A stretch of 64,000 nt of DNA from an uncultured Fibrobacterota bacterium (GTDB taxonomy: Bacteria; Fibrobacterota; Fibrobacteria; Fibrobacterales; Fibrobacteraceae), in NCBI GenBank assembly GCA_903876665.1, contig CAIRAY010000034.1, positions 1 through 64,000 on the forward strand, read 5' to 3'. Position 1 is the first letter of the stretch, and the number at the start of each line of letters is the position of its first letter. The translations under genes and the position numbers were made by a program. This document shows positions 1 to 64,000 of this stretch, one piece after another. The notes below the pieces were generated by a model. It saw nothing but the letters and a program-made list of their open reading frames with translations, was not told the origin of the DNA and ran no database searches.

Positions 1-159
1 GAGGTAGGTGGATGTACCCGTGGCCTCAGAGAAGGTCTTTGCACAGCTGCTACAATGGAAGCGCTGGACGGTCTGTCCGTCGGAGCGTCGGTGGAAGGTG
101 CCGGCTTTGGAAATTCGGTCGGAGGGGGCGTTACATTGGGGGCATATCTGCTTCTTCAT
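1..159 (-). CDS. Transposase-like zinc-ribbon protein, N-terminal part (runs off the window)
   Basis: An open frame starts with ATG at 159 and continues without a stop to base 1, giving 53 codons. The peptide begins MKKQICPQCN and has two cysteine pairs, CPQC (residues 6-9) and CSSC (36-39), followed by AKTFSEATGTSTY. This is the zinc-ribbon layout at the N-terminus of IS1/IS1595-like transposases: CPxC, then a basic linker, then CxxC-x-KTFS. Such a domain binds DNA and is followed by the catalytic domain, which here would lie outside the window. An in-frame stop lies upstream at 199-201 with no other start in between, so ATG 159 is the likely start. No good ribosome binding site is visible. 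The family call is by motif memory. A non-transposase zinc-ribbon protein remains possible. Confidence 0.55.
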   Translation of the reverse strand, partial: MKKQICPQCNAPSDRISKAGTFHRRSDGQTVQRFHCSSCAKTFSEATGTSTYL

Positions 160-265
160 GCATATTTTGACGTATGCGACGAAGAGTTGGTTCGCTTTCT
201 AGCGAAATATTTTCATTTTCGCCAGAATGGACCAACAGGCTTGTAGGGCAGTTTAAACGGTTCTT

Positions 266-286
266 TTGACATCAAGTTGACATCAA
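266..286. repeat. Perfect 10-bp tandem direct repeat upstream of the pectate lyase gene
   Basis: TTGACATCAA occurs at 266-275 and again at 277-286, separated by one G, so the period is 11 bp or about one helical turn. Each copy contains the -35-like hexamer TTGACA. It lies about 100 bp before the chosen start of the pectate lyase. It could be an operator for a tandem-binding regulator or a duplicated -35 region. A TATGTA at 287-292 is only a weak -10 candidate with a 15-bp spacer. Confidence 0.45.
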
Positions 287-387
287 TATGTACGGATCAA
301 GCCGGCAAATTGAAGGGATTGTCGACAGAATATTTGCCTGGGGGATTATGTTTCTTTCAGGTAATCCGCATAACAGAGAGAATCACT

Positions 388-1980
388 ATGAGTCCATTAA
401 TAAAAGGCTTCTTGGGCCTGGCCCTAGCACAATCCCTTACTTTTGCACAATACCAACCACCCTCTGTCATCAGCGCTTTGCTGAGCACCTACCGGAGCTA
501 CAGCAACCTCACCAGTGCCGCCACAAACGCAGAAACCTACGCGGTAAATATCACGACCTGGCAGATGTCGCACGGGGGGTTTAGCAAGGCCAACGAAACC
601 AATTACAGTTCTCCTTGGAATGGAAGTGCGGCTCTTTCGTCCTGGTTTAGCGGAACAACACCCCTCGGAATGTTTGACAATAATGCCACGGTGAGCGAAG
701 TGCGCTTTTTAGCGAATCAGTACAATGTGTCCACGAATACAATCAACAAAGCCAAATTTAAAGTGGCAGTGGGTAAAGCCATTGGGTTCATTCTCACCTC
801 ACAGCATGCCAGTGGATCCTGGCCCCAGGTGTACCCAGCGCGAACCGGCACATCCTATTCGAATCTTGCAACATACAATGACAATGCCATGGTGCGCGTG
901 ATGCTCCTCGTGAAAGACATTGTTGATGCCACGGCTCCATTTAACACCGACATTGTATCTACTACAGACAAAGCAAAGCTTGCTACAGCCCTCACAAAAT
1001 CAGTTGATTTTGCCGTGAAGGCTCAAATCGTCAATGGAACAACGCGAACCGTCTGGTGCCAGCAGCACGACCCAGTAACCTATGCCCCTGCTGGAGCGCG
1101 CGCCTATGAGCTTCCTTGCAAAACGGCTAGCGAGTCCGTCGGTGTCACTGCATTCCTCATGAACTGGCCCAATCAAACCGTGGCCATACAGGCAGCAGTC
1201 CGTGGTGCAGTTCAATGGTACACGACGACCCGAGTGACGAATATGAAATGGGTTGCTCCAAATTTCGTGGTTACAGCAGGGGCTTCCATGTGGTATCGTT
1301 TTTACAATGTCGAGGACAACAAGTATTTCTTCTGTGACCGTGATGGAGTCAAGGTATTCGATATTACTCTCGTGTCGATGGAACGGCGAACGGGTTACCA
1401 ATGGGGAGGTGATTACGCATCAAAGCTATTAACCGCAGCGGCACTGTATAATCCTCCTGGAGTGGGCACCAGTTCCTCCTTGGCTGCAAGCTCATCATCA
1501 GCGAAGGTAAATTCCTCGTCGGTAGGGACCTCCTCCTCGGTAGCCATCTCATCCTCAGGCGCCGGTATTGCGACCCTTATCAAACATGGCGTGGGGGCTT
1601 CCGCTCAGACATTGGCCACCGGTGACTCCGTGGTGGGTTTCTGGTATTCTTGGGAAAATGCACCAGGAATCTCCGTTGCCGGCGTTGTTCCTGGACTCCG
1701 TGTTGTTGTGGATTCCACCGCCAAATCGGTCACCTTCTCGGGAATAATCACCGCGCCGGCAGGCACCTACACCCTCACCTTGACTACCGTGGGAGGCGCA
1801 AGCGTTGTGACTAAAAGCATAATCATCACGATGATTTCGGGGCCCGTTATTATTGACAAATTTCGACAGGAATCCAACCACCCAAAGGTTTTTCCAGGGG
1901 TTACAGTCGACGCAAAAGGGCGAATCCGCTGGATGAATTACGGAGTCCATTCCCCCTCCATGCCTCTTCGCAACTACTGA
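388..1980 (+). CDS. Secreted family 10 pectate lyase with serine linker and Ig-like C-terminus
   Basis: This is a polysaccharide lyase that would cleave polygalacturonate by beta-elimination outside the cell. The frame is open from 277, but ATG 388 is chosen because it follows GAGAG and starts a clean signal peptide (MSPLIKGFLGLALAQ, cleavage near residue 20). Residues about 25-355 carry family PL10 landmarks: FDNNAT (96-101), GSWPQVYP (143-150), TYNDNAM (162-168), WCQQHDP (223-229), ARAYELP (237-243), FCDRDG (315-320) and RRTGYQWGG (333-341). Residues about 361-392 form a serine-rich linker with SSSAKVNSSS-type repeats, a style common in Fibrobacter secreted hydrolases. The C-terminus (about 395-530) resembles an Ig-like repeat (AGTYTLTLTT). 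No partner genes for pectin use are adjacent, and a transposase-like gene lies just upstream. Confidence 0.85.
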   Translation: MSPLIKGFLGLALAQSLTFAQYQPPSVISALLSTYRSYSNLTSAATNAETYAVNITTWQMSHGGFSKANETNYSSPWNGSAALSSWFSGTTPLGMFDNNATVSEVRFLANQYNVSTNTINKAKFKVAVGKAIGFILTSQHASGSWPQVYPARTGTSYSNLATYNDNAMVRVMLLVKDIVDATAPFNTDIVSTTDKAKLATALTKSVDFAVKAQIVNGTTRTVWCQQHDPVTYAPAGARAYELPCKTASESVGVTAFLMNWPNQTVAIQAAVRGAVQWYTTTRVTNMKWVAPNFVVTAGASMWYRFYNVEDNKYFFCDRDGVKVFDITLVSMERRTGYQWGGDYASKLLTAAALYNPPGVGTSSSLAASSSSAKVNSSSVGTSSSVAISSSGAGIATLIKHGVGASAQTLATGDSVVGFWYSWENAPGISVAGVVPGLRVVVDSTAKSVTFSGIITAPAGTYTLTLTTVGGASVVTKSIIITMISGPVIIDKFRQESNHPKVFPGVTVDAKGRIRWMNYGVHSPSMPLRNY

Positions 1981-2286
1981 TCCAAAGTGGTCAGTCTACC
2001 CACTGCGTCCACCTGGGGTGGTATTGATGTCCTAGGTTCCCCACTCATTGGGCGCACCGCCGGTACCTCAACAGAGAAATGCTTGCCCAGGACAACCAAT
2101 GGCAATGGAACTCCCGGCGGTTCTGCGACTGCATTGCCTAGTGGCGCAACATTACTATTCATCCCCGGCAGTCCTAGACCCTCGCCGTCACTTCGTTCGC
2201 GAGGATGACTAAACAGTTTGTTCAAATTTGACACAATTTGCCCACTTTCACCCTTAGCTTGATGAAAAAATACCAGGCCAATGTTC
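1981..2286. other. Intergenic region without a supported gene
   Basis: These 306 bases separate the converging pectate lyase and exonuclease genes. Short frames on both strands here have no ribosome binding site. The only structure I recognise is the palindromic element at 2159-2208. Confidence 0.6.
2159..2208. repeat. Dispersed palindromic repeat, copy A (divergent)
   Basis: The element starts TCATCCCCGGCAGTCC and ends CGCGAGGATGA, so TCATCC at the left end pairs with GGATGA at the right end. It shares TCATCCCCGGCA with the reverse complement of the copy at 57090-57106. Elements of this general type, reading as GTCATCCCCGGC..., are common intergenic repeats in many bacteria. A minus-strand frame through it gives a peptide of the kind often misannotated as protein. 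Confidence 0.45.
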
Positions 2287-3339
2287 CTAGCGCGTTCCCC
2301 GTAGCAATGGCGCGAGATTGCCCCCTACATCCAACCGTTCCATGCGGTCTTCAAGCTCCTGCTGACTCAAGCTCTCGTCCTCTTCATAATAAGCGAATCC
2401 CAGTAGGGTTCCGCGACGAAGCACTAGCGCAGTGCGCTCACTTAAAGAACGGCCCGCCTCAATGATGACTTGGTCGCGCATATCGGGACCAAAGCCGGAT
2501 GGAATGCGGACCGCACGGTTCAAGGCGGGCTTTTGGATCAGCTGTTCCTGAAAGGCGAGGATTTTGGCGAGCAGCGGTGACCCGGTAATGGTGAAATCCA
2601 AATCCACGATAGAAGACTTTACCTTGGCCAGGGACCCGCGTTTGGCGGGATTGGACAAAAGCTCGGTGGCTTTTTCCAAAAGGTGGTTGGCCTCGGTTAC
2701 ATACAAAATCTGCCCTTGCTTCCCCAGAACCCGCAGGATCCCCGGCAAGGGTGGAATGACGGACAGGCGTTCCCGGGTCCAGCCCGCAGGCAAAACGCTC
2801 GGGGCCGCATAACCCTTGATGTGGGGCACCACTCCCTCTTCCCCCACCCGTTCCAAGGCCAATTGTAGCAATGAAGCGGCTGCACCGGCATCGCCCAAGG
2901 CCCGGTGGGCGCCCCAATCCGCAATGCCCATGGCAGGGGCAAATTTGGAAAGCGAATAGGAATCATGCCCGGGAAATACTGAGCGTGACATTTTAACCGT
3001 GCAAAGCCGTGGTCCCGAAAAAGGGATTCCGCACATTTCGAGCTCGGTTCGCACAAAACCATAATCGAAAGCTGCGTTGTGCGCAACGAAAATACGATCC
3101 TGCAAATGGCCCGCGATTTCTTTGGCAATGTCCGCAAACACGGGAGCGTTCTTCACCATGGCCGGAGTGATGCCCGTCAAATTCTGGATAAAATAAGGAA
3201 TATTTCGTTCCGGATTCACCAGGCTATGGAACTCTCCAACCCGAACGCAACCATCCATCAACACAATCCCGATTTCAGTAATCCGGTCAGGACTAGCCTT
3301 GCCACCCGTGGTTTCGGTGTCGACAATGGCCCACTTCAT
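2287..3339 (-). CDS. DnaQ-like 3'-5' exonuclease fused to a decayed GIY-YIG domain
   Basis: Residues 1-165 form a DEDDh exonuclease like the proofreading subunit of DNA polymerase III. Exo I is VDTETTGG (D7, E9), Exo II is HNAAFDYGF (D92) and Exo III is HRALGD (H145, D150), so all acidic residues and the histidine are present. A following segment, LPPLPGILRVLGKQGQILYV then LLEKATELL and TGSPLLAKILAFQEQLI, has the layout of the GIY-YIG nuclease of UvrC/Cho. In it GIY has become GIL and the YVGKA-type motif has become YVTEA, so nuclease activity there is unlikely. DnaQ plus UvrC-like fusions are known. The start overlaps the stop of the upstream DJ-1 gene in an ATGA quartet (3336-3339), implying translational coupling. 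Likely role is DNA repair or nucleic-acid trimming. It is not a replicative epsilon subunit by length (350 residues). Confidence 0.75.
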   Translation of the reverse strand: MKWAIVDTETTGGKASPDRITEIGIVLMDGCVRVGEFHSLVNPERNIPYFIQNLTGITPAMVKNAPVFADIAKEIAGHLQDRIFVAHNAAFDYGFVRTELEMCGIPFSGPRLCTVKMSRSVFPGHDSYSLSKFAPAMGIADWGAHRALGDAGAAASLLQLALERVGEEGVVPHIKGYAAPSVLPAGWTRERLSVIPPLPGILRVLGKQGQILYVTEANHLLEKATELLSNPAKRGSLAKVKSSIVDLDFTITGSPLLAKILAFQEQLIQKPALNRAVRIPSGFGPDMRDQVIIEAGRSLSERTALVLRRGTLLGFAYYEEDESLSQQELEDRMERLDVGGNLAPLLRGTR

Positions 3340-3893
3340 TGGGGGAACTGCATTTGCGCCAATACTTCCGCCGACTTTTGGGGAGACGCAAAATGGGCCA
3401 GCAGGGCGAAGCCAAATTCAGCAGCGGAACCAGCCCCACGCGAAGTCCAAATTAAGCCATCATGAGCTACACGGTCCTGCACGATGGTCCCAGCCATGGG
3501 TGCAAGCTCAGCCTGACAAGAAGGAAAGCAGGTCACGTTTTTTCCTATCGTCAAAAGGGCATCGCCCAATACCAAAGGAGCCGCGCAAATGGCTGCCACC
3601 GCGCCACCGGCCTGCACTTGTTTCTTAACTCTTTCCACCACGAGGGCGCTGGCCCGCAAATTCTTTGTCCCTGGCCCACCACCGGGCAGAAACACCAAAT
3701 CAAAGGATTCATTCATCACGCTTTCCAAGGTGCTGTCTGCGCGCACGGATAGCCCCCGCACGGAACTTACATCCAACCTTCCGGAAACAGATGCCGTCTG
3801 CACCTGAAGTCCACCCCGGATCAGAATATCCCAAGGAGCGATGAACTCCAGCTCTTCAAAACCATCGGCAAGCAGCATCAGAATTTTTTTCAT
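3336..3893 (-). CDS. DJ-1/PfpI family protein
   Basis: This 185-residue cytosolic protein has the full DJ-1 subfamily pattern. It begins MKKILMLLADGFEELE, with E16 in the position of the cysteine-activating glutamate. It continues with FLPGGGPG (68-75) and the nucleophile elbow AICAAP with C103. Family members act as glyoxalase/deglycase-like or redox-sensing proteins; the exact substrate cannot be read from sequence. The gene is upstream of and overlaps the exonuclease gene by 4 bp. The start codon lies immediately after the U-tract of a terminator hairpin (3894-3923), leaving no Shine-Dalgarno sequence at the usual distance. The start is still favoured because the family begins exactly here. 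Confidence 0.85.
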   Translation of the reverse strand: MKKILMLLADGFEELEFIAPWDILIRGGLQVQTASVSGRLDVSSVRGLSVRADSTLESVMNESFDLVFLPGGGPGTKNLRASALVVERVKKQVQAGGAVAAICAAPLVLGDALLTIGKNVTCFPSCQAELAPMAGTIVQDRVAHDGLIWTSRGAGSAAEFGFALLAHFASPQKSAEVLAQMQFPQ

Positions 3894-3923
3894 AAAAAAA
3901 AGATAGCTCTTGGGGAGCTATCT
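3894..3923 (-). terminator. Rho-independent terminator of the lipoprotein gene at 3949-4767
   Basis: On the minus strand a 9-bp stem (AGATAGCTC / GAGCTATCT, 3901-3923) with a 5-nt loop is followed by seven T residues (3900-3894). The T run directly abuts the DJ-1 start codon at 3893, so little upstream transcription should continue into DJ-1 unless read-through occurs. Confidence 0.8.
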
Positions 3924-3948
3924 TGCCTTCGATGTTTTTTGGCTCCTA

Positions 3949-4767
3949 TTACAGCCCGATACTTCCGGTCCAGCCCGAGGATTCTACGCATGCGTCAAAT
4001 GTGACCTTGGCCGAATCATCCAACCACTCATCCCAATAAAAGTCATCCCCAACATCTGGCGCACTGGCTTGGAAGGAAGTCCATGCGGCAGAACAGACCC
4101 TGGCACTGGGTTCATTGTTTGGCTCTGTGTAGGAGCAGGTTTTGCCGTTAAATTGGAATTGAATCGTTTCTTGGCCTGTGCTTGCATCCTTTGAAACCAG
4201 CGTAACAACGGCAGTATCGGTACCACGGATTTCCTGATAGGAATCACAAGCTTGGGTGCTGTCGTGGCTCGAATATGCATAGTCATCAGACCAGCACCAA
4301 TCGGTTTCTGTTGTACTGACCGATACCCCAGTGGAGGTAATGGTTATGACCTCCGAAGTGCTGTTACTCTTATTGGTATCTAGGCCACAAGAGGAATCGG
4401 TTGAACCTGGCGCAAGCTCATCCATGTTGGTTGGCGTCCATTTTCCCTGAATGCTCGAGGAGGTTCCAGAATAAACCTCGGCATTGCATTCCCCTTCGGG
4501 CCAAAGGTAAAGCTTCCCGTTTTGCACCTTATAGTTCAGCGATTGGCTACCCTGAACAACTTGGCCACTATCGCCACAATCGTCCATATAAAAGGTCAAT
4601 ATCTCTTCGGATGTATTGATTTTGTTAGGATACGAAGTGCTTGTCGTAATGGTTGTGGGTTCTTTTCCAATGGTAACGCTATTGGCATTCCCTAATCCGC
4701 CGGTTTCGCTACAGGACATGATTCCCCAGGCAACTAGGGTAGCAAGGAGGTAATTTTTTTTGTTCAT
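3949..4767 (-). CDS. Lipoprotein of unknown function
   Basis: This is an exported lipoprotein of 272 residues. The chosen start, ATG 4767, follows GGAG at a good distance, and the longer frame to 4806 adds no signal features. The N-terminus MNKKNYLLATLVAWGIMSC ends in a lipobox with the acylated cysteine at residue 19. The mature part is serine/threonine- and aspartate-rich with about ten cysteines (for example DDCGDSG, SSCGLD, DWCWSDD), suggesting disulfide bonds in the periplasm or at the cell surface. I recognise no domain. It is a single-gene unit with its own terminator at 3894-3923, and it is divergent from hslO with 86 bp between the start codons. Confidence 0.65.
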   Translation of the reverse strand: MNKKNYLLATLVAWGIMSCSETGGLGNANSVTIGKEPTTITTSTSYPNKINTSEEILTFYMDDCGDSGQVVQGSQSLNYKVQNGKLYLWPEGECNAEVYSGTSSSIQGKWTPTNMDELAPGSTDSSCGLDTNKSNSTSEVITITSTGVSVSTTETDWCWSDDYAYSSHDSTQACDSYQEIRGTDTAVVTLVSKDASTGQETIQFQFNGKTCSYTEPNNEPSARVCSAAWTSFQASAPDVGDDFYWDEWLDDSAKVTFDACVESSGWTGSIGL

Positions 4768-4853
4768 TGGTTCTCCAATCGTGGTGAAAGGAAAAAATAA
4801 CACCAAATACGCGGATGGTTGGCGATCTCTTCAGATTATTCAATATTTGAGCC

Positions 4854-5729
4854 ATGCAGGGAACAGACCAAATAATCCGGGCCACGGCGACAAAGGCACC
4901 TTTCCGCTTCGTGCTCATTGATTTGACTCGGACCGCCAACGAAATTGGGAAAAAACACGAGGCCAGGGCTAACACTCTTAGCCTTTTGGCAGAGGCAAGC
5001 ATTGCCTCGCTTCTGCTTTCCTCTGGTTTAAAATACGCAGGCTCTGTGTCCCTCCGGGTGGACTACTCCGGTGACCTTTCCTATGTGCAAGCGGACTCTA
5101 CTCCCATGGGTCTCGTCCGGGCCATGATCCCCTTCGATGAAATCCAAAAAGCGGGGGATTTCGAACTTTTACTCTCTCCCCTACGGCTCAAAGTGCGCCG
5201 CCTCAACGAAAAGGCCCACGTCATCCAAGAAAGCGTTGTCGAAGCGGCCTCGACCAGCATGGGACAAAATTTGGCTGCCTTTCTGCTCCAATCCGACCAA
5301 ACCAAAAGTGGAGCAGGAATTTTTTCCCAAACCAACGCCAAGGACGACTCCAAACTGGATTTCGCCTTTGGATTTTTAGTCGAAGCATTTCCCGGTGCGG
5401 AACACAACCACCTGGAAATTCTCGATATGGTCATCCGCGACTTGCCCCCGGCGACCTCATTTGCGAATGCGGGGGGCACGGACCTCGCCAAACTGCTTTT
5501 TTCGCTCTCCGGCCCCTTTGAAACCGAAGTGATCCGGGAATTGATTCCTGCTGCTTACTGCCCCTGCAGTAAGGTCCGGACCCTGGAAAACATCGCCTCC
5601 CTCAAGGATGCGGACCTGCGGGATTTAATCGCCGGAAACGAAGACCTGGAGATCACCTGCGATTTTTGCCGAACGGTATATTGGATCTCGCCTCAGGAAA
5701 TCCAAGAAATTCTCAACAACCGGGGCTAA
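4854..5729 (+). CDS. hslO: Hsp33 redox-regulated chaperone
   Basis: Hsp33 is a cytosolic holdase activated by oxidation of a zinc-bound cysteine cluster. The 291-residue length is standard. The N-terminal domain begins DQIIRATATKAPFRFVLIDL, and the C-terminal redox switch has all four cysteines as CPC (C236, C238) and CDFC (C269, C272). The first pair is CxC, as in most Hsp33 proteins. No strong ribosome binding site precedes ATG 4854, but the family begins near here. The gene is followed after 66 bp by thrH and then an rRNA methyltransferase, all plus strand, probably a loose operon. Confidence 0.93.
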   Translation: MQGTDQIIRATATKAPFRFVLIDLTRTANEIGKKHEARANTLSLLAEASIASLLLSSGLKYAGSVSLRVDYSGDLSYVQADSTPMGLVRAMIPFDEIQKAGDFELLLSPLRLKVRRLNEKAHVIQESVVEAASTSMGQNLAAFLLQSDQTKSGAGIFSQTNAKDDSKLDFAFGFLVEAFPGAEHNHLEILDMVIRDLPPATSFANAGGTDLAKLLFSLSGPFETEVIRELIPAAYCPCSKVRTLENIASLKDADLRDLIAGNEDLEITCDFCRTVYWISPQEIQEILNNRG

Positions 5730-5795
5730 TAATTCGGTTGACCTAGTTGCTCTAGGGATGTAACTTTTAGCACGCAATTCCCCAAGGCGGACCCC

Positions 5796-6413
5796 ATGTT
5801 TACGAAACAGTGCATTGTCAATCTCGATCTCGAAGGCGTTCTCGTTCCCGAAGTTTGGATCGCTGTAGCCGAACGCACGGGCATCGAAGAACTCCACCTC
5901 ACTACCCGCGACATTCCCGATTACGACATTCTGATGAAGAACCGCATCGCGATTCTCGAACGCGAAAAGCTTTCGCTTTCCGCAATCCAGGATGTCATTA
6001 GCGGCCTACAACCCCTTGAAGGCGCAGTCGATTTTCTGAACGAACTCAAGACCATGAGCCAAGTGGTAATCCTCTCGGATACCTTCCAGGAATTTGCCTG
6101 GCCACTCATGAAAAAGCTTGACTTCCCCACCCTTTTCTGCCACAACCTGGTGGTGGAAAAGGACCGTATCGTGGGCTACCAGCTCCGCATGAAGGACCAA
6201 AAAGCGCGCGCCATCGAGGCCTTCCGCGCCTTGAACTTCAAGACTCTGGCCGTCGGCGATTCCTTCAACGATACCGGTATGCTCCAAGCGGCCCACCAAG
6301 GCGTCTTTTTCCGGGCTCCGGACAATGTGATTCAGCAATTTCCCCAGTTCCCCGTGGACCATAAGTACGGCGAATTGCTTTCCACGATCCGCACCTGGAT
6401 CGCCCAACTTTAA
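5796..6413 (+). CDS. thrH: Phosphoserine phosphatase / homoserine phosphotransferase ThrH
   Basis: This is an HAD-superfamily enzyme that dephosphorylates phosphoserine and can transfer the phosphate to homoserine, linking serine and threonine synthesis. The 205 residues match the ThrH subfamily along the whole length: NLDLEGVLVPE with nucleophile D11 and the E13 typical of ThrH, then TTRDIPDYD, VILSDTF (motif II), the lysine region KDQKARAI, and GDSFNDTGM (motif IV). ATG 5796 follows AAGGCGG. The downstream methyltransferase begins 11 bp after the stop, suggesting co-transcription. Confidence 0.92.
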   Translation: MFTKQCIVNLDLEGVLVPEVWIAVAERTGIEELHLTTRDIPDYDILMKNRIAILEREKLSLSAIQDVISGLQPLEGAVDFLNELKTMSQVVILSDTFQEFAWPLMKKLDFPTLFCHNLVVEKDRIVGYQLRMKDQKARAIEAFRALNFKTLAVGDSFNDTGMLQAAHQGVFFRAPDNVIQQFPQFPVDHKYGELLSTIRTWIAQL

Positions 6414-6424
6414 TTCAGGGATCT

Positions 6425-7618
6425 ATGCCCTCCAAAATCATTCTCCAGCCCGGCCGGGAAAAATCCCTGCTGCGACGCCATCCGTGGCTTTTTTCGGGTG
6501 CCATTGCGAGCCTCAAGGGCCCCGAACCCGAGCTGGGAGAATCGGTCGAAATCGCCGATGCGCATGGCCAGTTCCTTGCCTGGGCAGCCTACTCCCCCAA
6601 TTCACAAATCCGCGCCCGCATTTGGTCCTTTGACCAAAACAAACCCATGTCCAAAGCCTTACTGGAAGAATTCCTGTTGCGCTGTATCCGCCGCAGGACC
6701 GAGTCCGGGTTCATCATGGACGGGCAACAGGCCTTCCGACTAATCAATGCGGAATCTGACGGCCTTCCCGGTTGCGTGATCGACGTATATGGGACAATTC
6801 TTGTCTGTCAATTTTTGTCATCGGGCTGGGAGCTTTGGCGCGACTCGCTTTGCGAACTTCTGCGCCAACACCTCCCCGACTGCACCGGCATTCTCGAACG
6901 CTCCGATTCGGATTCCCGGGTGAAAGAAGGACTGCACGAGCGCAAAGGCTTGCTCAGTGGCGTCGTTCCCAGTCATGTCGAGATTTTGGAAAACGGCCTG
7001 CGCCTGATCATCGACCCTTGGAAGGGCCACAAAACCGGCTATTACCTGGATCAACGCGATGCGCGCGCCGCTGTAACCCGCTACTCCAAAGACCGCGAAG
7101 TTCTGAACGCATTCTGCTACACCGGTGGCTTTGGCCTAAAGGCCCTGCAAGGGGGCGCCAAGCATGTCGTTCAAATGGATGTTTCAGGAGACTCGTTAGA
7201 AATTGCCCGGCAGAATACCGTACTAAACGGCCTTCCTCTCGATCGGGTCGAATGGTCCGAAAACGACGTATTCCACGAGCTTCGCAAATACCGCGATCGT
7301 GGCCGCCAATTTGACTTGATTATTCTCGACCCTCCCAAATTCGCTGAGTCCCAGGCTACCCTCGAAAAAGCCGCCCGGGGCTACAAGGACATCAACCTGC
7401 TGGGGTTGAAACTGTTGCGTCCCGGTGGATTGTTGTTCACCTTCTCCTGTTCCGGGCTTATGGGTGCTGAATTCTTTGGGAAAATAATTGCCGATGCTGC
7501 CGTGGATGCCAAACGGGAATGTCAGATCATTGACCGGTTCTTCCAGCCCGCGGACCACCCCGTTGCACCGGTATTCCCTGAAGGGCTTTACCTGAAAGGG
7601 CTTTTGGTCAGAGCTTAG
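6425..7618 (+). CDS. rlmI: RlmI-like 23S rRNA (cytosine-C5) methyltransferase
   Basis: This protein of 397 residues has an N-terminal PUA-type RNA-binding domain (about 1-75, beginning KIILQPGREKSLLRRHPWLF) and a central EEHEE-type domain. The C-terminal Rossmann methyltransferase carries FCYTGGFGLKAL (SAM-binding motif I), DLIILDPPKF (motif IV) and FTFSCSG with the likely catalytic cysteine. This is the architecture of RlmI, which makes m5C1962 in E. coli 23S rRNA. The substrate position in this organism is inferred. The 3' end overlaps the convergent LysM-like lipoprotein gene by 11 bp. Confidence 0.88.
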   Translation: MPSKIILQPGREKSLLRRHPWLFSGAIASLKGPEPELGESVEIADAHGQFLAWAAYSPNSQIRARIWSFDQNKPMSKALLEEFLLRCIRRRTESGFIMDGQQAFRLINAESDGLPGCVIDVYGTILVCQFLSSGWELWRDSLCELLRQHLPDCTGILERSDSDSRVKEGLHERKGLLSGVVPSHVEILENGLRLIIDPWKGHKTGYYLDQRDARAAVTRYSKDREVLNAFCYTGGFGLKALQGGAKHVVQMDVSGDSLEIARQNTVLNGLPLDRVEWSENDVFHELRKYRDRGRQFDLIILDPPKFAESQATLEKAARGYKDINLLGLKLLRPGGLLFTFSCSGLMGAEFFGKIIADAAVDAKRECQIIDRFFQPADHPVAPVFPEGLYLKGLLVRA

Positions 7619-8150
7619 GAACGCGCATCACCTGGCCCGCCTTGAATTCGGGTCCATTGATGGATTGCAATTGACTCTTCACCACAAAGATTGGAAGTTG
7701 CGTTGCATTGGGGCCGTAAGCGCGCTTCAGGAAGGTGGGCCAATCTTCGCCGGGTTCCACGGTTATTTCCCGATACAGCGCCACATTGGATGGCTCAGCC
7801 AGCAGCTTTTCCACCGCAGCCTGGAACCGCTCGGCCAACTGTTCCTTTTCCGGGGTAGGCTTGGCAACGGCTCCATCCACCGGCTTTTGGCCTGCGGGAT
7901 TTTTTTGGGGAGACATGGTGGGGTAATTTATGGGAGAAATGCTGATTTCGGGGGCATTCTTTTCCGGAGCTTTGAGAGGCTCGGCGGCGGCCATGGAATC
8001 CAAATTGGCAATGTAGGCGGAGTCTGGCCAAGATTTCAGCGTGTAAGTTTTACCCTTTTCCAGCCGAAAGGTGCTCCGGTCACCGGAGCAACTGAATAAA
8101 ACCGAGGTCAAAATCGATACTTGAATGAAGAACGGACGTATGCAAGCCAT
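7608..8150 (-). CDS. Lipoprotein with C-terminal LysM-like domain
   Basis: A 180-residue lipoprotein starting at ATG 8150; the open frame also allows a TTG at 8165. The leader MACIRPFFIQVSILTSVLFSC ends in a lipobox with the cysteine at residue 21. A proline/lysine-rich linker (about 60-115) follows. The last 50 residues (ITVEPGEDWPTFLKRAYG ... LQSINGPEFKAGQVMRVPKL) read like a LysM motif, with a V-x-PG-D-x-W start, an N-G and a closing GQxMRVP. LysM binds peptidoglycan, so a cell-wall-tethering role is likely. No clear ribosome binding site is visible. The gene converges on and overlaps the methyltransferase. Confidence 0.65.
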   Translation of the reverse strand: MACIRPFFIQVSILTSVLFSCSGDRSTFRLEKGKTYTLKSWPDSAYIANLDSMAAAEPLKAPEKNAPEISISPINYPTMSPQKNPAGQKPVDGAVAKPTPEKEQLAERFQAAVEKLLAEPSNVALYREITVEPGEDWPTFLKRAYGPNATQLPIFVVKSQLQSINGPEFKAGQVMRVPKL

Positions 8151-8274
8151 AGTCAAAATGTACAAATAGCAGAATTTTTCGCCACAAGTTCATAAGATTG
8201 GCCGGGGGGACTTGAAATTTTTTACATGTCAGCTACATTTGATTATCATTTTTGATCCACTGGAAGGTTTTCCG

Positions 8275-8571
8275 ATGAAACAAGGCATCCACCCCGATTA
8301 CGCTCCCGTCGTCTTCATCGACGCCAACACCGGGTGCGAGTTCCTATCCCGCACCACCAAGAAGTCCTCCGAAAAGAGGGTTATCGATGGTGTTGAACAT
8401 CGCGTGATCTCACTCGAAATCACCTCGGACACTCATCCGTTCTGGACCGGCAAGATGCATCGCGTCGACACCGCCGGCCGTATCGACCGCTTCAACAAAC
8501 GTTTTGGCGACCAAATTGTTGGTGCAAAGCGCAAGACCCGCAAGCCCACCAAGGAAGGCGCCGAAGGTTAA
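8275..8571 (+). CDS. rpmE2: 50S ribosomal protein L31 type B
   Basis: A large-subunit ribosomal protein of 98 residues. ATG 8275 follows GGAAGG at a normal distance, which rules out the longer frame from 8212. The sequence MKQGIHPDYAPVVFIDANTG ... RVIDGVEHRVISLEITSDTHPFWTG is typical L31. The CxxC zinc-binding pair of type A L31 is absent, so this is the zinc-independent type B, with a longer basic C-terminus (AKRKTRKPTKEG). In other bacteria type B paralogues are induced under zinc limitation; no convincing Zur site is seen here. A strong terminator follows at 8598-8634, so the gene is probably monocistronic. Confidence 0.93.
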   Translation: MKQGIHPDYAPVVFIDANTGCEFLSRTTKKSSEKRVIDGVEHRVISLEITSDTHPFWTGKMHRVDTAGRIDRFNKRFGDQIVGAKRKTRKPTKEGAEG

Positions 8572-8597
8572 TTCCTTCGAAACCAATCGGTATTTTC

Positions 8598-8634
8598 GCG
8601 CATCCCCAACCGGATGCGCTTTTTGTTTTCATAA
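8598..8634 (+). terminator. Rho-independent terminator after rpmE2
   Basis: An 8-bp stem, GCGCATCC (8598-8605) with GGATGCGC (8612-8619), and a 6-nt loop are followed directly by TTTTTGTTTTC. It ends the ribosomal protein transcript before the next gene at 8683. Confidence 0.88.
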
Positions 8635-8682
8635 ATTTTCCTATTATTGTTCCATCATTTTTCTTTCCCAAGGACTGCTGCG

Positions 8683-9459
8683 ATGAAGAAGGCCATTCCT
8701 CTTATCCTCACAAGCCTTATGGCTTTTGGTCTCGTTTCCTGCAAAAAAGGAATGATTTCGGGTCAAGTACTCGATGCATTTTCCGAAAAGCCCGTCGAAA
8801 ATGCGACAGTCTGGGTCGACAACACCCCATACCAAGTAAAATCTGCGGACGGCTCCTTTAAATTCGAAAAGCTCGAACCCGGCTCCTTCAAGGTCAATGC
8901 AGGGAAGAACAAATTCTCCAAAACGTTTGACTCGGTAACCATCACGGACGCAAAACCAGAAACGACAGTTAACCTGTACCTTTACTCGCGTGAATCCGTT
9001 GATCCAGGTCTTTACACCACGACCGGTGGAGTTCCCAGCCGAATCCAGAACCAATGGCTCAACTGGGAATCCCCCTGCAAAGAAAGCGTTTTCGGATACC
9101 GCCAGAAATTTGCTGACGCCAAAACCAAGAAAGACTTGGTCCTTCCACAAGGCATGGCCATGAAGACCGAGTTCAATGCACTCTTCAACCTTTCCTCCAG
9201 CGCCCCCGAAGCCGTGACCGCCAAGGTGTTCCCCATGTCCGAAGGTAAATTCGCATCCCACAAGGATTGCGAAGGATTCGACGCCAAAAAAGAGGTCTTG
9301 GGATTATTCCCCGATGTTTCCAAGGCCATCGAACTCACTTCCAAGGTCAAGAGCGACAACCTCTATCAAATCTCGGGCACTCTGCCAGCAGGCAAGCAGG
9401 CCATCGCGCTCTTCCAGGGTAACAAGTTGCTCAAGTCCTACCTCTTCGAAGTGAAGTAA
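8683..9459 (+). CDS. Lipoprotein with carboxypeptidase-regulatory-like domain
   Basis: A 258-residue lipoprotein. ATG 8683 follows AAGGA, and the leader MKKAIPLILTSLMAFGLVSC ends in a lipobox with the cysteine at residue 20. Residues about 25-90 (SGQVLDAFSEKPVENATVWVD ... DGSFKFEKLEPGSFKVNAGK) form a carboxypeptidase-regulatory-like beta-sandwich, a fold common in exported proteins. The remainder has no family I recognise. It contains a few cysteines (CKES, HKDCEG) and would lie in the periplasm or at the outer membrane. It is bracketed by terminators at 8598-8634 and 9483-9510, so it is a single-gene unit. Confidence 0.72.
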   Translation: MKKAIPLILTSLMAFGLVSCKKGMISGQVLDAFSEKPVENATVWVDNTPYQVKSADGSFKFEKLEPGSFKVNAGKNKFSKTFDSVTITDAKPETTVNLYLYSRESVDPGLYTTTGGVPSRIQNQWLNWESPCKESVFGYRQKFADAKTKKDLVLPQGMAMKTEFNALFNLSSSAPEAVTAKVFPMSEGKFASHKDCEGFDAKKEVLGLFPDVSKAIELTSKVKSDNLYQISGTLPAGKQAIALFQGNKLLKSYLFEVK

Positions 9460-9482
9460 GGTCCGGACATTATCCGCAAGTA

Positions 9483-9510
9483 GGCTCCTCATTAGAGGAG
9501 CCATTTTTTT
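9483..9510 (+). terminator. Rho-independent terminator after the 8683-9459 lipoprotein gene
   Basis: A perfect 8-bp stem GGCTCCTC / GAGGAGCC (9483-9502) with loop ATTA is followed by A and seven T residues. The next gene starts 15 bp beyond. Confidence 0.88.
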
Positions 9511-9524
9511 AACTCCAGGGAACT

Positions 9525-12020
9525 ATGATGAAACCCACCAGAACCGATATAATTAGTTTGTGCGCTACCTTGGCCGTCCTCGCCGTCTCCTTTTTTGCTT
9601 TCAACAGCACCAGCAACGAAGCCGGCAAGGCCTGGGACATCCAATACGGATATTGGTTTATCTTGGGGGTTTTTCTGGTGGGAGTCGGTGCTTTTGCCTG
9701 GAACGCCAAAGAATTGTGGACCCGGTTTAAGACATCTCCCTTGCCCAAAGGGCCATTGCTCAGCGTGGTTGCAGTCGTTCTCGGGTTAACCATTTTCATC
9801 ACATCCAACATTCACATTCAACACCGGGTACTGAGTGATGAAAATTCCTGGACCTCCATGGCCATGCAAATGCGCTTCAACCAAAGTGGAGGTGTCTGCA
9901 ATCAAGGATTCTGGATAGATGGACGTCTTAATTGTACGGATGTGGTAACCAATTTCAAAGGCAAAAGCCTCGCTCTTTTGCAATCGCTCCAATTCCTTGC
10001 CCTTCCTGCCAACCGGGACACGGCCCTGGCTTCAAGCCTACCATTGTACATACTCTCCCTCCTCCTTTTCTTCTTTGCTTTGCAAAAGCTTCACGCCAAT
10101 GGGTGGCTGGCCTTGGCCGCCACGACCTTTCTGGGAGCCACCCCGATCCTATTGATGCAATCGCGCTCAGCCTCCACAGAAGTCCTTTACATCTTTTTAT
10201 TGAGTTCTTTACTCTTTTTATATGCCTATATCCCCCCCAAAGAGGTCAAGTGGAAGCACTTGTTTTTGATCATTCCCATTCTCGGACTTTTTTCCGGCAC
10301 CCGCCAAGAAACAGTTTTCTGCTTCATTCCCTTCGCTCTTTTTTACTTTGAGTTTTTCCGGCGCAAACCATGGCACCTTCCTGCCTTTACCTTTTCCGTT
10401 GTCCTGGCTTCCTGGCCCGCCATCAACACCATGGCGGCCTACCGTGGCTACGACTTCCAGGGTGGGCAACACGCACCCCATTCCCTGGGCAATTTGTGGT
10501 TCAATTTGCAGTCCAATATCTCCATTATGATGAAGCCCGGGTCCGAGGTGCTTCCGGGCCATATCGCGAGTATCCTCAAGAATCCTTTCTACAGCTCCTT
10601 CACGGCGATCTGGCTTGCTGCAACGGTTTGGCTGATCATTCGGATGGTGGTTTCGCGAAAATATTTGTGGGGCGGAATTCTGCTGGGACTTTTCCACTTG
10701 CAAAGCCTGATCATCCTGATCAACGTTTCCGGAACCTTCGATATCGACATTAACCAGCGTTATGTCCTCATTGCCCTGCCCTCTTTCGCCTGGATTATGG
10801 CACTAGGCCTCTACGACTTTTTGCAATCTGTGCCGGCGGAACAAAACATGCTGCGACGGTTTGCCCTGCCCATTACTCTGGCCATTGCACTGGTCCTTTC
10901 TTTCTCTCTCACCCTAAAGAATCAGCAAAGCTTCCAGAGCAACATGCTCTACTATAAGAACAAATTGCTTGCCGAAGAGGACGTGCTCAACACCGAGCTT
11001 AAAAAGCTCCCTCCAAATTCCATTTTTATTTACTCACGTCCCTGGCAAATGATCTGTTCTGGCTTTAATGCCTTCAGCGAAAACACTTTGCTCGGCTGGT
11101 CCGATCAGGAATACGCAAAGTGGAGAGCCTTCAGTGGTGGAAATATTTACCTGGTGCGTGGACAGGACGGTTACGGCTCGGTGGACAAAGGCTCCCGCGT
11201 CGTTGGCTTCAAAACCACCGACCCCATCGAACGAATCATGAGCGAATATTCGACCCTGAAGTTGTGGAGCAATTCAAAAGATTTTGGATATCCATTAACC
11301 GTTACTCAGATTAATAACCGCAAGGGACGCTCCCAATATGCCCAGGGACTCATCGTGGAGCCATCCGCCATCGAAATTCAAAAGGGAAATCCATTCACCC
11401 TGACCATCCGCAGAACATTTCCTGACGCGCTTCCTTTGAAGCTCTCCCTGGATGGAGCGCCCCTGGATTCCTTGAGCCTCAAGGATTCAACCACGAACCT
11501 TTCTGTTCCTGCAGCAAAACTAGCTCCTGGACTACACTCCTTTGTATTGGAATTTCATGCACCTGAGGCAGACACCATCCGCATTTCCCAAGATGTATTT
11601 GTGCATGGCTCAAACAACGCACTATTGCAAAGCCTCCCCTTCCTGCGGCAAACCCAAGCCTGGTCCACACCGCAAATCGGCAAGACCGTTGAAGGCAACT
11701 CCATCAAGATTGATCGACGCATTTTTGCTTTCGGGATCGGTTCCCATGCCAACTCATCCCTCTCCTTCCGGATCAATGGACAATACCAACGCTTCCACTC
11801 CGTAATTGGGCTCGATGATGAAGCCGCCTGTGGAGATGGCGCCCAATGGATCGTCCGCGGAGATCAACGCGTCCTATGGACTTCGGAAGTGTTGACGGCC
11901 CAAATGGCCGATACCGTATCTGTCGATGTCTCGGGGGTCCAGGTGCTGGAACTGGAAACCAAGGAAGGCGCCAATAACTTCTGCGACCACGCAGATTGGG
12001 CTGGCGCATGGCTTGAATAG
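9525..12020 (+). CDS. Polytopic membrane glycosyltransferase-like protein with C-terminal NPCBM domain
   Basis: An 831-residue inner-membrane protein. About eleven or twelve hydrophobic helices lie within residues 10-465. An acidic DENSW motif follows the second or third helix, as in GT-C enzymes (ArnT/PMT/GT39-like), which transfer sugars from lipid carriers on the outer face of the membrane. A soluble extracytoplasmic part follows. The last 130 residues (FGIGSHANSSLSFRING, FHSVIGLDDEAACG, VDVSGVQVLELET, NNFCDHADWAGAWLE) are a clear NPCBM carbohydrate-binding module, usually found in secreted glycosidases. The combination of GT-C core and NPCBM is unusual. Two adjacent ATGs (9525, 9528) follow AGGGA. 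Donor and acceptor are unknown. Confidence 0.75.
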   Translation: MMKPTRTDIISLCATLAVLAVSFFAFNSTSNEAGKAWDIQYGYWFILGVFLVGVGAFAWNAKELWTRFKTSPLPKGPLLSVVAVVLGLTIFITSNIHIQHRVLSDENSWTSMAMQMRFNQSGGVCNQGFWIDGRLNCTDVVTNFKGKSLALLQSLQFLALPANRDTALASSLPLYILSLLLFFFALQKLHANGWLALAATTFLGATPILLMQSRSASTEVLYIFLLSSLLFLYAYIPPKEVKWKHLFLIIPILGLFSGTRQETVFCFIPFALFYFEFFRRKPWHLPAFTFSVVLASWPAINTMAAYRGYDFQGGQHAPHSLGNLWFNLQSNISIMMKPGSEVLPGHIASILKNPFYSSFTAIWLAATVWLIIRMVVSRKYLWGGILLGLFHLQSLIILINVSGTFDIDINQRYVLIALPSFAWIMALGLYDFLQSVPAEQNMLRRFALPITLAIALVLSFSLTLKNQQSFQSNMLYYKNKLLAEEDVLNTELKKLPPNSIFIYSRPWQMICSGFNAFSENTLLGWSDQEYAKWRAFSGGNIYLVRGQDGYGSVDKGSRVVGFKTTDPIERIMSEYSTLKLWSNSKDFGYPLTVTQINNRKGRSQYAQGLIVEPSAIEIQKGNPFTLTIRRTFPDALPLKLSLDGAPLDSLSLKDSTTNLSVPAAKLAPGLHSFVLEFHAPEADTIRISQDVFVHGSNNALLQSLPFLRQTQAWSTPQIGKTVEGNSIKIDRRIFAFGIGSHANSSLSFRINGQYQRFHSVIGLDDEAACGDGAQWIVRGDQRVLWTSEVLTAQMADTVSVDVSGVQVLELETKEGANNFCDHADWAGAWLE

Positions 12021-12325
12021 AGAGCTATTGGGGAAGAAAGAACCCCAGTGGCGTGAGTTAACGGGGGGGGGTAGTTTTCGCCACTGGGGATCGAGGGGGA
12101 CATTATTGTTAAAGCGAACCTCGTGCCAATAAACCTTGGCCTTTTCAATGCAATTTTGGCCTGTCCCCTGAACAATCTCCCTCAATGTGACAGTCATTAG
12201 CTGGGGAGACTCCAATCGCGCACCAAATTGATTGGGGTTTCTAAAATATTCCTTGTTGCAATTTTTAGAAATATTTGAGAATATTTAAGTAGACACAACA
12301 AACCCAATCCCAACCGGAGGTGGCT
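12021..12325. other. Intergenic region with a large inverted repeat
   Basis: There is no credible gene in this 305-bp gap. It holds the inverted repeat at 12043-12089, a run of nine G (12063-12071) within its loop, and an AT-rich stretch near 12250-12290 with two copies of an AATATTT motif. A TTGCAA with GAATAT at a 17-bp spacing could be the promoter of the following gene, but this is weak. Confidence 0.5.
12043..12089. repeat. 11-bp perfect inverted repeat with G9-containing loop
   Basis: CCCCAGTGGCG (12043-12053) is exactly complementary to CGCCACTGGGG (12079-12089), with a 25-base loop that carries nine consecutive G. No T-run follows, so it is not a standard terminator of the upstream glycosyltransferase gene. 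Confidence 0.6.
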
Positions 12326-13645
12326 ATGACATCGTGGAAAGAACTGAGTAGCGCTCGCAAATCACTCATGAGCATCATCGAAATTTCGCTCGTGCTTATG
12401 GGGCTCGCTCTTTTGGCCGTTGCCTTTATCGGCAACAAGGCCCTGAAAACCAATAGTCTCATCAGCAATGCAGGTTCCTCATTGCGAATGGCGAGCGAAG
12501 AGCTCGATAATATGAACCTTGGGGTTGACCCGCAAAAAGGCACGCTCAGGATGCAGAGCATTCAGAGCATGAGCCCCCTCCCCACCGCACCCGAATGGAA
12601 CAAGGTTCGCCAAGTGCTTTCTGAACTTCAGGGCACCTTGAACGGATTGGTGCAGAGCGACAAAATTTGGATCGATCTTTCCCAAAAGTATGAGGATTCC
12701 TATAAAACCCTCGAAGACCAGGTGAAGGTCCAGATGGATCAAAACAAAGCCATTCCTCTGACCCAGGACGTTTGGATGGCGGCTCAAACCATTCATGACT
12801 GGATCAAGAAAAACCCTACGAACGCAGCGGATGCGGCCTTCCTAGATGGCCAGATGAAGCTTGCCGATTCTCTTCTGGAATCAAACAAGGAAAATCTCGC
12901 GGTCCTGGACCTTGGCAAAAAGTGGACTTCTTGGATCGCAGCCACCAACGAACTCCTGCTTGAAGACAAAACTTTTGCAGAGCAGAAGAAGTCATCCAAC
13001 CTGAAAATGTCTGCCTACGGAACGGTCCTTGAAAACCAGGCAGCCGCATGGCTCAACCGAACAAGAACCACTTCGCTCCTTTTCATTGGCTTGTTTGCCC
13101 TGTTGCTTGCTGTGATTATTTTCTCTCTTCAATCGATTAAAAAGAATCCCCACATGAACACCATGTTCACTCCCAAGGGACCAGAAGCCCTGCAGGCAGA
13201 ACTGGCAACCGTGACCGGGCAGGTGGATATGATCCTTGCCAGCGTGGACAAGGCTTGGGTGGATTCCCGATCCGAACTGAAAGTCGTTCACCATGCCATC
13301 GAAGATTCCGAAGTGCTGGAGAGCCAAGTTCAACAGCTCAAGGCTGATTTTGGCACCGTAATCAATCACCTTTCCAAAGGACTGCAGGAACTGGAACACA
13401 AGGTCCGGAAGTCCGATACGGCCGGAGCTGATCAACTGGCCCTCTTGCTTTCCGAAACCCAATCTCAGGGTTCCCGGATTCAACAAAGCCTGGAATCGCT
13501 CACCGAGTCCGGAATGAGCATCCACGAAGAATTGCAACAGGTTCAAAAAACCATCAAGCGCCTCATGTCGGAAACACTGGCCCTTAAGCATGAGGGCGAA
13601 GTGCTGGAAGAATCCTCCGAGACGCTTCGGTCAAGCGCGGGCTGA
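12326..13645 (+). CDS. Two-helix membrane protein with coiled-coil tail, unknown function
   Basis: A 439-residue protein starting at ATG 12326, five bases after a perfect GGAGG. A membrane helix lies at about residues 12-35 (IIEISLVLMGLALLAVAFIG), then a mostly alpha-helical extracytoplasmic region to about 245, a second membrane helix at about 249-270 and a long cytoplasmic coiled coil to the end, rich in E, Q, L and S. The topology is that of a chemoreceptor, but neither a HAMP domain nor the conserved methyl-accepting hairpin tip is visible. It may be a sensor or scaffold. It is followed after 18 bp by a GT-B glycosyltransferase gene, probably in one operon. Confidence 0.65.
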   Translation: MTSWKELSSARKSLMSIIEISLVLMGLALLAVAFIGNKALKTNSLISNAGSSLRMASEELDNMNLGVDPQKGTLRMQSIQSMSPLPTAPEWNKVRQVLSELQGTLNGLVQSDKIWIDLSQKYEDSYKTLEDQVKVQMDQNKAIPLTQDVWMAAQTIHDWIKKNPTNAADAAFLDGQMKLADSLLESNKENLAVLDLGKKWTSWIAATNELLLEDKTFAEQKKSSNLKMSAYGTVLENQAAAWLNRTRTTSLLFIGLFALLLAVIIFSLQSIKKNPHMNTMFTPKGPEALQAELATVTGQVDMILASVDKAWVDSRSELKVVHHAIEDSEVLESQVQQLKADFGTVINHLSKGLQELEHKVRKSDTAGADQLALLLSETQSQGSRIQQSLESLTESGMSIHEELQQVQKTIKRLMSETLALKHEGEVLEESSETLRSSAG

Positions 13646-13663
13646 AGGATCTATAATTAGTCC

Positions 13664-14779
13664 ATGAAATCGCATCGGGTACATCCAAAATTTCGCGTGA
13701 TGATCTGCCCCCTGGACTGGGGGCTCGGGCACGCAACTCGATGCGTCCCCATTGTCAACGAATTCCTCCGGCAAGGCTGTGAAGTCTTTCTTGGCTGTAC
13801 CGGAGGCCAACAGGCCTTCTTTTCCCAGGAGTTTCCTGACCTGGAGCAGATTCCCTGCCCACCATACCAAATCATGTACCCAGAGCAGGGATTCATGATG
13901 CCCTTCTGGCTTCTGCACCAAATTCCTCGACTTAAACGTCTTGTGGCGGCCGAACAATTATGGACAGAGTCAATCTGTAAATCATACCAGATTGATTTAG
14001 TCGTTTCTGACAATCGTTTTGGATGTTACTCCCGCAAGCATCCGTCCATTTACATCACCCACCAGGTCCGAATTGCCTTTCCCAGTCCGTTTCAATCCTT
14101 TGAACCCCTGGGCGAAAAATTGCATGGCAAAATCCAAGCATCCTTTCAGGAAGTGTGGATCCCGGATTCTTCCGGACCCGACAACCTGGGAGGAAAACTC
14201 AGCCATTGTGGGCTGATCCCAGGTAAACACAGGTTCATTGGGTCACAGACCCGGTTTTTCCCTGCCACAGCCGAAGAATTGTCCCGCAAAAAAGATATCG
14301 ACATTCTGGCTCTGCTTTCCGGACCAGAACCTCAACGCACCTTGCTCGAAAAACAGCTTCTTCCCCTTCTTGTCGCTTCCGGCCGTTCTTGCATGCTCGT
14401 GCAGGGTAAACCCGGAGAGGCTCCCTTGCCCGCAACAAACAACCAGCTGAGAATCTACAGCCACTTGCCCAGCAAGGACTTGCGCCAAGCAATTCTTTCC
14501 AGCAAACTGGTCCTCTGCCGCTCGGGGTATTCAACCTTGATGGATCTGCAAGCTTTGCAAGCTAAAGCCGTTTTGATTCCTACCCCCGGACAGACCGAGC
14601 AGGAATATTTGGCGCGAGACCTTTTTAAACGCAGGGTTTGCGGGCACATTTCTCAGGACAGAATCACTCAGGTCCGCATCGATAAACAGGCGACGCATGC
14701 GAATGGGTTCCCCCCGGTGGAACCATCATTTTCACTCCTCCAGTCCGCCATCACCCAAGCCCTATCCAGGATTCAATGA
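13664..14779 (+). CDS. GT-B fold glycosyltransferase (MurG/GT28-like)
   Basis: A 371-residue protein whose N-terminus (VMICPLDWGLGHATRCVPIVNEFLRQG) carries the glycine-rich nucleotide-sugar transferase signature GLGHATR. The C-terminal half (ILSSKLVLCRSGYSTLMDLQALQAKAVLIPTPGQTEQEYLA) matches the GT28 donor-binding site: CRSGYSTL resembles the R-x-G-x-x-T pattern, and PGQTEQEYLA resembles the MurG-type P-x-x-x-QxxNA. It is not MurG itself, because it lacks the rest of that sequence. It probably adds a sugar to a lipid, polysaccharide or protein. It overlaps the next gene by an ATGA quartet (14776-14779), implying coupled expression. Confidence 0.75.
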   Translation: MKSHRVHPKFRVMICPLDWGLGHATRCVPIVNEFLRQGCEVFLGCTGGQQAFFSQEFPDLEQIPCPPYQIMYPEQGFMMPFWLLHQIPRLKRLVAAEQLWTESICKSYQIDLVVSDNRFGCYSRKHPSIYITHQVRIAFPSPFQSFEPLGEKLHGKIQASFQEVWIPDSSGPDNLGGKLSHCGLIPGKHRFIGSQTRFFPATAEELSRKKDIDILALLSGPEPQRTLLEKQLLPLLVASGRSCMLVQGKPGEAPLPATNNQLRIYSHLPSKDLRQAILSSKLVLCRSGYSTLMDLQALQAKAVLIPTPGQTEQEYLARDLFKRRVCGHISQDRITQVRIDKQATHANGFPPVEPSFSLLQSAITQALSRIQ

Positions 14780-15486
14780 AAGACTTTGTACTCGGATTTC
14801 CACTTCCCTTTGCTTCGGAACAAATTTGGCCATGGATGATCCACAATGAGTGGATCCCTTCAGCTCCAGGGGATTCGGAACTGCACCTTAAGGGAATACA
14901 TATAAATTTCACACCTCATCTTCAAAACGCCCATGCGGAACTTCCGCAAATATTCTCTGAACATAACCCCCTGGATGATGCAGAAAAAAAAGACATCCTG
15001 AGCCACCAAAGCATCCTGTTCCTGGTGGGTCGATTCAAGGACCGCGCAGGCTTTCTCGCTGTGCAAGATACGATTTCACTTTTGCTCCAAGGTGGGGCGC
15101 TCGGAGTGGTTCTGGAGCATTGTGGCGCGGCCTTTACCAAGGTTGCATGGAATGAAGAACATTCAGGTCAATCCATGAGTGGCTGGCTAAATTGGATCAT
15201 GGCCAAAGGCGATTTGCGCACCTTGGGCATGGAGTGTTTTTCGCTCCCCGACTTGGTCATCCCCGTTGCAGATTCCCTTGCCGCCGATCCAAAACAGACC
15301 ATGCTCCTGGAACTCGCGGAGTCCCAATTTCTGGATGGGGTCCAAATGGACAGCGGACATCATGTAGAATCTGAAGATGGCTTGGAATATGTTTTGCGCA
15401 TGGAAGCCAAGGGACCCTACCCCAAGGGGCACCCGAATTTCAACACCAAGGGAGCCATGCGGCTCGCCACAGTTAAATCAGTTTAA
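14776..15486 (+). CDS. Conserved-looking hypothetical protein coupled to the glycosyltransferase
   Basis: A 236-residue protein with no family I can name. It has no signal peptide or membrane helix and is probably cytosolic. The middle (SHQSILFLVGRFKDRAGFLAVQDTISLLLQGGALGVVLEHCGAAF) suggests an alpha/beta fold, and the end is glycine/proline-rich (KGPYPKGHPNFNTKGAMR). Its start overlaps the stop of the preceding glycosyltransferase by 4 bp, so the two are very likely translated together. Its stop overlaps the convergent phosphodiesterase gene by 4 bp. A remote resemblance to DUF4261-type proteins crossed my mind but cannot be supported. Confidence 0.6.
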   Translation: MKDFVLGFPLPFASEQIWPWMIHNEWIPSAPGDSELHLKGIHINFTPHLQNAHAELPQIFSEHNPLDDAEKKDILSHQSILFLVGRFKDRAGFLAVQDTISLLLQGGALGVVLEHCGAAFTKVAWNEEHSGQSMSGWLNWIMAKGDLRTLGMECFSLPDLVIPVADSLAADPKQTMLLELAESQFLDGVQMDSGHHVESEDGLEYVLRMEAKGPYPKGHPNFNTKGAMRLATVKSV

Positions 15487-16625
15487 TGGGGCCCTTCGAC
15501 GAAGGTATCACGGAATATGAAGTTGATCTGGACAAACTCGGGCAAATGGTCCAAAAGGATTTGTCCAATTTTTGGATCGAAGTGAAGGCCAAGTTCTTCC
15601 TGAAAAAGCTGAGCCACCTTTTCGATGGGCCAAGCCTTTTTATAGCAACGGTCGTTTGAAAGGGCGTCGAATACATCGGCAACAGCCACGATGCGTCCAA
15701 ACAAAGGAATGTCTTCGCCCGCGAGCCCCTTCGGATACCCTTTTCCGTTCCATTTTTCGTGGTGGGTAATGGCAATTTCAGCGGCGGTCTGAAAGATTCG
15801 TTTTACCGAGCGGCTGAGAACCATGCGCCCCTCTTCGGTGTGCAGCTTCATGGTTTCCATTTCTTCTTCGGTAAGACGTCCAGGCTTTTTCAAAATGGCA
15901 TCCGGAGTCGCCACCTTGCCTGCATCATGCATGGGAGAAGCTAGCTTGAGAAGGTCGATATCGGCGACGGAAAGGCCTAGGTATTTCCCCAAAAGCGCAC
16001 AATATTCCGCAACCCGCTTCACGTGATTTCCGGTTTCGCGGGAGCGACTTTCGGCAAGCTCACCCAACATATAAATGGCGTCGCGCTGGGTAACTTCCAC
16101 TTCTTCGTAGAGCATGGCCGATTCGAGGGTTTTCCCGGAATAGGTGGCCGTCAAATTCAGATGTTCCAAGTCTTTTTGGGTAAAGCCCCCGTCAGGGGTC
16201 ATTTTGTTGATGGCCTGGAAGGCACCCATGACTCGGCCATCGTTGGTCCGAATGGGCATGACCATCATGGCCTGGGTGCGGTAGCCCGTCTCTAGGTCGA
16301 TTTCGCGGTTGAAGCGGGAATCCTCGTAGGCATCTTTGATGATAATGGGCTCTCCCGTGCGTACGGCCTCCCCTGCAAACCCCTTGTCCGCCGGCATGCG
16401 GATTTCTGGAACGCCGTGCGCGACCCGAGTCCACAGCGTCTGGCCGTCATTACTGAGCAACCAAAGGGTGCAGCGGTCTGCCACCACCAACTCCCGACCC
16501 AGGTTGGCCATTAGAATCAAAAGCCGGTCGATATCTTTTTCACCCGCAATTTTTGGCGTGTACGAAAACAGAAGATCAAGCACTTCTTGTGTCGTTAAAT
16601 CACGTTTCATCTGCAAGTCAACCAT
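15483..16625 (-). CDS. GAF-HD-GYP cyclic-di-GMP phosphodiesterase
   Basis: A 380-residue cytosolic signalling enzyme. Residues about 25-175 are a GAF sensor domain (RCTLWLLSNDGQTLW ... VMGAFQAINK). Residues about 180-370 are an HD-GYP domain with the metal-binding HD dyad in MHDAGK (H233, D234), HHEKWNGKGYP (288-298, the GYP signature) and a conserved ADVFDAL. HD-GYP domains hydrolyse c-di-GMP to pGpG or GMP and commonly favour motility. The gene is the last of the minus-strand block, 30 bp after dapL. AAGGAT lies about 10 nt before ATG 16625; a second ATG at 16610 is possible. Confidence 0.88.
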   Translation of the reverse strand: MVDLQMKRDLTTQEVLDLLFSYTPKIAGEKDIDRLLILMANLGRELVVADRCTLWLLSNDGQTLWTRVAHGVPEIRMPADKGFAGEAVRTGEPIIIKDAYEDSRFNREIDLETGYRTQAMMVMPIRTNDGRVMGAFQAINKMTPDGGFTQKDLEHLNLTATYSGKTLESAMLYEEVEVTQRDAIYMLGELAESRSRETGNHVKRVAEYCALLGKYLGLSVADIDLLKLASPMHDAGKVATPDAILKKPGRLTEEEMETMKLHTEEGRMVLSRSVKRIFQTAAEIAITHHEKWNGKGYPKGLAGEDIPLFGRIVAVADVFDALSNDRCYKKAWPIEKVAQLFQEELGLHFDPKIGQILLDHLPEFVQINFIFRDTFVEGPH

Positions 16626-16655
16626 CCCTACAAAAATCCTTGAGTGAATTATACC

Positions 16656-17891
16656 CTATTTCTTTTTGAATTGGGTGGACATTCTTGACAAAGCTTCATG
16701 AACCGTCTCCCGCAGGGCGAAGGCGGAAAGACGGAAATACCCTTCACCGGAGGGACCAAAGCCTGCTCCAGGTGTCCCAACTACTTGGACACTTTGAAGC
16801 AGTTTATCAAAAAAGGCCCAAGAATCAACCCCTTGGGGCGTTTTTAGCCAAATGTAGGGGGCATTGGTCCCACCAAAAACCTCAAAACCCATTTCGATCA
16901 AGCCATTTCTCATCAGGCGGGCATTTTCCAGATAATAACCGACCATGGCCCGAACTTGCTCCTTGCCTTCGGGGCTGAATACAGCCTCGGCACCACGCTG
17001 GACCGGATAGGAAACGCCATTGAACTTGGTCCCGTGGCGACGGTTCCACAGAGCATGCATACTGACTGGAGCTCCATCGGGACCAACACCTTCGAGTTCC
17101 AGGGGAATTACCGTATAGGCGCAACGGATTCCGGTAAAACCTGCGGTCTTGGAGAAGCTGCGAAACTCGATGGCGACCTTGCGGGCTCCGGGAATTTCGT
17201 AGATCGAACGAGGAAGTGAGGGATCTTGAATGTACGCTTCGTAGGCCGAATCGAACAGAATGATGCTTTTGTTCTTTTGTGCGTAATTGACCCACTCGGT
17301 GAGCTCTGCGCGGGTCATCACCGTACCGGTCGGATTATTGGGCGAGCACAAATAGATGACTTCTGGCGATGTTTTGGGAAGTGGAGGCACAAACCCATTT
17401 GCGGCGTTCATGGGCAAATATTCCAGACCTGCGTATTGGCCATTATCACCCAATTCACCCGTGCGCCCCGCCATGACATTGGTGTCAACATATACCGGAT
17501 AAACAGGGTCTGTCAGGGCAATTGTTGCGTCAAAAGCAAAAAGTTCCTGAATATTTCCCGTATCACATTTGGAACCGTCAGAAACAAAAATCTCATCGGC
17601 ATGGACTTGCGCGCCACGGGATACATATTCCTTGGCAATGGCCTCGCGCAAAAAGTCATAGCCCAGGTCGGGGCCATAACCCCGGAAGCCACTCAGGGTC
17701 CCCACCTCGTCCACGGCTTGATGCATGGCAATGCGAACAGCTTCGGGAATGGGAAGGACCACATCGCCGATGCCCATGCGGATTACTTTTTGTTCTGGAT
17801 GGGCCACCTGGTAGGCCCGGACACGTCGACCAATTTCGGGAAATAGGTAACCAGCCTTGAGCTTGGAATAATTCGGATTTACGCGTGCCAT
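16656..17891 (-). CDS. dapL: LL-diaminopimelate aminotransferase
   Basis: This PLP enzyme converts tetrahydrodipicolinate directly to LL-diaminopimelate with glutamate as donor, the short lysine/peptidoglycan route. ATG 17891 gives [20 protein letters not shown], the exact DapL N-terminus, and a protein of 411 residues, the normal family length; the longer frame to 18053 runs into the HDOD gene. Landmarks include [45 protein letters not shown] and the PLP lysine in SFSK (K248). It lies between HDOD and HD-GYP genes downstream of the flagellar cluster, so it may be read from the same transcript, although its function is unrelated. Confidence 0.95.
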
Positions 17892-17950
17892 AAGTACCCA
17901 AAAGGAAAGGAAAACTTGTGGTAAAATATAGAAAGAATGACCAAAACCGA

Positions 17951-18853
17951 TTAGCCGACCAGGTCCGCCCGCAGGGACGACAATTGCTCGAATTCCTCCC
18001 GTAGCTCTACCAGCAGGGGGCGAATTCCTTCGATGGTCGGCGACATTCCCCATCCCTCCAGGACGTCTGCGAGTTCTTTGGAAATCAAGGGAGGGGCCGG
18101 ATTTCCACCGTTTCCTGCCTTGAGCGTGCGGCTCAAAAGATCGGCAAGCTGAATGATGGCCACCAAATTCTGCGACTCGGCAGGGGCCTTCCCCAGATCG
18201 TGGTGAAAGGCCATGGCGTCACACAAATTTTTGGGGAGTTTCCAGCGAAGAGCCAACCAGGACCCAATTTCTCCGTGATCGGTATCAAACAAATCCCGCT
18301 CCGCTTCATATAAATTGCGCCCCTCTCTCTGTGCAGTCGCCAGCGCCTCGGCAAATTCCTCGGGTAAATACTGAATCAGAATCACCTTGCCAATATCATG
18401 CAAAAGCCCTGCGGTAAATGCTTCGGAAGCCATTTGGGGGTTCCAGCCTTTGGCAATGGTCCGGGCAGCGAGCCCGACCGCGGAGCTGTGGTCCCAAAAG
18501 CCGGAGATGTCAAAGCCTTCGAGCCCCTTGGCGGAGCGGAATGCATTGATGACAGAAACGCTCAGGGAAATTTCGCGCACCATGTCGAACCCAAGCATCA
18601 CCACGGCCTGGTGCACGGAAGTAATTTCCCGTCCATGTCCGTAATAAGCCGAATTCGACAATTTGAGCAAACGTGCTGTGATCACTTGATCCTGAGCCAC
18701 AAACTTCGCCAGGTTGGAGGCGTTGGTATTGGGGTTGTCCACTAGGTCCAAAAGCTTAGCAGCCAAGGTTGGCAATGTTGGCAAATTCAACAAGGACTGC
18801 GAGATTCGACGCAAATGCGCGGCGCGGGACTGTGGAGTTGCAAGGGTCGCCAT
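17951..18853 (-). CDS. HDOD domain signalling protein
   Basis: A 300-residue cytosolic protein with an HDOD domain over most of its length ([55 protein letters not shown]). A retained HD-type stretch, [14 protein letters not shown], is followed later by FHHDLG. HDOD proteins are non-enzymatic HD relatives that act in signalling, often with c-di-GMP or flagellar control. The gene lies 8 bp after a small flagellar-operon gene and sits downstream of fliA, suggesting a role in motility regulation. No good ribosome binding site is seen, so translation may depend on coupling. Confidence 0.85.
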
Positions 18854-18861
18854 GTTTTGTG

Positions 18862-19173
18862 CTATGCCGTCAGATCGATATGGCCCGCACCCAGATTGCG
18901 GATAGGCGGAGCCGATGTGTCTGGTTTCCCCTGCCGGGATTTGCGCTTGCGCTGCTTGCCACGATAGGGTTCTTCTTCCTGATGGGCATCGGGGTCAAGT
19001 TCGGTTTCGGTCGTGGCTTCAATTTCATGCAAGTGACGCTCCTCGCGACGCCTTGCCGCTGCCAGAGCTCCTTGTTGCTCGGCCGTGGTGCGCAGGGAGT
19101 CCGCAGAACGTTGCTCCGAAACAATCTCGGCCCTGTGAAGTACTTCTGCATTTTGAGAAGGAGAAGAGAGCAT
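18862..19173 (-). CDS. Small hydrophilic flagellar-operon protein
   Basis: A 103-residue protein starting at ATG 19173, six bases after GAGG and 8 bp after the fliA stop. It begins with a short conserved-looking segment (SPSQNAEVLHRAEIVSEQRSADS), then is highly charged (Q-, E- and R-rich helix) and ends basic (RGKQRKRKSRQGKP). Small proteins of this layout sit after the sigma-28 gene in flagellar operons of several phyla, including spirochaetes and deltaproteobacteria, without assigned function. The excellent ribosome binding site and tight spacing support a real gene. Confidence 0.65.
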   Translation of the reverse strand: MLSSPSQNAEVLHRAEIVSEQRSADSLRTTAEQQGALAAARRREERHLHEIEATTETELDPDAHQEEEPYRGKQRKRKSRQGKPDTSAPPIRNLGAGHIDLTA

Positions 19174-19181
19174 TCCCTACC

Positions 19182-19949
19182 TCACCGGTTTGATGCCTCA
19201 ATAACCTTTGACCGCAACTTTAGCATCGCCTTGGAGTGGATTTGGGATACGCGGGATTCGGTGATGCCCAAAACTTCGCCGATTTCTTTGAGGGTCAGCT
19301 CTTCGTAGTGGTACAAGGCAATGACCAGGCGCTCCTTTTCGGGCAATTCACCGATGGCGTCCTTCAGAATCCGCTTAGTCTCGGTGAATCCCATTTCCTT
19401 AAGAGGGTTGGTTCCCTGAGGATCTTCAATGGTGTCCAGAACGGTCAAGGTTTTGGATTCACCGCTCATGTCTGGGATGCCCTCATCGAGGGAGATAATG
19501 GTGGCGGGAGCCACATCGGAGAGGAGGTCCTCGAATTCGGACATACTTAAGCCAAGTTCTTCGGCCACTTCATCGTCATAGGGAACCCGCCCTAGGCGTT
19601 GCTCCAAAACTGCGTAGGCGGTCTGAATCTTGCGGGATTTTTGCCGAACGGAACGGGGAACCCAGTCCAGGGCCCGCAAGTCGTCCAGAATGGCTCCGCG
19701 CACTTTGTGTGTAGCGAAGGTCTCGAATTTGAAGCCAAGTGCAGGGTCAAAACTCTCTACAGCCTTGATCAATCCAAGCACGCCCGTCCCAATCAGATCA
19801 CCGATTTCAACGGACTTGGGAAGATTCACAGCCATGCGTTGCGCGGTATATTTGACCAAGGGAGTGTATTCAGCCAAGAGTTTATCCTTGGCCACTTGGC
19901 TTCCGTTTTGCTTGAAGTCTTTCCAGAGCTGAGTTAAATCTACAGGCAT
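19182..19949 (-). CDS. fliA: Flagellar sigma factor FliA/WhiG (sigma-28)
   Basis: A 255-residue alternative sigma factor for late flagellar and chemotaxis genes. Region 2 is LVKYTAQRMAVNLPKSVEIGDLIGTGVLGLIKAVESFDP ... FATHKVRGAILDDLRALDWVPRS, with the VPRSVR-type signature of the FliA/WhiG group. Region 3 has LEQRLGRVPYDDEVAEELGLS, and region 4 is LPEKERLVIALYHYEELTLKEIGEVLGITESRVSQIHSKA, an intact helix-turn-helix. Its anti-sigma factor FlgM is encoded at 39421-39702. The gene follows a small membrane protein gene after 55 bp in the minus-strand flagellar block. Confidence 0.95.
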   Translation of the reverse strand: MPVDLTQLWKDFKQNGSQVAKDKLLAEYTPLVKYTAQRMAVNLPKSVEIGDLIGTGVLGLIKAVESFDPALGFKFETFATHKVRGAILDDLRALDWVPRSVRQKSRKIQTAYAVLEQRLGRVPYDDEVAEELGLSMSEFEDLLSDVAPATIISLDEGIPDMSGESKTLTVLDTIEDPQGTNPLKEMGFTETKRILKDAIGELPEKERLVIALYHYEELTLKEIGEVLGITESRVSQIHSKAMLKLRSKVIEASNR

Positions 19950-20004
19950 TGTTTTTCCAATGTAGCCATTTTACCATTTTGGGGGGAAGAATGGAAGCAC
20001 TTCT

Positions 20005-20340
20005 TTATTTTTTCTCCGTCTCCTCTAATTCTGCTTCATGTTCTTTCTGCCAAAGCGCCTCATCCTTGGAGGGTTCGGTGAGATGATAGGAGAGGCCACC
20101 CTCCATGCGCTCGACCTTTTTCTCCCGGGCATCGGCGACCATGGCTTTGATCAGGGCATCCAGAATGATCGCCAGGAATATCCAAAGGACCGCGCTGACT
20201 AAAATGCTTTTCACCAGAATGAACAAAAGGGTTTGGACGTCAATATTGTCTGCCAAAAGCATGGAAAGCAGAAGAATGGCCCAAAAAACCACCGCCACTA
20301 CGGCCCGGGTAATCGACTTGATCAAGGGAACCAATTCCAT
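20005..20340 (-). CDS. Small two-helix membrane protein in the flagellar operon
   Basis: A 111-residue protein with two hydrophobic helices (about residues 13-31 and 38-60) and a charged cytoplasmic tail rich in K and E (DAREKKVERMEGGLSYHLTEPSKDEALWQKEHEAELEETEKK). It starts 3 bp after the flhG stop and lies upstream of fliA, so it is embedded in the flagellar operon. I recognise no family. Location suggests a link to FlhF/FlhG placement or to sigma-28 control, but nothing in the sequence shows this. Confidence 0.65.
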   Translation of the reverse strand: MELVPLIKSITRAVVAVVFWAILLLSMLLADNIDVQTLLFILVKSILVSAVLWIFLAIILDALIKAMVADAREKKVERMEGGLSYHLTEPSKDEALWQKEHEAELEETEKK

Positions 20341-20343
20341 GAT

Positions 20344-21165
20344 TTACTCCTTCGCAGATCCACGGGTTAAGGAAACAATGGCGTTGGCAATGGCGAAAAT
20401 CCCCTGGGCATAAGGACTTTCCGGCCGTTCGGAAACGATCGGACTCTGGCGAGCAAGGGAGCGGGGAACTTCGGGGTCACGGGGAAGCCACCCGATCAAG
20501 GGAATCCTCACACCAAGGAACTGAGCGGCGATTTTGGCCAAATTCAGGTAGACATTGCGAGCCTGCTCCACCGTTTCAGCCTGATTGACCACCACCCCGA
20601 TTTTTTGCCCCGGATTGCGGGCAAGGGCTGTCTTCAAAGTACCATAGGCATCGGCAAGCGAAGTCAATTCCGGAGAAACCACCAGGACCAAAAAATCCAC
20701 CGAGGTCATGAATACCAAGTTGGGCTCGCTCAGGCCTGCGCCCACATCCAGGATCATCCAATCGTAATTGGGTACCTCGGTATGGAGCCCGTCCAATAAC
20801 ATTTGCGCGGCTTTTCCCTGCATCCAACTCGGATCCGTGACACCTGAAAATCCATGGACAAAATCCATCCCTTTTACATTGCGGAGCACCACTTCTGCAA
20901 GAGTCTTCTCTCCTTTCACAAAATGGCCCCAATGCGTATCTGGATTGATTCCCAAGAAAATATTCAAATCCGGAAGGCCAGGATCCACATCGAGCAAAAG
21001 AACCGCTTCACCAGCCTTTACCCGGCTAATTCCCAAAGATAGAGCGAAGGTCGTCTTGCCGACTCCACCCTTTCCGCTTCCGATGGCCACCCGCAAAGCC
21101 TTGCGCGGAGTTTCCGAATGGACCTTGATGGCCTCGCGCATGCCTTCCAATTGGGATTTGCTCAC
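20344..21165 (-). CDS. flhG: Flagellar number regulator FlhG (MinD/ParA-type ATPase)
   Basis: A P-loop ATPase that with FlhF sets flagellar number and position. GTG 21165 is chosen: it overlaps the flhF stop in a GTGA quartet and follows GAGGTGG at about 6 nt. The frame extends to 21189, but that start has no ribosome binding site. The N-terminal KSQLEGMREAIK is like the FlhF-activating DQAxxLR segment. The deviant Walker A is GSGKGGVGKTT, followed by DVDPGLPDLNIFLG and a Walker B-like DWMILDVGAG. The 273-residue length suits FlhG. Upstream are flhF and flhA; downstream is a small membrane protein gene. Confidence 0.92.
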   Translation of the reverse strand: MSKSQLEGMREAIKVHSETPRKALRVAIGSGKGGVGKTTFALSLGISRVKAGEAVLLLDVDPGLPDLNIFLGINPDTHWGHFVKGEKTLAEVVLRNVKGMDFVHGFSGVTDPSWMQGKAAQMLLDGLHTEVPNYDWMILDVGAGLSEPNLVFMTSVDFLVLVVSPELTSLADAYGTLKTALARNPGQKIGVVVNQAETVEQARNVYLNLAKIAAQFLGVRIPLIGWLPRDPEVPRSLARQSPIVSERPESPYAQGIFAIANAIVSLTRGSAKE

Positions 21166-22376
21166 AGGGCCACCTCGCCGAGAACCCAAGAGGCCAAAAT
21201 GTCGCGGTCTGCTTCCTGGATGTCGTCAGGAATCCGTTGCCCGGTCGCCACAAATGAAACGGGGAGTTTGGTTTGACTCGTCAACCAATAGAGGGCGCCG
21301 AGTTCAAAGGTTTCATCCTGTTTGGTGAACAGAATCCGGTTCACGCCCATGGGACGGAACAGCTCCACCATTTCGAGCAAATCCCGGTCGCGGGTATTGA
21401 GAGAAAGAACCAGGTGCACTTCGTCGGGATGCACCGCCGCCACAAAGGCCTTCAACTCATCCAGGTGTTCCTGGTTGTTGCGGGAACGGCCGGCGGTATC
21501 GACCAGAATCAAATCATGATGTTTTAGACGCTCCAAAGATTCCTGCACATCGTCGGGACCAAAAACAGTCTCGAGCTCAATGTTCGTCGCATTGGCAAAG
21601 GACTGCATTTGCTCGAGCGCCCCCATGCGGTAACAGTCCGTAGTAATGATGGCAACGGTTCGATTGCCCCTCAGCATTTCGCGACCCGCAATTTTGGCGA
21701 TGGTTGTGGATTTTCCGACTCCGGTTGGCCCCAAAAGAAGCATCACTGCTGAACGACCTTTGCGGATGGGAATTCCTGGGGATGCCGGGATGCGACTGGC
21801 CAAAATGCGACGACTTGCAGCCAGAAGCCGGCTTCCGGAGCGGTCCTCCGGGGGGCAAGAAATCATAAGTTCCGCGATGATATCCTGAATTACCGCTTGG
21901 GTCAGGCCGGCCCGCTCAAGGCCCTTTGCGATGGATTGGAATTCGGCGGGCATGCCCGCCTGGGAAGTCTTCATGCTGGTCTTCAGCTCGTCCCGCAGAT
22001 GATGGACATCCTGGCGCAAAGCTTGAACCTCGTGCATGGTCTTTTCGACTTTGCCACCCAGGCCTACGGAATTCCGACCATTATGATCAAGAACCTTGGA
22101 CTCCTCATCGATATTGCGCCATTGGACTTTTTGCACTCCGCGGCGGTCGTATGCCCCGGGAGCACTGACGGGGTCGCTACCCATTTCGGCGGAGGGAATG
22201 GCCTCGGGCGGAAGCACCGTTTCATCCAAGGCCGCCGTCACTTCCACGCCCTCGGATTTGCCGAGCAAATTCTTCGGTTCATGGATTTTCAGGATCACCG
22301 CTTCGGGACCGAGGTCGGCCTTCACCAGCAGGAGGGCCTCACGAGTCGTCTTGGCTTGGTATTTTTTAATCTTCAT
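21162..22376 (-). CDS. flhF: Flagellar biosynthesis GTPase FlhF
   Basis: An SRP-family GTPase that recruits early flagellar components to the pole. Its 404 residues comprise the B domain starting MKIKKYQAKTTREALLLVKADLGPEAVIL, a variable linker, an N domain (about 150-210) and the G domain with GPTGVGKSTTIAKIAG (G1), DTAGRSRNN (G3) and TKQDET (G4). Its start lies inside the last codons of flhA (11-bp overlap), and flhG overlaps its stop by 4 bp, so flhA-flhF-flhG are translationally coupled. The flhF-flhG pair points to polar flagellation. Confidence 0.95.
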   Translation of the reverse strand: MKIKKYQAKTTREALLLVKADLGPEAVILKIHEPKNLLGKSEGVEVTAALDETVLPPEAIPSAEMGSDPVSAPGAYDRRGVQKVQWRNIDEESKVLDHNGRNSVGLGGKVEKTMHEVQALRQDVHHLRDELKTSMKTSQAGMPAEFQSIAKGLERAGLTQAVIQDIIAELMISCPPEDRSGSRLLAASRRILASRIPASPGIPIRKGRSAVMLLLGPTGVGKSTTIAKIAGREMLRGNRTVAIITTDCYRMGALEQMQSFANATNIELETVFGPDDVQESLERLKHHDLILVDTAGRSRNNQEHLDELKAFVAAVHPDEVHLVLSLNTRDRDLLEMVELFRPMGVNRILFTKQDETFELGALYWLTSQTKLPVSFVATGQRIPDDIQEADRDILASWVLGEVAL

Positions 22377-24453
22377 GGATGCTCAAATTGGCGAAGGATG
22401 TGATATTGATCCCGCTTACGATTTCACTGTAGGAAAGGATAACAAGATTTGGCACGCTGCTTTCGACCAATTTTTTCAGAGGAAAGCGGATATTGGGCGA
22501 ACAGACCATGACGGGATTTTCGTTCGAAGCAATGGCTTGATCGTGTACTTTTTGGGCGGCATCTAAAATGCGACCCACCAGATCGGGGCGCAGAACGAGC
22601 CTTGGACCACGGTTGGTGTTCTGCAAGGAGGCTTCAAGCATCTGCTCTAGCTGGGGATCAATAGTGATCACGGGAATCGTATTTGCGGGACTACGATAGA
22701 CTTTGCAGATTTGGCGCGACAAAGCCAAGCGACATTGTTCCGTCAAATAGGCGGAATCTTTGGAGGCCTTGGCGGCGTTGGCCAGAATTTCAAGGATGGT
22801 TCCCAGGTCACGAATGGAAACCCGTTCGCTCAGCAAATTGCAAAGCACCTGTTGGATTTCGCCCAAACTCAGCAAGGTCGGCGTAACTTCATCCACCACG
22901 GCCGGGCTATGCTTCTTCAAGTTGTCCACCAAAGTCTTAATGTCTTGGCGGGTAATAATTTCGGCCGCCTGGTGGCGAATGATCTCGGTCAAGTGGGTAA
23001 CCATCACCGCGGGAAGTTCGACCACCGTGTACCCGGCCAGTTCGGCATTTTCCTTTTGGGATTCCGTGATCCAGAGGGCGGGAAGTCCAAAGGCCGGCTC
23101 CTTGGTCTTGATTCCGACCACTTTTTGACTCACCTTTCCTGGATTCATAGCCAGGTAGGATCCCATCATCAGCTCGCCACGCCCCACATCGACACCCTTC
23201 ACCTTGACCAGGTATTCGTTAGGGCCCAGCTGAATATTGTCGCGAATGCGGATAGGAGGAACGATAATTCCTATTTCGGATGCCATTTGTCTGCGAAGCA
23301 TAGTAATTCGCTCAAGCAGGTCTCCGCCCTGGGCCGAATCCACCAAAGGAATCATCCCATAGCCAATCTCCAGCTCCATCTGTTCCACTTGCAGGAAGTC
23401 CTCAATTTTTTCTTCGCGCGCAGGCGTCTGGGTGGCAGCCTCTTCGGCGGCTTTTTCCTCTTCTTCCTGGATCTTGGTTCTCGATTTTTGTCCAATCATT
23501 CGGTAGGCGGTAAAGCCGAGCAAGCTTGCAATTCCCAGGAAGGCGAAGGTGGGCATTCCCGGAATAATCCCGAGCATGGCCATCACAAAGGCCGCCACTC
23601 CGAGGGATTTGGAGCTCTGGGAAAACTGCGCCAAAATTTCGGAACCCAGGTTTCCGGTGGAAGCCGCGCGGGTAACGATAATACCCGATGCGGTCGAAAT
23701 CATCAGAGCAGGAATCTGGGTCACCAGGCCATCGCCAATGGTCAATTTGGTATAGGTCTCTAAAGCCTGCAGCACATCCATGTTCAACATGGCCACACCC
23801 AGGATCAGGCCTCCGACAATATTGATGCCCGTAATAATCAAACCGGCAATGGCATCGCCACGCACAAACTTGGACGCACCGTCCATGGCACCATAAAAAT
23901 CAGCTTCACGTGAGATGTTGGAGCGACGCAGCTTCGCTTCCGCCTCGGAAATAATTCCGGCATTCAAATCGGCATCAACGGCCATTTGCTTTCCGGGCAT
24001 TGCATCCAAAGTAAAGCGGGCCGCGACTTCGGCAATGCGGCCAGAACCTTTGGTGATCACCACAAACTGGATAATCACCAGAATGATGAACATGATGAAC
24101 CCGACAATAATGTTTCCGGAGGTCACAAAATCACCGAAGGCCTGGATCACGGAGCCCGCATGCCCCTGGGACAGAATCAAACGGGTTGCCGCAATATTCA
24201 AGGCCAGACGAAACAAGGTGATGACCAGAAGCAGGCCTGGGAATACTGAAAATTCGAGGACCTTCTCCAAATACATGGAAATCATCAGAATCAAAAGCGC
24301 TAAGCTGATATTCAAAGCAAGCAATACATCAAGGATCACCGGAGGAAGCGGGATGATCATCATGATCACAATCCCTACCACGCCCAGAATGACCACAGCA
24401 TCCTTGTGCTTGGCCAGACCCTGCAGTCCTTTTAATGCATTCGCTCTATCCAT
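22366..24453 (-). CDS. flhA: Flagellar export gate protein FlhA
   Basis: The large inner-membrane component of the flagellar type III export gate, 695 residues. About eight hydrophobic helices lie in residues 20-320, with the conserved cytoplasmic-loop stretch GSGRIAEVAARFTLDAMPGKQMAVDADLNAG (FHIPEP loop). A charged linker rich in E and A (about 330-355) leads to the cytosolic FlhAc domain, with VPPIRIRDNIQLGPNEY and VVELPAVMVTHLTEIIR. ATG 24453 follows GAGGATGAG. It is preceded by a lipoprotein gene that separates it from flhB. Confidence 0.96.
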   Translation of the reverse strand: MDRANALKGLQGLAKHKDAVVILGVVGIVIMMIIPLPPVILDVLLALNISLALLILMISMYLEKVLEFSVFPGLLLVITLFRLALNIAATRLILSQGHAGSVIQAFGDFVTSGNIIVGFIMFIILVIIQFVVITKGSGRIAEVAARFTLDAMPGKQMAVDADLNAGIISEAEAKLRRSNISREADFYGAMDGASKFVRGDAIAGLIITGINIVGGLILGVAMLNMDVLQALETYTKLTIGDGLVTQIPALMISTASGIIVTRAASTGNLGSEILAQFSQSSKSLGVAAFVMAMLGIIPGMPTFAFLGIASLLGFTAYRMIGQKSRTKIQEEEEKAAEEAATQTPAREEKIEDFLQVEQMELEIGYGMIPLVDSAQGGDLLERITMLRRQMASEIGIIVPPIRIRDNIQLGPNEYLVKVKGVDVGRGELMMGSYLAMNPGKVSQKVVGIKTKEPAFGLPALWITESQKENAELAGYTVVELPAVMVTHLTEIIRHQAAEIITRQDIKTLVDNLKKHSPAVVDEVTPTLLSLGEIQQVLCNLLSERVSIRDLGTILEILANAAKASKDSAYLTEQCRLALSRQICKVYRSPANTIPVITIDPQLEQMLEASLQNTNRGPRLVLRPDLVGRILDAAQKVHDQAIASNENPVMVCSPNIRFPLKKLVESSVPNLVILSYSEIVSGINITSFANLSIHED

Positions 24454-24469
24454 TACAACTTACTCATCC

Positions 24470-26206
24470 TCATTCGATCACTTGATGTACCCGAACCAAA
24501 GTGGGCAAAGTCAGACCACTGCCACTCCCCATTCGCGTACCGTCGCTAGAAAGCCTGACCACTTCACCAGCGCCCTTGTCGGCGACCCAAACACCTTGAT
24601 CCACCGCATAGGTAGAAACTGATGCGGGAGAAATAAACCCATTGACCGCCAAACCATCCGAAACTTTGCGGGAACCGACCGTGGTTCGGAGGAATTTGTA
24701 GACCGAACCCGCAAGAATGTCGGAGACCCAGCAAACCCCTCCCCCGGAGGACAGCGAATTGGCAAATTCAAATCCGGTAATGTTGGCTTTGACATCACCG
24801 GAGGTATCCACCACGACCACCCGGGAGCTGTCGGCGATCCAGGCATATCCAGTGACGGGATCATAGCTGACAACCGAAGGCCGGTTGAAGTTGTATGCGG
24901 CACCCTGGAAAATCCGTGCTTTGGCCTCCCCGTTGCGGATGAACCCGACATAATCCTGCTCCGGACTCACAAACCAAACGAGATTCCGTTCAAACTGGTC
25001 GATGGAAAGACCCTTTACCGGACCCGGAATGTCGTAACTGGTTCCAATTGCGGTGAACCCCGAATCCAAATTATTCATGCTGAAGCGACGCACCCGGCTG
25101 TAGAGGGTGTCGTTGGTAATGGCCTTCATATCCGAGACCCAAATCAACCGGGACTCCACATCGATGGCCAGGGAATATGGAGTCTGAAAAGTGCTTGAAT
25201 CCTTCCACAGCAACCTTCCATAGGCATCGTACTGATAAATGCTGCTCGACCCGATATCCAGAACCCAAACTTTGTTTTGAATGGTTGAATTTGAATTCAA
25301 CACGATATCACTGACCTCGTCAAAGGGTCCCCACACACGGGCCACCTCGCTTCCCTTGGGAGAAAACTTAACGAGCTCCTCACCCGAGACCACCCAAGCA
25401 GATCCCGCTTCATCATATACAATCAATTGCAAACGGTATTCCCGCGTTCCAAAACCACCCTTGTCCGTCAGGATCAAAGGAAGAATCGTGTCAAGAAGTC
25501 CGTTGGGCGCACTCCAGGTCCAGGTCCAAATGGAATCACTTTGGGTTTTGACCTGAAGGGTTCCCATGCCTGCGGGCCATTCAATGGCCTGCACGGGGTA
25601 TTCGGTATTGAAGGCGTCGGTGTACCGGAAACTCACGTCAATTCGTTCACCAGGGTGCACCGCCAAAGTCAAAATGGAATCCCCCGGCTGGGCAATTCCA
25701 CCCACCCAAAGACTATCGATACGCGGGAGGATATTCATAATTTCAATCACATCAATCGAAGATTCCTTTCCATCCACGACCACCGCGATCGTATCCAGAT
25801 AACGATACGTTGTATCAACAACAGTAATATCCTTGCTCCCCGAGGTGGACGCGGAAGAACTCCCCGATCCCGAAGAAGAGCTCGCCTTGACCGTATGGGT
25901 GTCCAGGACCATGGTCGCCTTGGGAAGGGATTCCCAATGCAAATAAACCGTGTCTGCGATGATCAAGCCATTCAAACTATCAGAGTTTCGGATCGCAATA
26001 TCCCCTTTTCCCGTTTTCCAGCGAATACTGCCAGGTTCCTGCACCCCTTCTTCAAGCTTGATCCAAACCTTGAAGAGTCCGCCCTTGTAGATGTAGGCCT
26101 TGGCTACTTTGTCTTTATTCACCTGAACCTGCACATCCAACACAGTACTTTTGGGTGTACAAGCCACTAACCCCAAAACAACAAGAACCAATAGCCACCG
26201 GATCAT
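24470..26206 (-). CDS. Lipoprotein with beta-propeller-like C-terminus inside the flagellar operon
   Basis: A 578-residue exported lipoprotein. The leader MIRWLLVLVVLGLVAC has a lipobox with the cysteine at residue 16. The N-terminal third is beta-rich with a low-complexity Ser/Gly/Thr stretch (about residues 109-123). The C-terminal 280 residues contain repeated blades of the form KVWVLDIGSSSIYQYD, LIWVSDM, YAWIADSSRVVVVD, VCWVSDILAGSVYKF and GVWVADKGAGEVVRL, an NHL-like beta-propeller. The start overlaps the flhB stop in an ATGA quartet and flhA follows after 16 bp, so it is co-expressed with the export gate. No known flagellar protein matches. A periplasmic or outer-membrane part associated with the basal body is an inference from position. 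Confidence 0.75.
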   Translation of the reverse strand: MIRWLLVLVVLGLVACTPKSTVLDVQVQVNKDKVAKAYIYKGGLFKVWIKLEEGVQEPGSIRWKTGKGDIAIRNSDSLNGLIIADTVYLHWESLPKATMVLDTHTVKASSSSGSGSSSASTSGSKDITVVDTTYRYLDTIAVVVDGKESSIDVIEIMNILPRIDSLWVGGIAQPGDSILTLAVHPGERIDVSFRYTDAFNTEYPVQAIEWPAGMGTLQVKTQSDSIWTWTWSAPNGLLDTILPLILTDKGGFGTREYRLQLIVYDEAGSAWVVSGEELVKFSPKGSEVARVWGPFDEVSDIVLNSNSTIQNKVWVLDIGSSSIYQYDAYGRLLWKDSSTFQTPYSLAIDVESRLIWVSDMKAITNDTLYSRVRRFSMNNLDSGFTAIGTSYDIPGPVKGLSIDQFERNLVWFVSPEQDYVGFIRNGEAKARIFQGAAYNFNRPSVVSYDPVTGYAWIADSSRVVVVDTSGDVKANITGFEFANSLSSGGGVCWVSDILAGSVYKFLRTTVGSRKVSDGLAVNGFISPASVSTYAVDQGVWVADKGAGEVVRLSSDGTRMGSGSGLTLPTLVRVHQVIE

Positions 26207-27279
26207 ACGAATGCCGCCTTTTGCTTGTCCATACTAAATACATACGCAAGAACTTCTGCAACACCGTTGTAGAGCTCCTGCGGAACACCGTCACCCACCT
26301 GGACCTGGTCATACATGGCACGGGCGAGAGGTTTATTTTCCACAATGGGAACGCCATTTTCCTTAGCCAAATTTCGGATATGCTCCGCAATCAATCGTTT
26401 TCCTTTAGCAACAACAACGGGGACTTGATCCTCGCCGCGGTTATAGCGGATGGCGATGGCAATAAAGGTCGGGTTGGTGATGACCACCGTCGCCTTGGGA
26501 ACTTCGTGCACCATGAACTGCTGGTGCATCTTGTACATCGCCCGCTTGCGCGCTAGGATGGTTTTGGGATCACCCATGGAATTTTTATTTTCCTCTTTGA
26601 CCTCTTCCTTGGTCATTTTCAAATCGTTGGTTGTCTTACGTTTTTGATAAATCCAATCAATAATTCCGAGAATCAGAAGCAATATCGCAACCTTCCAAAG
26701 GATTTCAAAAGCCAAATCTACGATGAGCCCGACGATACCCGCCAAGTCCAAGTCCACCGAAGTTAAAATATCGTCCAAGCGGTTGCGGATCGCATCATAG
26801 GAAACATAACCGATCGCAGCCATTTTCGCCAGACCTTTCAACAGCTCAATCCAAGCCTCCTTCCCAAAAATTCCGGTAACCGCCTGGAGGTTGAAAAGCT
26901 TTTTCAAATCAAATTCCAGAGGCTTGGTGGTGAAGTTGAGGCCGACCTGGAGGAGATTCACCACCAGCCCGGCCACCAACAAAAGGACCAAAATCGGCCA
27001 CATCATTTCCATCATCAATTTAAGCACATGCACGATCAGGAAATTAAACCATTGGTCCGTTGGTTCAGGAACAAAGGCCAAAGTCCCAAAGAATTCCCTC
27101 ATCAGATCCATGCTGGATTGAGAAAATTGTCCTCCAAATTTGGCGATGCCTACAATACCCACAAAGAGAATCACCGAAGAATTCAAATCCATGGAACGCC
27201 CGAGTTGCCCACGGTCCCTAGCTTCATCCAGCTTTCGCCCGGAGGGGGCTTCGGTTTTGTCTTCGCTATCTTCAGCCAT
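26203..27279 (-). CDS. flhB: Flagellar export substrate-switch protein FlhB
   Basis: A 358-residue membrane protein of the export gate, with an N-terminal cytosolic KTEAPSGRKLDEARDRGQ segment, four membrane helices (about 33-50, 75-110, 150-190, 192-212) and the cytosolic FlhBc domain. FlhB proteins cut themselves between N and P of an NPTH motif to switch from hook to filament export. Here the motif is N269-P270-T271-F272, so the histidine is phenylalanine; the codons AAC CCG ACC TTT are unambiguous. The cleaved bond itself is intact. The gene overlaps fliR by 8 bp and the following lipoprotein gene by 4 bp. Confidence 0.95.
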   Translation of the reverse strand: MAEDSEDKTEAPSGRKLDEARDRGQLGRSMDLNSSVILFVGIVGIAKFGGQFSQSSMDLMREFFGTLAFVPEPTDQWFNFLIVHVLKLMMEMMWPILVLLLVAGLVVNLLQVGLNFTTKPLEFDLKKLFNLQAVTGIFGKEAWIELLKGLAKMAAIGYVSYDAIRNRLDDILTSVDLDLAGIVGLIVDLAFEILWKVAILLLILGIIDWIYQKRKTTNDLKMTKEEVKEENKNSMGDPKTILARKRAMYKMHQQFMVHEVPKATVVITNPTFIAIAIRYNRGEDQVPVVVAKGKRLIAEHIRNLAKENGVPIVENKPLARAMYDQVQVGDGVPQELYNGVAEVLAYVFSMDKQKAAFV

Positions 27280-28081
27280 GGACAGCCCCCGACTTTAGCA
27301 GGTAGGCGATGGCCTCTTGAACTTGCCGAAAATTGGAATCGAAGAGCATGCTCATCAGTGGAAAACTTTGCCACATAATGAATATTCCTACCACAATTTT
27401 TAAAGGAACCGCAACGACCCACACATTCATCTCGGGCATTACGCGCGACATCAAAGCCATGCCGAGCGACATCATCAAAAGGGCAATCATTACCGGAGCA
27501 GCCAATTTAACCCCCGTCACCAGGGCCAGGCCGGACATGAGACAGACGGTACGCGCAATAGGGAGCATTTCCCAATTGAAATGCCCAATTGGAATATACT
27601 GGAATGATTCAATGACCACCTGAATGAAATAATAATGGAATCCCTTCACCAGAAAAGCAATCGAAAACACCAGCACCAGCAGAACACCGATTTCGTCTCC
27701 ACTTTCATCCTGAATGGGATCCATGGTACCGCCCATGGAAATGCCAATATCCCGGGAAATAATATGACCTCCGATAACCACAAAATGAAAGAGATAGGTT
27801 GCCGTGAATCCGATCATCAGGCCAATCATCACCTGTTCCAGAACCAGTATAAAAAAGAAGATGGGCGAATTTTGGATGACAAAACCCGCAGGAGGCAACA
27901 AGGGGAAGGCGGCCAGGGCCAAAAAAAACGAGAGGCCGGCCTTTACCGTAGTGGGGATGACTCCGGTAATGGAAAGAAACGGCAAAATGAAAACGAGCAC
28001 ACTGACCCGCACCAAAACCAGAGAGAAGAGTTCAATCGACTCAACACTCAGATCCAGGTTTGTGGCAAGCATGGAAAGCAT
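27272..28081 (-). CDS. fliR: Flagellar export gate protein FliR
   Basis: An inner-membrane subunit of the FliPQR export channel, 269 residues, with about six hydrophobic helices (for example LVRVSVLVFILPFLSITGVIP and VILALLMMSLGMALMSRVMPEMNVW). The MPEMNVWVVAVPLKIVVGI stretch is characteristic of FliR. It starts 12 bp after fliQ and its end overlaps flhB by 8 bp, matching the usual fliP-fliQ-fliR-flhB order. Confidence 0.95.
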   Translation of the reverse strand: MLSMLATNLDLSVESIELFSLVLVRVSVLVFILPFLSITGVIPTTVKAGLSFFLALAAFPLLPPAGFVIQNSPIFFFILVLEQVMIGLMIGFTATYLFHFVVIGGHIISRDIGISMGGTMDPIQDESGDEIGVLLVLVFSIAFLVKGFHYYFIQVVIESFQYIPIGHFNWEMLPIARTVCLMSGLALVTGVKLAAPVMIALLMMSLGMALMSRVMPEMNVWVVAVPLKIVVGIFIMWQSFPLMSMLFDSNFRQVQEAIAYLLKSGAVHG

Positions 28082-28093
28082 GGATATCGCCTA

Positions 28094-28363
28094 TCAGGGA
28101 ATCAAATTGGGAATAACTTTCATGAGGTCGACAAAAAAATCCCGGAACAGTTGCACCATGGTGGGAAGGAAAAACAAAAGCACGAGCGTGACCCCCACAA
28201 TCTTGGGAATAAAGGTCATGGTCATTTCGTTGATGTGGGTCATGGTTTGAAACAAGGAAACAGCAAGGCCAATCACCAAGGCCGTCACCAGCATGGGCCC
28301 ACTCAGATAGAGCATGAGCACCATGGCGTTTCGCCCAATATCAATTACCATCAGATCAGACAT
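28094..28363 (-). CDS. fliQ: Flagellar export gate protein FliQ
   Basis: An 89-residue protein with two membrane hairpin helices (about 15-40 and 50-75): GPMLVTALVIGLAVSLFQTMTHINEMTMTFIPKIVGV is the typical FliQ core. Four copies assemble around FliP and FliR in the export channel. It starts 17 bp after fliP. Confidence 0.95.
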   Translation of the reverse strand: MSDLMVIDIGRNAMVLMLYLSGPMLVTALVIGLAVSLFQTMTHINEMTMTFIPKIVGVTLVLLFFLPTMVQLFRDFFVDLMKVIPNLIP

Positions 28364-28380
28364 TGTTCACCTCTTTTTCC

Positions 28381-29157
28381 CTAATGGAAACTCAGCAGAA
28401 CTTGTTGCACAATTAAATTCCACCCATCCACCATTACGAATAAAATCAATTTAAACGGCATGGAAATCATGACCGGCGGGAGCATCATCATACCCATGGA
28501 CATCAGAATCGAAGCCACGGCCATGTCAATCACCAGGAAGGGAATGTAAATCAAGAACCCAATAATGAAAGCCGTCTTCATTTCGGAGAGAATGAAGGCA
28601 GGAATCACCACGGTCATGGTCAGGTCGTCCACCGTCTTTGGATTGGCCTGTTTGGTTGCGCGCACAAAAAGGGCGAGCTCCTTTTCCCCGGTTTGACGCA
28701 GCATGAACTCCCGCAAGGGTTTGATCGCCTTGTCCATCCCCTGTTTGTAATCGATTTCTTTTTTCATGTAGGGCTGAATCGCTTCATCGTTGATGCGGTT
28801 GAAGGTCGGTGCCATCACAAAGAAGGTTAAAAAGAGAGAAAGCCCCATCACCATCTGGTTGGGGGGCGCTTCCGGAGTTCCGAGTGCTTTTTTGACAAAA
28901 TTCAAAACGATCACAATTCGGGTAAAGGCTGTCATCATGATGATGATCGAGGGGGCGAGCGAAAGCACGGTCAGGAGGGCAACGATTTCCAGGGTTACTG
29001 CGATGTCCTCGGGAGCTCCCGCTTTATCAACCCCAAATGTCACTTTTGGAAAGGGAAGCGCCGCCTGGGACCAGGCCACGCCTGCAAAAATCAACAAAAA
29101 GAAAATTAAGGTTCTGGCCCGACTTGCCGATATACCCGAGAAGGAGAGGAACTTCAT
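28381..29157 (-). CDS. fliP: Flagellar export gate protein FliP
   Basis: A 258-residue channel subunit of the export gate with a cleavable signal sequence (hydrophobic run near residues 15-30, ending AWSQA). Four membrane helices follow, with family signatures SLAPSIIIMMTAFTRIVIVLNFVKKALG, PPNQMVMGLSLFLTFFVM and the C-terminal IDMAVASILMSMGMMMLPPVMISMPFKLILFVMVDGWNL. It overlaps the upstream fliO by 4 bp. Confidence 0.96.
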   Translation of the reverse strand: MKFLSFSGISASRARTLIFFLLIFAGVAWSQAALPFPKVTFGVDKAGAPEDIAVTLEIVALLTVLSLAPSIIIMMTAFTRIVIVLNFVKKALGTPEAPPNQMVMGLSLFLTFFVMAPTFNRINDEAIQPYMKKEIDYKQGMDKAIKPLREFMLRQTGEKELALFVRATKQANPKTVDDLTMTVVIPAFILSEMKTAFIIGFLIYIPFLVIDMAVASILMSMGMMMLPPVMISMPFKLILFVMVDGWNLIVQQVLLSFH

Positions 29158-29699
29158 TTGCCACCGTCCTTGCGAAAACGCGAAAGCATTTGGTTCACGG
29201 TCTGGGAAAATTGCGCCGGAGTCACAATGGCAGCCTGAGCATTCTGGAGCAGGGTTTTTGCTTCATCCCCTTCCATGATGGCAAGAGTCCGCATGGAATC
29301 CGGAGTGGCTCCCAGCAAAATCACCTTGGATTCACCCACCCGCATCAACACCACCTTTTGGTGTTGCCCCAAGTGATAACTCTCCAGCAACTGCAAAGCT
29401 TTGCCACCAGCGGAAGGAGGCAAATCCATTTTTCGGACTTTGCGGGCAAGGTAGTAGAGAGCATAGATTAACGCCAAAACAATAATAAGGCTTATTGCCA
29501 GCCGTAACGCGATGCCAATGAAATCAGGAGGACCCGCCGGGGTAGTGGCTTGCACCTGAGCTGCCGCACGAGACCCATCAAGAATCAAATTCAAGTTTTC
29601 AATTTTTTTGTCCAATCCTCCCACTGAAGCCGAGGACTGGGCAAAGACGATCCCAAATGAAACCAATAAGACGATTGCAAACCATGAACGAATTCCCAC
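29154..29699 (-). CDS. fliO: Flagellar assembly factor FliO
   Basis: A 181-residue protein with a signal-like N-terminus (residues 1-20) and a single membrane helix (about 63-83, IALRLAISLIIVLALIYALYYL). It has a cytosolic FliO domain (LLESYHLGQHQKVVLMRVGESKVILLG). FliO chaperones FliP assembly. Its position directly before fliP and after fliN is canonical. The sequence is variable in the family, so the call leans on the VVLMRVGxxxxLLG-type motif and synteny. Confidence 0.88.
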   Translation of the reverse strand: MGIRSWFAIVLLVSFGIVFAQSSASVGGLDKKIENLNLILDGSRAAAQVQATTPAGPPDFIGIALRLAISLIIVLALIYALYYLARKVRKMDLPPSAGGKALQLLESYHLGQHQKVVLMRVGESKVILLGATPDSMRTLAIMEGDEAKTLLQNAQAAIVTPAQFSQTVNQMLSRFRKDGGK

Positions 29700-29701
29700 G
29701 A

Positions 29702-30763
29702 TTACCTCAACATTTTAATACGTTCTTCCGGAGTCACCAGATTCACCAAGCGAACACCGAAATTTTCATCCACCACAACCACTTCACCCTTTGCCACGAT
29801 CTTGCCGTTGATCAAAATATCCACAGGCTCTCCTGCAAAGCGCTCCATTTCAATGATCGCACCTGGGCCTAGTTCCAAAACCCTTTTAAGGCTCATCTGA
29901 GTGCGGCCCAGCTCAATGGTAATAGGCAATTCGATATCGATCAGAAGATCCAGGGCCTTGTTGCCCGTGGAGCCGTAGCCACCACCATGATTTCCGATTG
30001 AAGGAGAATGGGGAGCTTGGATTGGAGCCCCTTGCATGGCGCTGGTCAATGGCGCGGAGGGAGACGAAGCGCCAATTCCGAGACTGGAAAGACTGGTATC
30101 CGCGGCCGAACTGGATTTGGAAGCTTCATCTGAAAGTTTACTGGTTTTCAGGGAATCTAAGAGGGAACTGTCGAGGAGCCAATAGGCCTTCTGCTCCGGA
30201 AACCCTTCCACATGCAGCTTGATTTCCACCACGGCTTTGTAGGGGTCCAAATTGTTGACGGCAAGCAAATCATTGACCGTGCTTTGCCCGATTTCAACCG
30301 AAATACCCACCTCATTGGACATGGTCGTCGAAGAAGAACCCATGATTTGATTCATGATCTCCTGAATCGCATCCTTGTGGTCTTCGGAATAATCGACATT
30401 ACCACTCCCCATAAGCATCAAATCCGCGAGGATTGCCACGGTCTTTTTTTCGATGGCCAGATCCAAACGGCCGGATAATTCCTTGCGAAGGACACAATTC
30501 AACACCAGGCCATTCGCCACCAAATCATCAGGAAGGTTCTCCAGTTCGGAGGTGGTCTGAATCGGCATGAACTGAAAGTCCACGCTCCGAGACAACACAG
30601 TGGAAACCACCCCGGAAGCCTGCTCGGAAACAAGCCGGACCAACTTCTTGGCCGCATCGTATTCGGGACCTGTGGCCTGAGGCATGGAAATACTTCCCAT
30701 CCCCAGCCCCTTGGTCAGGGCATCAATATCTTCTTGGCTGAGTAATCCGTTATCGGTCGACAT
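29702..30763 (-). CDS. fliN: Flagellar motor switch protein FliN, long FliY-like form
   Basis: A C-ring switch protein of 353 residues, much longer than the about 130-residue enterobacterial FliN. The C-terminal 80 residues are the SpoA domain (DIELPITIELGRTQMSLKRVLELGPGAIIEMERFAGEPVDILINGKIVAKGEVVVVDENFGVRL). The N-terminus has LSQEDIDALTKGL, a FliM/FliY-type motif. Residues about 35-205 resemble the CheC-like middle domain of FliM/FliY (ILADLMLMGSG, DAIQEIMNQIMGSSS), followed by a Ser/Pro-rich linker. ATG 30763 follows GGGAGG at 6 nt and overlaps fliM by 14 bp. Phosphatase activity toward CheY-P, as in FliY, is possible but unproven. Confidence 0.92.
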   Translation of the reverse strand: MSTDNGLLSQEDIDALTKGLGMGSISMPQATGPEYDAAKKLVRLVSEQASGVVSTVLSRSVDFQFMPIQTTSELENLPDDLVANGLVLNCVLRKELSGRLDLAIEKKTVAILADLMLMGSGNVDYSEDHKDAIQEIMNQIMGSSSTTMSNEVGISVEIGQSTVNDLLAVNNLDPYKAVVEIKLHVEGFPEQKAYWLLDSSLLDSLKTSKLSDEASKSSSAADTSLSSLGIGASSPSAPLTSAMQGAPIQAPHSPSIGNHGGGYGSTGNKALDLLIDIELPITIELGRTQMSLKRVLELGPGAIIEMERFAGEPVDILINGKIVAKGEVVVVDENFGVRLVNLVTPEERIKMLR

Positions 30764-31799
30764 CGCCAACCTCCCGATCGATGATTGCAGTGATCTGAAT
30801 TGATTTGTTGCGACCGACTACGCCTGGCTTGCCCAGGAACTCGGGACGGTCTTCGACAAAGACCACCAAGTCGGAATTCGCAAGCTTGTCAAGCACCAGA
30901 ACATCTCCGATGCCCAATTGAAGAAAATCCCGGACAGTCAGACGGGTTTCCCCTATCTGGCAGCGCAAGGTAAGCGGCGTATTGCCCAGCTCGCGTTCCA
31001 CCAGGCGCCTCGTTTCCTGGGTCGTCGTCTTTTGCGAGGAAATCCAGGATTCACCAGACAGCTTGTCAATAATGGATTCAAGCAAAATAAAGGGGAAGCA
31101 AAGGCTCATTAATCCAGAGCCGTTGCGCATTTTCACTTCGAGGGAAATGAGCACCACCGTTTCACCGGGAGGCGCGATCTGCACAAATAGCGGATTGGTT
31201 TCGTAGCCCTCCATTTTGGGGCTGAAAATTCCGATATTTTCCCAGACTTCCTTCAAGTCCATGAGTCCGCGTTCAACAATTTTATTGATCACGGCACGTT
31301 CGATGTCCGTCAATTCCCGATTGGTTTCGAGTCCGCGACCTTGGCCACCAAACAGGCGGTCGAGCATGGTGAAAACCAGCGAGGGATTGATCTCGATAAT
31401 GGCGCTGGATTCCAATGGTTCCATTTGGAACACATAAATGCACGAAGGCGAGCTAATGCTCATAATAACTTCTTGGTAGGTCAGCTGATCGACGCTCACC
31501 AGCTCAATTTCCACCAGGGTTCGCAACATGGAAGAGAGCGTTGTGGACAGAAGACGGGCAAAACCTTCGTGAAGATTCTGCAAAGTCCGCATCTGGTCTT
31601 TGGAGACTCGGTCTGGACGACGGAAATCATATAGGCCCACTTGCTTGGGGGCAATATTGGCGATCTGCGGAGCTGAGGTTTGAATGGCGATGGAAGGCGA
31701 ACTGATCTCCATCCCCCCACCATTTCCAACAGATACCTCCCCTGAGGACACTGCGGAGAGCAGTGCGTCAACTTCTTCTTGGGAAAGTATATCACTCAT
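30750..31799 (-). CDS. fliM: Flagellar motor switch protein FliM
   Basis: A 349-residue C-ring protein. The N-terminal MSDILSQEEVDALLSAV is the CheY-binding and FliM signature segment. The middle domain includes FARLLSTTLSSMLRTLVEIELVSVDQLTYQEVI and DRLFGGQGRG, and the C-terminal SpoA domain is LTVRDFLQLGIGDVLVLDKLANSDLVVFVEDRPEFLGKPGVVGRNKSIQI. Interaction with phospho-CheY would reverse the motor. The gene lies between fliL and fliN as in many bacteria. Confidence 0.96.
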   Translation of the reverse strand: MSDILSQEEVDALLSAVSSGEVSVGNGGGMEISSPSIAIQTSAPQIANIAPKQVGLYDFRRPDRVSKDQMRTLQNLHEGFARLLSTTLSSMLRTLVEIELVSVDQLTYQEVIMSISSPSCIYVFQMEPLESSAIIEINPSLVFTMLDRLFGGQGRGLETNRELTDIERAVINKIVERGLMDLKEVWENIGIFSPKMEGYETNPLFVQIAPPGETVVLISLEVKMRNGSGLMSLCFPFILLESIIDKLSGESWISSQKTTTQETRRLVERELGNTPLTLRCQIGETRLTVRDFLQLGIGDVLVLDKLANSDLVVFVEDRPEFLGKPGVVGRNKSIQITAIIDREVGDVDR

Positions 31800-31810
31800 G
31801 ATCCTACCAC

Positions 31811-32389
31811 CTACTGCACAATGAACTCAACAAAGAACGCTCGTTGAACCTTTCCTAAAGGAATTGGATCTCCACCGGGCTTTTCTTCCACTTCCGCGGG
31901 AAGGATTGCATTGACATCGGAGACAATAGCCTCACGGATGGCTTTCTTTCCTTCTACCGTCATCAATTCCGCCAGAGGCTTCGAACTCAAAATGTCAATA
32001 ATGATATTTTTGATCTTGGGAAGGCGAGGTTCAAGCTCCTCAAGCATTTTTTTGTCGCTTGAGTTCCATTCCAATTGCACCGCGGCTTTCAAAAACCGTT
32101 CTCCATTGGTCTCGGCAATGTTCACCGTGACGTCGATTGGCTTTTCAAAGGTGACGCCCATTTCGGTTTGCTTGGCGTGGGCTTCCTTTTCCTTTTCCTG
32201 GGCGCTTTGCACGGATTCAAGGACTTTGTCCTCGGGCTTCAGTTTTTTCACAAAATATACGGCCATGGCGGCCTCAATTCCCAGGAACGCGACAAGAATG
32301 CCTCCCATGGCGATCCACTTTGTCATGGCTCCCTTGCCTCCTGCGGGCTTTGCGCCTTCTTCCGACTTCGCTTCTTCTTTTGCTGCCAT
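31811..32389 (-). CDS. fliL: Flagellar basal-body-associated protein FliL
   Basis: A 192-residue protein with a lysine/alanine-rich cytoplasmic start, one membrane helix (about residues 25-47, WIAMGGILVAFLGIEAAMAVYFV) and a periplasmic FliL domain (VTVNIAETNGERFLKAAVQLEW ... IIDILSSKPLAELMTVEGKKAIREAIVSDVNAIL). FliL rings surround the stator and stabilise it. It sits between motB and fliM, 3 bp after motB. Confidence 0.93.
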   Translation of the reverse strand: MAAKEEAKSEEGAKPAGGKGAMTKWIAMGGILVAFLGIEAAMAVYFVKKLKPEDKVLESVQSAQEKEKEAHAKQTEMGVTFEKPIDVTVNIAETNGERFLKAAVQLEWNSSDKKMLEELEPRLPKIKNIIIDILSSKPLAELMTVEGKKAIREAIVSDVNAILPAEVEEKPGGDPIPLGKVQRAFFVEFIVQ

Positions 32390-32392
32390 AGG

Positions 32393-33118
32393 TCATTTCC
32401 CCTGTTTTTGTTGATCCAGATAATCAACAAAAATTTGAATGCGACGGTTCTGTGTCCGATTCTCTTCGCTTGTGTTGGGAACGGCTGGACGGTACTCACC
32501 GTAGCCGACCGCACTCATGTTGGCTGGATTGATGCCCGCTTTTTCAGAAAGCAGTTCCACCACGGAAAGAGCGCGTGCACTTGACAATTCCCAATTGGAT
32601 CGAAATTGGCTATTGCTGATAGGGACATCGTCCGTGTGTCCCTCCACCCGGACTTTCAAGTCGGGCGTACTCTTGACAATGGTCGCGATGTCCGCAACGA
32701 TTTGCTCTCCCGTGGCCTTCAAATCCGCAGATCCAGAAGCAAACCCCACGGGGTCGCGCAAAAGAATCGCAATCCCTTTTTCCGTAACTTCCACCTTGAC
32801 CGATTCTCCCAATTGCTTTTGCTGGAAAACCTGCTGCAATTTCCGGGCATCATTAATGGAGTTCTTACGTCGATTTTCGCCTCCATCCTCCTTGGGAATT
32901 TGCAGAAAAGGATTTACGGCGATGGTGGGAAAGCTTTCGAGGACGCCAAAGGCCCCTGACAAGGATTCTGCCGTGATCTTGAACTTGGCGGTTTCAAACG
33001 TTGCCATGGACACTAACATGACAAAAAAGGTCAACAGCAAGGTCATCAGATCACCAAAGGTGAGCATGTACGCCGGCGCACCCCGAGGAGTGTATTCCTG
33101 ACGTTTGACCCTAGCCAC
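32393..33118 (-). CDS. motB: Motility stator protein MotB
   Basis: GTG 33118 is chosen because it lies 7 nt after AAGGAGG and overlaps the motA stop by 8 bp; the frame also allows a GTG at 33136. The 241-residue protein has one membrane helix, TFGDLMTLLLTFFVMLVS, in which the aspartate (residue 23) is the ion-binding residue of the stator channel. A plug/linker and an OmpA-like peptidoglycan-binding domain (LKVRVEGHTDDVPI, NWELSSARALSVVELL, GYGEYRPAV, NRRIQI) follow. It anchors the stator to the cell wall. Whether the coupling ion is H+ or Na+ is not clear from sequence alone. Confidence 0.95.
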   Translation of the reverse strand: MARVKRQEYTPRGAPAYMLTFGDLMTLLLTFFVMLVSMATFETAKFKITAESLSGAFGVLESFPTIAVNPFLQIPKEDGGENRRKNSINDARKLQQVFQQKQLGESVKVEVTEKGIAILLRDPVGFASGSADLKATGEQIVADIATIVKSTPDLKVRVEGHTDDVPISNSQFRSNWELSSARALSVVELLSEKAGINPANMSAVGYGEYRPAVPNTSEENRTQNRRIQIFVDYLDQQKQGK

Positions 33119-33905
33119 GTTTGGCCTCCTTCTCACGGGCTTCGCGGACTTTGATCCGATCGTCGGGAGCCAGATAGGTCAGCATTTTCCATTCCATGAG
33201 GCGAGGGTTTTCGCCACTTTGCAGCGCCATCACCCCTTCCATAATCATGGTTTTAGCTTGAATTTCCTTGGCGCTGTAGCCCCGGAGCTTTATTGCCAGA
33301 GGTAAGCAGAAAAGATTGGCGATCAGGGCTCCGTAAAAGGTTGTGATCAGGGCCACAGCCATTGCGGGACCGATGGTATCGGGATCGGACATGTTGGCTA
33401 GCATCAGGACAAGTCCGATCAATGTTCCAATCATGCCGAAAGCCGGAGCGATGGCGGCCAAGTCTTCCAAGACCTGGGAACCCTTGTGGTGGCGCTGTTC
33501 GATTTGATCAAGCTCGCTTTCGAGCAGGGCGCGGATAATGGCGGGATCGGTCCCGTCCACAGCCAGCTGCAAGCCTCGCCGGAAAAATTCATCGTTGATT
33601 TGGAAGAGTCCATTCTCCAGGGAAAGAATCCCCTCGCGCCTCGCCTGTTCCGAAAGCGCAATGAAGCGGCCCACCAAGGCGATTTGATCGATCTTGACGG
33701 GGATAAAGGCATTCTTGAGCGCGGATAGCAAATTAGACAGAGTAGACAAGGGGTAGGCAATGAAAATCGCGGAAAGGGAACCACCTAAGGTAATTGCTAC
33801 CGACGGCAAGTCGATAAACATGGCAATCCGCGAAGAATCCCCAATGCCCCAGAAGACAATGAGGTAGATTCCAGCGACTATTCCACCAATGGTTGCAAAA
33901 TCCAT
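33111..33905 (-). CDS. motA: Motility stator protein MotA
   Basis: A 264-residue membrane protein with four helices (about 5-25, 33-52, 145-168, 178-202). It has the MotA signatures FIDLPSVAITLGGSLSAIF, the cytosolic loop rich in charges, and AIAPAFGMIGTLIGLVLMLANMSDPDTIGPAMAVALITTFYGALIANLFCLPLAIKL. With MotB it forms the ion-driven stator that turns the rotor. No strong ribosome binding site precedes ATG 33905, but the family starts here. An inverted repeat separates it from flgE. Confidence 0.95.
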   Translation of the reverse strand: MDFATIGGIVAGIYLIVFWGIGDSSRIAMFIDLPSVAITLGGSLSAIFIAYPLSTLSNLLSALKNAFIPVKIDQIALVGRFIALSEQARREGILSLENGLFQINDEFFRRGLQLAVDGTDPAIIRALLESELDQIEQRHHKGSQVLEDLAAIAPAFGMIGTLIGLVLMLANMSDPDTIGPAMAVALITTFYGALIANLFCLPLAIKLRGYSAKEIQAKTMIMEGVMALQSGENPRLMEWKMLTYLAPDDRIKVREAREKEAKRG

Positions 33906-33940
33906 ATATTCTACCCGAAAGATACATTATTTCCACCATA

Positions 33941-33969
33941 GCTAACCCATTGAAAATCAATAGGTTAGC
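33941..33969. repeat. Intercistronic hairpin between flgE and motA
   Basis: GCTAACC-C-ATTGA pairs with TCAAT-A-GGTTAGC around an AAA loop, giving 12 paired bases with one mismatch. No T-run follows on the minus strand, so it looks like an attenuator or RNA-processing hairpin rather than a full terminator. It may set the level of the stator, switch and export genes relative to the hook genes. Confidence 0.6.
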
Positions 33970-33983
33970 CCCATGGAACCTGC

Positions 33984-36179
33984 TTATCGCTTCAAGGCCA
34001 CAAGTTCCTCAAGCATGTAGTCCGAAACGGTGATCACGCGGGCGTTCGCCTGGTACCCACGCTGGGTCGTAATCATCTGAGTGAATTCCGCGGCCAAATC
34101 CACATTGGAACCTTCCAAAGCACCGGGCTTGATGCTGGAAGAACTCTGTGTGCCTGGCGCCCCATATACGGGATCACCGCTATTGGAGGTGCTGGTATAC
34201 ACGGAGTCCGAAAGCCGCAAAAGACCACCCGGGTTAGTGAAATCCACTACTTGAATCTGGGCCAATTGGCGAGAAGTTCCATTGCTGAAAGATCCCTGAA
34301 TCACTCCATACTCATCAATGGAAATATCCTGGAGGTTTCCTGTGCTATAGCCATCCTGCTTCACCGCAGAGATCGTTGTGGCGGAGCTGAACTGGGTCAG
34401 TCCCTGGAAGTCCCCTGGGCCACCCACATTCAAATTCAGGCGGAGCAAATTCGATCCATTGTTGGGGTCCATGACCAGCTGGGACGATCCGTCATCATTG
34501 ATAAAGGAGGCTACCGATCCATCCTGCCCAAAGGTCACCTGGCCGCTTCCGCCCTGGGTAATCGTTTCTTTGCCGTTAAACTTCACGGACCAGTCCCAAA
34601 TGCCAGGTGTTCCCGTATGGACAAACTGGGTGGTCAGAATATGCTCTTCACCGGTGTCGTCATAGACCGTAATCGAGGTATCAAATACGCCCACATCGGC
34701 TGCAATCTGCTTGTCCGTAAAGCTGGTGTTGGCATTGAACAGCGTTGGCGCAGGGTTTTGGTTGTTGGCATTTGTTGCACGGATGGTGATATTATTCAGC
34801 GCAAAGTCCACACCTTTTGCGCCACGGAAAACCATGGATCCATCGGGGATGCCATCTGCGGTTCCAGCGGTGTTGATGGTCACGGTTGGATTATTCAGCA
34901 CAGTGCCGTCATCCATAGGGAGCTTCAAAGTATCGCGGGCCATGCGAAGGACCTGGTCCATGGTCGTGTAGGCACCCGGAACAATGGAGCCGTTATCAAA
35001 GGTCAGGGAAAGGCCTTCGTCGGAAGAGTTTGCAGTATCCTTGCCCACCATGCCCGTGATGTCAATAATGTCACCGGCCTCCAGTCCAAGGGAATCTCCG
35101 CTGGCATCCATGAGTTCACTCAGGCGATCGCCTGCAATGCCACTGAGCAAGTCTCCGCCGTAGGCTGGAGTGCGCAACGTGTCGGTGTAGTAGGTACCAC
35201 CCGCAGTCATGCGGGAAGGAACATTCATGGCCTTGTTCAGGTAGGGATTGGATAGTGGATTATTCGAGGTGATTTGTAGATTATCAACATCGGCACCTGG
35301 AGTAAAGGCAATGGCTCCACGGTTCACATTGGTTTCGTCCGTCACCACGGCAACCGTGCCGGTATTTACGACAGCGGCGATCGCATTCACCAAACCACTC
35401 ATGGTAGATATTTCACCTGGATCGGTTCCCACCGTAACCTGGACAGATGTGGCCACTCCACCAACGTAGCAGCTGATGGTCATGACGTCGCCTTCTTTGA
35501 TTCCGAGGTCTTGACCCTTGCCGGCGAAAACGCCGTACAGGCTATCATCGGCGGTATTCGCGCCAGCGGAGTCCACACCGCCATCGGTGGCATGATGCAG
35601 GAAGCGCTGGGTGTAAATCACCGAGCCCTTGGCATCGGCTTCGGAATTCAGGTTCCGGGAGAATTTGACTTCTTCCGTGGCTTTGGCAGGTGCCTGTTCA
35701 TTGAAAGGAACAGAGATGTCGCCGACCACAGTTCCGGCAGGGAAGCTTCCCGTGGCATCCGCCATTTTACCTTGCAGAATCATGCCGTTGGTGGGAAGAA
35801 CCACCTTGCCATTGGAATCCAGCTGAAACCCGCCATTACGGGTGTAGTAGGTCCCTTGACCATCGGAGACACCGAAGAAGGCGTTACCCTGAATGGCCAA
35901 ATCAAGGACCCGGCCCGTGGCCTGCAAGTTGCCTTGACCCGTCATGGTGTCGATAGACCCCACGGACATACCCAGACCCACCTGCAAAGGATTGGTTCCA
36001 CCGCCGTCTCCAGGTGGACGGCTCGCGCCCTGCAGAAGCTGGGAGAAGCTTTCTTCAAAAGTTACGCGACCGGTTTTGTAGCCGACCGTATTCACATTGG
36101 CAATATTATTACCAACGATGTCCATCTGGGTCTGATGATTTTGCAGGCCCGAGATTGCGGAGGAAAGGGATCTTAACAT
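33984..36179 (-). CDS. flgE: Flagellar hook protein FlgE
   Basis: A 731-residue hook protein, much longer than the about 400-residue enterobacterial FlgE. The N-terminal rod/hook heptad region is MLRSLSSAISGLQNHQTQMDIVGNNIANVNTVGYK, followed by VLDLAIQGNAFFGV (FlgE/F/G domain). The C-terminus has SNVDLAAEFTQMITTQRGYQANARVITVSDYMLEELVALKR, the classical D0 helix. The extra length lies in the central surface-exposed D1-D3 domains. It is exported through the FlhAB-FliPQR gate, and flgD, encoded 23 bp upstream, is its cap. Confidence 0.96.
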   Translation of the reverse strand: MLRSLSSAISGLQNHQTQMDIVGNNIANVNTVGYKTGRVTFEESFSQLLQGASRPPGDGGGTNPLQVGLGMSVGSIDTMTGQGNLQATGRVLDLAIQGNAFFGVSDGQGTYYTRNGGFQLDSNGKVVLPTNGMILQGKMADATGSFPAGTVVGDISVPFNEQAPAKATEEVKFSRNLNSEADAKGSVIYTQRFLHHATDGGVDSAGANTADDSLYGVFAGKGQDLGIKEGDVMTISCYVGGVATSVQVTVGTDPGEISTMSGLVNAIAAVVNTGTVAVVTDETNVNRGAIAFTPGADVDNLQITSNNPLSNPYLNKAMNVPSRMTAGGTYYTDTLRTPAYGGDLLSGIAGDRLSELMDASGDSLGLEAGDIIDITGMVGKDTANSSDEGLSLTFDNGSIVPGAYTTMDQVLRMARDTLKLPMDDGTVLNNPTVTINTAGTADGIPDGSMVFRGAKGVDFALNNITIRATNANNQNPAPTLFNANTSFTDKQIAADVGVFDTSITVYDDTGEEHILTTQFVHTGTPGIWDWSVKFNGKETITQGGSGQVTFGQDGSVASFINDDGSSQLVMDPNNGSNLLRLNLNVGGPGDFQGLTQFSSATTISAVKQDGYSTGNLQDISIDEYGVIQGSFSNGTSRQLAQIQVVDFTNPGGLLRLSDSVYTSTSNSGDPVYGAPGTQSSSSIKPGALEGSNVDLAAEFTQMITTQRGYQANARVITVSDYMLEELVALKR

Positions 36180-36202
36180 ATGCTAACTCCTTGCGGTTCG
36201 GT

Positions 36203-36994
36203 CTATCCGTTTACTGACAATAAATCTTTGAGGTAGTAGGAATCTTCGCCCACCTGAATTTTGGATCCGGTAGCGCCATAGCGCAGACCAGAAACAGTTC
36301 CCTCAGTGTAAGTGTGTCCCACAACTTTCAATTTGGTTGCATCTAAAATTTCTACGGTGTAGCTACCCTTGGGCGCTGGAGCACCGTCATCGGTAAGGCC
36401 ATCCCAGGAAAATTCGCCTTCTACCTGGCCACTGGGCATTTTGAGGCTTCGGTAGGCAATTACATCCCCTGCGGCATTTTTTACGGCAGCATTTGCCGAA
36501 GAAACCCCTTCATCGACCTGCACATCAAATGCCACGTCGCTTCCGGAATACTTGATTTCAGAATCCGCCACCCGGACAATTTTTCCCAATAAACTCGTGG
36601 CAGAAGCGTTCACCGTGCTTGCGCTGTTCAGCGTCTGCGTAGTCATGAAACTATTCATGTTGTCCGCAAGGGACGTCATGGAGGTTTCCACATTCTTATT
36701 GGTTTCCAAGGAGGAGAATTGGGCAAGCTGGGCCACAAATTCCGTATCGGCCTTGGGGCTCAAGGGGTCCTGGAAGCGGAGCTGAGTCACCAGGAGGTTC
36801 AAAAAGTCGTCCTTTCCCAAGGCATTTGCATCCTTGAAAAGACTGGTATCCCCTTCCGAAACAACCTTGCTGTCTCCAGACACCGTGGAAGTTACAACCC
36901 GGCCGCTGGAGGATGTATTGGGATTGGTCAGATCCGAGAGGTCGTACGCCTTGACGCTCTTCCCTAATTCAACTGTATTCCACATGCCAGCCAT
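36203..36994 (-). CDS. flgD: Flagellar hook cap protein FlgD
   Basis: A 263-residue hook scaffolding protein that caps the growing hook. ATG 36994 is chosen because it follows AAGGAG at about 5 nt. The conserved N-terminal part reads [39 protein letters not shown]. The C-terminal half contains the FlgD Tudor/Ig-like region ([46 protein letters not shown]). It is followed by flgE and preceded by fliK. Confidence 0.95.
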
Positions 36995-37003
36995 AAACAC
37001 TCC

Positions 37004-38707
37004 TTAGGCAATTACTTCCATGGTGTTGTATCCGAGTCTCCGTCCAGTGTCGACATCAGGTACATCCACAGTAACATCAGCAAATGTCATGCCACGCCCA
37101 AAATGACGGTTATGGAAGTTTCTCCTGGCGTTGGCAGCATCCTTGTCACCATTCTGGTTTTCGGGGCGGCCAGAATCCACCTGGACCTCCATGCGATCCA
37201 GTTTTACATTCTGCTGTTCCAAGGAGTCCCGGAGTTTTTGAATCGAGGACTCCATGACCTTCTTGACATTTTCATCATCCACCACCATGTGAATGCGAAT
37301 TTCACCGGGACGCGAGGTCACTTCTAGCTCTACATGGCCAAGCGAAGGCGGATCCAGGCGCAAGGTGGTGCGGGATTCTCCGTTCTGCACCATGATCTGG
37401 ATGCGATGGGAAACCTGTCGGACTGTCTGATGCCGATCCATGTTCTCAAGCATCCTGGAAGAAGTCGCCTTTGCCGCCGCGATCTCACCCGGGCTTTTCA
37501 GGGGTTCCCCGGTCTTGATACTTGAATCGGTCCCGACCGGCGCTTCCGCCACTTGAGCCATTTTATTGACAGACTCATTTACTGCAGGCTTCACCGAATC
37601 GGAGGCCTGGGCAACCGGGTCAGAATTCACCGTGGATTTTGAGTGTTTCGTGGCCAGATCATGATTTGAAAGCGGATCCTGCGAATCTTTTTTTTGGACA
37701 TCCCCAACGGGTGGCTGGGATTCTGAATTCTTTTGCTCCTGCTGGGGCTTGGAATTGCCCTCCTGGCCCGCATCGGACCGGGCCTGGTTTTCCGCCACCG
37801 TGGCCACAATGATATTCTCTTTCGAGTCACCCTCAGGGCTTCCCTTTCCGTCCCGGACCAGGGCTGGATCCTGTGCCTCTTTTTTGTCTGCAAGGCCAGA
37901 TTCCCTTGACTTTCCTGCGATCTGGGACGCAATGACAGGTGCAACAGCCTGCCCTTCTGGCGATGGCATGTTGGATGTAACCTGAGCTACGGAATTGGGG
38001 TCGGATTTCGATAAAGATTCCGCATTGTCCTTTTCCGTGGCCTGGGAAAATTCGTCAAATGTTTTGGCTGACGTATGGGTGTTCTGAATCCCGGAAGAAG
38101 CCACCTCGGCGAAGCTCCCTGAGGCGGTTTTCACCCCAGCATCCAAAACATTTTCTGCCTGGGGTTGGGCGAAAATGGATTGGGGCAGCTGGGGAATTTC
38201 CTTCTGGATTTTTTCCACGAGCTTCTGCGCATCGGAAACAACCCCGCTCGCTTCAACCGCCGTGGCTCCAAGCATTTCGGTCAATTTTTGCGAAAGCTGT
38301 TGCAGGGCTAGGTCCAGTTCCTGAGGCGAAAGGGATTGCCAATCTTCAAAATTCACTGGGGTTTCGGCAAGCTCCGGGCTTTGTAGAAGCTGCTGCAATT
38401 GTCCCATCAGAGCCATGAGGTCATCGGATGGCTGATTTTGCATGTCTGATTTATCGAACTCGGGAAATATGGCACCCTGGCTTTGCAGAATCGCCTTGAA
38501 GGCCTCAATCTCTTTGGGAGAAAGCATGTCCAGGGGATTGACCTTGGATTGTGGCTCTCCCGACAACGGAAGCGCGGACTCATCAACCGCAACCGTACCG
38601 GTCACAAATTGTTGGAACAGGGCTGCGAAACCACCCGCATCTCCCACAGGCTGCTGTGTTGCGGATTCTACGCCTGGCGTACTAGGAATTGCCTGAATCG
38701 GATCCAT
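37004..38707 (-). CDS. fliK: Hook-length control protein FliK-like
   Basis: A 567-residue protein. ATG 38707 lies 5 nt after GAGAGG. The N-terminal two thirds are low-complexity, rich in S, Q, A, K and P, as expected for the secreted molecular ruler. The C-terminal domain (VSHRIQIMVQNGESRTTLRLDPPSLGHVELEVTSRPGEIRIHMVVDDENVKKVMESSIQKLRDSLEQQNVKLDRMEVQVDSG) is the Flg_hook domain that triggers FlhB switching. It lies directly before flgD and flgE, the expected context. Confidence 0.9.
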   Translation of the reverse strand: MDPIQAIPSTPGVESATQQPVGDAGGFAALFQQFVTGTVAVDESALPLSGEPQSKVNPLDMLSPKEIEAFKAILQSQGAIFPEFDKSDMQNQPSDDLMALMGQLQQLLQSPELAETPVNFEDWQSLSPQELDLALQQLSQKLTEMLGATAVEASGVVSDAQKLVEKIQKEIPQLPQSIFAQPQAENVLDAGVKTASGSFAEVASSGIQNTHTSAKTFDEFSQATEKDNAESLSKSDPNSVAQVTSNMPSPEGQAVAPVIASQIAGKSRESGLADKKEAQDPALVRDGKGSPEGDSKENIIVATVAENQARSDAGQEGNSKPQQEQKNSESQPPVGDVQKKDSQDPLSNHDLATKHSKSTVNSDPVAQASDSVKPAVNESVNKMAQVAEAPVGTDSSIKTGEPLKSPGEIAAAKATSSRMLENMDRHQTVRQVSHRIQIMVQNGESRTTLRLDPPSLGHVELEVTSRPGEIRIHMVVDDENVKKVMESSIQKLRDSLEQQNVKLDRMEVQVDSGRPENQNGDKDAANARRNFHNRHFGRGMTFADVTVDVPDVDTGRRLGYNTMEVIA

Positions 38708-38716
38708 ATTCACCTC

Positions 38717-39313
38717 TCAGAGTCCTTGTTTTTTCCAGCCAAGAATTTGGGTAATGGCGGCCGCTCTCTTGGAGTCCATGGCGCCAATAGCTGCCATGAT
38801 TTTGGCCTGGGACCGGGTCTCGGGGACCCGCTTCAGAATTTTGGCCACAGTCAGATCATCCAGGTTGAGCAAAATCGGGGCGGACTCGACGGGCTTCATG
38901 GCGCCATAAATTAGAGCCAATTCCTCAATCCGCTGATCGGAAAGCTGCTTGGACTGATCCACCATTTCTTCGATGCGCTTGCGGTCGGCACCCATGGCTT
39001 CCTTCAAACGGGCATTTTCTGCCTTCATGCTTTCCATGCGGGCAATTTCTTCCTGCAATTTGGCCTGACTGGCTGCCAGCTCGCCTTCCTTCTTCTTGTT
39101 GGCCTCAAATAGCCGACTCTGTTCCAAATCATGTTGATCTTGGGCAGGGTTCATCTTCTCTAGGTAGCCTAAGAGCTTGGACCGGACGGCGGAGTCTTCT
39201 CCGAACTCCAAATGCGCGGTCCCCGTGCCCAGAAGCACCGCAAAAAAGATAACGGGAAACAACAGTACCGAGGCAAGGCCTACTCCAATAATGTCCGTAA
39301 TCTTCAAGTTCAT
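38717..39313 (-). CDS. MotE/FlbB-like flagellar coiled-coil protein
   Basis: A 198-residue protein. ATG 39313 follows GGAG at 8 nt; the TTG at 39337 would lie on the predicted transcription start. It has one membrane helix (about residues 4-28, DIIGVGLASVLLFPVIFFAVLL), a long coiled coil (about 60-135) and a C-terminal MgtE-N-like domain (LNLDDLTVAKILKRVPETRSQAKIMAAIGAMDSKRAAAITQIL). This is the layout of MotE/FlbB proteins, which shape the stator or collar region of the motor in several phyla. It is the first gene after a sigma-54 promoter and heads fliK-flgD-flgE. Confidence 0.75.
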   Translation of the reverse strand: MNLKITDIIGVGLASVLLFPVIFFAVLLGTGTAHLEFGEDSAVRSKLLGYLEKMNPAQDQHDLEQSRLFEANKKKEGELAASQAKLQEEIARMESMKAENARLKEAMGADRKRIEEMVDQSKQLSDQRIEELALIYGAMKPVESAPILLNLDDLTVAKILKRVPETRSQAKIMAAIGAMDSKRAAAITQILGWKKQGL

Positions 39314-39347
39314 GGGATAATCTCCAAAATCATTCAAACATACTATC

Positions 39348-39363
39348 GCAAGGATCGTGCCAA
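39348..39363 (-). promoter_or_regulatory. Sigma-54 promoter upstream of motE-fliK-flgD-flgE
   Basis: The minus-strand sequence TTGGCACGATCCTTGC is a consensus -24/-12 element with GG and GC separated by exactly ten bases. The predicted start is near 39336, about 23 nt before the motE-like ATG. Confidence 0.85.
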
Positions 39364-39396
39364 ATAAAACAGAAGCCCCGGTCTAACGACCAGGGC
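39362..39396 (-). terminator. Probable terminator after flgM
   Basis: On the minus strand GCCCTGGTC pairs with GACCGGGGC (39396-39375, one G-U pair) around loop GTTA, and is followed by TTCTGTTTTATTTG. The T-rich tail overlaps the -24 end of the sigma-54 promoter, so one unit ends where the next begins. Confidence 0.65.
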
Positions 39397-39420
39397 CCGC
39401 AAAATCCATGTTTTCAGGGT

Positions 39421-39702
39421 TTACAACAGCGCAACAATGCGCTGGGCGATCTGGTCCACGACCTCGGGAGCCATCCTATAGGAATTGGATTGGATGCGCT
39501 CACGAACATGGTCTACCCGCTCCATACGGTTCTTTTCCCAATCGCTCTGGGTGTTTGAAACTTCCTGATATTTGCGTTTCCCTTCGCTGGAAAGCACAAC
39601 CTGGTCAACCGGTATCTGTACTTCCGCAGACTCCTTGGCGCCCTTGCGAGCGTCAGGGGTGCGGAGGTATTCCGCCACTCGTGCCACAATTTGCGTCTGC
39701 AT
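39421..39702 (-). CDS. flgM: Anti-sigma-28 factor FlgM
   Basis: A 93-residue protein. The C-terminal 35 residues (RMERVDHVRERIQSNSYRMAPEVVDQIAQRIVALL) match the sigma-28-binding helices of FlgM (RVxxIRxxIxxGxYxxDxxxVAxxLL). The N-terminal half is polar and likely disordered, as expected for a protein exported through the hook to free FliA. GAGGATAG precedes ATG 39702. The partner sigma factor is at 19182-19949. Upstream is a sigma-28-type promoter, consistent with FlgM feedback. Confidence 0.85.
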   Translation of the reverse strand: MQTQIVARVAEYLRTPDARKGAKESAEVQIPVDQVVLSSEGKRKYQEVSNTQSDWEKNRMERVDHVRERIQSNSYRMAPEVVDQIAQRIVALL

Positions 39703-39749
39703 GATTCTATCCTCGTTCTACGTTCCCCACAGGGGGGACTACATTCATA

Positions 39750-39777
39750 TTATCGGCAAGCCCAGGGATGAACTTGA
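39750..39777 (-). promoter_or_regulatory. Sigma-28 type promoter upstream of flgM
   Basis: On the minus strand TCAAGTTC (39777-39770), a 12-bp spacer and GCCGATAA (39757-39750) resemble the consensus TAAAGTTT-N11-GCCGATAA. The -10 box is perfect; the -35 box has two mismatches and the spacer is one base long. Confidence 0.6.
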
Positions 39778-39831
39778 AGTCTTAACTTTAAGTTTATCCG
39801 GCGTTGCTAAAATTTTACAAATCCGAGGATT

Positions 39832-42489
39832 TTATCGGATGTCAGCCTGCAAATCCGCCAGAAGAGCCAAAATATCGGAGTCTTGCGGAAAAAGCTTGGC
39901 TCCAGTCCGAAGGGCTTCTAAAGCCTGGGGGACGTCATTCAGCAAAATATTGACCTGACCCAGGGAGAGCAACACGATGGCGCTTTCTTCCAAAAGGCGG
40001 GCAAAAGAAAGGCTCGCCCGACATTCTTTATATTGCTCATGCTCAAACAACAAGCCTGCAAGCTTAAGGCCTGCCATGGTTTCTCCCTTGCCCACGGCGA
40101 TCCCCATTCGCAGAATTTCCATCGCGAGCGGACGAATCCCCTTTTCCATCCAATAATGCCCCAACATTTTGCAGGCCCGGATTCGGATCTGCTGAAAATC
40201 AACGGGCATTAGGGTGGGCTTTTCCTGGAAATGAATCAGACAGCTGTAGTCCGCAGCGACCAAATCTAGGTTTCCCTGAGCTTCGTTCAACTGGGCCCTC
40301 AAAAACAAGGCATTGGGCTGGGTCGGATTACGAAGAAGGTATTCGTTTATCATGGCGAGCGCTTCTTCCCGGAACCCCAGGTTGCCACGGCATTCGGCAA
40401 GTTTCACCGGCAGGATCTGCAAAATGTGCTTATCTTCCCCCGCCCGTTCCGCCTGGGCCATGGACAAGCTGTACCAATGCCTCGCCTCGTCGAATTCCCC
40501 CAGATCGAGGTAGGCGTTGCCCATGGCAAAAAACTTCATGGCATTGACAGAACCCGGGGACCGCTCAATATCGTCCTGCATCAATTCAAGATTTCGCCGT
40601 TGCTTGAATTTAACCGTTTCTGGATCCGTATAGCCCGTATGGACAACGCGAATATCCATGAATTCCACCGGCATTCCGAGCGCCTGCAATGAGGGCATTA
40701 CCTGCTCATGTACGCGCCCCACAAAGCGAATCTCCGGCTGGTTCGGGAAGAGGCGGATCTGATTGAACACGGCTCCAGTAAGGCCCGCATCCTGACTATT
40801 CTTGATCAGGAATCCATAGGCTTTTTTTGCCTTTGCGGTCTGCACCAAGTTCTTGATTCTTTCCAAATCCTCCGGCAACAAGACATCATCGGCATCGAGC
40901 CAAAGAATCCACTGGCCCTGGGATTCTTCGAGGGAACGATTGCGGGCGGCAGAAAAATCCTGGATCCAGGGGAAATGAAAAACCCGGGCCCCCGCCTGGG
41001 TAGCGATCTCCACGGTCCGGTCGGTAGAACCTGTATCCACAATAACCAGATCATCCCATAGACCACGGATGGAATCCAGACAGGCCTTCAGGTGAGTTTC
41101 TTCATTCTTTACGATCATGGCCACGGATAGGAGAGGTCGTTTTGATTCTTCAGGGGATTCGCCAAATGCCGTTGCCATGCGCTCGCGGACCCGGTTCATC
41201 TGAACTGTATTTCCAATCTTCTCGTAGGCAAGCATCAGCGCAAGCCAAGCATCGCGGCTCGCTTTAGGGTTGGTTGCCACGGCCCTTTCCAAATGCAAAA
41301 TGGCTGCAGAGGCGTCTCCCAAGGCGAGCGAGGCCTTGCCTAGGAAAATCGAAGACTCCACCACCACGGGATAAGCCTCATGGAACTGGGTGGCCCACTG
41401 CAAAACCAGGCTCGGATTTTGTTTGATTGTGGCGATATCGCAAAGAAATTTAAAACTGTACATCCGCATCACATCGTAATGGGACACCTGGGATCCAGAA
41501 CTCCGTTCCAGAGTAAGAATCTTTTCAAATAAAGGAGCTGCATCATCGTATTTCTTCAGAATATACAGGGACTCAGCCTTGTAGAAAAGAGGATCGATCC
41601 GGGTGGGAATTCTGGCGATGGCTTTTTCCAGCCATTCAATGGCGTTTGGGTAATCCGCCTTCAGCTGATAGGACTTCCCAATGGTGATGAAGGCCTCGTT
41701 GTAGGCTTCGGTATTGATATTCTCCGCACCAGGAATGTCAAAAATTTCTTTGTATGCTGCGATGGCTTCGTCGTGCCGTCCCAAAATTTGAAAAGCATCT
41801 CCCAATTGACAGGAGACCACCGGATCTTTTCCCCGGTCAGGCTCGGTCAGGATCAGTTCCAGATTACGCTCCGACTTGGATTTGCGCAAGTCTTCGGACT
41901 CATAACCCGTATGATGAATAATGGTGTCCACATAATAGACATGCAGACCCACAGCCGCAATACCATAAATAATTTGCTCATGGATACGCCGTTCAAAACG
42001 GATGCGCGGATGATTGGGGAACATGCGAATTTGCAAAAAGCGTGCGCCAATCGGCAATCCCCCACTTTGTGTGTTAATCACCTGAAAGCCAAAGGCGCGA
42101 TCCAGTGTGGCTCGCTTCAGTTTGTTGAAATTCGCCACCTGTTCCGGAGGAACCACATCGTCCGCATCCATCCAAAGACACCAAGCGCAGGTCGCTGCGG
42201 CAAGGCTCAGGTTGCGCGAATAGCTAAAATCACGTCTCCACTCGGAATGAATCACCTTGACTTTGGGGAGCCGTGCCAGAATCTCCAAGGTCCGGTCCGT
42301 AGAACCCGTATCATTGACGATGATCTCATCCGCGAAGGGAAGAAAACTTAAAATGGCCTTTTCAATGTTTGCTTCCTCGTTCTTCACGATCATGCAGACG
42401 GAAAGCGTATTCTTCAATCCCTTGCAGGGCAAAAAACCTTTGATGGTTCCCAAACGCTTGGGGATTTCACTGGGAGGAATACTAGACAT
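39832..42489 (-). CDS. Tandem GT2 glycosyltransferase with TPR repeats
   Basis: An 885-residue cytosolic protein built as GT2-TPR-GT2-TPR. The first GT2 (about 28-230) has LSVCMIVKNEEANIEKAILSFLPFADEIIVNDTGSTDRT and a DADD metal site at 108-111. The second (about 454-690) repeats the same pattern, MIVKNEETHLKACLDSIRGLWDDLVIVDTGSTDRT with WLDADD. TPR-like helices follow each domain. This subfamily (SunS-like/TPR-GT2) glycosylates proteins or peptides in known cases. ATG 42489 overlaps the preceding gene by 8 bp and lies 10 nt after GAGGAG. It is the third and last glycosyltransferase-operon gene. Flagellin is a plausible acceptor given the location. Confidence 0.85.
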   Translation of the reverse strand: MSSIPPSEIPKRLGTIKGFLPCKGLKNTLSVCMIVKNEEANIEKAILSFLPFADEIIVNDTGSTDRTLEILARLPKVKVIHSEWRRDFSYSRNLSLAAATCAWCLWMDADDVVPPEQVANFNKLKRATLDRAFGFQVINTQSGGLPIGARFLQIRMFPNHPRIRFERRIHEQIIYGIAAVGLHVYYVDTIIHHTGYESEDLRKSKSERNLELILTEPDRGKDPVVSCQLGDAFQILGRHDEAIAAYKEIFDIPGAENINTEAYNEAFITIGKSYQLKADYPNAIEWLEKAIARIPTRIDPLFYKAESLYILKKYDDAAPLFEKILTLERSSGSQVSHYDVMRMYSFKFLCDIATIKQNPSLVLQWATQFHEAYPVVVESSIFLGKASLALGDASAAILHLERAVATNPKASRDAWLALMLAYEKIGNTVQMNRVRERMATAFGESPEESKRPLLSVAMIVKNEETHLKACLDSIRGLWDDLVIVDTGSTDRTVEIATQAGARVFHFPWIQDFSAARNRSLEESQGQWILWLDADDVLLPEDLERIKNLVQTAKAKKAYGFLIKNSQDAGLTGAVFNQIRLFPNQPEIRFVGRVHEQVMPSLQALGMPVEFMDIRVVHTGYTDPETVKFKQRRNLELMQDDIERSPGSVNAMKFFAMGNAYLDLGEFDEARHWYSLSMAQAERAGEDKHILQILPVKLAECRGNLGFREEALAMINEYLLRNPTQPNALFLRAQLNEAQGNLDLVAADYSCLIHFQEKPTLMPVDFQQIRIRACKMLGHYWMEKGIRPLAMEILRMGIAVGKGETMAGLKLAGLLFEHEQYKECRASLSFARLLEESAIVLLSLGQVNILLNDVPQALEALRTGAKLFPQDSDILALLADLQADIR

Positions 42490-43510
42490 CGATTTCAATC
42501 TCCTCTACACCAGGAACCCGGCCCTTGGCCTTGGCGAGCATGACTAAAGTTTCGGGAACAGTGCCCGCATGGGGAGCTACATCGGCCAGATTCTGGAAAA
42601 AGTCCAGACGAGTTCCATCCAGCAATATCGCCATGCGGAAACTGTTCCAGGCATCTCGATGCTTTTTCCGATAGAAATGCAATACGCCCTGCAAATTACA
42701 GGTCTCGGCACTGGCTTCTCCAGATTGAAACAGTTTATCCAAAATGAGTCCGGCTTCATCAAGCCGCACATCATCCAGCAATTCCTCGATCTCGGCATGA
42801 ACGACATTCAGATCCGTATTCTGGGGAGCAACGCCCTGGAGTGCCTCCAAAGTAGTCTGATGCTTCAGTGCAACAACCCACGATTTGATGAAATGTTGTT
42901 TGCGCTGGCTGGGATCCTGGGGCAGATAAACCGAGCAATCCCACCCATTGATGGCTGGCCACTTGGACATCTCGGGATTGTGATACATGGGATCTACGTC
43001 TTCCTGTACATCGATCAGTTCACATCCAAACTCAGACAGAGAGGATTTCAAGGCCTCCACCCCAAGACTTGCTCCATGGGGAAAATCTTGGGGCTGAGGC
43101 CAAATTTCGTGACCACGACGGAAAATGGTATCTCCGAAATATTCCGGATTCTGGAGGCGAATGCGAATCGTCCCACTCGGCGAAAGTAATGCGACAACCC
43201 GACGCATCAAATGCGTATCCGCAGTGACGGTGCTGCCAGCCTGATTGCATACCAAAGCATCGTATTTCATTCCATCGCAGGGCCAGGAATCCGCCCAAGC
43301 GGATACGCTGATGCATTTTCCGGGAGATGCAAATCCCTCGGAGAGCCCAATGGCAAAGGCAAGAGAGGTCGTCTCCCAGCCAAGTCCGTCATAAAAACGG
43401 CACTCCTCCGCACTTCCTTGAATCACGAGCAATCGGTTCTCCCTGGCCGAGCGTGGTCCAAAGGAATACCACAAGGACTTTTTATTCAGATAGGCCGCGC
43501 GCAAGTCCAT
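42482..43510 (-). CDS. Methyltransferase-like protein with TPR tail
   Basis: A 342-residue cytosolic protein. The first 215 residues have a methyltransferase-like layout (YDALVCNQAGSTVTADTHLMRRVVALLSPSGTIRIRLQNPEYFGDTI, then HGASLGVEALKSSLSEFGCELIDVQ), but the usual glycine-rich SAM-binding loop is not evident. It could therefore be inactive or divergent. The last 110 residues are TPR-like (AEIEELLDDVRLDEAGLILDKLFQSGEASAETCNLQGVLHFYRKKHRDAWNSFRMAILLD). Start and stop overlap its glycosyltransferase neighbours (TAATG at 43510; 8 bp at 42482-42489), so all three are translationally coupled and probably form one modifying complex. Confidence 0.7.
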   Translation of the reverse strand: MDLRAAYLNKKSLWYSFGPRSARENRLLVIQGSAEECRFYDGLGWETTSLAFAIGLSEGFASPGKCISVSAWADSWPCDGMKYDALVCNQAGSTVTADTHLMRRVVALLSPSGTIRIRLQNPEYFGDTIFRRGHEIWPQPQDFPHGASLGVEALKSSLSEFGCELIDVQEDVDPMYHNPEMSKWPAINGWDCSVYLPQDPSQRKQHFIKSWVVALKHQTTLEALQGVAPQNTDLNVVHAEIEELLDDVRLDEAGLILDKLFQSGEASAETCNLQGVLHFYRKKHRDAWNSFRMAILLDGTRLDFFQNLADVAPHAGTVPETLVMLAKAKGRVPGVEEIEIDV

Positions 43511-46500
43511 TAGTTTTCCTCCAGAATTCGAGCGACCGCACTGAGGCTCGGATCAACCGCAAGTGCATTCTGCAAGGCAGCCAGACCCTCCGCCTGCCGT
43601 CCAAGCTTAACACAGACGTCCCAATAATTCACCAGGGTATCTTGATCCAAGGGCGCAAGTTCCAAGGCAGCACGGAAGATCTCCCAGGCGTCCTCATGCT
43701 GTCCCCGATAAAAGGCCACAATCCCTACCCCATTGAGGCAATCCACATTCTCTGGATAAGCCCGCAAAAGGTCGGTGAAAAGGATCACAGCGGAGTCAAT
43801 TTTCTGCTCTTCGAGCAAACGATGACCTGTGCGGATTTGTTCTTCGAGCTTGGCTTGCTCGGCATCCTTACGGAAATACATTTGCAACCGTTCGGGAGTC
43901 AAATGACCCGAAATGTCTTTGCGAATCTGAGCCAGCTCCCCTGCCCCAGGATTTGCGGCTTCGGCCCGCTCAAGCCAAGGAATGAATTCGTCCATGCGGC
44001 GCGAAAGGAAGGCGCAATCATAAAGGTTGACCACCGCATCTAGGTACCACGGATTCAAATCAATGGCCTGGGCGAACAAATCAAAAGCGGCAGACATTTC
44101 CTGGGCGTACCACTTCAAAAGTCCCAAATTATTGAGGGCCCGGTAATTGTCAGGCTGTTTGGCCACAATACCTTCGAGCATTTCGCCGGCCTTCTCGGAC
44201 ATGCCCTCGCGAATCAGATGTTCTGCAGCAATATTGACTTCGCGGGATTCGATCACGGAATTTGCATCGAACCTCCCCGATTTTTGCCGGGACTTTAAAT
44301 CTTGCAGGGCCATGCGGACTTCGTAGAGACTGGGCTCTAGGCCAAGGGCATGTTCCATGACCGAAATCACTTTCTGAGGAATCCCCAAACGCAGCAGAGC
44401 GTCGTAATAATTAAGGATGGCATCGGAATCACAAGGATTGGATTTGAGTGCCGCCTCAAACCAGCGTACAGCCTCATCGATGACTCCCTGTTGGAACTTC
44501 ACGATTCCCAGCAAATTGCAAACCTGGAAGTCTTCACCCTTCCGTTGCCGCACATCCAGGAGAACCGTCAAGGCCTCTGCGTACTGCTTGGCCTCGAGGA
44601 ATGCTTCCACCTTGGTAACCCAATCCACATGGGAGAAAGAGTCCACCCCAGCCTCCTGGGAAAAGGCTTGAAGCCCGGGGTACTTTCGACGTAAATAATC
44701 CAGCACTCCCGTAATGCTTTCGGCACCGAAATCATTCGCAAGGAGATCCACAATCACTTGGGCCACATCATTCTGGGCAGGATCGAGTTCCAGGGAGCGA
44801 CAAAAAAGGGCAAAAGCGTCCTTGGCCTGGTGAAGAGCCCGCAAGCATTTTCCTAGACCAAAATTCGCCCGGGCATCGCGCGGATTGGCGTCTACCAAGG
44901 CCTGGAAGGCCTTTTGTGCATCGACAATATTACCCGCATTGAGCCAGGAAAAACCATCCACAAGGACACCCGCGGGCTTAGGAGCAAGCACTGGGGTTCC
45001 CGCAAGGAATGCGATTCCGCTTTTTCGGCCTGCAGACCACTTGCGGTCAAATTTCCCCATATTTTCTGTCATCTGCTTGTTCCAGTCGATGCCAGAATCC
45101 TTGAAGCTGACGCTGCCAAAATGAAAGAGAAAACTATCGTCAGCCACGAGGAGAGTGTGCCCCGAATATCGAATCCGACAAGAATAGTCATCATCTTCGA
45201 AATTCCCAAATCCATATTGCTCATCAAAGGGCCCAATTCTCTCTACGACCCGGCGTGGCATCAGCATGCAGAAGCCTTTGAGCCTAGGGAATTCCCATGC
45301 CGAAAGCTCGTTGGCCTCCTGAATTTTTGCGGAAAGCCCGGGAATTTCGTCTTCGGATTTCCATTCAAAACCCTCGACCAACTGTGGACCAGCGATGCGA
45401 TTGGAGCGAGGAACAACCATGCCCGACTCGGGATGGTTCTCCGCACAGCGCACTAGGTTTTCCAGGAAATTTGGACCGGGGATGGTGTCGTTGTTCAGAA
45501 TCAGGACATAATCGCCCGTGGCAAGCTTCATTCCCTGGTTCCAACCGGGAGCGACGCCCAAATTCTTGGGATTATGAATGACCTTGGCGCCGGGGATCGA
45601 ATCAAAATAGGCCGCAGTGCCGTCCTTCGATCCATTATTGACAAGAATCAACTCGTATTCCTGGCGGCAATACTTCTGCAAATTCTCGATACATTTACGG
45701 GTATACTCGACCTGATTCAGAGCCAGCAGGACAATGGAAACTTTTTTGGAAAGATAATGTTTGGATTGGCAGGGCTCGGCAACCAGAAGAATCCGTGAAG
45801 AAGTTTCCAGGAGAACTTCATCAGGCAAAAGAGCATCGATCCGGAGCTGGGTATTGGCGTAACGGGGCGCGAGGGGAACCTGCGGAAAATCGGACCAATG
45901 TTCCATGGAGGAAATCCGGAACCCGCCTTGTTGGACTTCGCGACGCAGGTCCAGCGGACTAATGGCGCGCTCTGGCACCAGTGCACCAGGACGTTGGAAA
46001 TGAACATTGTCAAAAAGAAAGAGGACTTTTTTGAGTCCATTGCCACGCAATGCTTTGATGAGATGCGAAAGCCCGGGAAGCTCCAGGGGATCAATGCGCC
46101 AAACCAGACAATCGCACGCACTGAGTTGGATATAGTTGTTTTCGAGGTCAAGGAGTTGCCCCTTGCCCATCACGCCTACGCTTCGGTAACCGGAAAGATG
46201 CTTCTGCAATTGACCGGGCAGCTCCTCGCCAATTTTTGCAGAAGACGATTGGGTTGCGAACTCCAAAAGCCTCGCCGAGGCCTTGGCAATGGTGACCGTC
46301 CAGGACATGGATTGGGCAACCCAAGAAGCATGAAAGGGAATCTGCAAATTTTCGGGAGCGGTTTTGCCCAGAGAAGTCACCAACCAACGGTTTGGCAACG
46401 AGCTGGGCTCCTCCAAAAGATTCAGGGCAAACTCGCGCACATCGGAAGGCACCGTACTTTTTCCCGTTCCATCAAGAATGGGCCCAGTGCCCGATTCGAA

Positions 46501-47625
46501 CTGCCCGAGCAGACCCGGATGAATGGCCACACCGGCCTCGACCAGAACCAAACGACATTCACCAAACCAGCGTTGCAATTTTTCAAAAAGGGACTTCCAA
46601 GGAGTGCCCACGCGGATAGTCCAAACATCGACGGCAGAATCCAGACCAGGGACTCCACTTCCATTCAAATCCAGAATCAAGATATCGCTCGCAGGGATCT
46701 GCGCCTCGACAAATGCACCTAAACTAAATTGACAAGCATCGTGTTTCGCTTCGGCCCCACGCTTAACCAGAATACAATATTTGGTGGACATGGAAACCTC
46801 TTGGGTGCTCCGTGGGGCGTCGTCTACCACGGGGGTGAACCAATCAACGCCCCAAAGCTCCATGGCTGTTGGGATTAAGGACAACTGACCGAAATGTTGC
46901 ACCAGTTTGTTGGAAAAATGTACCAAGGAACGGTGATGCATGGCCTCAACCACAGGTCTAGAGCCTGCTTCAAAACTTTTGTGCCAGGCGTGAAAAACGA
47001 AAGCATCGATGGAGACGGCAAACAGCCCTCCCTTCTGCGCGATGCGAAAGCACAGGTCCAAGTCATCGAAACCAAGTACCAACTGGGGATCAAGGCCACC
47101 CATGGAAGAAAAAATTGGGGTGCGGATTAGCAGGCAAAAACCGGTCAGCAGTTTTGTCTTGGCTTCGTGCCCGCCAAACTTTTGAGAAAGAAAATCAGCA
47201 ACTTCTTCGCGGTTTTCGGGTACGCTCGATTTTAGTGGATCCGGAAGCCAATGCCGGGCACTTTGCACTCCACCAGCGTTGTTGCTCACGGGACCCACTG
47301 CAGCCAAATGGGACCGGCGTTCAAGTGTCGCAAGCATTCGGCTCAGGCTGGATTTACAGAGAAGCGTGTCGGGATTCAAAAGCAACAAAAAATCGCCCGT
47401 GGCACAACGTGCGGCCTGGTTCACCGCAGCGGAGAATCCGATGTTTTCCGAATTGGCCTGGACCTGGACTTGGGGGTATTGACGGAGAACCGCGACCGTA
47501 GCATCGCTGGATGCATTATCGACAACGATGATCTCTGTTTCGGCGTCACAGGCAAGCACCGAATTAACGCATTGGGCAATGTAGCCTTCCGACTGGAAGG
47601 TTACGATCAATACAGAAGTTTTCAC
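43510..47625 (-). CDS. Giant glycosyltransferase with two GT2 domains and C-terminal TPR array
   Basis: A 1371-residue cytosolic protein. The first GT2 domain covers about residues 1-245: SVLIVTFQSEGYIAQCVNSVL, VVDNASSD and a NPDT metal motif at 84-87. Residues about 280-620 are a divergent middle part with a segment like a decayed methyltransferase. The second GT2 covers about 627-870: VSIVLLALNQVEYTRKCIENL, LVNNGSKDGT, NNDT at 711-714 and GFGNFEDDDYSCRIR. A long TPR array fills about 885-1371. It starts 18 bp after the MerR gene and ends in TAATG with the methyltransferase-like gene. The TPR array suggests a protein acceptor or complex scaffold. Flagellin modification is inferred from context and promoter type. 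Confidence 0.85.
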   Translation of the reverse strand: MKTSVLIVTFQSEGYIAQCVNSVLACDAETEIIVVDNASSDATVAVLRQYPQVQVQANSENIGFSAAVNQAARCATGDFLLLLNPDTLLCKSSLSRMLATLERRSHLAAVGPVSNNAGGVQSARHWLPDPLKSSVPENREEVADFLSQKFGGHEAKTKLLTGFCLLIRTPIFSSMGGLDPQLVLGFDDLDLCFRIAQKGGLFAVSIDAFVFHAWHKSFEAGSRPVVEAMHHRSLVHFSNKLVQHFGQLSLIPTAMELWGVDWFTPVVDDAPRSTQEVSMSTKYCILVKRGAEAKHDACQFSLGAFVEAQIPASDILILDLNGSGVPGLDSAVDVWTIRVGTPWKSLFEKLQRWFGECRLVLVEAGVAIHPGLLGQFESGTGPILDGTGKSTVPSDVREFALNLLEEPSSLPNRWLVTSLGKTAPENLQIPFHASWVAQSMSWTVTIAKASARLLEFATQSSSAKIGEELPGQLQKHLSGYRSVGVMGKGQLLDLENNYIQLSACDCLVWRIDPLELPGLSHLIKALRGNGLKKVLFLFDNVHFQRPGALVPERAISPLDLRREVQQGGFRISSMEHWSDFPQVPLAPRYANTQLRIDALLPDEVLLETSSRILLVAEPCQSKHYLSKKVSIVLLALNQVEYTRKCIENLQKYCRQEYELILVNNGSKDGTAAYFDSIPGAKVIHNPKNLGVAPGWNQGMKLATGDYVLILNNDTIPGPNFLENLVRCAENHPESGMVVPRSNRIAGPQLVEGFEWKSEDEIPGLSAKIQEANELSAWEFPRLKGFCMLMPRRVVERIGPFDEQYGFGNFEDDDYSCRIRYSGHTLLVADDSFLFHFGSVSFKDSGIDWNKQMTENMGKFDRKWSAGRKSGIAFLAGTPVLAPKPAGVLVDGFSWLNAGNIVDAQKAFQALVDANPRDARANFGLGKCLRALHQAKDAFALFCRSLELDPAQNDVAQVIVDLLANDFGAESITGVLDYLRRKYPGLQAFSQEAGVDSFSHVDWVTKVEAFLEAKQYAEALTVLLDVRQRKGEDFQVCNLLGIVKFQQGVIDEAVRWFEAALKSNPCDSDAILNYYDALLRLGIPQKVISVMEHALGLEPSLYEVRMALQDLKSRQKSGRFDANSVIESREVNIAAEHLIREGMSEKAGEMLEGIVAKQPDNYRALNNLGLLKWYAQEMSAAFDLFAQAIDLNPWYLDAVVNLYDCAFLSRRMDEFIPWLERAEAANPGAGELAQIRKDISGHLTPERLQMYFRKDAEQAKLEEQIRTGHRLLEEQKIDSAVILFTDLLRAYPENVDCLNGVGIVAFYRGQHEDAWEIFRAALELAPLDQDTLVNYWDVCVKLGRQAEGLAALQNALAVDPSLSAVARILEEN

Positions 47626-47643
47626 TGATTCACCCGAGGGGAT

Positions 47644-47976
47644 TTAAGCCATTTGAACATTAGGCTCAATATATGTATTCACCCCTTCACTCAGCAGGGA
47701 ATATATGTTGTGCCCTGGATTCTGTTCCTTCTGCAGGATGCGTTTGGCTCCAGCGATGGAATACCCGTCTCCTTTGAGCAACAGCTTGATCCGCCCCAGA
47801 CGCTGGATATCGTCATCGTCGTAGCGGCGCTGGCGCCCCTCGGTCCTTGCAGGGCTTAGGAAGAAGCTGAACTCACGCTCCCAAAACCGCAGGGTATGAG
47901 CCGGAACATCCAGGAACCGGGCAACGTCGCCAATTCCTACAAGGATTTCGGGGTATGGTTGCAATTGGGCATTCAT
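47644..47976 (-). CDS. MerR-family transcriptional regulator heading the glycosyltransferase operon
   Basis: A 110-residue DNA-binding protein. Residues about 14-85 form a MerR winged helix-turn-helix (VGIGDVARFLDVPAHTLRFWEREFSFFLSPARTEGRQRRYDDDDIQRLGRIKLLLKGDGYSIAGAKRILQ), of the short class that lacks a large effector domain. AAGGAG lies 6 nt before ATG 47976. It is the first gene of a transcript with three glycosyltransferase-type genes, preceded by a sigma-54 promoter. A 9-bp inverted repeat covering its ribosome binding site and start region looks like its own operator. Confidence 0.85.
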   Translation of the reverse strand: MNAQLQPYPEILVGIGDVARFLDVPAHTLRFWEREFSFFLSPARTEGRQRRYDDDDIQRLGRIKLLLKGDGYSIAGAKRILQKEQNPGHNIYSLLSEGVNTYIEPNVQMA

Positions 47977-47978
47977 GT

Positions 47979-48013
47979 GGATCTCCTTCTGCCGTAAGGC
48001 ATATAGGAGATCC
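47979..48013 (-). promoter_or_regulatory. Nested inverted repeat over the start region of the MerR gene
   Basis: GGATCTCCT (47979-47987) is exactly complementary to AGGAGATCC (48005-48013), and between them TGCC-GTAA-GGCA (47990-48001) forms a second palindrome. The site spans from about -7 of the predicted sigma-54 transcript through the Shine-Dalgarno sequence. Because one arm lies upstream of the predicted RNA start, a DNA operator is more likely than an RNA hairpin. Confidence 0.65.
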
Positions 48014-48017
48014 TAAT

Positions 48018-48033
48018 GCAAAAGTTGAGCCAA
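48018..48033 (-). promoter_or_regulatory. Sigma-54 promoter of the MerR-glycosyltransferase operon
   Basis: The minus-strand sequence TTGGCTCAACTTTTGC keeps GG and GC ten bases apart, the defining spacing. It is slightly less canonical than the other three (GGCTC instead of GGCAC). The predicted start is near 48006, 30 nt before ATG 47976. Confidence 0.7.
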
Positions 48034-48073
48034 ACATCAACTTCAGGTTTTTAGCGAGATTTCGCCACAAGTG

Positions 48074-48111
48074 TTCGGCAAATATTGCCAGGACCTGGCC
48101 TTTTTGCCGAA
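48074..48111 (-). terminator. Strong hairpin directly after csrA
   Basis: TTCGGCAAA (48074-48082) and TTTGCCGAA (48103-48111) form a perfect 9-bp outer stem, with an inner GCCAG/CTGGC stem. It begins one base after the csrA stop codon. There is no T-run, so it may stabilise the 3' end or act as a non-canonical terminator. Confidence 0.55.
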
Positions 48112-48112
48112 T

Positions 48113-48346
48113 TTACTTGGGACGCTTGAACAATTGGGCTAGCGAACCCATGTCCACATCGGCCTTGGGCACGGCGGCCTGGTTTTCTTCCTTGATCCGC
48201 TGGTAGACTTCTTCGCGATAAATGGACACGGAACGGGGAGCATCGATGCCAATTTTGATATTGGAACCATCGATATCGATAATGGTAATTTTGACCTCTT
48301 CGCCAATGCGGAGGGACTCGCCAGGTTTGCGGGTGAGAACTAACAT
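48113..48346 (-). CDS. csrA: Carbon storage regulator CsrA
   Basis: A 77-residue RNA-binding translational regulator: MLVLTRKPGESLRIGEEVKITIIDIDGSNIKIGIDAPRSVSIYREEVYQRI is the canonical core with the conserved RNA-contact residues L4 and R6 and the IYREEVY stretch. A Q/A/K tail follows. It binds GGA in hairpin loops, commonly over ribosome binding sites. The gene starts right after fliW (stop at 48348), whose last codons contain its GGAGGAG. The likely main target is the flagellin leader at 49767-49788. Confidence 0.97.
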   Translation of the reverse strand: MLVLTRKPGESLRIGEEVKITIIDIDGSNIKIGIDAPRSVSIYREEVYQRIKEENQAAVPKADVDMGSLAQLFKRPK

Positions 48347-48347
48347 A

Positions 48348-48782
48348 TTAGGTCTCCTCCGGCATCATTTTTTCACGAATGGAATAACGCCCGTCATCCA
48401 AAATAATCTGCTTGCCTAGCTTGCTTTTGATATTTACCAGCACCGGACCTGCCATATTGACGGTCGAAAGCCTGTGGTTGGGATTGAGGGTTACAATCAC
48501 AAAGAGCATCAAGTCATCTTGATTCTGGATCTTCAGGTCGGCAATTTGCTCTTTGCCCATTTTGGGGGCATAATCGGGCCGGAAAAGCAAAGGGTTCACC
48601 ATCAAAAAACGGATCTGGACATTTTCCACAGAATACAGCCAAACAAAAGGCTCAAACTCCGGATTCATCGCCAATAAAAAATTTCGCAGTCCTTCGAAAC
48701 CTGGAATGCCAGACTCGAAACGGATGATGTCTGGGTCGGTGTATTCCAGACCATGTAAAACTTTTTTTTGTAATTCAGGCAT
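48348..48782 (-). CDS. fliW: Flagellar assembly factor FliW
   Basis: A 144-residue protein that binds CsrA to relieve repression of flagellin translation and is itself titrated by unexported flagellin. Signatures are IIRFESGIPGFEGLRNFLL, FVWLYSVENVQIRFLMVNP and VIVTLNPNHRLSTVNMAGPVLVNIKSKLGKQIIL. AAGGAAC precedes ATG 48782. The order fliW-csrA next to flagellin is the classical three-part circuit. Confidence 0.96.
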   Translation of the reverse strand: MPELQKKVLHGLEYTDPDIIRFESGIPGFEGLRNFLLAMNPEFEPFVWLYSVENVQIRFLMVNPLLFRPDYAPKMGKEQIADLKIQNQDDLMLFVIVTLNPNHRLSTVNMAGPVLVNIKSKLGKQIILDDGRYSIREKMMPEET

Positions 48783-48833
48783 GCTTTGTTCCTTATTCCA
48801 AGACTAATGTAGCCAAATCCCTCCCAGTCCACA

Positions 48834-48875
48834 ACAAAAAAAAAGACCGGGCCAGCAGGCAACTGGACCCGGTCT
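48834..48875 (-). terminator. Rho-independent terminator of the flagellin gene
   Basis: On the minus strand AGACCGGG (48875-48868) pairs with CCCGGTCT (48851-48844), extended inward by CCAG/CTGG with one bulge, and is followed by ten T residues. It isolates the flagellin transcript from fliW-csrA. Confidence 0.9.
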
Positions 48876-48903
48876 CACGGAACGGAGGAAAAACAAAAAT
48901 TTA

Positions 48904-49752
48904 CTAGGCGTCAAAAAGTGACAGGACCGACTTCGGAAGACCATTGGCCTGTCCAAGCATCGCTGTCGACGATTGACTCAAAATCTGGAAGCGCACCATT
49001 TCCGTGGAAAGCTTGGCAAAGTCCGCATCACGGATCACCGACTCTGCGGCCTGGGTATTATTTTCCTGAATTCCAAGGCTGGTGATGGCAGAGTCCAGGC
49101 GATTCATCAAAGCACCCAGATTCGAACGAGTTTGATTCACCGCAACAATGGCGGAATCCACTTCTGTCAAGGCAGTATCCACACCGGGACGAGCCAAAAT
49201 GCTCGAGGTAATCAACCCCAGCGCACCCGCTGTAACTGAACCAATACTGACCTGGATTGTATCAATTCCAACGGCGTTGTTCACGCCAATATGCAATACC
49301 GAAGGACCGCCCACGGAACCAAAGGAATTCACGGCCCCACTCAACAAAGGCATGCCATTGTATTGAGTGGAAGTGGCGATGCGGTCCAATTCCACTTTAA
49401 GACTCTGATATTCCTGATCCATAAACGCACGGTCATTGGACGTGAACGGATCATTGGAAGCCTGCACGCTCAGCTCCCGCATGCGTTGGAGAATATTCGA
49501 AACTTCATCCATGGCACCTTCGGCAATTTGCAGCAAGGATGTGGCATCCTGCGCATTGCGGGTCACCATGCTTGCACCCCGAATCTGGGTGCGCAATTGT
49601 TCGGAAACGGACAGATTCGCAGGGTCATCCGACGCGCGATTGATTCGAAACCCCGTACTGAGTTTGGTCATTACATCACCCAAGTTCCGGTCATTTTGCC
49701 GGAGGGACATCTGGGAGACCAGCGATGCAATATTATTGTTAATCCGTGTCAT
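48904..49752 (-). CDS. fliC: Flagellin
   Basis: The filament subunit, 282 residues. Conserved D0/D1 ends are present: MTRINNNIASLVSQMSLRQNDRNLGDVMTKLSTGFRINRASDDPANLSVSEQLRTQIRG at the N-terminus and FAKLSTEMVRFQILSQSSTAMLGQANGLPKSVLSLFDA at the C-terminus. The central variable domain is short, as in small flagellins. The gene is monocistronic, with a sigma-54 promoter and a GGA-loop hairpin in its leader. Nearby fliW and csrA should control its translation, and the large glycosyltransferases 1.3-10 kb away may modify it. Confidence 0.97.
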   Translation of the reverse strand: MTRINNNIASLVSQMSLRQNDRNLGDVMTKLSTGFRINRASDDPANLSVSEQLRTQIRGASMVTRNAQDATSLLQIAEGAMDEVSNILQRMRELSVQASNDPFTSNDRAFMDQEYQSLKVELDRIATSTQYNGMPLLSGAVNSFGSVGGPSVLHIGVNNAVGIDTIQVSIGSVTAGALGLITSSILARPGVDTALTEVDSAIVAVNQTRSNLGALMNRLDSAITSLGIQENNTQAAESVIRDADFAKLSTEMVRFQILSQSSTAMLGQANGLPKSVLSLFDA

Positions 49753-49766
49753 AGACTCCGTTCCAT

Positions 49767-49788
49767 GTTCAGGTTTCCTTGCCTAAAC
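49767..49788 (-). promoter_or_regulatory. Predicted CsrA-binding hairpin in the flagellin leader
   Basis: On the minus strand GTTTAGG (49788-49782) pairs with CCTGAAC (49773-49767, one G-U pair) and exposes the loop CAAGGAAA. GGA in a hairpin loop is the core CsrA signature. Two further GGA motifs follow at about 49762 and 49757, the latter in the GGAG just before ATG 49752. Confidence 0.6.
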
Positions 49789-49797
49789 TGGGTATTC

Positions 49798-49813
49798 GCA
49801 AAGTTCATGCCAA
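49798..49813 (-). promoter_or_regulatory. Sigma-54 promoter of flagellin
   Basis: The minus-strand sequence TTGGCATGAACTTTGC has GG and GC ten bases apart. The predicted start is near 49786, so the leader would be about 35 nt and begin at the CsrA hairpin. The rest of the 163-bp gap to flgL holds no other clear signal. Confidence 0.78.
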
Positions 49814-49915
49814 AGCGACAACCTTGAATAATTTCAAAACTAAAGCAATCCGTCAAAGATCCCGGAACCCAGAAAGAGCAAAACTTGCCGAAGCGGAAAT
49901 TTCTGCCATAAACCA

Positions 49916-51121
49916 TTAGAGATAGTCCATCAAGGTATTGGTGAGCACCTTGGAAGCGCTTTTGAGGGATGCCTGATACACGGAGTCCGCCATGGTAAAC
50001 TGGGAAATTGCTTCCGCAAAATCCAGATCCTCAATTTTCGATTGCAGGTCCGTAGCAATAATGATGTTTTCGTCGTTGCGTCCAATGGTCGCTGTCATGC
50101 GGTTAGACCAGGCGCCTACCGTGGCCTGTTGTCCAAGCATTCGAATGAGGGAATCATCCACATTGGTGATGGAGGTTTCGATTTCACTCTGGGTATTGGT
50201 GTGCAAGCCCTGCATCAGGGAAATGACGGAGCTGTATGTGTCCATGGAGAGCTCATCACCAAATACATCATCAGCCTTCACATTGATATTCATCACGATT
50301 CCGGGCTCAATCTCGCGCTTAATGTCCCCATTGGTATTCAAAAGTTCATTGCGCCGAATCCAGTCAAAGTTGATATCCAGAGTTCCCGCCGTGGCCTCGG
50401 CATCTGCTGCCGGTGTCAGGAAGGTAATTTCGCCCTTGACATAATCCACCGTAAAGTCCGTTCCTTCCACCAAATTATTGATTTCGAGGGTACCCGGAAT
50501 AATCCGTCGGACTGCGGGGTTTCCGTAGGGAGAAACGGGATCAATGGAATCCTCAATATTGCGGTCATAGAGTTTGAGAGGGACATTCAGGGCATAGGTG
50601 GGATCGGTCGGATCAGGAATCACACCACCTAGGGGAACTTCATTTCCAACCAGGTTGATGTTCATGCCTCCTTGCAGCACGGAATAGGGAGCCTTGTCCG
50701 TATCGGTTCCGGAAAACAGATAATCACCTTTGTAACTTGAGTTTCCCAAGTTCACCATTTGCAACAGCACCTGGCGCACTTCGTCATTTACCGACTGCCG
50801 GTCACGGGCAAGCAGGGTGTCGCTTGCTCCCTGCAGGGCCAGTTCACGCGTGCGTTGAAATAGATCGTCGAAACCCATCATGGTGGAATCAAGAACGGTC
50901 AAATAGGTACTTCCATTGTCATTATTGCGACCATTCTGGGCCCGGTGGGCTAGGCTTGCACGCAAATCCAAATCATTACCGACTTCGATCGGATTATCGG
51001 AAGGGCGACTCAACGCCTTGCCGGAGGAAAGCTGTTCCTGAAGAATGGAAAGTTTCGTCTGGTTTTTCCCTAGCTGGCGCATCACCAGATCGTTTACCAT
51101 GGAGAAGGTTACTCTGGACAT
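49916..51121 (-). CDS. flgL: Hook-filament junction protein FlgL
   Basis: A 401-residue junction protein (HAP3), longer than the about 310 residues usual. The N-terminal flagellin-like region is MSRVTFSMVNDLVMRQLGKNQTKLSILQEQLSSGKALSRPSDNPIEVGNDLDLRASLA, followed by a GDYLFSGTDTDKAPY motif typical of FlgL. The C-terminus ends LDFAEAISQFTMADSVYQASLKSASKVLTNTLMDYL. A central insert of about 100 residues (about 170-260) explains the extra length. It lies 12 bp after flgK in the flgJ-flgN-flgK-flgL unit. Confidence 0.94.
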   Translation of the reverse strand: MSRVTFSMVNDLVMRQLGKNQTKLSILQEQLSSGKALSRPSDNPIEVGNDLDLRASLAHRAQNGRNNDNGSTYLTVLDSTMMGFDDLFQRTRELALQGASDTLLARDRQSVNDEVRQVLLQMVNLGNSSYKGDYLFSGTDTDKAPYSVLQGGMNINLVGNEVPLGGVIPDPTDPTYALNVPLKLYDRNIEDSIDPVSPYGNPAVRRIIPGTLEINNLVEGTDFTVDYVKGEITFLTPAADAEATAGTLDINFDWIRRNELLNTNGDIKREIEPGIVMNINVKADDVFGDELSMDTYSSVISLMQGLHTNTQSEIETSITNVDDSLIRMLGQQATVGAWSNRMTATIGRNDENIIIATDLQSKIEDLDFAEAISQFTMADSVYQASLKSASKVLTNTLMDYL

Positions 51122-51133
51122 AATCGCCTCCGC

Positions 51134-52810
51134 TTAAATGCTCATGAGGACATCCATCATGTCCCCAATGGTGGTTAAAAACCGGGCCGAGGCCTGGTAG
51201 GTTTGTTGGAACTTGATCATGTTGGCCATTTCTTCATCGAGGTTTACCCCCGAAATCGACTGCTGTTGTCCATTAATTTGTTCGATCAGCGCCACCTGGG
51301 TTTCAAGCTCGGTTGAGGCCTGGTTGCGCTCAACCCCTAGGCGACCGATGTAACCACCATAGTATTCGGACATGGTATGAGTATAATTACCAAACCCATC
51401 GTCGTCCATAATCTTTTTGTCGCGGATCAGAGCAATTTCAATGGCATTGCTGCCATCTCCCGAGCCAGAAAACCCCTGGTCATTGTACTTGAAATCGATG
51501 CTGAAATTCGTTCCGGAAGGATAGGTCGCTGTATTGATAATCTTTACGCGACCGAGTTCGTTGTCGATCACATAATCTTTGTCCGCTCCCTCCTCAAGCA
51601 CCGCGCCCGTGACTGAATTCACGACGCGCACCGACCCTTCGGCAAGATTGCGATACAAGGGATTGAAGGTCGGCAAATCCACAATATTATTCAAATCTGA
51701 AGCGATCGGGCCAGCAGCAGAAATTGCCACCAGATTGCCACCCTTTGCCGCCGCAATGCTGTTGGAATCCGTAAGAACGGCTGCAGAAAGGCTAATGGTG
51801 GAGCAACTGACTCCAGTATTGTCGAAGAAATCAACACCCGTCAAACGATCCAAGGTAAAACCCTTGTTGTGGACCGCATTCACATTTTCCACCAACTTGG
51901 AAACCATCCCGTTGAGTTCCGTTTCGTAGGAGGTCAGAACATTGTCCCGCATGTCGAAAAGAGCCTTGAGCCGGCCACCCGTAGCGGTATAGCTGGATTC
52001 TGCGCCTTGAATCCGCAACGTATTGTTCGAATATTTGTAACCATCGGGATCGGTAATGATTTCGCGCACATTCTCAAAGGTGGAGGCCTTGGAAGGGCTG
52101 ACCAGCATGGTTCCGCCCGAAGTCACCGAGATGGCACCCGCGGCATCTTCCACATAGGTGATGGAAATGATATCCGAAAGTTCCTTGACCAGCTGGTCAC
52201 GATTATCGCGGGAATCGTTGGCGCGCTGGGTATCCAGACCCTCGTTGTTTACAATCACCCCATTCATTTCCGAAATCTGGGAAGTGAGATTGTTGATCTT
52301 GGTGGTGTAATCCGCGATCTGGTCATTGATGGAAAGCTTATACGCACGGATTTCATTCGAGGTATAATGCAAGCGGTCCGTCATTTCCATGGCAGTGCTT
52401 TTGAGGGCTTCGCGGGAGCTTCGGTCGCCAGGATTATTGGCTACGTCGGACCATGCGTTCCAGAAGTTGTCTACTGCAGAAGCGATTCCTGTATCTGAGG
52501 GTTCCTGATGGATATTCTCTAAACGGGCATAACCTTGATCCAATTCGTCTGTATATCCCTTTTGGGTGGTTTGCCCGATCAGCTGCCGGTCGATAAATTC
52601 ATTGCGAATCCGCTCCACAAAGCGGATGTCAACTCCAAAGCCCATTTGTCCAAGCGCACCATCGACACGATAGTCCGCAGCCAGGGCAACACGCTTGCGG
52701 GAGTAGCCATCGGTGTTGGCGTTAGAAATATTTTGACCCGTCACATTCATCGCCAGTTGGGAGGCTTCGAGCCCCCGTCGGCCAATGGAAAGTCCTTCAA
52801 AGAGTCCCAT
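51134..52810 (-). CDS. flgK: Hook-filament junction protein FlgK
   Basis: A 558-residue HAP1 junction protein. Its N-terminus, MGLFEGLSIGRRGLEASQLAMNVTGQNISNANTDGYSRKRV, is the FlgK/rod-hook signature. It continues with FIDRQLIGQ and FWNAWSDVANNPGDRSSREALKSTA, typical of FlgK. The C-terminus has NLDEEMANMIKFQQTYQASARFLTTIGDMMDVLMSI. It lies 3 bp after flgN, its export chaperone gene. Confidence 0.96.
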   Translation of the reverse strand: MGLFEGLSIGRRGLEASQLAMNVTGQNISNANTDGYSRKRVALAADYRVDGALGQMGFGVDIRFVERIRNEFIDRQLIGQTTQKGYTDELDQGYARLENIHQEPSDTGIASAVDNFWNAWSDVANNPGDRSSREALKSTAMEMTDRLHYTSNEIRAYKLSINDQIADYTTKINNLTSQISEMNGVIVNNEGLDTQRANDSRDNRDQLVKELSDIISITYVEDAAGAISVTSGGTMLVSPSKASTFENVREIITDPDGYKYSNNTLRIQGAESSYTATGGRLKALFDMRDNVLTSYETELNGMVSKLVENVNAVHNKGFTLDRLTGVDFFDNTGVSCSTISLSAAVLTDSNSIAAAKGGNLVAISAAGPIASDLNNIVDLPTFNPLYRNLAEGSVRVVNSVTGAVLEEGADKDYVIDNELGRVKIINTATYPSGTNFSIDFKYNDQGFSGSGDGSNAIEIALIRDKKIMDDDGFGNYTHTMSEYYGGYIGRLGVERNQASTELETQVALIEQINGQQQSISGVNLDEEMANMIKFQQTYQASARFLTTIGDMMDVLMSI

Positions 52811-52813
52811 GGC

Positions 52814-53329
52814 CTACCCCCGCCGGTTGAGCATGTTTCGGACCACGGGCTTTTCGCGCTGGATCATGCCGTTGGATCCGTAGGCTTTTTGCATGGCCCG
52901 CTTGGAATTTGGACCGCGCACAATCGCTTCGACGGTGGCCTGCAAAAATTCCCGAGAAGAACGGATAAGGACTGCGTTCACTTTGGCGAGAGCCTCGATT
53001 TCGGCCCGGATGCCACGTAGGCGCTTGGCGTTCTCGCGCAAGGAGCTTGCCTCGTAACTGGGCCATTCATCCAGCAAATCCTCCAGATTCAGAATCTCTT
53101 TTTCGCAACCTTCCGAAAGGATTTCCATGTGCATGCGGCGACGATCGTCCATCAGAAAAATGCTGTCAGCGACATCCTCCATCTCCAGCAATACGGCGGA
53201 AAGTGCAGGAATATTATTCTCGATGAGGGCCTTGCGCTGCTTGAGCGAAAGATCGCGGAACTTATCATAATCGGTTGCCATCCGCTCCAGGGCGGATTCC
53301 AGTCCGATCCATTCCTTTTCAGCCATCAT
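52814..53329 (-). CDS. flgN: FlgN-type export chaperone
   Basis: A 171-residue alpha-helical cytosolic protein. ATG 53329 lies 6 nt after GGAGG inside the end of flgJ (11-bp overlap). The sequence is a helical bundle (LESALERMATDYDKFRDLSLKQRKALIENNIPALSAVLLEMEDV) with a C-terminal basic segment. FlgN proteins hold FlgK and FlgL for export. The call rests on length, helical pattern and the flgJ-flgN-flgK order, since FlgN sequences are poorly conserved. Confidence 0.8.
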   Translation of the reverse strand: MMAEKEWIGLESALERMATDYDKFRDLSLKQRKALIENNIPALSAVLLEMEDVADSIFLMDDRRRMHMEILSEGCEKEILNLEDLLDEWPSYEASSLRENAKRLRGIRAEIEALAKVNAVLIRSSREFLQATVEAIVRGPNSKRAMQKAYGSNGMIQREKPVVRNMLNRRG

Positions 53330-54071
53330 TGGACACCTCCGTGTTCTTGTATTCGTTTCGTCCATCCAGGACTTTCTTCACATAATTCTGCGTTTCGGCG
53401 AAAGGAGGAATGCCTCCGTTCTTCTCCACCGCGCCAGGGCCAGCGTTGTAGGCTGCCAGAGCCAAATCTTCGCGACCGTCAAAGCGGTCCAGCATTTGTT
53501 TGAGATAGCGAGCACCGCCCATCACGTTCTGTCGGCCATCCCAGGGGTTCTGGACGCCCATTTCTTTGGCGGTCCCAGGCATCAGCTGGGTCAGGCCCAT
53601 GGCGCCCTTGGGCGAAGCGGCTAAGGAATCGCCAGCGGATTCCTGACGCACCAGGCTTGCCAAAAGGGCTGGGTCCAAATTCTGCGCCTTGGCGGCTTCG
53701 TTCACCCAGGCGTCCACCTGGGTCTCATCTGCGCGGGCGGGGCGTGAAAATTGTGCGTAGGAATCCAGGCTCTTGGAAGGAACCCGGTCACCAGGCTTCA
53801 ATTGTTTGTAAATCATCTCGGCCAGGCCCAGGCCACCCTGTTCGCTTGCCTGCTTGGACATGCTTTCATCCAGCATGTCGGTAAAAATCTTGCGCCCGTT
53901 GGATTCTTCCGTGAGGCCCCCATCCGGGATGGTTTTGCGCATGGCCTGGAGCATCTGCTGGATGAACATGGCCTCGAAATCTTTGGCCACCTTCCATTGC
54001 TTGGAATCGCGCACTTCTGGCTTGCCGGCCAGGCTGCGTACATCGGTTCCTTTCAGTAGTTGCGTATTCAT
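53319..54071 (-). CDS. flgJ: FlgJ-type rod-cap protein fused to an SLT lytic transglycosylase
   Basis: A 250-residue protein. ATG 54071 is chosen: it follows AGAGGA, and the longer frame to 54128 would run through the sigma-54 promoter. Residues about 25-90 are the rod-binding domain (KVAKDFEAMFIQQMLQAMRKTIPDGG ... GRKIFTDMLDESMSKQASEQGGLGLAEMIYKQL). Residues about 120-240 are an SLT-type lytic transglycosylase (LLASLVRQESAGDSLAASPKGAMGLTQLMPGTAKEMG) with the catalytic glutamate in RQES and the ALAAYNAGPGAV motif. The enterobacterial FlgJ has a glucosaminidase domain instead. The enzyme would open peptidoglycan for the rod. It is the first gene of flgJ-flgN-flgK-flgL. Confidence 0.9.
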   Translation of the reverse strand: MNTQLLKGTDVRSLAGKPEVRDSKQWKVAKDFEAMFIQQMLQAMRKTIPDGGLTEESNGRKIFTDMLDESMSKQASEQGGLGLAEMIYKQLKPGDRVPSKSLDSYAQFSRPARADETQVDAWVNEAAKAQNLDPALLASLVRQESAGDSLAASPKGAMGLTQLMPGTAKEMGVQNPWDGRQNVMGGARYLKQMLDRFDGREDLALAAYNAGPGAVEKNGGIPPFAETQNYVKKVLDGRNEYKNTEVSNDG

Positions 54072-54097
54072 GGCGAATTCCTCTTGCAGGGACTTAC

Positions 54098-54113
54098 GCA
54101 AGAGTCGTGCCAA
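54098..54113 (-). promoter_or_regulatory. Sigma-54 promoter of the flgJ-flgN-flgK-flgL unit
   Basis: The minus-strand sequence TTGGCACGACTCTTGC is a consensus -24/-12 element. The predicted start is near 54086, 15 nt before the chosen flgJ ATG. The remaining gap up to clpB (54129-54376) shows no gene. Confidence 0.85.
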
Positions 54114-54376
54114 ACCGCCATCGGCCAATAATTGGCGAAAAACCTAAAGCAAGCCGTGAATTTTAAAGGAAAGGGGGAGGAATTTTCCCCCAGGGCAAGA
54201 ATTACCTAGTGGACTCATTGACTGTTACTGCTGACATGCCAGGCATGAACAGCGAGCATGAATCCATTAACACTTTTCATGTCACAATACCAGTGACGAT
54301 GGTAGCAAGTTACACTTCACCCCCCAAAGCATCCATCAAGCTTTTGTCACCCTGGTCCCCCTTTGGGGCCATGCAA

Positions 54377-56932
54377 TTAGCCGACCGGCTCAATCAGCCA
54401 CTCCCCCTTTCGCACATCTAGCCTCAGCACCGCACCGGCTACCACCTCCCCGCCTAGCAATATGCGGGAAAGACGGCCCTCAATTTGGCGCTGAATGTAC
54501 CGCTCGATGGGACGGGCCCCATTGGCCGGATCAAAGGCTTCGGCGACCACATGCTCCACAGCCCCAGGGGTCCACTGGAATTGGATGTCTTTTTCAGCAA
54601 TCCGCTTGGCCAATGCATCCAACTTCATTTCAGCAATACGGAGCTGGGCCGACTTGTCTAGGGATTGAAACACCAGAACCTCGTCGAGGCGGTTTAGGAA
54701 TTCCGGACGGAAAAACTCCTTTAAGTCGGGCATCACCTCATCCAAACTTACCTTCACGCCATTATTCTGGAACAGATGGGAACCCAGGTTTGAAGTCATC
54801 AACACCAATGCATTGCGGAAGCTGACTTTGCGGCCTTTGCCATCGGTTAAATGTCCATCGTCCAGCACCTGCAAAAGCACATGCATCACATCGGGATGGG
54901 CTTTTTCAATTTCGTCCAACAGGACGACGGAATAGGGATGGGTTCTCACAATTTCGGTCAATTGTCCGCCTTCCTCATAGCCCACATAGCCTGGGGGCGC
55001 ACCGATCAAGCGGGACACAGCATGCTTTTCCATGTATTCGCTCATATCGATGCGAATCAGTGCGTGCTCACTATCAAATAGCTCGGCAGCCAGGGCCCGG
55101 GCCAGCTCCGTCTTCCCTACCCCGGTAGGCCCCAAAAACAGGAAGCCTCCCACCGGACCGTTGGGGCGGTTGAGGCCGGCTCGATTGCGCAGAATAGCCT
55201 GCACCACGGAGTCCACCGCATCATCCTGCCCAATTAGGCGCTGGTGAATTCGGGTCGCGAGCTCCAGGAGGCGATGCTTTTCGGTCTCCCGCAATTTGTT
55301 CACGGGAATTCCGGTCCAGCGCGCAACCACTTGAGCCACATTCTCCTCGGTCACCTCTTGCCCCAAGTCTTCTCCCTGCTGGTTTTTGGGTGCGGCCTCA
55401 AGCCCGGCCAATTCTTTTTCCAGATTGGCGATGGTCTTGTACTTGAGCTCGGCTGCCTTGTTCAAATCGTAGGCCGCCTCGGCGCGTTCCATGTCCTCGC
55501 GGGCCATGGCCAAGCGCTCGCGGGCTTGGATGACGGCGTCCATTTGCGCCCGTTGATTCTTCCAGCGGGCCTGTAGTTTTGCAACTTCCTGATCCACGCT
55601 GGCCAATTCTTGTTTGAGGACAGAGAGCCTCTGAATACTGGACTTGTCCTTCTCTTGGGTAAGAGCCTTTTCTTCTAAGCGCAATTGCCATTGACGACGT
55701 TGCAAGTGGTCCAGAGCTTCCGGGGCAGTGTCCAATTGGGTTTTGACCATGGCCCCCGCCTCATCAATGAGGTCAATGGCTTTATCGGGCAAAAATCGGT
55801 CGGGAATATAGCGGGCGCTCAAATGCACGGCGGCCACTAGGGCATTGTCCTGAATGCGCACGCCATGATGCCGGTCAAAACTTTCTTTGATTCCTCGCAA
55901 TATCGACAAAGCTTCCTCCGCGTCCGGCTCATCAACGGGCACGGGCTGAAAGCGTCGTTCCAGGGCAGCATCTTTTTCGATGTGCTTGCGATATTCCTGG
56001 GTCGTGGTCGCGCCAATGCAATGCAGCTCGCCCCGAGCCAACTTAGGTTTGAGCATATTGCCCAAATCCATGGAGCCTTCGGCCTTGCCCGCTCCCACAA
56101 TATTATGGAGTTCATCGATAAATAAAAGGGTATTGCCATCTTCTTCTAATTCTTGGAGGACCGCTTGCAAGCGCTCTTCGAATTCGCCGCGGAATTTGGC
56201 TCCGGCCACCAGGCTCGAAAGATCCAGGGCAAACAGCTTTTTCCCCTTCAGGGATTCGGGTACATCGCCCTTTTGAATCCGGTGAGCCAGGCCCTCCACA
56301 ATGGCGGTCTTCCCCACTCCCGGCTCGCCTACCAGGACGGGATTGTTTTTGGTTTTGCGGCTCAGAATCCGAATGGTCCTGCGGATTTCCTCATCGCGCC
56401 CAATAACAGGGTCGAGCTTGCCTTCCTTACACAGCTCCACCAGCTCCCGGCCATACTTAGCCAGCGCCGAATCCTCTTTTTCAACGGCGGCCGCGCTCAT
56501 GGAGTCCGAGAGCCATAACTGTACAGCCTCTGCATTCCCCAGGGCGCCGGTAAATATTTGCACCAGGGGTTTGTTGGCGGAATACTTGAGCATGGCAATC
56601 AGCAAATACTGAGGCTCGGCAACTTGGGCTCCACCATGCCGAGCGGACTGCACGGCAGACCGGAGCACCCGGTTCAAATCCTCATCCAGTCCGGCTTGCG
56701 GATCCGGCTCGGAATCCAGGCGTGGCATGCCTTGAAGAATACCCTGTATTTTGAGCTTTGCGTCCGCAATGACTAAGCCCTTGCTTTTGAAGAGATTCTT
56801 CAGCCGGGTGTCCGGGAGTTCGAGCATGGCAAACGCCACATGAGGGCTGTCTAGGCGCGGATGCCGGTTGCGATCTTGGATCTCCTGGCCCTTGGCGAGG
56901 ATTTTTTGGGCATGGTTGTTCCATTCTTGCAT
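54377..56932 (-). CDS. clpB: ClpB-type disaggregase
   Basis: A double-AAA+ chaperone of 851 residues that with DnaK rescues aggregated proteins. ATG 56932 lies 7 nt after AAGGAG. The N-domain is about 1-140. NBD1 has GEPGVGKT (Walker A) and [14 protein letters not shown] (Walker B). A coiled-coil M-domain (about 390-510) distinguishes it from ClpA/ClpC. NBD2 has [11 protein letters not shown] and the pore loop [13 protein letters not shown]. No CIRCE element is visible upstream. It is divergent from the PAS-GGDEF-EAL gene and unrelated to the flagellar block that begins downstream. Confidence 0.95.
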
Positions 56933-57241
56933 AGTCGAACTCCTTTCCTCAGACATTAGCAAAACCTGGACCAAATCCATTCAGAGGGAAACACTTCAGT
57001 CCAAAACAATCTAGTCGAAACTCGTTAGACCAGTGGTATTATTGGCCTGTAGGCACAATTGAATAGATTGGGGTTGTTTTGTATTTGTGATCCCCGTGCC
57101 GGGGATGACATGAAAATGCCTTTTGCAAATTGTTTTAAACAGTGGTGCAGAGGGAAATTTTGCAGTAAATATTCCAATTTGGAGTACCCTGTTCTTTTTT
57201 GAGACATTTGAGAAATTGATCCCGATCCAATTTGAAAAGGT
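56933..57241. other. Divergent intergenic region between clpB and the EAL gene
   Basis: This 309-bp gap contains the palindromic repeat copy B at 57090-57106 and otherwise AT-rich sequence. No gene or clear heat-shock operator is visible. Confidence 0.55.
57090..57106. repeat. Dispersed palindromic repeat, copy B
   Basis: ATCCCCG-TGC-CGGGGAT forms a perfect 7-bp stem with a 3-nt loop, flanked by TTTGTG on the left and GACAT on the right. It is related to copies A (2159-2208) and C (59445-59528). Confidence 0.65.
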
Positions 57242-59404
57242 ATGTTACTAGAGATGCAACCTGCGCAAACGCATATTGACGAGCTTCTGAACTCCAGCCT
57301 ACACCCCAGGTCGGACGAAGAAATCAAGCTGCACCTGCTGGAAGGATTTCCGTTGCCTGCGCTTATTCTTAGCGAATCTGGCGAGCTGCTCCTTCATAAC
57401 AGCCTTTGGTTGCGATATTTTTCCATCACCGAAGAGAACCTCGCGACCATTCACAGGCTGGGCGTTGTCCGTTGGCTAGACGCAAAGCTTGAGCCGGCGG
57501 GAACCTTGCTAGATCTGCACACCCGCGCCAAGGAACATTATAAAGTCCACTCCCAGGTTCTTCCTATTCTAAAAGACGGCACGGAATTTGAATTGCACTG
57601 GAGTCCTATTCCCTTTGAAGAGGGTCGGGCTTTCCTCTGGGTCTTTGAGGACAAGAGTGAGATCAAACGACTTCAGCGGCGCCTCAAAGAAAGCGAGGAG
57701 CGATTCCAGCTTGCCGCCCAGGGCGCAAATGATGGCTTGTGGGATTGGCATTTAAAGACAAATGACCTCTATTTTTCGCCACGCTGGCTCAACATGCTTG
57801 GCTACTCCGAAAAGGAGTTCCACAACAGCATCGCCGACTGGCTCAATCTGGTTCACCCCGGCGACAAGCGCGAGCTTTCGCTACGCCTGCACGAGCACCT
57901 GAACAAACGCAACAGCCGCTTCCGCCACGAGTACCGCATCCAGGACAAGGCCGGCGACTATCGCTGGGTCCTTGCACAAGGAATGCTGATCCTCGATGAA
58001 AAGAACGAGCCGTATCGTTTTGCAGGCTCCCAAACCGACATCACCGAAATGAAGCGGATGGAGAAACAGCTCATCCACGACAGTACCCACGATTTTCTGA
58101 CGAACCTTCCCAACCGGCTTCTGTTCCGTGAGGAATTGGGAAAACTCATGCAGAGGTCCTCGGATCAATCCACTTTGTCCTTTGCCATTGTCCAATTGAA
58201 CCTCGATCAATTCCAGCTGATCAACAACGGCCTGGGCCATCTTTTTGGAGACCAGGTTTTGCTCGCGGTCGCTGAAAGACTGGGATCCCTGGTGACCGAA
58301 GCGGATACCGTGGCGCGACTAGGTGGCGATGAATTTGCCATCCTTCTTTCGGATCGGCACAATTCCGAATCGGTGAGTAATTTTGCTGCGAAGGTCGAAG
58401 CCATTTTGGCAGTTCCCCTGAAGGTCCACGACCAGGAACTCGTCCTCAGCGCCGGCCTGGGAATCGTCATCCGCAACCCTCAGCACACCAATGTCGGGCA
58501 GCTGCTCGGAGACGCCGCCACCGCCATGCACCACGCCAAAGCCATGGGAACGGGCAATTGGATCCTCTTCAACGAGGAGATGCGGGCCCACGCCATCTCA
58601 CGCATTCAACTCGAATCCAAACTCCGTCGTGCGATCGACCAACACGAAATCCGCGTGTTCTTCCAACCGATCATCGATTCCGAATCCAAAGAAGTCCGCT
58701 CCTTTGAGGCCCTAGTCCGCTGGATGGATCCCGAAAAGGGAATCATCAGCCCCGCCGCCTTTATTCCCCTCGCCGAAGAAACCGCCTTGATCGTGCCCCT
58801 AGGCGATTTTGTTTTGCGCAAAGCCTGCCAGGAAGTCATCAAGTGGCGTTCCCTGGGGTTCCCGCATTTAACTGTTGCCGTCAACCTTTCTCCCAAACAA
58901 TTCCAGCTTCCCAACCTCGGGGAACGCATCGCGCAAATTTTGGAAGAGACCGGGATGCCTCGGGATATCCTCGATCTGGAAATCACCGAATCCCAACTGA
59001 TGGACAATCCCACCCATGCCATCGAAGTGCTCAACCGCTTGAAGGAATTGGGAATTTCGATTTCAATTGATGACTTCGGAACAGGCTATTCTTCGTTGTC
59101 CTACCTGAAAAAATTCCCCATCAACACTCTTAAAATCGACAAGTCCTTCGTAGACGGCCTTCCCCAGGATCATGACGATGTGGAAATTTCCAAGGCCATC
59201 ATGGCTCTTGCGCATAGCCTGAAATTGAACCTGATTGCCGAGGGCGTTGAAACCTCGTCCCAGGCCGAATTCCTGCGGTCCGAAAATTGCGGACTCCTAC
59301 AGGGGTATCTGTACGCCAAGCCAATGCCCGCAACGGATGTGGGCCCATGGCTGGTGGATTATTACCAAAAGTTATCCGTGCGTAGCTTGGAATTCAGCAA
59401 ATAA
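57242..59404 (+). CDS. PAS-PAS-GGDEF-EAL protein, probable c-di-GMP phosphodiesterase
   Basis: A 720-residue cytosolic signalling protein with two PAS domains (about 30-140 and 150-275), GGDEF (about 280-450) and EAL (about 460-705). The EAL domain keeps the catalytic motifs: EAL in RSFEALVRW (489-491), the substrate-site DDFGTGYSSLSYL and KIDKSFV, and EGVET. The GGDEF signature RLGGDEF is intact (361-365). In the upstream metal and GTP site the usual D-x-D-x-FK-x-x-ND reads NLDQFQLINN, losing the first aspartate and the lysine, so cyclase activity is doubtful and GTP-sensing is more likely. Start 57242 or 57254; neither has a good ribosome binding site. It probably tunes motility together with the HD-GYP and HDOD proteins. 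Confidence 0.9.
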   Translation: MLLEMQPAQTHIDELLNSSLHPRSDEEIKLHLLEGFPLPALILSESGELLLHNSLWLRYFSITEENLATIHRLGVVRWLDAKLEPAGTLLDLHTRAKEHYKVHSQVLPILKDGTEFELHWSPIPFEEGRAFLWVFEDKSEIKRLQRRLKESEERFQLAAQGANDGLWDWHLKTNDLYFSPRWLNMLGYSEKEFHNSIADWLNLVHPGDKRELSLRLHEHLNKRNSRFRHEYRIQDKAGDYRWVLAQGMLILDEKNEPYRFAGSQTDITEMKRMEKQLIHDSTHDFLTNLPNRLLFREELGKLMQRSSDQSTLSFAIVQLNLDQFQLINNGLGHLFGDQVLLAVAERLGSLVTEADTVARLGGDEFAILLSDRHNSESVSNFAAKVEAILAVPLKVHDQELVLSAGLGIVIRNPQHTNVGQLLGDAATAMHHAKAMGTGNWILFNEEMRAHAISRIQLESKLRRAIDQHEIRVFFQPIIDSESKEVRSFEALVRWMDPEKGIISPAAFIPLAEETALIVPLGDFVLRKACQEVIKWRSLGFPHLTVAVNLSPKQFQLPNLGERIAQILEETGMPRDILDLEITESQLMDNPTHAIEVLNRLKELGISISIDDFGTGYSSLSYLKKFPINTLKIDKSFVDGLPQDHDDVEISKAIMALAHSLKLNLIAEGVETSSQAEFLRSENCGLLQGYLYAKPMPATDVGPWLVDYYQKLSVRSLEFSK

Positions 59405-59444
59405 AATCCACGAATCGGCAAAGGTATTTTGATATTCGGAGGCC

Positions 59445-59528
59445 GATTATCATGTCATGCTGATTATCATGCCCGGAACGGTCATCACCGCACATGTAGA
59501 CAAACTCTGTGATGCCCGTGCCGGGCAT
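59445..59528. repeat. Dispersed palindromic repeat, copy C, with internal direct repeat
   Basis: ATGCCCG-TGC-CGGGCAT (59512-59528) forms the same 7-bp stem and TGC loop as copy B, but with G-C swapped for C-G at the third pair, a compensatory change. About 40 bp to the left GATTATCATG occurs twice (59445-59454, 59462-59471) next to GCCCGGAACGG, probably the other half of the element. Confidence 0.6.
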
Positions 59529-59558
59529 AACAAAAATGGATTGGCCTTACTTGCCCTA

Positions 59559-61847
59559 TCATTCCACGGCGAGCAGGTCGGGATGGATTTTTTCAAGTTC
59601 CCGGGTAAGGAAGCTTTGGATGAAATTGCTGTTGGATTCTTGAAGGATGTATTCCCGGATGCGCCCCAAGGTTTCGGGAGTCACCCGCTTGGAGATGTAG
59701 CGCACCACGTAGGCTCTTTGCGGGACAACACTTAGACTACGGAAACCCAGCGCCAGGAGAATCAAGATGCCGATTGGGCTTCCAGCCATTTCGCCACATA
59801 CCGTAAGGGCCTTTCCGCTCGCCTGAACAATGCCAAACACCTGGGACATGAAGCGGATCACCACGGGATGATGTTCGCAGTAGAGGTGCCCCACATGGGA
59901 GCTGTTGCGGTCCACACACAAAAGATATTGAACCAGATCGTTGGTGCCAAAGGAGAAAAAGTCCACCAGGGGAAGGTAGTCGTTCAGCTGCCAAAGCACT
60001 CCGGGGACTTCGATCATCATCCCAAACGGGGGACGGTTATCCGGAGCCAAATCCAGATCCAAGGCAATGGTGTCTAGCATTTTTTTGATATTGGTGACTT
60101 CCCATAGCTGAGTTACCATGGGTAGTAGAATGCGGACTTTACATCCAACCTTCCAAGCCCGCATGATCGCATAAAGTTGATCCGAAAGCGTTTGGGAATT
60201 CTCCAGGGAAAACCGGATGGAACGAAGTCCCAGCATGGGATTTTCTTCGCGAGGCATGGTAAAATAGGGTAGCTGTTTGTCGCTTCCAATATCCAGCGTC
60301 CGCACCGTTACCCAGCCGGGAACGGCGTTTGCTGTGGCTTCAATTTGCCCACGCTGTTCCTCGATGGAGGGCCAGGAAGACCTTTGCATAAAACTAAACT
60401 CCGTGCGGAACAGACCTATGTTGTCAAGCCCTGCATCCACTGCGCTCTTCAGGTCGCCCGGAAATCCAATGTTGGCGGAAACTTGGACATCGAAAAGAGC
60501 GCCTTCCGTATCTGCTCCACCTTCCTTGAGGTGCTCACGGATTTCTTCCTGCTTTTTCCTGTAATGGTCGTAATCCCGGACCAAGGCTTCCACTGGATTT
60601 ACAAAGAGGAATCCGGTGCGACCATCGACCAAGAGGAAGTCGCCCGCATTCACGAGATCAAGCACACCCTGAATCCCCGTGATCGCTGGAATCCCCAGGG
60701 AGCGGGCAAGAATGGCCATGTGGCCACCTTCACCTCCGACCTCGGTGACCACGCCACGCACGGCCCCGGACAAGGCAAGCAAGTGCGTAGGTCCGACCTC
60801 GTGCGCAAGCAGAATGGACCCTTGTGCAACCAGGGTCGGTGCCACATCTTCGCCCCGTTCCTGCAACAGGCAGCGAAGTAGTTTCTCTTCAATGTCACGA
60901 AGGTCAAACAGGCGCTCCCGGAAGAACGAGGGACCGAGGGCGGCAAATTGCCGGCACAGCCCATCGACGGCTTCCTGCACCGCCGTTTCAGCAGATAAAT
61001 CTCCCGCACCGATCTTGGCCTTCATCCCATCCTGAAACATGGGATCGGAGAGGAGCTGACGCTGAGCCTTGAAAATTCCCAGTTCGGCCTCGGACATTCT
61101 CGAATCGGTGATGAGGGTTTGGAGCAGCTCTTCAATCTCCTGATCTACCACACGGCAGGCATGGGCCAAGCGGCCAAGTTCCATGGAGATGGTCTTTACC
61201 GAAAGTTCACGACTCTTTAAAGTCTTGTACAACCCTTCCAGCTTGTGCACTGGGCCCGAAGCGATTCCGGAAGCGACACCCACCCCTTGCTTGAATGGAC
61301 CTCCCTTGCCTCCGCCATGATTCTCGACACGGTCCAGACGGCCACCGACCTCCACCACTGCGGCGATACGGGATGCAATGATTTCGAGCAAGGTTTCCTG
61401 GGCAGGGTTCTGTTCTTGCTCCTCCATGGATTGCACATTCAAAACACCCAGGCAACGGCGTTTGAGCATGATCGGTGCGCCCACATAAGTTTCGTACAAC
61501 TGTTCGCCCAAGCCAGGAAAAAATTTATAGCGGACATGTTTGGATGCCGGAGTCACCGAAAGGGGACGCTCCTGTTCGAACACAATTCCCGTCAATCCCT
61601 CCTGGGGAGTGAGCCGGGGAGGATTCTCCACGCTGAATTTGAGCCCGTGGTTCGCGGTCATCACCAAGGCACCCAACCGTGCATCCCAGAGGTATATGGA
61701 GACCACATCAAAGCCGAGCGCGTGGGCTAAATGGTCCACCACGGATTTCAACACGCTGCTTTTTTCTGCAGGACTGCTCAGGAGCTCGCCAATTTCCTTG
61801 ACGATGCGCAAGTGGTTTTCGGGACGGATTTGCATATTGGGACTCAT
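59559..61847 (-). CDS. ptsP: PtsP-like phosphoenolpyruvate phosphotransferase (GAF plus enzyme I)
   Basis: A 762-residue protein. Residues about 15-165 are a GAF domain (FDVVSIYLWDARLGALVMTANHGL). The enzyme I part has the phosphohistidine in GGEGGHMAILARSLGIPAI and the PEP-binding barrel with LFRTEFSFMQR, NPMLGLRSIR, MMIEVPGVLWQL, FSFGTNDLVQYLL and the catalytic cysteine in LTVCGEMAG. This is the architecture of PtsP (EI-Ntr), which starts the nitrogen PTS phosphorelay. Because sigma-54 genes are prominent here, a regulatory rather than sugar-uptake role fits. It follows a lipoprotein gene by 9 bp on the same strand. Confidence 0.92.
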   Translation of the reverse strand: MSPNMQIRPENHLRIVKEIGELLSSPAEKSSVLKSVVDHLAHALGFDVVSIYLWDARLGALVMTANHGLKFSVENPPRLTPQEGLTGIVFEQERPLSVTPASKHVRYKFFPGLGEQLYETYVGAPIMLKRRCLGVLNVQSMEEQEQNPAQETLLEIIASRIAAVVEVGGRLDRVENHGGGKGGPFKQGVGVASGIASGPVHKLEGLYKTLKSRELSVKTISMELGRLAHACRVVDQEIEELLQTLITDSRMSEAELGIFKAQRQLLSDPMFQDGMKAKIGAGDLSAETAVQEAVDGLCRQFAALGPSFFRERLFDLRDIEEKLLRCLLQERGEDVAPTLVAQGSILLAHEVGPTHLLALSGAVRGVVTEVGGEGGHMAILARSLGIPAITGIQGVLDLVNAGDFLLVDGRTGFLFVNPVEALVRDYDHYRKKQEEIREHLKEGGADTEGALFDVQVSANIGFPGDLKSAVDAGLDNIGLFRTEFSFMQRSSWPSIEEQRGQIEATANAVPGWVTVRTLDIGSDKQLPYFTMPREENPMLGLRSIRFSLENSQTLSDQLYAIMRAWKVGCKVRILLPMVTQLWEVTNIKKMLDTIALDLDLAPDNRPPFGMMIEVPGVLWQLNDYLPLVDFFSFGTNDLVQYLLCVDRNSSHVGHLYCEHHPVVIRFMSQVFGIVQASGKALTVCGEMAGSPIGILILLALGFRSLSVVPQRAYVVRYISKRVTPETLGRIREYILQESNSNFIQSFLTRELEKIHPDLLAVE

Positions 61848-61856
61848 CTGTTCAAT

Positions 61857-62753
61857 TTAGTTTGTTTGCGCACCGACGTAGGCTTTGTAGGAGAGGCGCA
61901 GAGTGAGGGGTAAATCATCCACTAAAAATTCCGCCACTCCGGGGGATTCGAGGGAGATATCCTTGACCCGGGAAGCATGGATCCCGACGGAGTCGAGCGC
62001 AATGGCCGCCACAAAATCACCGTTGCGCGCAAATGCCAGGAGCCGTTTGCAGGTCAAGTCCAAAACGATAATTTCAAAGGAGTTCGAACGAACCCGCTGG
62101 GCAGAACAAAGATACGGCTCCATCGAGGGGCTTTGCGACAGGGGGCGGCTCCATTCCAGTTGCCCAGACCCGCTGTAGGAGGCCAGCCGCTCCGGATGTG
62201 TGCCATCCACTCCCTCCACCACGACAATCCCATCGTCATCGGCATCGACGGACAATGGAGATCCAAATCCAAAATAGAAGCCCTGGCCCTGGCACCCAGA
62301 TGCAGACCGTGCCCAAATTTGGTTGCTCAGGACCGACCCCAAAACCACACGGTCCCCAGTCGGCAACACCGCAAAGGAGCCCGTCTGCAGGGAACAATCC
62401 TCCCGTCCGTTTACCAAAAGCAGCGACCCATCCAGGGCAAATAAATCCCCATTGGAAGCCAGGTCCAAATCATCAATGAATCCGTCGTATTGATGGCTTG
62501 AATCCTGCACCCAATCACAGCCGTAGGATTTCCGCTGATAGGTGGTGATGCCCGAGTATGCATCCAAAACATGGAGTCGATTCCGGGGTAAATCCAGAGC
62601 CATGCGTGCGGGCTTCCGGTTCAGGGGAATATCCAGATTCGCACCGCATTCCTCCACAAACAATCCAGGAGCAGAACCTGAATCAACACCAGTACAGCTG
62701 AAGAGAAGTACCACTTGAGCAAGAATCACGATGATCCATCGACCAAAAACCAT
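61857..62753 (-). CDS. Lipoprotein with repeat (propeller-like) sequence, unknown function
   Basis: A 298-residue exported lipoprotein. The leader MVFGRWIIVILAQVVLLFSC has a lipobox with the cysteine at residue 20. The mature part has recurring short beta-motifs (RNRLHVLDAYSGITTY, NGDLFALDGSLLLVNG, GIVVVEGVDG, CKRLLAFARNGDFVAAIAL) and six more cysteines, suggestive of a beta-propeller stabilised by disulfides. It is reminiscent in style of the larger lipoprotein at 24470-26206, but no direct homology can be claimed. It is transcribed into ptsP, and is divergent from the YihY gene with only 22 bp between start codons. No Shine-Dalgarno sequence is evident. Confidence 0.65.
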   Translation of the reverse strand: MVFGRWIIVILAQVVLLFSCTGVDSGSAPGLFVEECGANLDIPLNRKPARMALDLPRNRLHVLDAYSGITTYQRKSYGCDWVQDSSHQYDGFIDDLDLASNGDLFALDGSLLLVNGREDCSLQTGSFAVLPTGDRVVLGSVLSNQIWARSASGCQGQGFYFGFGSPLSVDADDDGIVVVEGVDGTHPERLASYSGSGQLEWSRPLSQSPSMEPYLCSAQRVRSNSFEIIVLDLTCKRLLAFARNGDFVAAIALDSVGIHASRVKDISLESPGVAEFLVDDLPLTLRLSYKAYVGAQTN

Positions 62754-62775
62754 AGAGAGAATTTAACTTTAACCC

Positions 62776-63678
62776 ATGCATTTGAGTTCCTATCAACTTC
62801 GACGCCCATTTTTTACCCCCTTTCGGCTGGTGTGGCACACCTGGACCCATTGCCTGAGCCACCATACCTTCACCCGCGCCTCGGCCCTAACCTACACCAC
62901 CCTGCTCGCCATTGTTCCAACCCTGATCCTTATCCACTCTATTGCGGGAGCCTTTGGAATCCTGGATTTGGCGAATAATGTGCTTCCACTCCTCAACCGG
63001 GAATTACAGCTGGGACTCCCCGTGGCGGAACTGAAACCGATTCTGGGACATGCCGAAAGCATCGGATTTGGACAATTGGGAATTATTGGGTCTTTAGGAC
63101 TTTTAATCACCTTCGTCATGGCCTTTGAAAATCTGGAGACCAACCTGAATGTGGTCTGGCACGTCAAGGAAAACCGGAGCCTGATAAAAAAATTCCTTTT
63201 ATCCGTCCCCTTTCTGGGGTTGCTGGGAGCAGGGGTCGGTGGCATCGCCGCCATTCTATCCTATCTGCAAAAATGGCTCCGGCTTCTCAGCACGGATGGC
63301 ATTTCCGTTCTTCATTCAAACTACTGGCACTGGGTTGGCTCGTGGGGCCTTTTCCTCTCCTTTCATGCCATGACCTGGGTTTGTCTTTATCTGCTGTATC
63401 AATTGGTGCCCTTCGCCCGGGTCGAGCGAAAGACCGCAATGATCTCGGCCCTGGTTGCTTTGGTTTCCATGCGCCTACTGGTGTGGGTCTTCCTCCATCT
63501 GCAAGCCTACTTCTTTGAGCGCATGTCGTTATTCTACGGCTCCTTGGCCTTCATTCCCCTGGTCATGCTTTTTGTATACGGACTTTGGTGCGTCATCTTA
63601 TTTGGCAATGCCCTCTCCTGGCGCCAGCAGCACTGGCCTCCCAACAAATCCACCGACCACCTGCAGGATGAACTATGA
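62776..63678 (+). CDS. YihY/virulence factor BrkB family membrane protein
   Basis: A 300-residue inner-membrane protein of the YihY (UPF0761) family, once called RNase BN. It has six hydrophobic helices and the family N-terminal pattern FRLVWHTWTHCLSHHTFTRASALTYTTLLAIVPTLILI. It also has the loop GFGQLGIIGSLGLLITFVMAFENLETNLNVVWHVKENRS and the C-terminal RMSLFYGSLAFIPLVMLFVYGLWCVILFGNALSW. A transport or envelope role is assumed for the family; no substrate is established. It overlaps the next gene by an ATGA quartet at 63675-63678. Confidence 0.9.
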   Translation: MHLSSYQLRRPFFTPFRLVWHTWTHCLSHHTFTRASALTYTTLLAIVPTLILIHSIAGAFGILDLANNVLPLLNRELQLGLPVAELKPILGHAESIGFGQLGIIGSLGLLITFVMAFENLETNLNVVWHVKENRSLIKKFLLSVPFLGLLGAGVGGIAAILSYLQKWLRLLSTDGISVLHSNYWHWVGSWGLFLSFHAMTWVCLYLLYQLVPFARVERKTAMISALVALVSMRLLVWVFLHLQAYFFERMSLFYGSLAFIPLVMLFVYGLWCVILFGNALSWRQQHWPPNKSTDHLQDEL

Positions 63679-64000
63679 AAAAACTCCTATTTACCTTGAT
63701 TCTTCTTTGCGTTTCCTCTCTTCACGCAGAGGACGCCAAATTCTGGATCGGCCCCACACTCCAGTGGTCAAGCATCGCTGAGCAAAATACCGCCCTTGTG
63801 GGCCTGCGTGTCGGCTACACCCCCGCGCCCCCTCTACATGTCGGAATTTGCTACTCCCGCGTGGCCAGCAGCATTTCCCATCTGAACAATAACATTCCCT
63901 ACAGCGTGAGCTATGCCGCCTTTGGTGTCTTCGCTGAGCCAGTAATTTTTTCATCCCGGTCCATCCATTTATTAGTCCCCGTATCCATAAATGCTGGCGA
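63675..64000 (+). CDS. Exported protein, N-terminal part (runs off the window)
   Basis: The frame begins at ATG 63675, overlapping the YihY stop in ATGA, and stays open for 108 codons to the window end. The N-terminus MKKLLFTLILLCVSSLHAED is a signal peptide with cleavage after AHA-like LHA. The mature part (FWIGPTLQWSSIAEQNTALVGLRVGYTPAPPLHVGICYSR) alternates polar and hydrophobic residues in short strands, as in outer-membrane beta-barrels. Identity is unknown because the rest lies outside. Confidence 0.7.
   Translation, partial: MKKLLFTLILLCVSSLHAEDAKFWIGPTLQWSSIAEQNTALVGLRVGYTPAPPLHVGICYSRVASSISHLNNNIPYSVSYAAFGVFAEPVIFSSRSIHLLVPVSINAG

Follow-up and report, generated by a model that had tools for sequence, protein, structure and literature searches.

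Upstream of a flagellin gene in an uncultured Fibrobacterota bacterium, with fliW and csrA as neighbours, runs a short leader in which GGA motifs recur. The question raised by this locus is whether the leader is a target of the regulator CsrA and, if so, whether FliW would relieve the repression. The flagellin-FliW-CsrA switch has been worked out in Firmicutes and Campylobacter; in the titles and abstract openings of the open-licence papers listed we found no description of CsrA control in Fibrobacterota. We analysed a 64 000-nt stretch of DNA (contig CAIRAY010000034.1, positions 1 to 64 000; hereafter the window) together with flagellin leaders from across the phylum. We consider it likely that the window's flagellin leader is a two-hairpin CsrA operator relieved by FliW.

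Flagellin, FliW and CsrA in the window

The flagellin gene (282 aa; 48904-49752, minus strand) matches Pfam Flagellin_N (1.9e-43) and Flagellin_C (3.1e-24). It is followed on the same strand by fliW (144 aa; 48348-48782; PF02623, 1.3e-36), which encodes the CsrA antagonist, and one base further on by csrA (77 aa; 48113-48346; PF02599, 1.4e-25). The Pfam matches confirm the gene neighbourhood given in an initial annotation of this DNA. The genome has only one match to FliW and only one to CsrA. A probable intrinsic terminator (48836-48876, minus strand), recognised from sequence and fold as a GC-rich stem followed by nine U residues, lies between flagellin and fliW; a consensus terminator scan did not return a terminator between these two genes. 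With this terminator in place, expression of fliW and csrA would need read-through or another promoter.

A profile built from the window's FliW and 10 relatives matched the FliW chain of entry 5dmb (7.2e-34), which also contains a CsrA chain. The nearest named record to this FliW (60%) was 'Fibrobacter sp. isolate AS10tlH2TH_155', the next best being Fibrobacteres, Chitinivibrionales and Chitinispirillales. In an alignment, the window's CsrA has L4, R6, R44, I51 and N55, of which we take R6 to be an RNA-binding residue. L4 and R44 are named as RNA-binding residues in excerpts of a published account (PMC7652899). I51 and N55 correspond to V51 and N55 of C. jejuni CsrA, positions that contact FliW and that excerpts of PMC7829508 describe as the two residues needed for FliW binding; N55 is identical across all the FliW species compared there and position 51 is Val or Ile. 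FliW is thus present, and CsrA has the RNA-contact residues, the FliW-contact residues and the C-terminal extension.

Two large repeat-bearing glycosyltransferase-like proteins are encoded between two flagellar gene blocks (39832-42498 and 43510-47625, minus strand). Judged by eye from their translations, they possibly act in flagellin glycosylation.

Two hairpins in the flagellin leader

The minus strand being the sense strand, the leader is the reverse complement of the span first annotated; 49789-49750 reads AGUUUAGGCAAGGAAACCUGAACAUGGAACGGAGUCUAUG. The 7-bp hairpin that had been placed at its beginning exists: SL1 (49788-49767, minus strand; 22 nt) has seven contiguous pairs, GUUUAGG/CCUGAAC. 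Its loop had been given as AAGGAAA; AAGGA is indeed inside the loop, with GGA at 49778-49776, but the loop is actually the 8-nt CAAGGAAA. Two further GGAs had been listed, the last at the start region. Both are there, the three leader GGAs beginning at 49778, 49764 and 49759 (-26, -12 and -7), but they had been listed without the second hairpin that holds them. This hairpin, SL2 (49766-49751, minus strand), has the 5-bp form AUGGA-ACGGAG-UCUAU. Its hexaloop carries GGAG (GGA at 49759-49757), its 5' arm contains the middle GGA (49764-49762), and its 3' arm pairs the first two bases of the AUG, the A of which is at 49752. The SL1 GGA and the SL2-loop GGA are separated by 16 nt. Read 5' to 3', the elements are a sigma-54-like site, SL1, SL2 and flagellin, with fliW and csrA downstream.

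The SL1 loop GGA, the middle GGA and the last GGA lie 23, 9 and 4 nt from the ATG, respectively, and GGAG lies 3 nt from it, the spacing originally reported. The first GGA had also been suggested as the ribosome-binding site. For the SL1 loop GGA this can be rejected because 23 nt is too far from the ATG; the middle GGA could have this role. The ribosome site could be either the middle or the last GGA, and the GGAG in the SL2 loop is probably part of it.

Relative to an ANGGAN hexaloop closed by C-G, the form of the phylum consensus described below, the two hairpins depart in different places. SL1 keeps the consensus register except at the innermost pair, where C and A face each other unpaired and give the 8-nt loop. 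SL2 has a hexaloop, ACGGAG, closed by A-U, and counts six contiguous pairs in the phylum register if one extra pair is included. Extra loop bases can reduce the affinity of RsmE (excerpts of PMC7652899), so that by analogy SL1, with its 8-nt loop, may be a weaker CsrA site.

Single-sequence support for the hairpins beyond chance is modest. The 40-nt stretch folds with z = -2.34 relative to 200 shuffles, of which 3 were as good; extending it by 30, 60 or 100 nt into the coding sequence brings z to -0.54, -0.28 and +0.21, respectively, and stability is no longer beyond the shuffles. SL1 was present in 4/4 folding contexts and SL2 in 2/4, SL2 also folding with some of the predicted transcription starts. 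Among the 3031 GGAs of the window, 11 have at least seven contiguous symmetric-register pairs (register as defined below), SL1 included. As the single-sequence strength is modest, the case rests on the relatives.

Promoter and transcription start

A sigma-54-like promoter, TGGCATGAACTTTGCG (-24/-12), lies at 49812-49797 on the minus strand, with one mismatch to TGGCAYN5TTGCW. Taking the C of its GC as -12, transcription is predicted to start at about 49786 and to produce a 34-nt leader, in line with the ~35 nt first proposed. The promoter and start are the weakest point of the proposed anatomy. Transcription is predicted to begin on base 3 of the SL1 stem, leaving five pairs; SL1 tolerates starts from 6 nt upstream to 1 nt downstream of this base and is gone at 2 nt downstream. 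Were transcription to begin further downstream, or from another promoter, SL1 would be absent from the message and would be a chance hairpin in the DNA. The number of sigma-54 consensus matches in the window (two mismatches or fewer) is not above chance, which favours such an explanation. However, L003, L004, L005, L007-L010 and others have comparable sites upstream of flagellin, the predicted leaders there measuring 27-77 nt, and the position of GGA relative to the predicted start recurs. Among the matches listed, 41/138 leaders, that of L003 included, have a sigma-54 site with no more than one mismatch upstream. The first GGA is at +8/+9 in 16 of these 41 (+9 in the window), although many of the 16 are closely related and not all have the GGA in a loop (e.g. 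L007). The RpoN DNA-binding domain has one match in the window's genome. We regard a chance hairpin as very unlikely, and retain the two-hairpin operator.

Other sigma-54-like sites (at most one mismatch, minus strand) were seen near flagellar genes: at 54097-54112, near the start of a flgJ-like frame; at 39347-39362, immediately before the frame 38717-39337; and at 37079-37094, within a fliK-like frame and ahead of a flgD-like frame.

GGA-loop hairpins in Fibrobacterota flagellin leaders

We compared 138 distinct flagellin leaders from Fibrobacterota, drawn from the matches listed. Twelve loci without a recognised N-terminus were excluded. By eye, L018, L032, L058 (two genes) and L096 among these have GGA in a predicted loop, L019 has it in a wide 11-nt loop, and L020 and L022 are without a GGA loop; L100, L119, L122, L127 and L129 yielded nothing in this inspection.

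Each GGA was scored in a symmetric register, in which NGGA plus one base on each side is unpaired and four contiguous pairs flank it. In the 138 leaders among the matches listed, 61/272 GGAs starting at about -82 to -24 have the four contiguous flanking pairs. The same test gave 162/7870 for the other triplets pooled, 6/109 for the next best (TTC) and 2/156 for GGAs ~205-290 nt upstream. Sliding the register by one reduced the 61 to 20, and other registers gave 7 or fewer. SL1 is not among the 61 because its closing C and A cannot pair and its loop is 8 nt. Minimum-energy folding places a GGA upstream of -22 within a hairpin loop in 106/138 leaders (among the matches listed); 20 dinucleotide-shuffled sets gave 17-36 and a far-upstream control 7/136. 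A GGA within the last 22 nt is in a loop in 30/138 leaders (among the matches listed), against 1-10 in the shuffles.

Covariation was measured on 75 stretches from 70 leaders, picked by the letters AAGGA and not by pairing. The covariation score was 0.403, compared to a shuffled mean of 0.164 (0/500 as high) and a maximum of 0.175 in slid registers, and 62.6% of cells were paired versus 45.5%. Changes on both sides were found in 7/8 pairs; this equals the shuffled mean of 7.0 and so is no evidence.

Stable 5' hairpins are common on abundant messages, and the hairpins could be stabilising or ribosome-standby structures unrelated to CsrA, rich in GGA merely through the purine-rich ribosome-binding sequence. 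In favour of this reading, AGG (71/265) and GAA (59/260) are also frequent in leader loops. But GGA is the commonest loop triplet (117/314), and AGG and GAA overlap it within AAGGAA. The pairing test singles out GGA (22%, the next triplet reaching 6%); its effect is upstream of the ribosome site, in a single register and accompanied by stem covariation. We consider a role unrelated to CsrA the least likely of the explanations weighed here, and continue with the CsrA operator.

The consensus of the 75 AAGGA stretches, GCAAGGAUGC, is a hexaloop closed by C-G (one row of the alignment was shifted by MAFFT), with the C-G closing pair in 48/74 rows. SELEX with CsrA yielded the consensus RUACARGGAUGU, for the most part with a loop of six nucleotides and with AC paired to GU, and structures of RsmE have an ANGGAN loop (excerpts of PMC7652899). 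Judged by its letters and pairing, the phylum consensus, a hexaloop with C-G closure, is this SELEX/RsmE form.

The start-proximal hairpin is also represented among the relatives. The GGA nearest the start has at least four contiguous pairs, in the same register, in 31/132 leaders; 1000 re-deals of the 3' halves gave 11 such leaders on average and never more than 21. A ribosome-site hairpin with at least five pairs is found in 17/132 leaders, including that of the window, whose six pairs rank among the 13 best of the 132.

Amongst the class relatives with a flagellin gene next to fliW, the pairing scan found at least seven pairs at a GGA loop in L004, L005, L007, L008, L009 and L088; in L010 it found the short ACA-AGGA-UGU. 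By minimum-energy fold, L004, L005, L007 and L009 have an upstream GGA loop while L008, L010 and L088 have none. Among the genomes compared, the window's own is the single representative of its genus. The nearest available ortholog, L003 (65% identical), shares AGGAACGGAG ahead of the start and keeps AUAGGAACGGAG and only the two start-proximal GGAs, without SL1. The lack of SL1 in L003, and the 8-nt loop of the window's SL1, would fit a narrower explanation: that only the SL2 region with its two GGAs binds CsrA, SL1 being a 5'-stabilising hairpin in which GGA is incidental here. Yet a GGA near the predicted 5' end recurs at +8/+9 in 16 of the 41 sigma-54 leaders (many of them closely related). 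Moreover, the window's genome has four flagellin genes at the 1e-40 threshold, and in the three others as well as in the gene studied here the minimum-energy fold puts an upstream GGA into a hairpin loop. We judge SL2-only binding to be improbable and favour an operator in which both hairpins take part.

Some leaders of the phylum depart from the pattern. By minimum-energy fold, L021, L024, L026 and L029 (genus g6) and L126 (g21) have no upstream GGA loop; their genomes carry FliW and CsrA. The four g6 leaders have the ribosome-site GGA in a loop, and L130 has a weak upstream GGA loop. We also observed that L021, L024, L025, L026, L029 and L030 (g6, g9) are sigma-54 leaders with a conserved hairpin around UUUUGAUUG, the loop of which is without GGA. 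In several g6/g9 leaders the ribosome-site GGA is in a loop instead, e.g. ACAAA-GGAG-UUUGU in L024.

Outside Fibrobacterota, loci were inspected by eye only. Several Paenibacillus, Domibacillus and Clostridia leaders have hairpins like CCACAUGGAUGUGG, an example of the same hairpin form in Paenibacillus/Domibacillus loci with fliW (L165, L169, L173, L175, L176). Their likeness suggests an operator common to Firmicutes and Fibrobacterota. Loci from KSB1, Synergistaceae and Spirochaetales had FlgL-like proteins or none.

A long multi-GGA leader outside the window's class

In families outside the window's class, 21 flagellin leaders (L033, L034, L036-L040, L042, L043, L045, L047-L050, L071, L072, L080, L090, L092, L102 and L111) share a different form: ~96 nt of conserved sequence with 4-7 GGAs. 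Nineteen of the 21 genes lie beside fliW. These leaders average 5.9 GGAs, compared to a shuffled mean of 3.35 and a highest value of 4.19 in 200 shuffled sets. The predicted fold has three helices: GC-AnGGAA-GC at the 5' terminus, then GGUC-AGGAn-GACC, then a stem formed by GCAG and CUGC. A possible fourth hairpin, UGC-AnGGAA-GCA, has a 5' arm that overlaps the 3' arm of the third stem, and so the third and fourth may, in this model, be alternatives. Covariation is weak (both-sides changes in 2/12 pairs), since the sequence hardly varies.

A model of this long leader (R1) found 22 genomes at E <= 3.2e-12, with one copy each. All 22 strong copies touch a flagellin start and 20 adjoin fliW; that of G087 is not in the alignment. 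Weak matches elsewhere (E 7e-4 to 0.0099) numbered nine in nine genomes, eight of them without a strong match; strict filters on the search may have dropped weak copies. Two of these, G061:C80 and G082:C63, reach exactly to the start of a flagellin gene linked to fliW and are probably diverged true copies; the other seven may be chance. The R1 model gave no match at E 0.01 in the window's genome. Within the window itself, matches at 36992-37150 (E 0.0045), 36800-36885 (E 0.16) and 18539-18648 (E 1.4) were rejected as chance; the first two are mostly inside the open frames 37004-38713 and 36203-37000, which by eye look like fliK and flgD.

We also considered known RNA families. No Rfam family matched the window at its gathering score, and Rfam 15 at E <= 1 found nothing at the leaders of eight loci covering both leader forms (four of them long). 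The only hit in these eight loci, to S10-Clostridia (E 0.045), was below threshold and lay outside the leader of L002. A stand-alone trans RNA of the CsrB/RsmZ type was rejected for the window, where the start codon of flagellin is continuous with the hairpins, and for the long form, where, in a search whose strict filters may have missed weak copies, each of the 22 genomes has its one strong R1 copy touching a flagellin start.

As in the CsrB/RsmZ sponge RNAs (excerpts of PMC7652899), GGA is repeated in hairpin loops, and the long leaders reach 4-7 GGAs; unlike those separate small RNAs, the hairpins here are part of the flagellin message. We raise, tentatively, the possibility that the fliW-linked flagellin mRNA is itself a CsrA sponge: the long leader would hold several CsrA dimers, and the level of flagellin mRNA would set CsrA activity for the other GGA-hairpin flagellin genes, the window having the short, two-hairpin form.

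Co-occurrence of flagellin, FliW and CsrA

Among 167 Fibrobacterota genomes, 56 carry a flagellin (E <= 1e-40), 56 a FliW and 55 a CsrA; the three occur together in 50. No genome of the 167 had CsrA without FliW. Six have flagellin at this threshold without FliW, and six have FliW without such a flagellin, at least four of the latter having weaker flagellin matches. In 55/55 CsrA genomes the distance between a csrA and a fliW match is 9-27 nt, and a second CsrA away from fliW occurs only once among the 167 (G070:C51:2793-2948). A flagellin gene is within 400 nt of fliW in 32 of the 56 FliW genomes. A contig search with a FliW alignment as query gave 68 loci; the same search with a single FliW as query gave no match.

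Genus g2, which is probably Fibrobacter, has no genome among the flagellin, FliW or CsrA positives; loss of flagella in Fibrobacteraceae is described in excerpts of PMC4704652. In two genomes, G056 (94% complete) and G058 (91% complete), flagellin is present while FliW and a convincing CsrA are absent. Among the leaders of this pair, with uncertain start codons, L020 is without a GGA loop and L019 has its GGA in the wide loop mentioned above, so that the two genomes speak neither for nor against the operator. The G026 assembly (78% complete) is without FliW and CsrA, yet its leader L023 retains a strong GGA hairpin.

Proposed mechanism and relation to known systems

The hairpins occur in predicted folds and are conserved with covariation in the phylum, and the partner proteins are intact and co-occur. 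For the window, we propose that sigma-54 RNA polymerase would start transcription at ~49786, which would put SL1 right at the 5' terminus of the mRNA. One site of a CsrA dimer would sit on the GGA of SL1 and the other on the GGA of SL2 beside the start codon, and CsrA in this bound state would block ribosome binding. Export of flagellin would free FliW, which would bind CsrA at its C-terminal helix and release the message. Flagellin would then be translated only during filament building.

B. subtilis hag belongs to a different phylum, was compared by description and not by leader sequence, and presumably has a promoter different from that of the window's flagellin. The likeness is in the two CsrA sites, one over the Shine-Dalgarno sequence, in the adjoining fliW and csrA, and in the antagonism by FliW (excerpts of PMC7652899 and PMC6529632).

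The C. jejuni flaA leader, as described in excerpts of PMC4894983, has two ANGGA stem-loops tested by mutation, gel shift and footprint. Its second stem-loop is over the ribosome site, compensatory changes are seen among Campylobacter species, and mutation of GGA lowers binding. What flaA shares with the window's gene is a short leader (45 nt there, ~34 nt here), two ANGGA-loop hairpins of which the second covers the ribosome site, antagonism by FliW and a flagellin as the target. It differs in having a sigma-28 promoter, where the window has a sigma-54-like one, in that both its loops are hexaloops while SL1 has 8 nt, and in a GGA spacing of 21 nt rather than 16 nt; the present case is in another phylum and is predicted from sequence. 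The initial suggestion that the layout is that of CsrA sites thus gains support, at the level of sequence, from the covarying GGA-loop hairpins, the CsrA contact residues, the pairing of fliW with csrA and the match to flaA.

The mechanism is already known, and its application to the window is very probably right. The novelty lies in the phylum, in how strong the comparative evidence is, in SL2 and in the long leader with its many GGAs. The RNA half of the switch, with covarying stems, is now seen in one more phylum, which makes the operator recognisable from sequence and testable in bacteria that are mostly uncultured. Were the sponge reading true, CsrA in these organisms would serve flagellin control specifically, would come and go with flagella, and would not be a carbon-storage regulator. 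That csrA adjoins fliW in every CsrA genome seen in the phylum is relevant to the question of how old the role of CsrA in flagellin control is.
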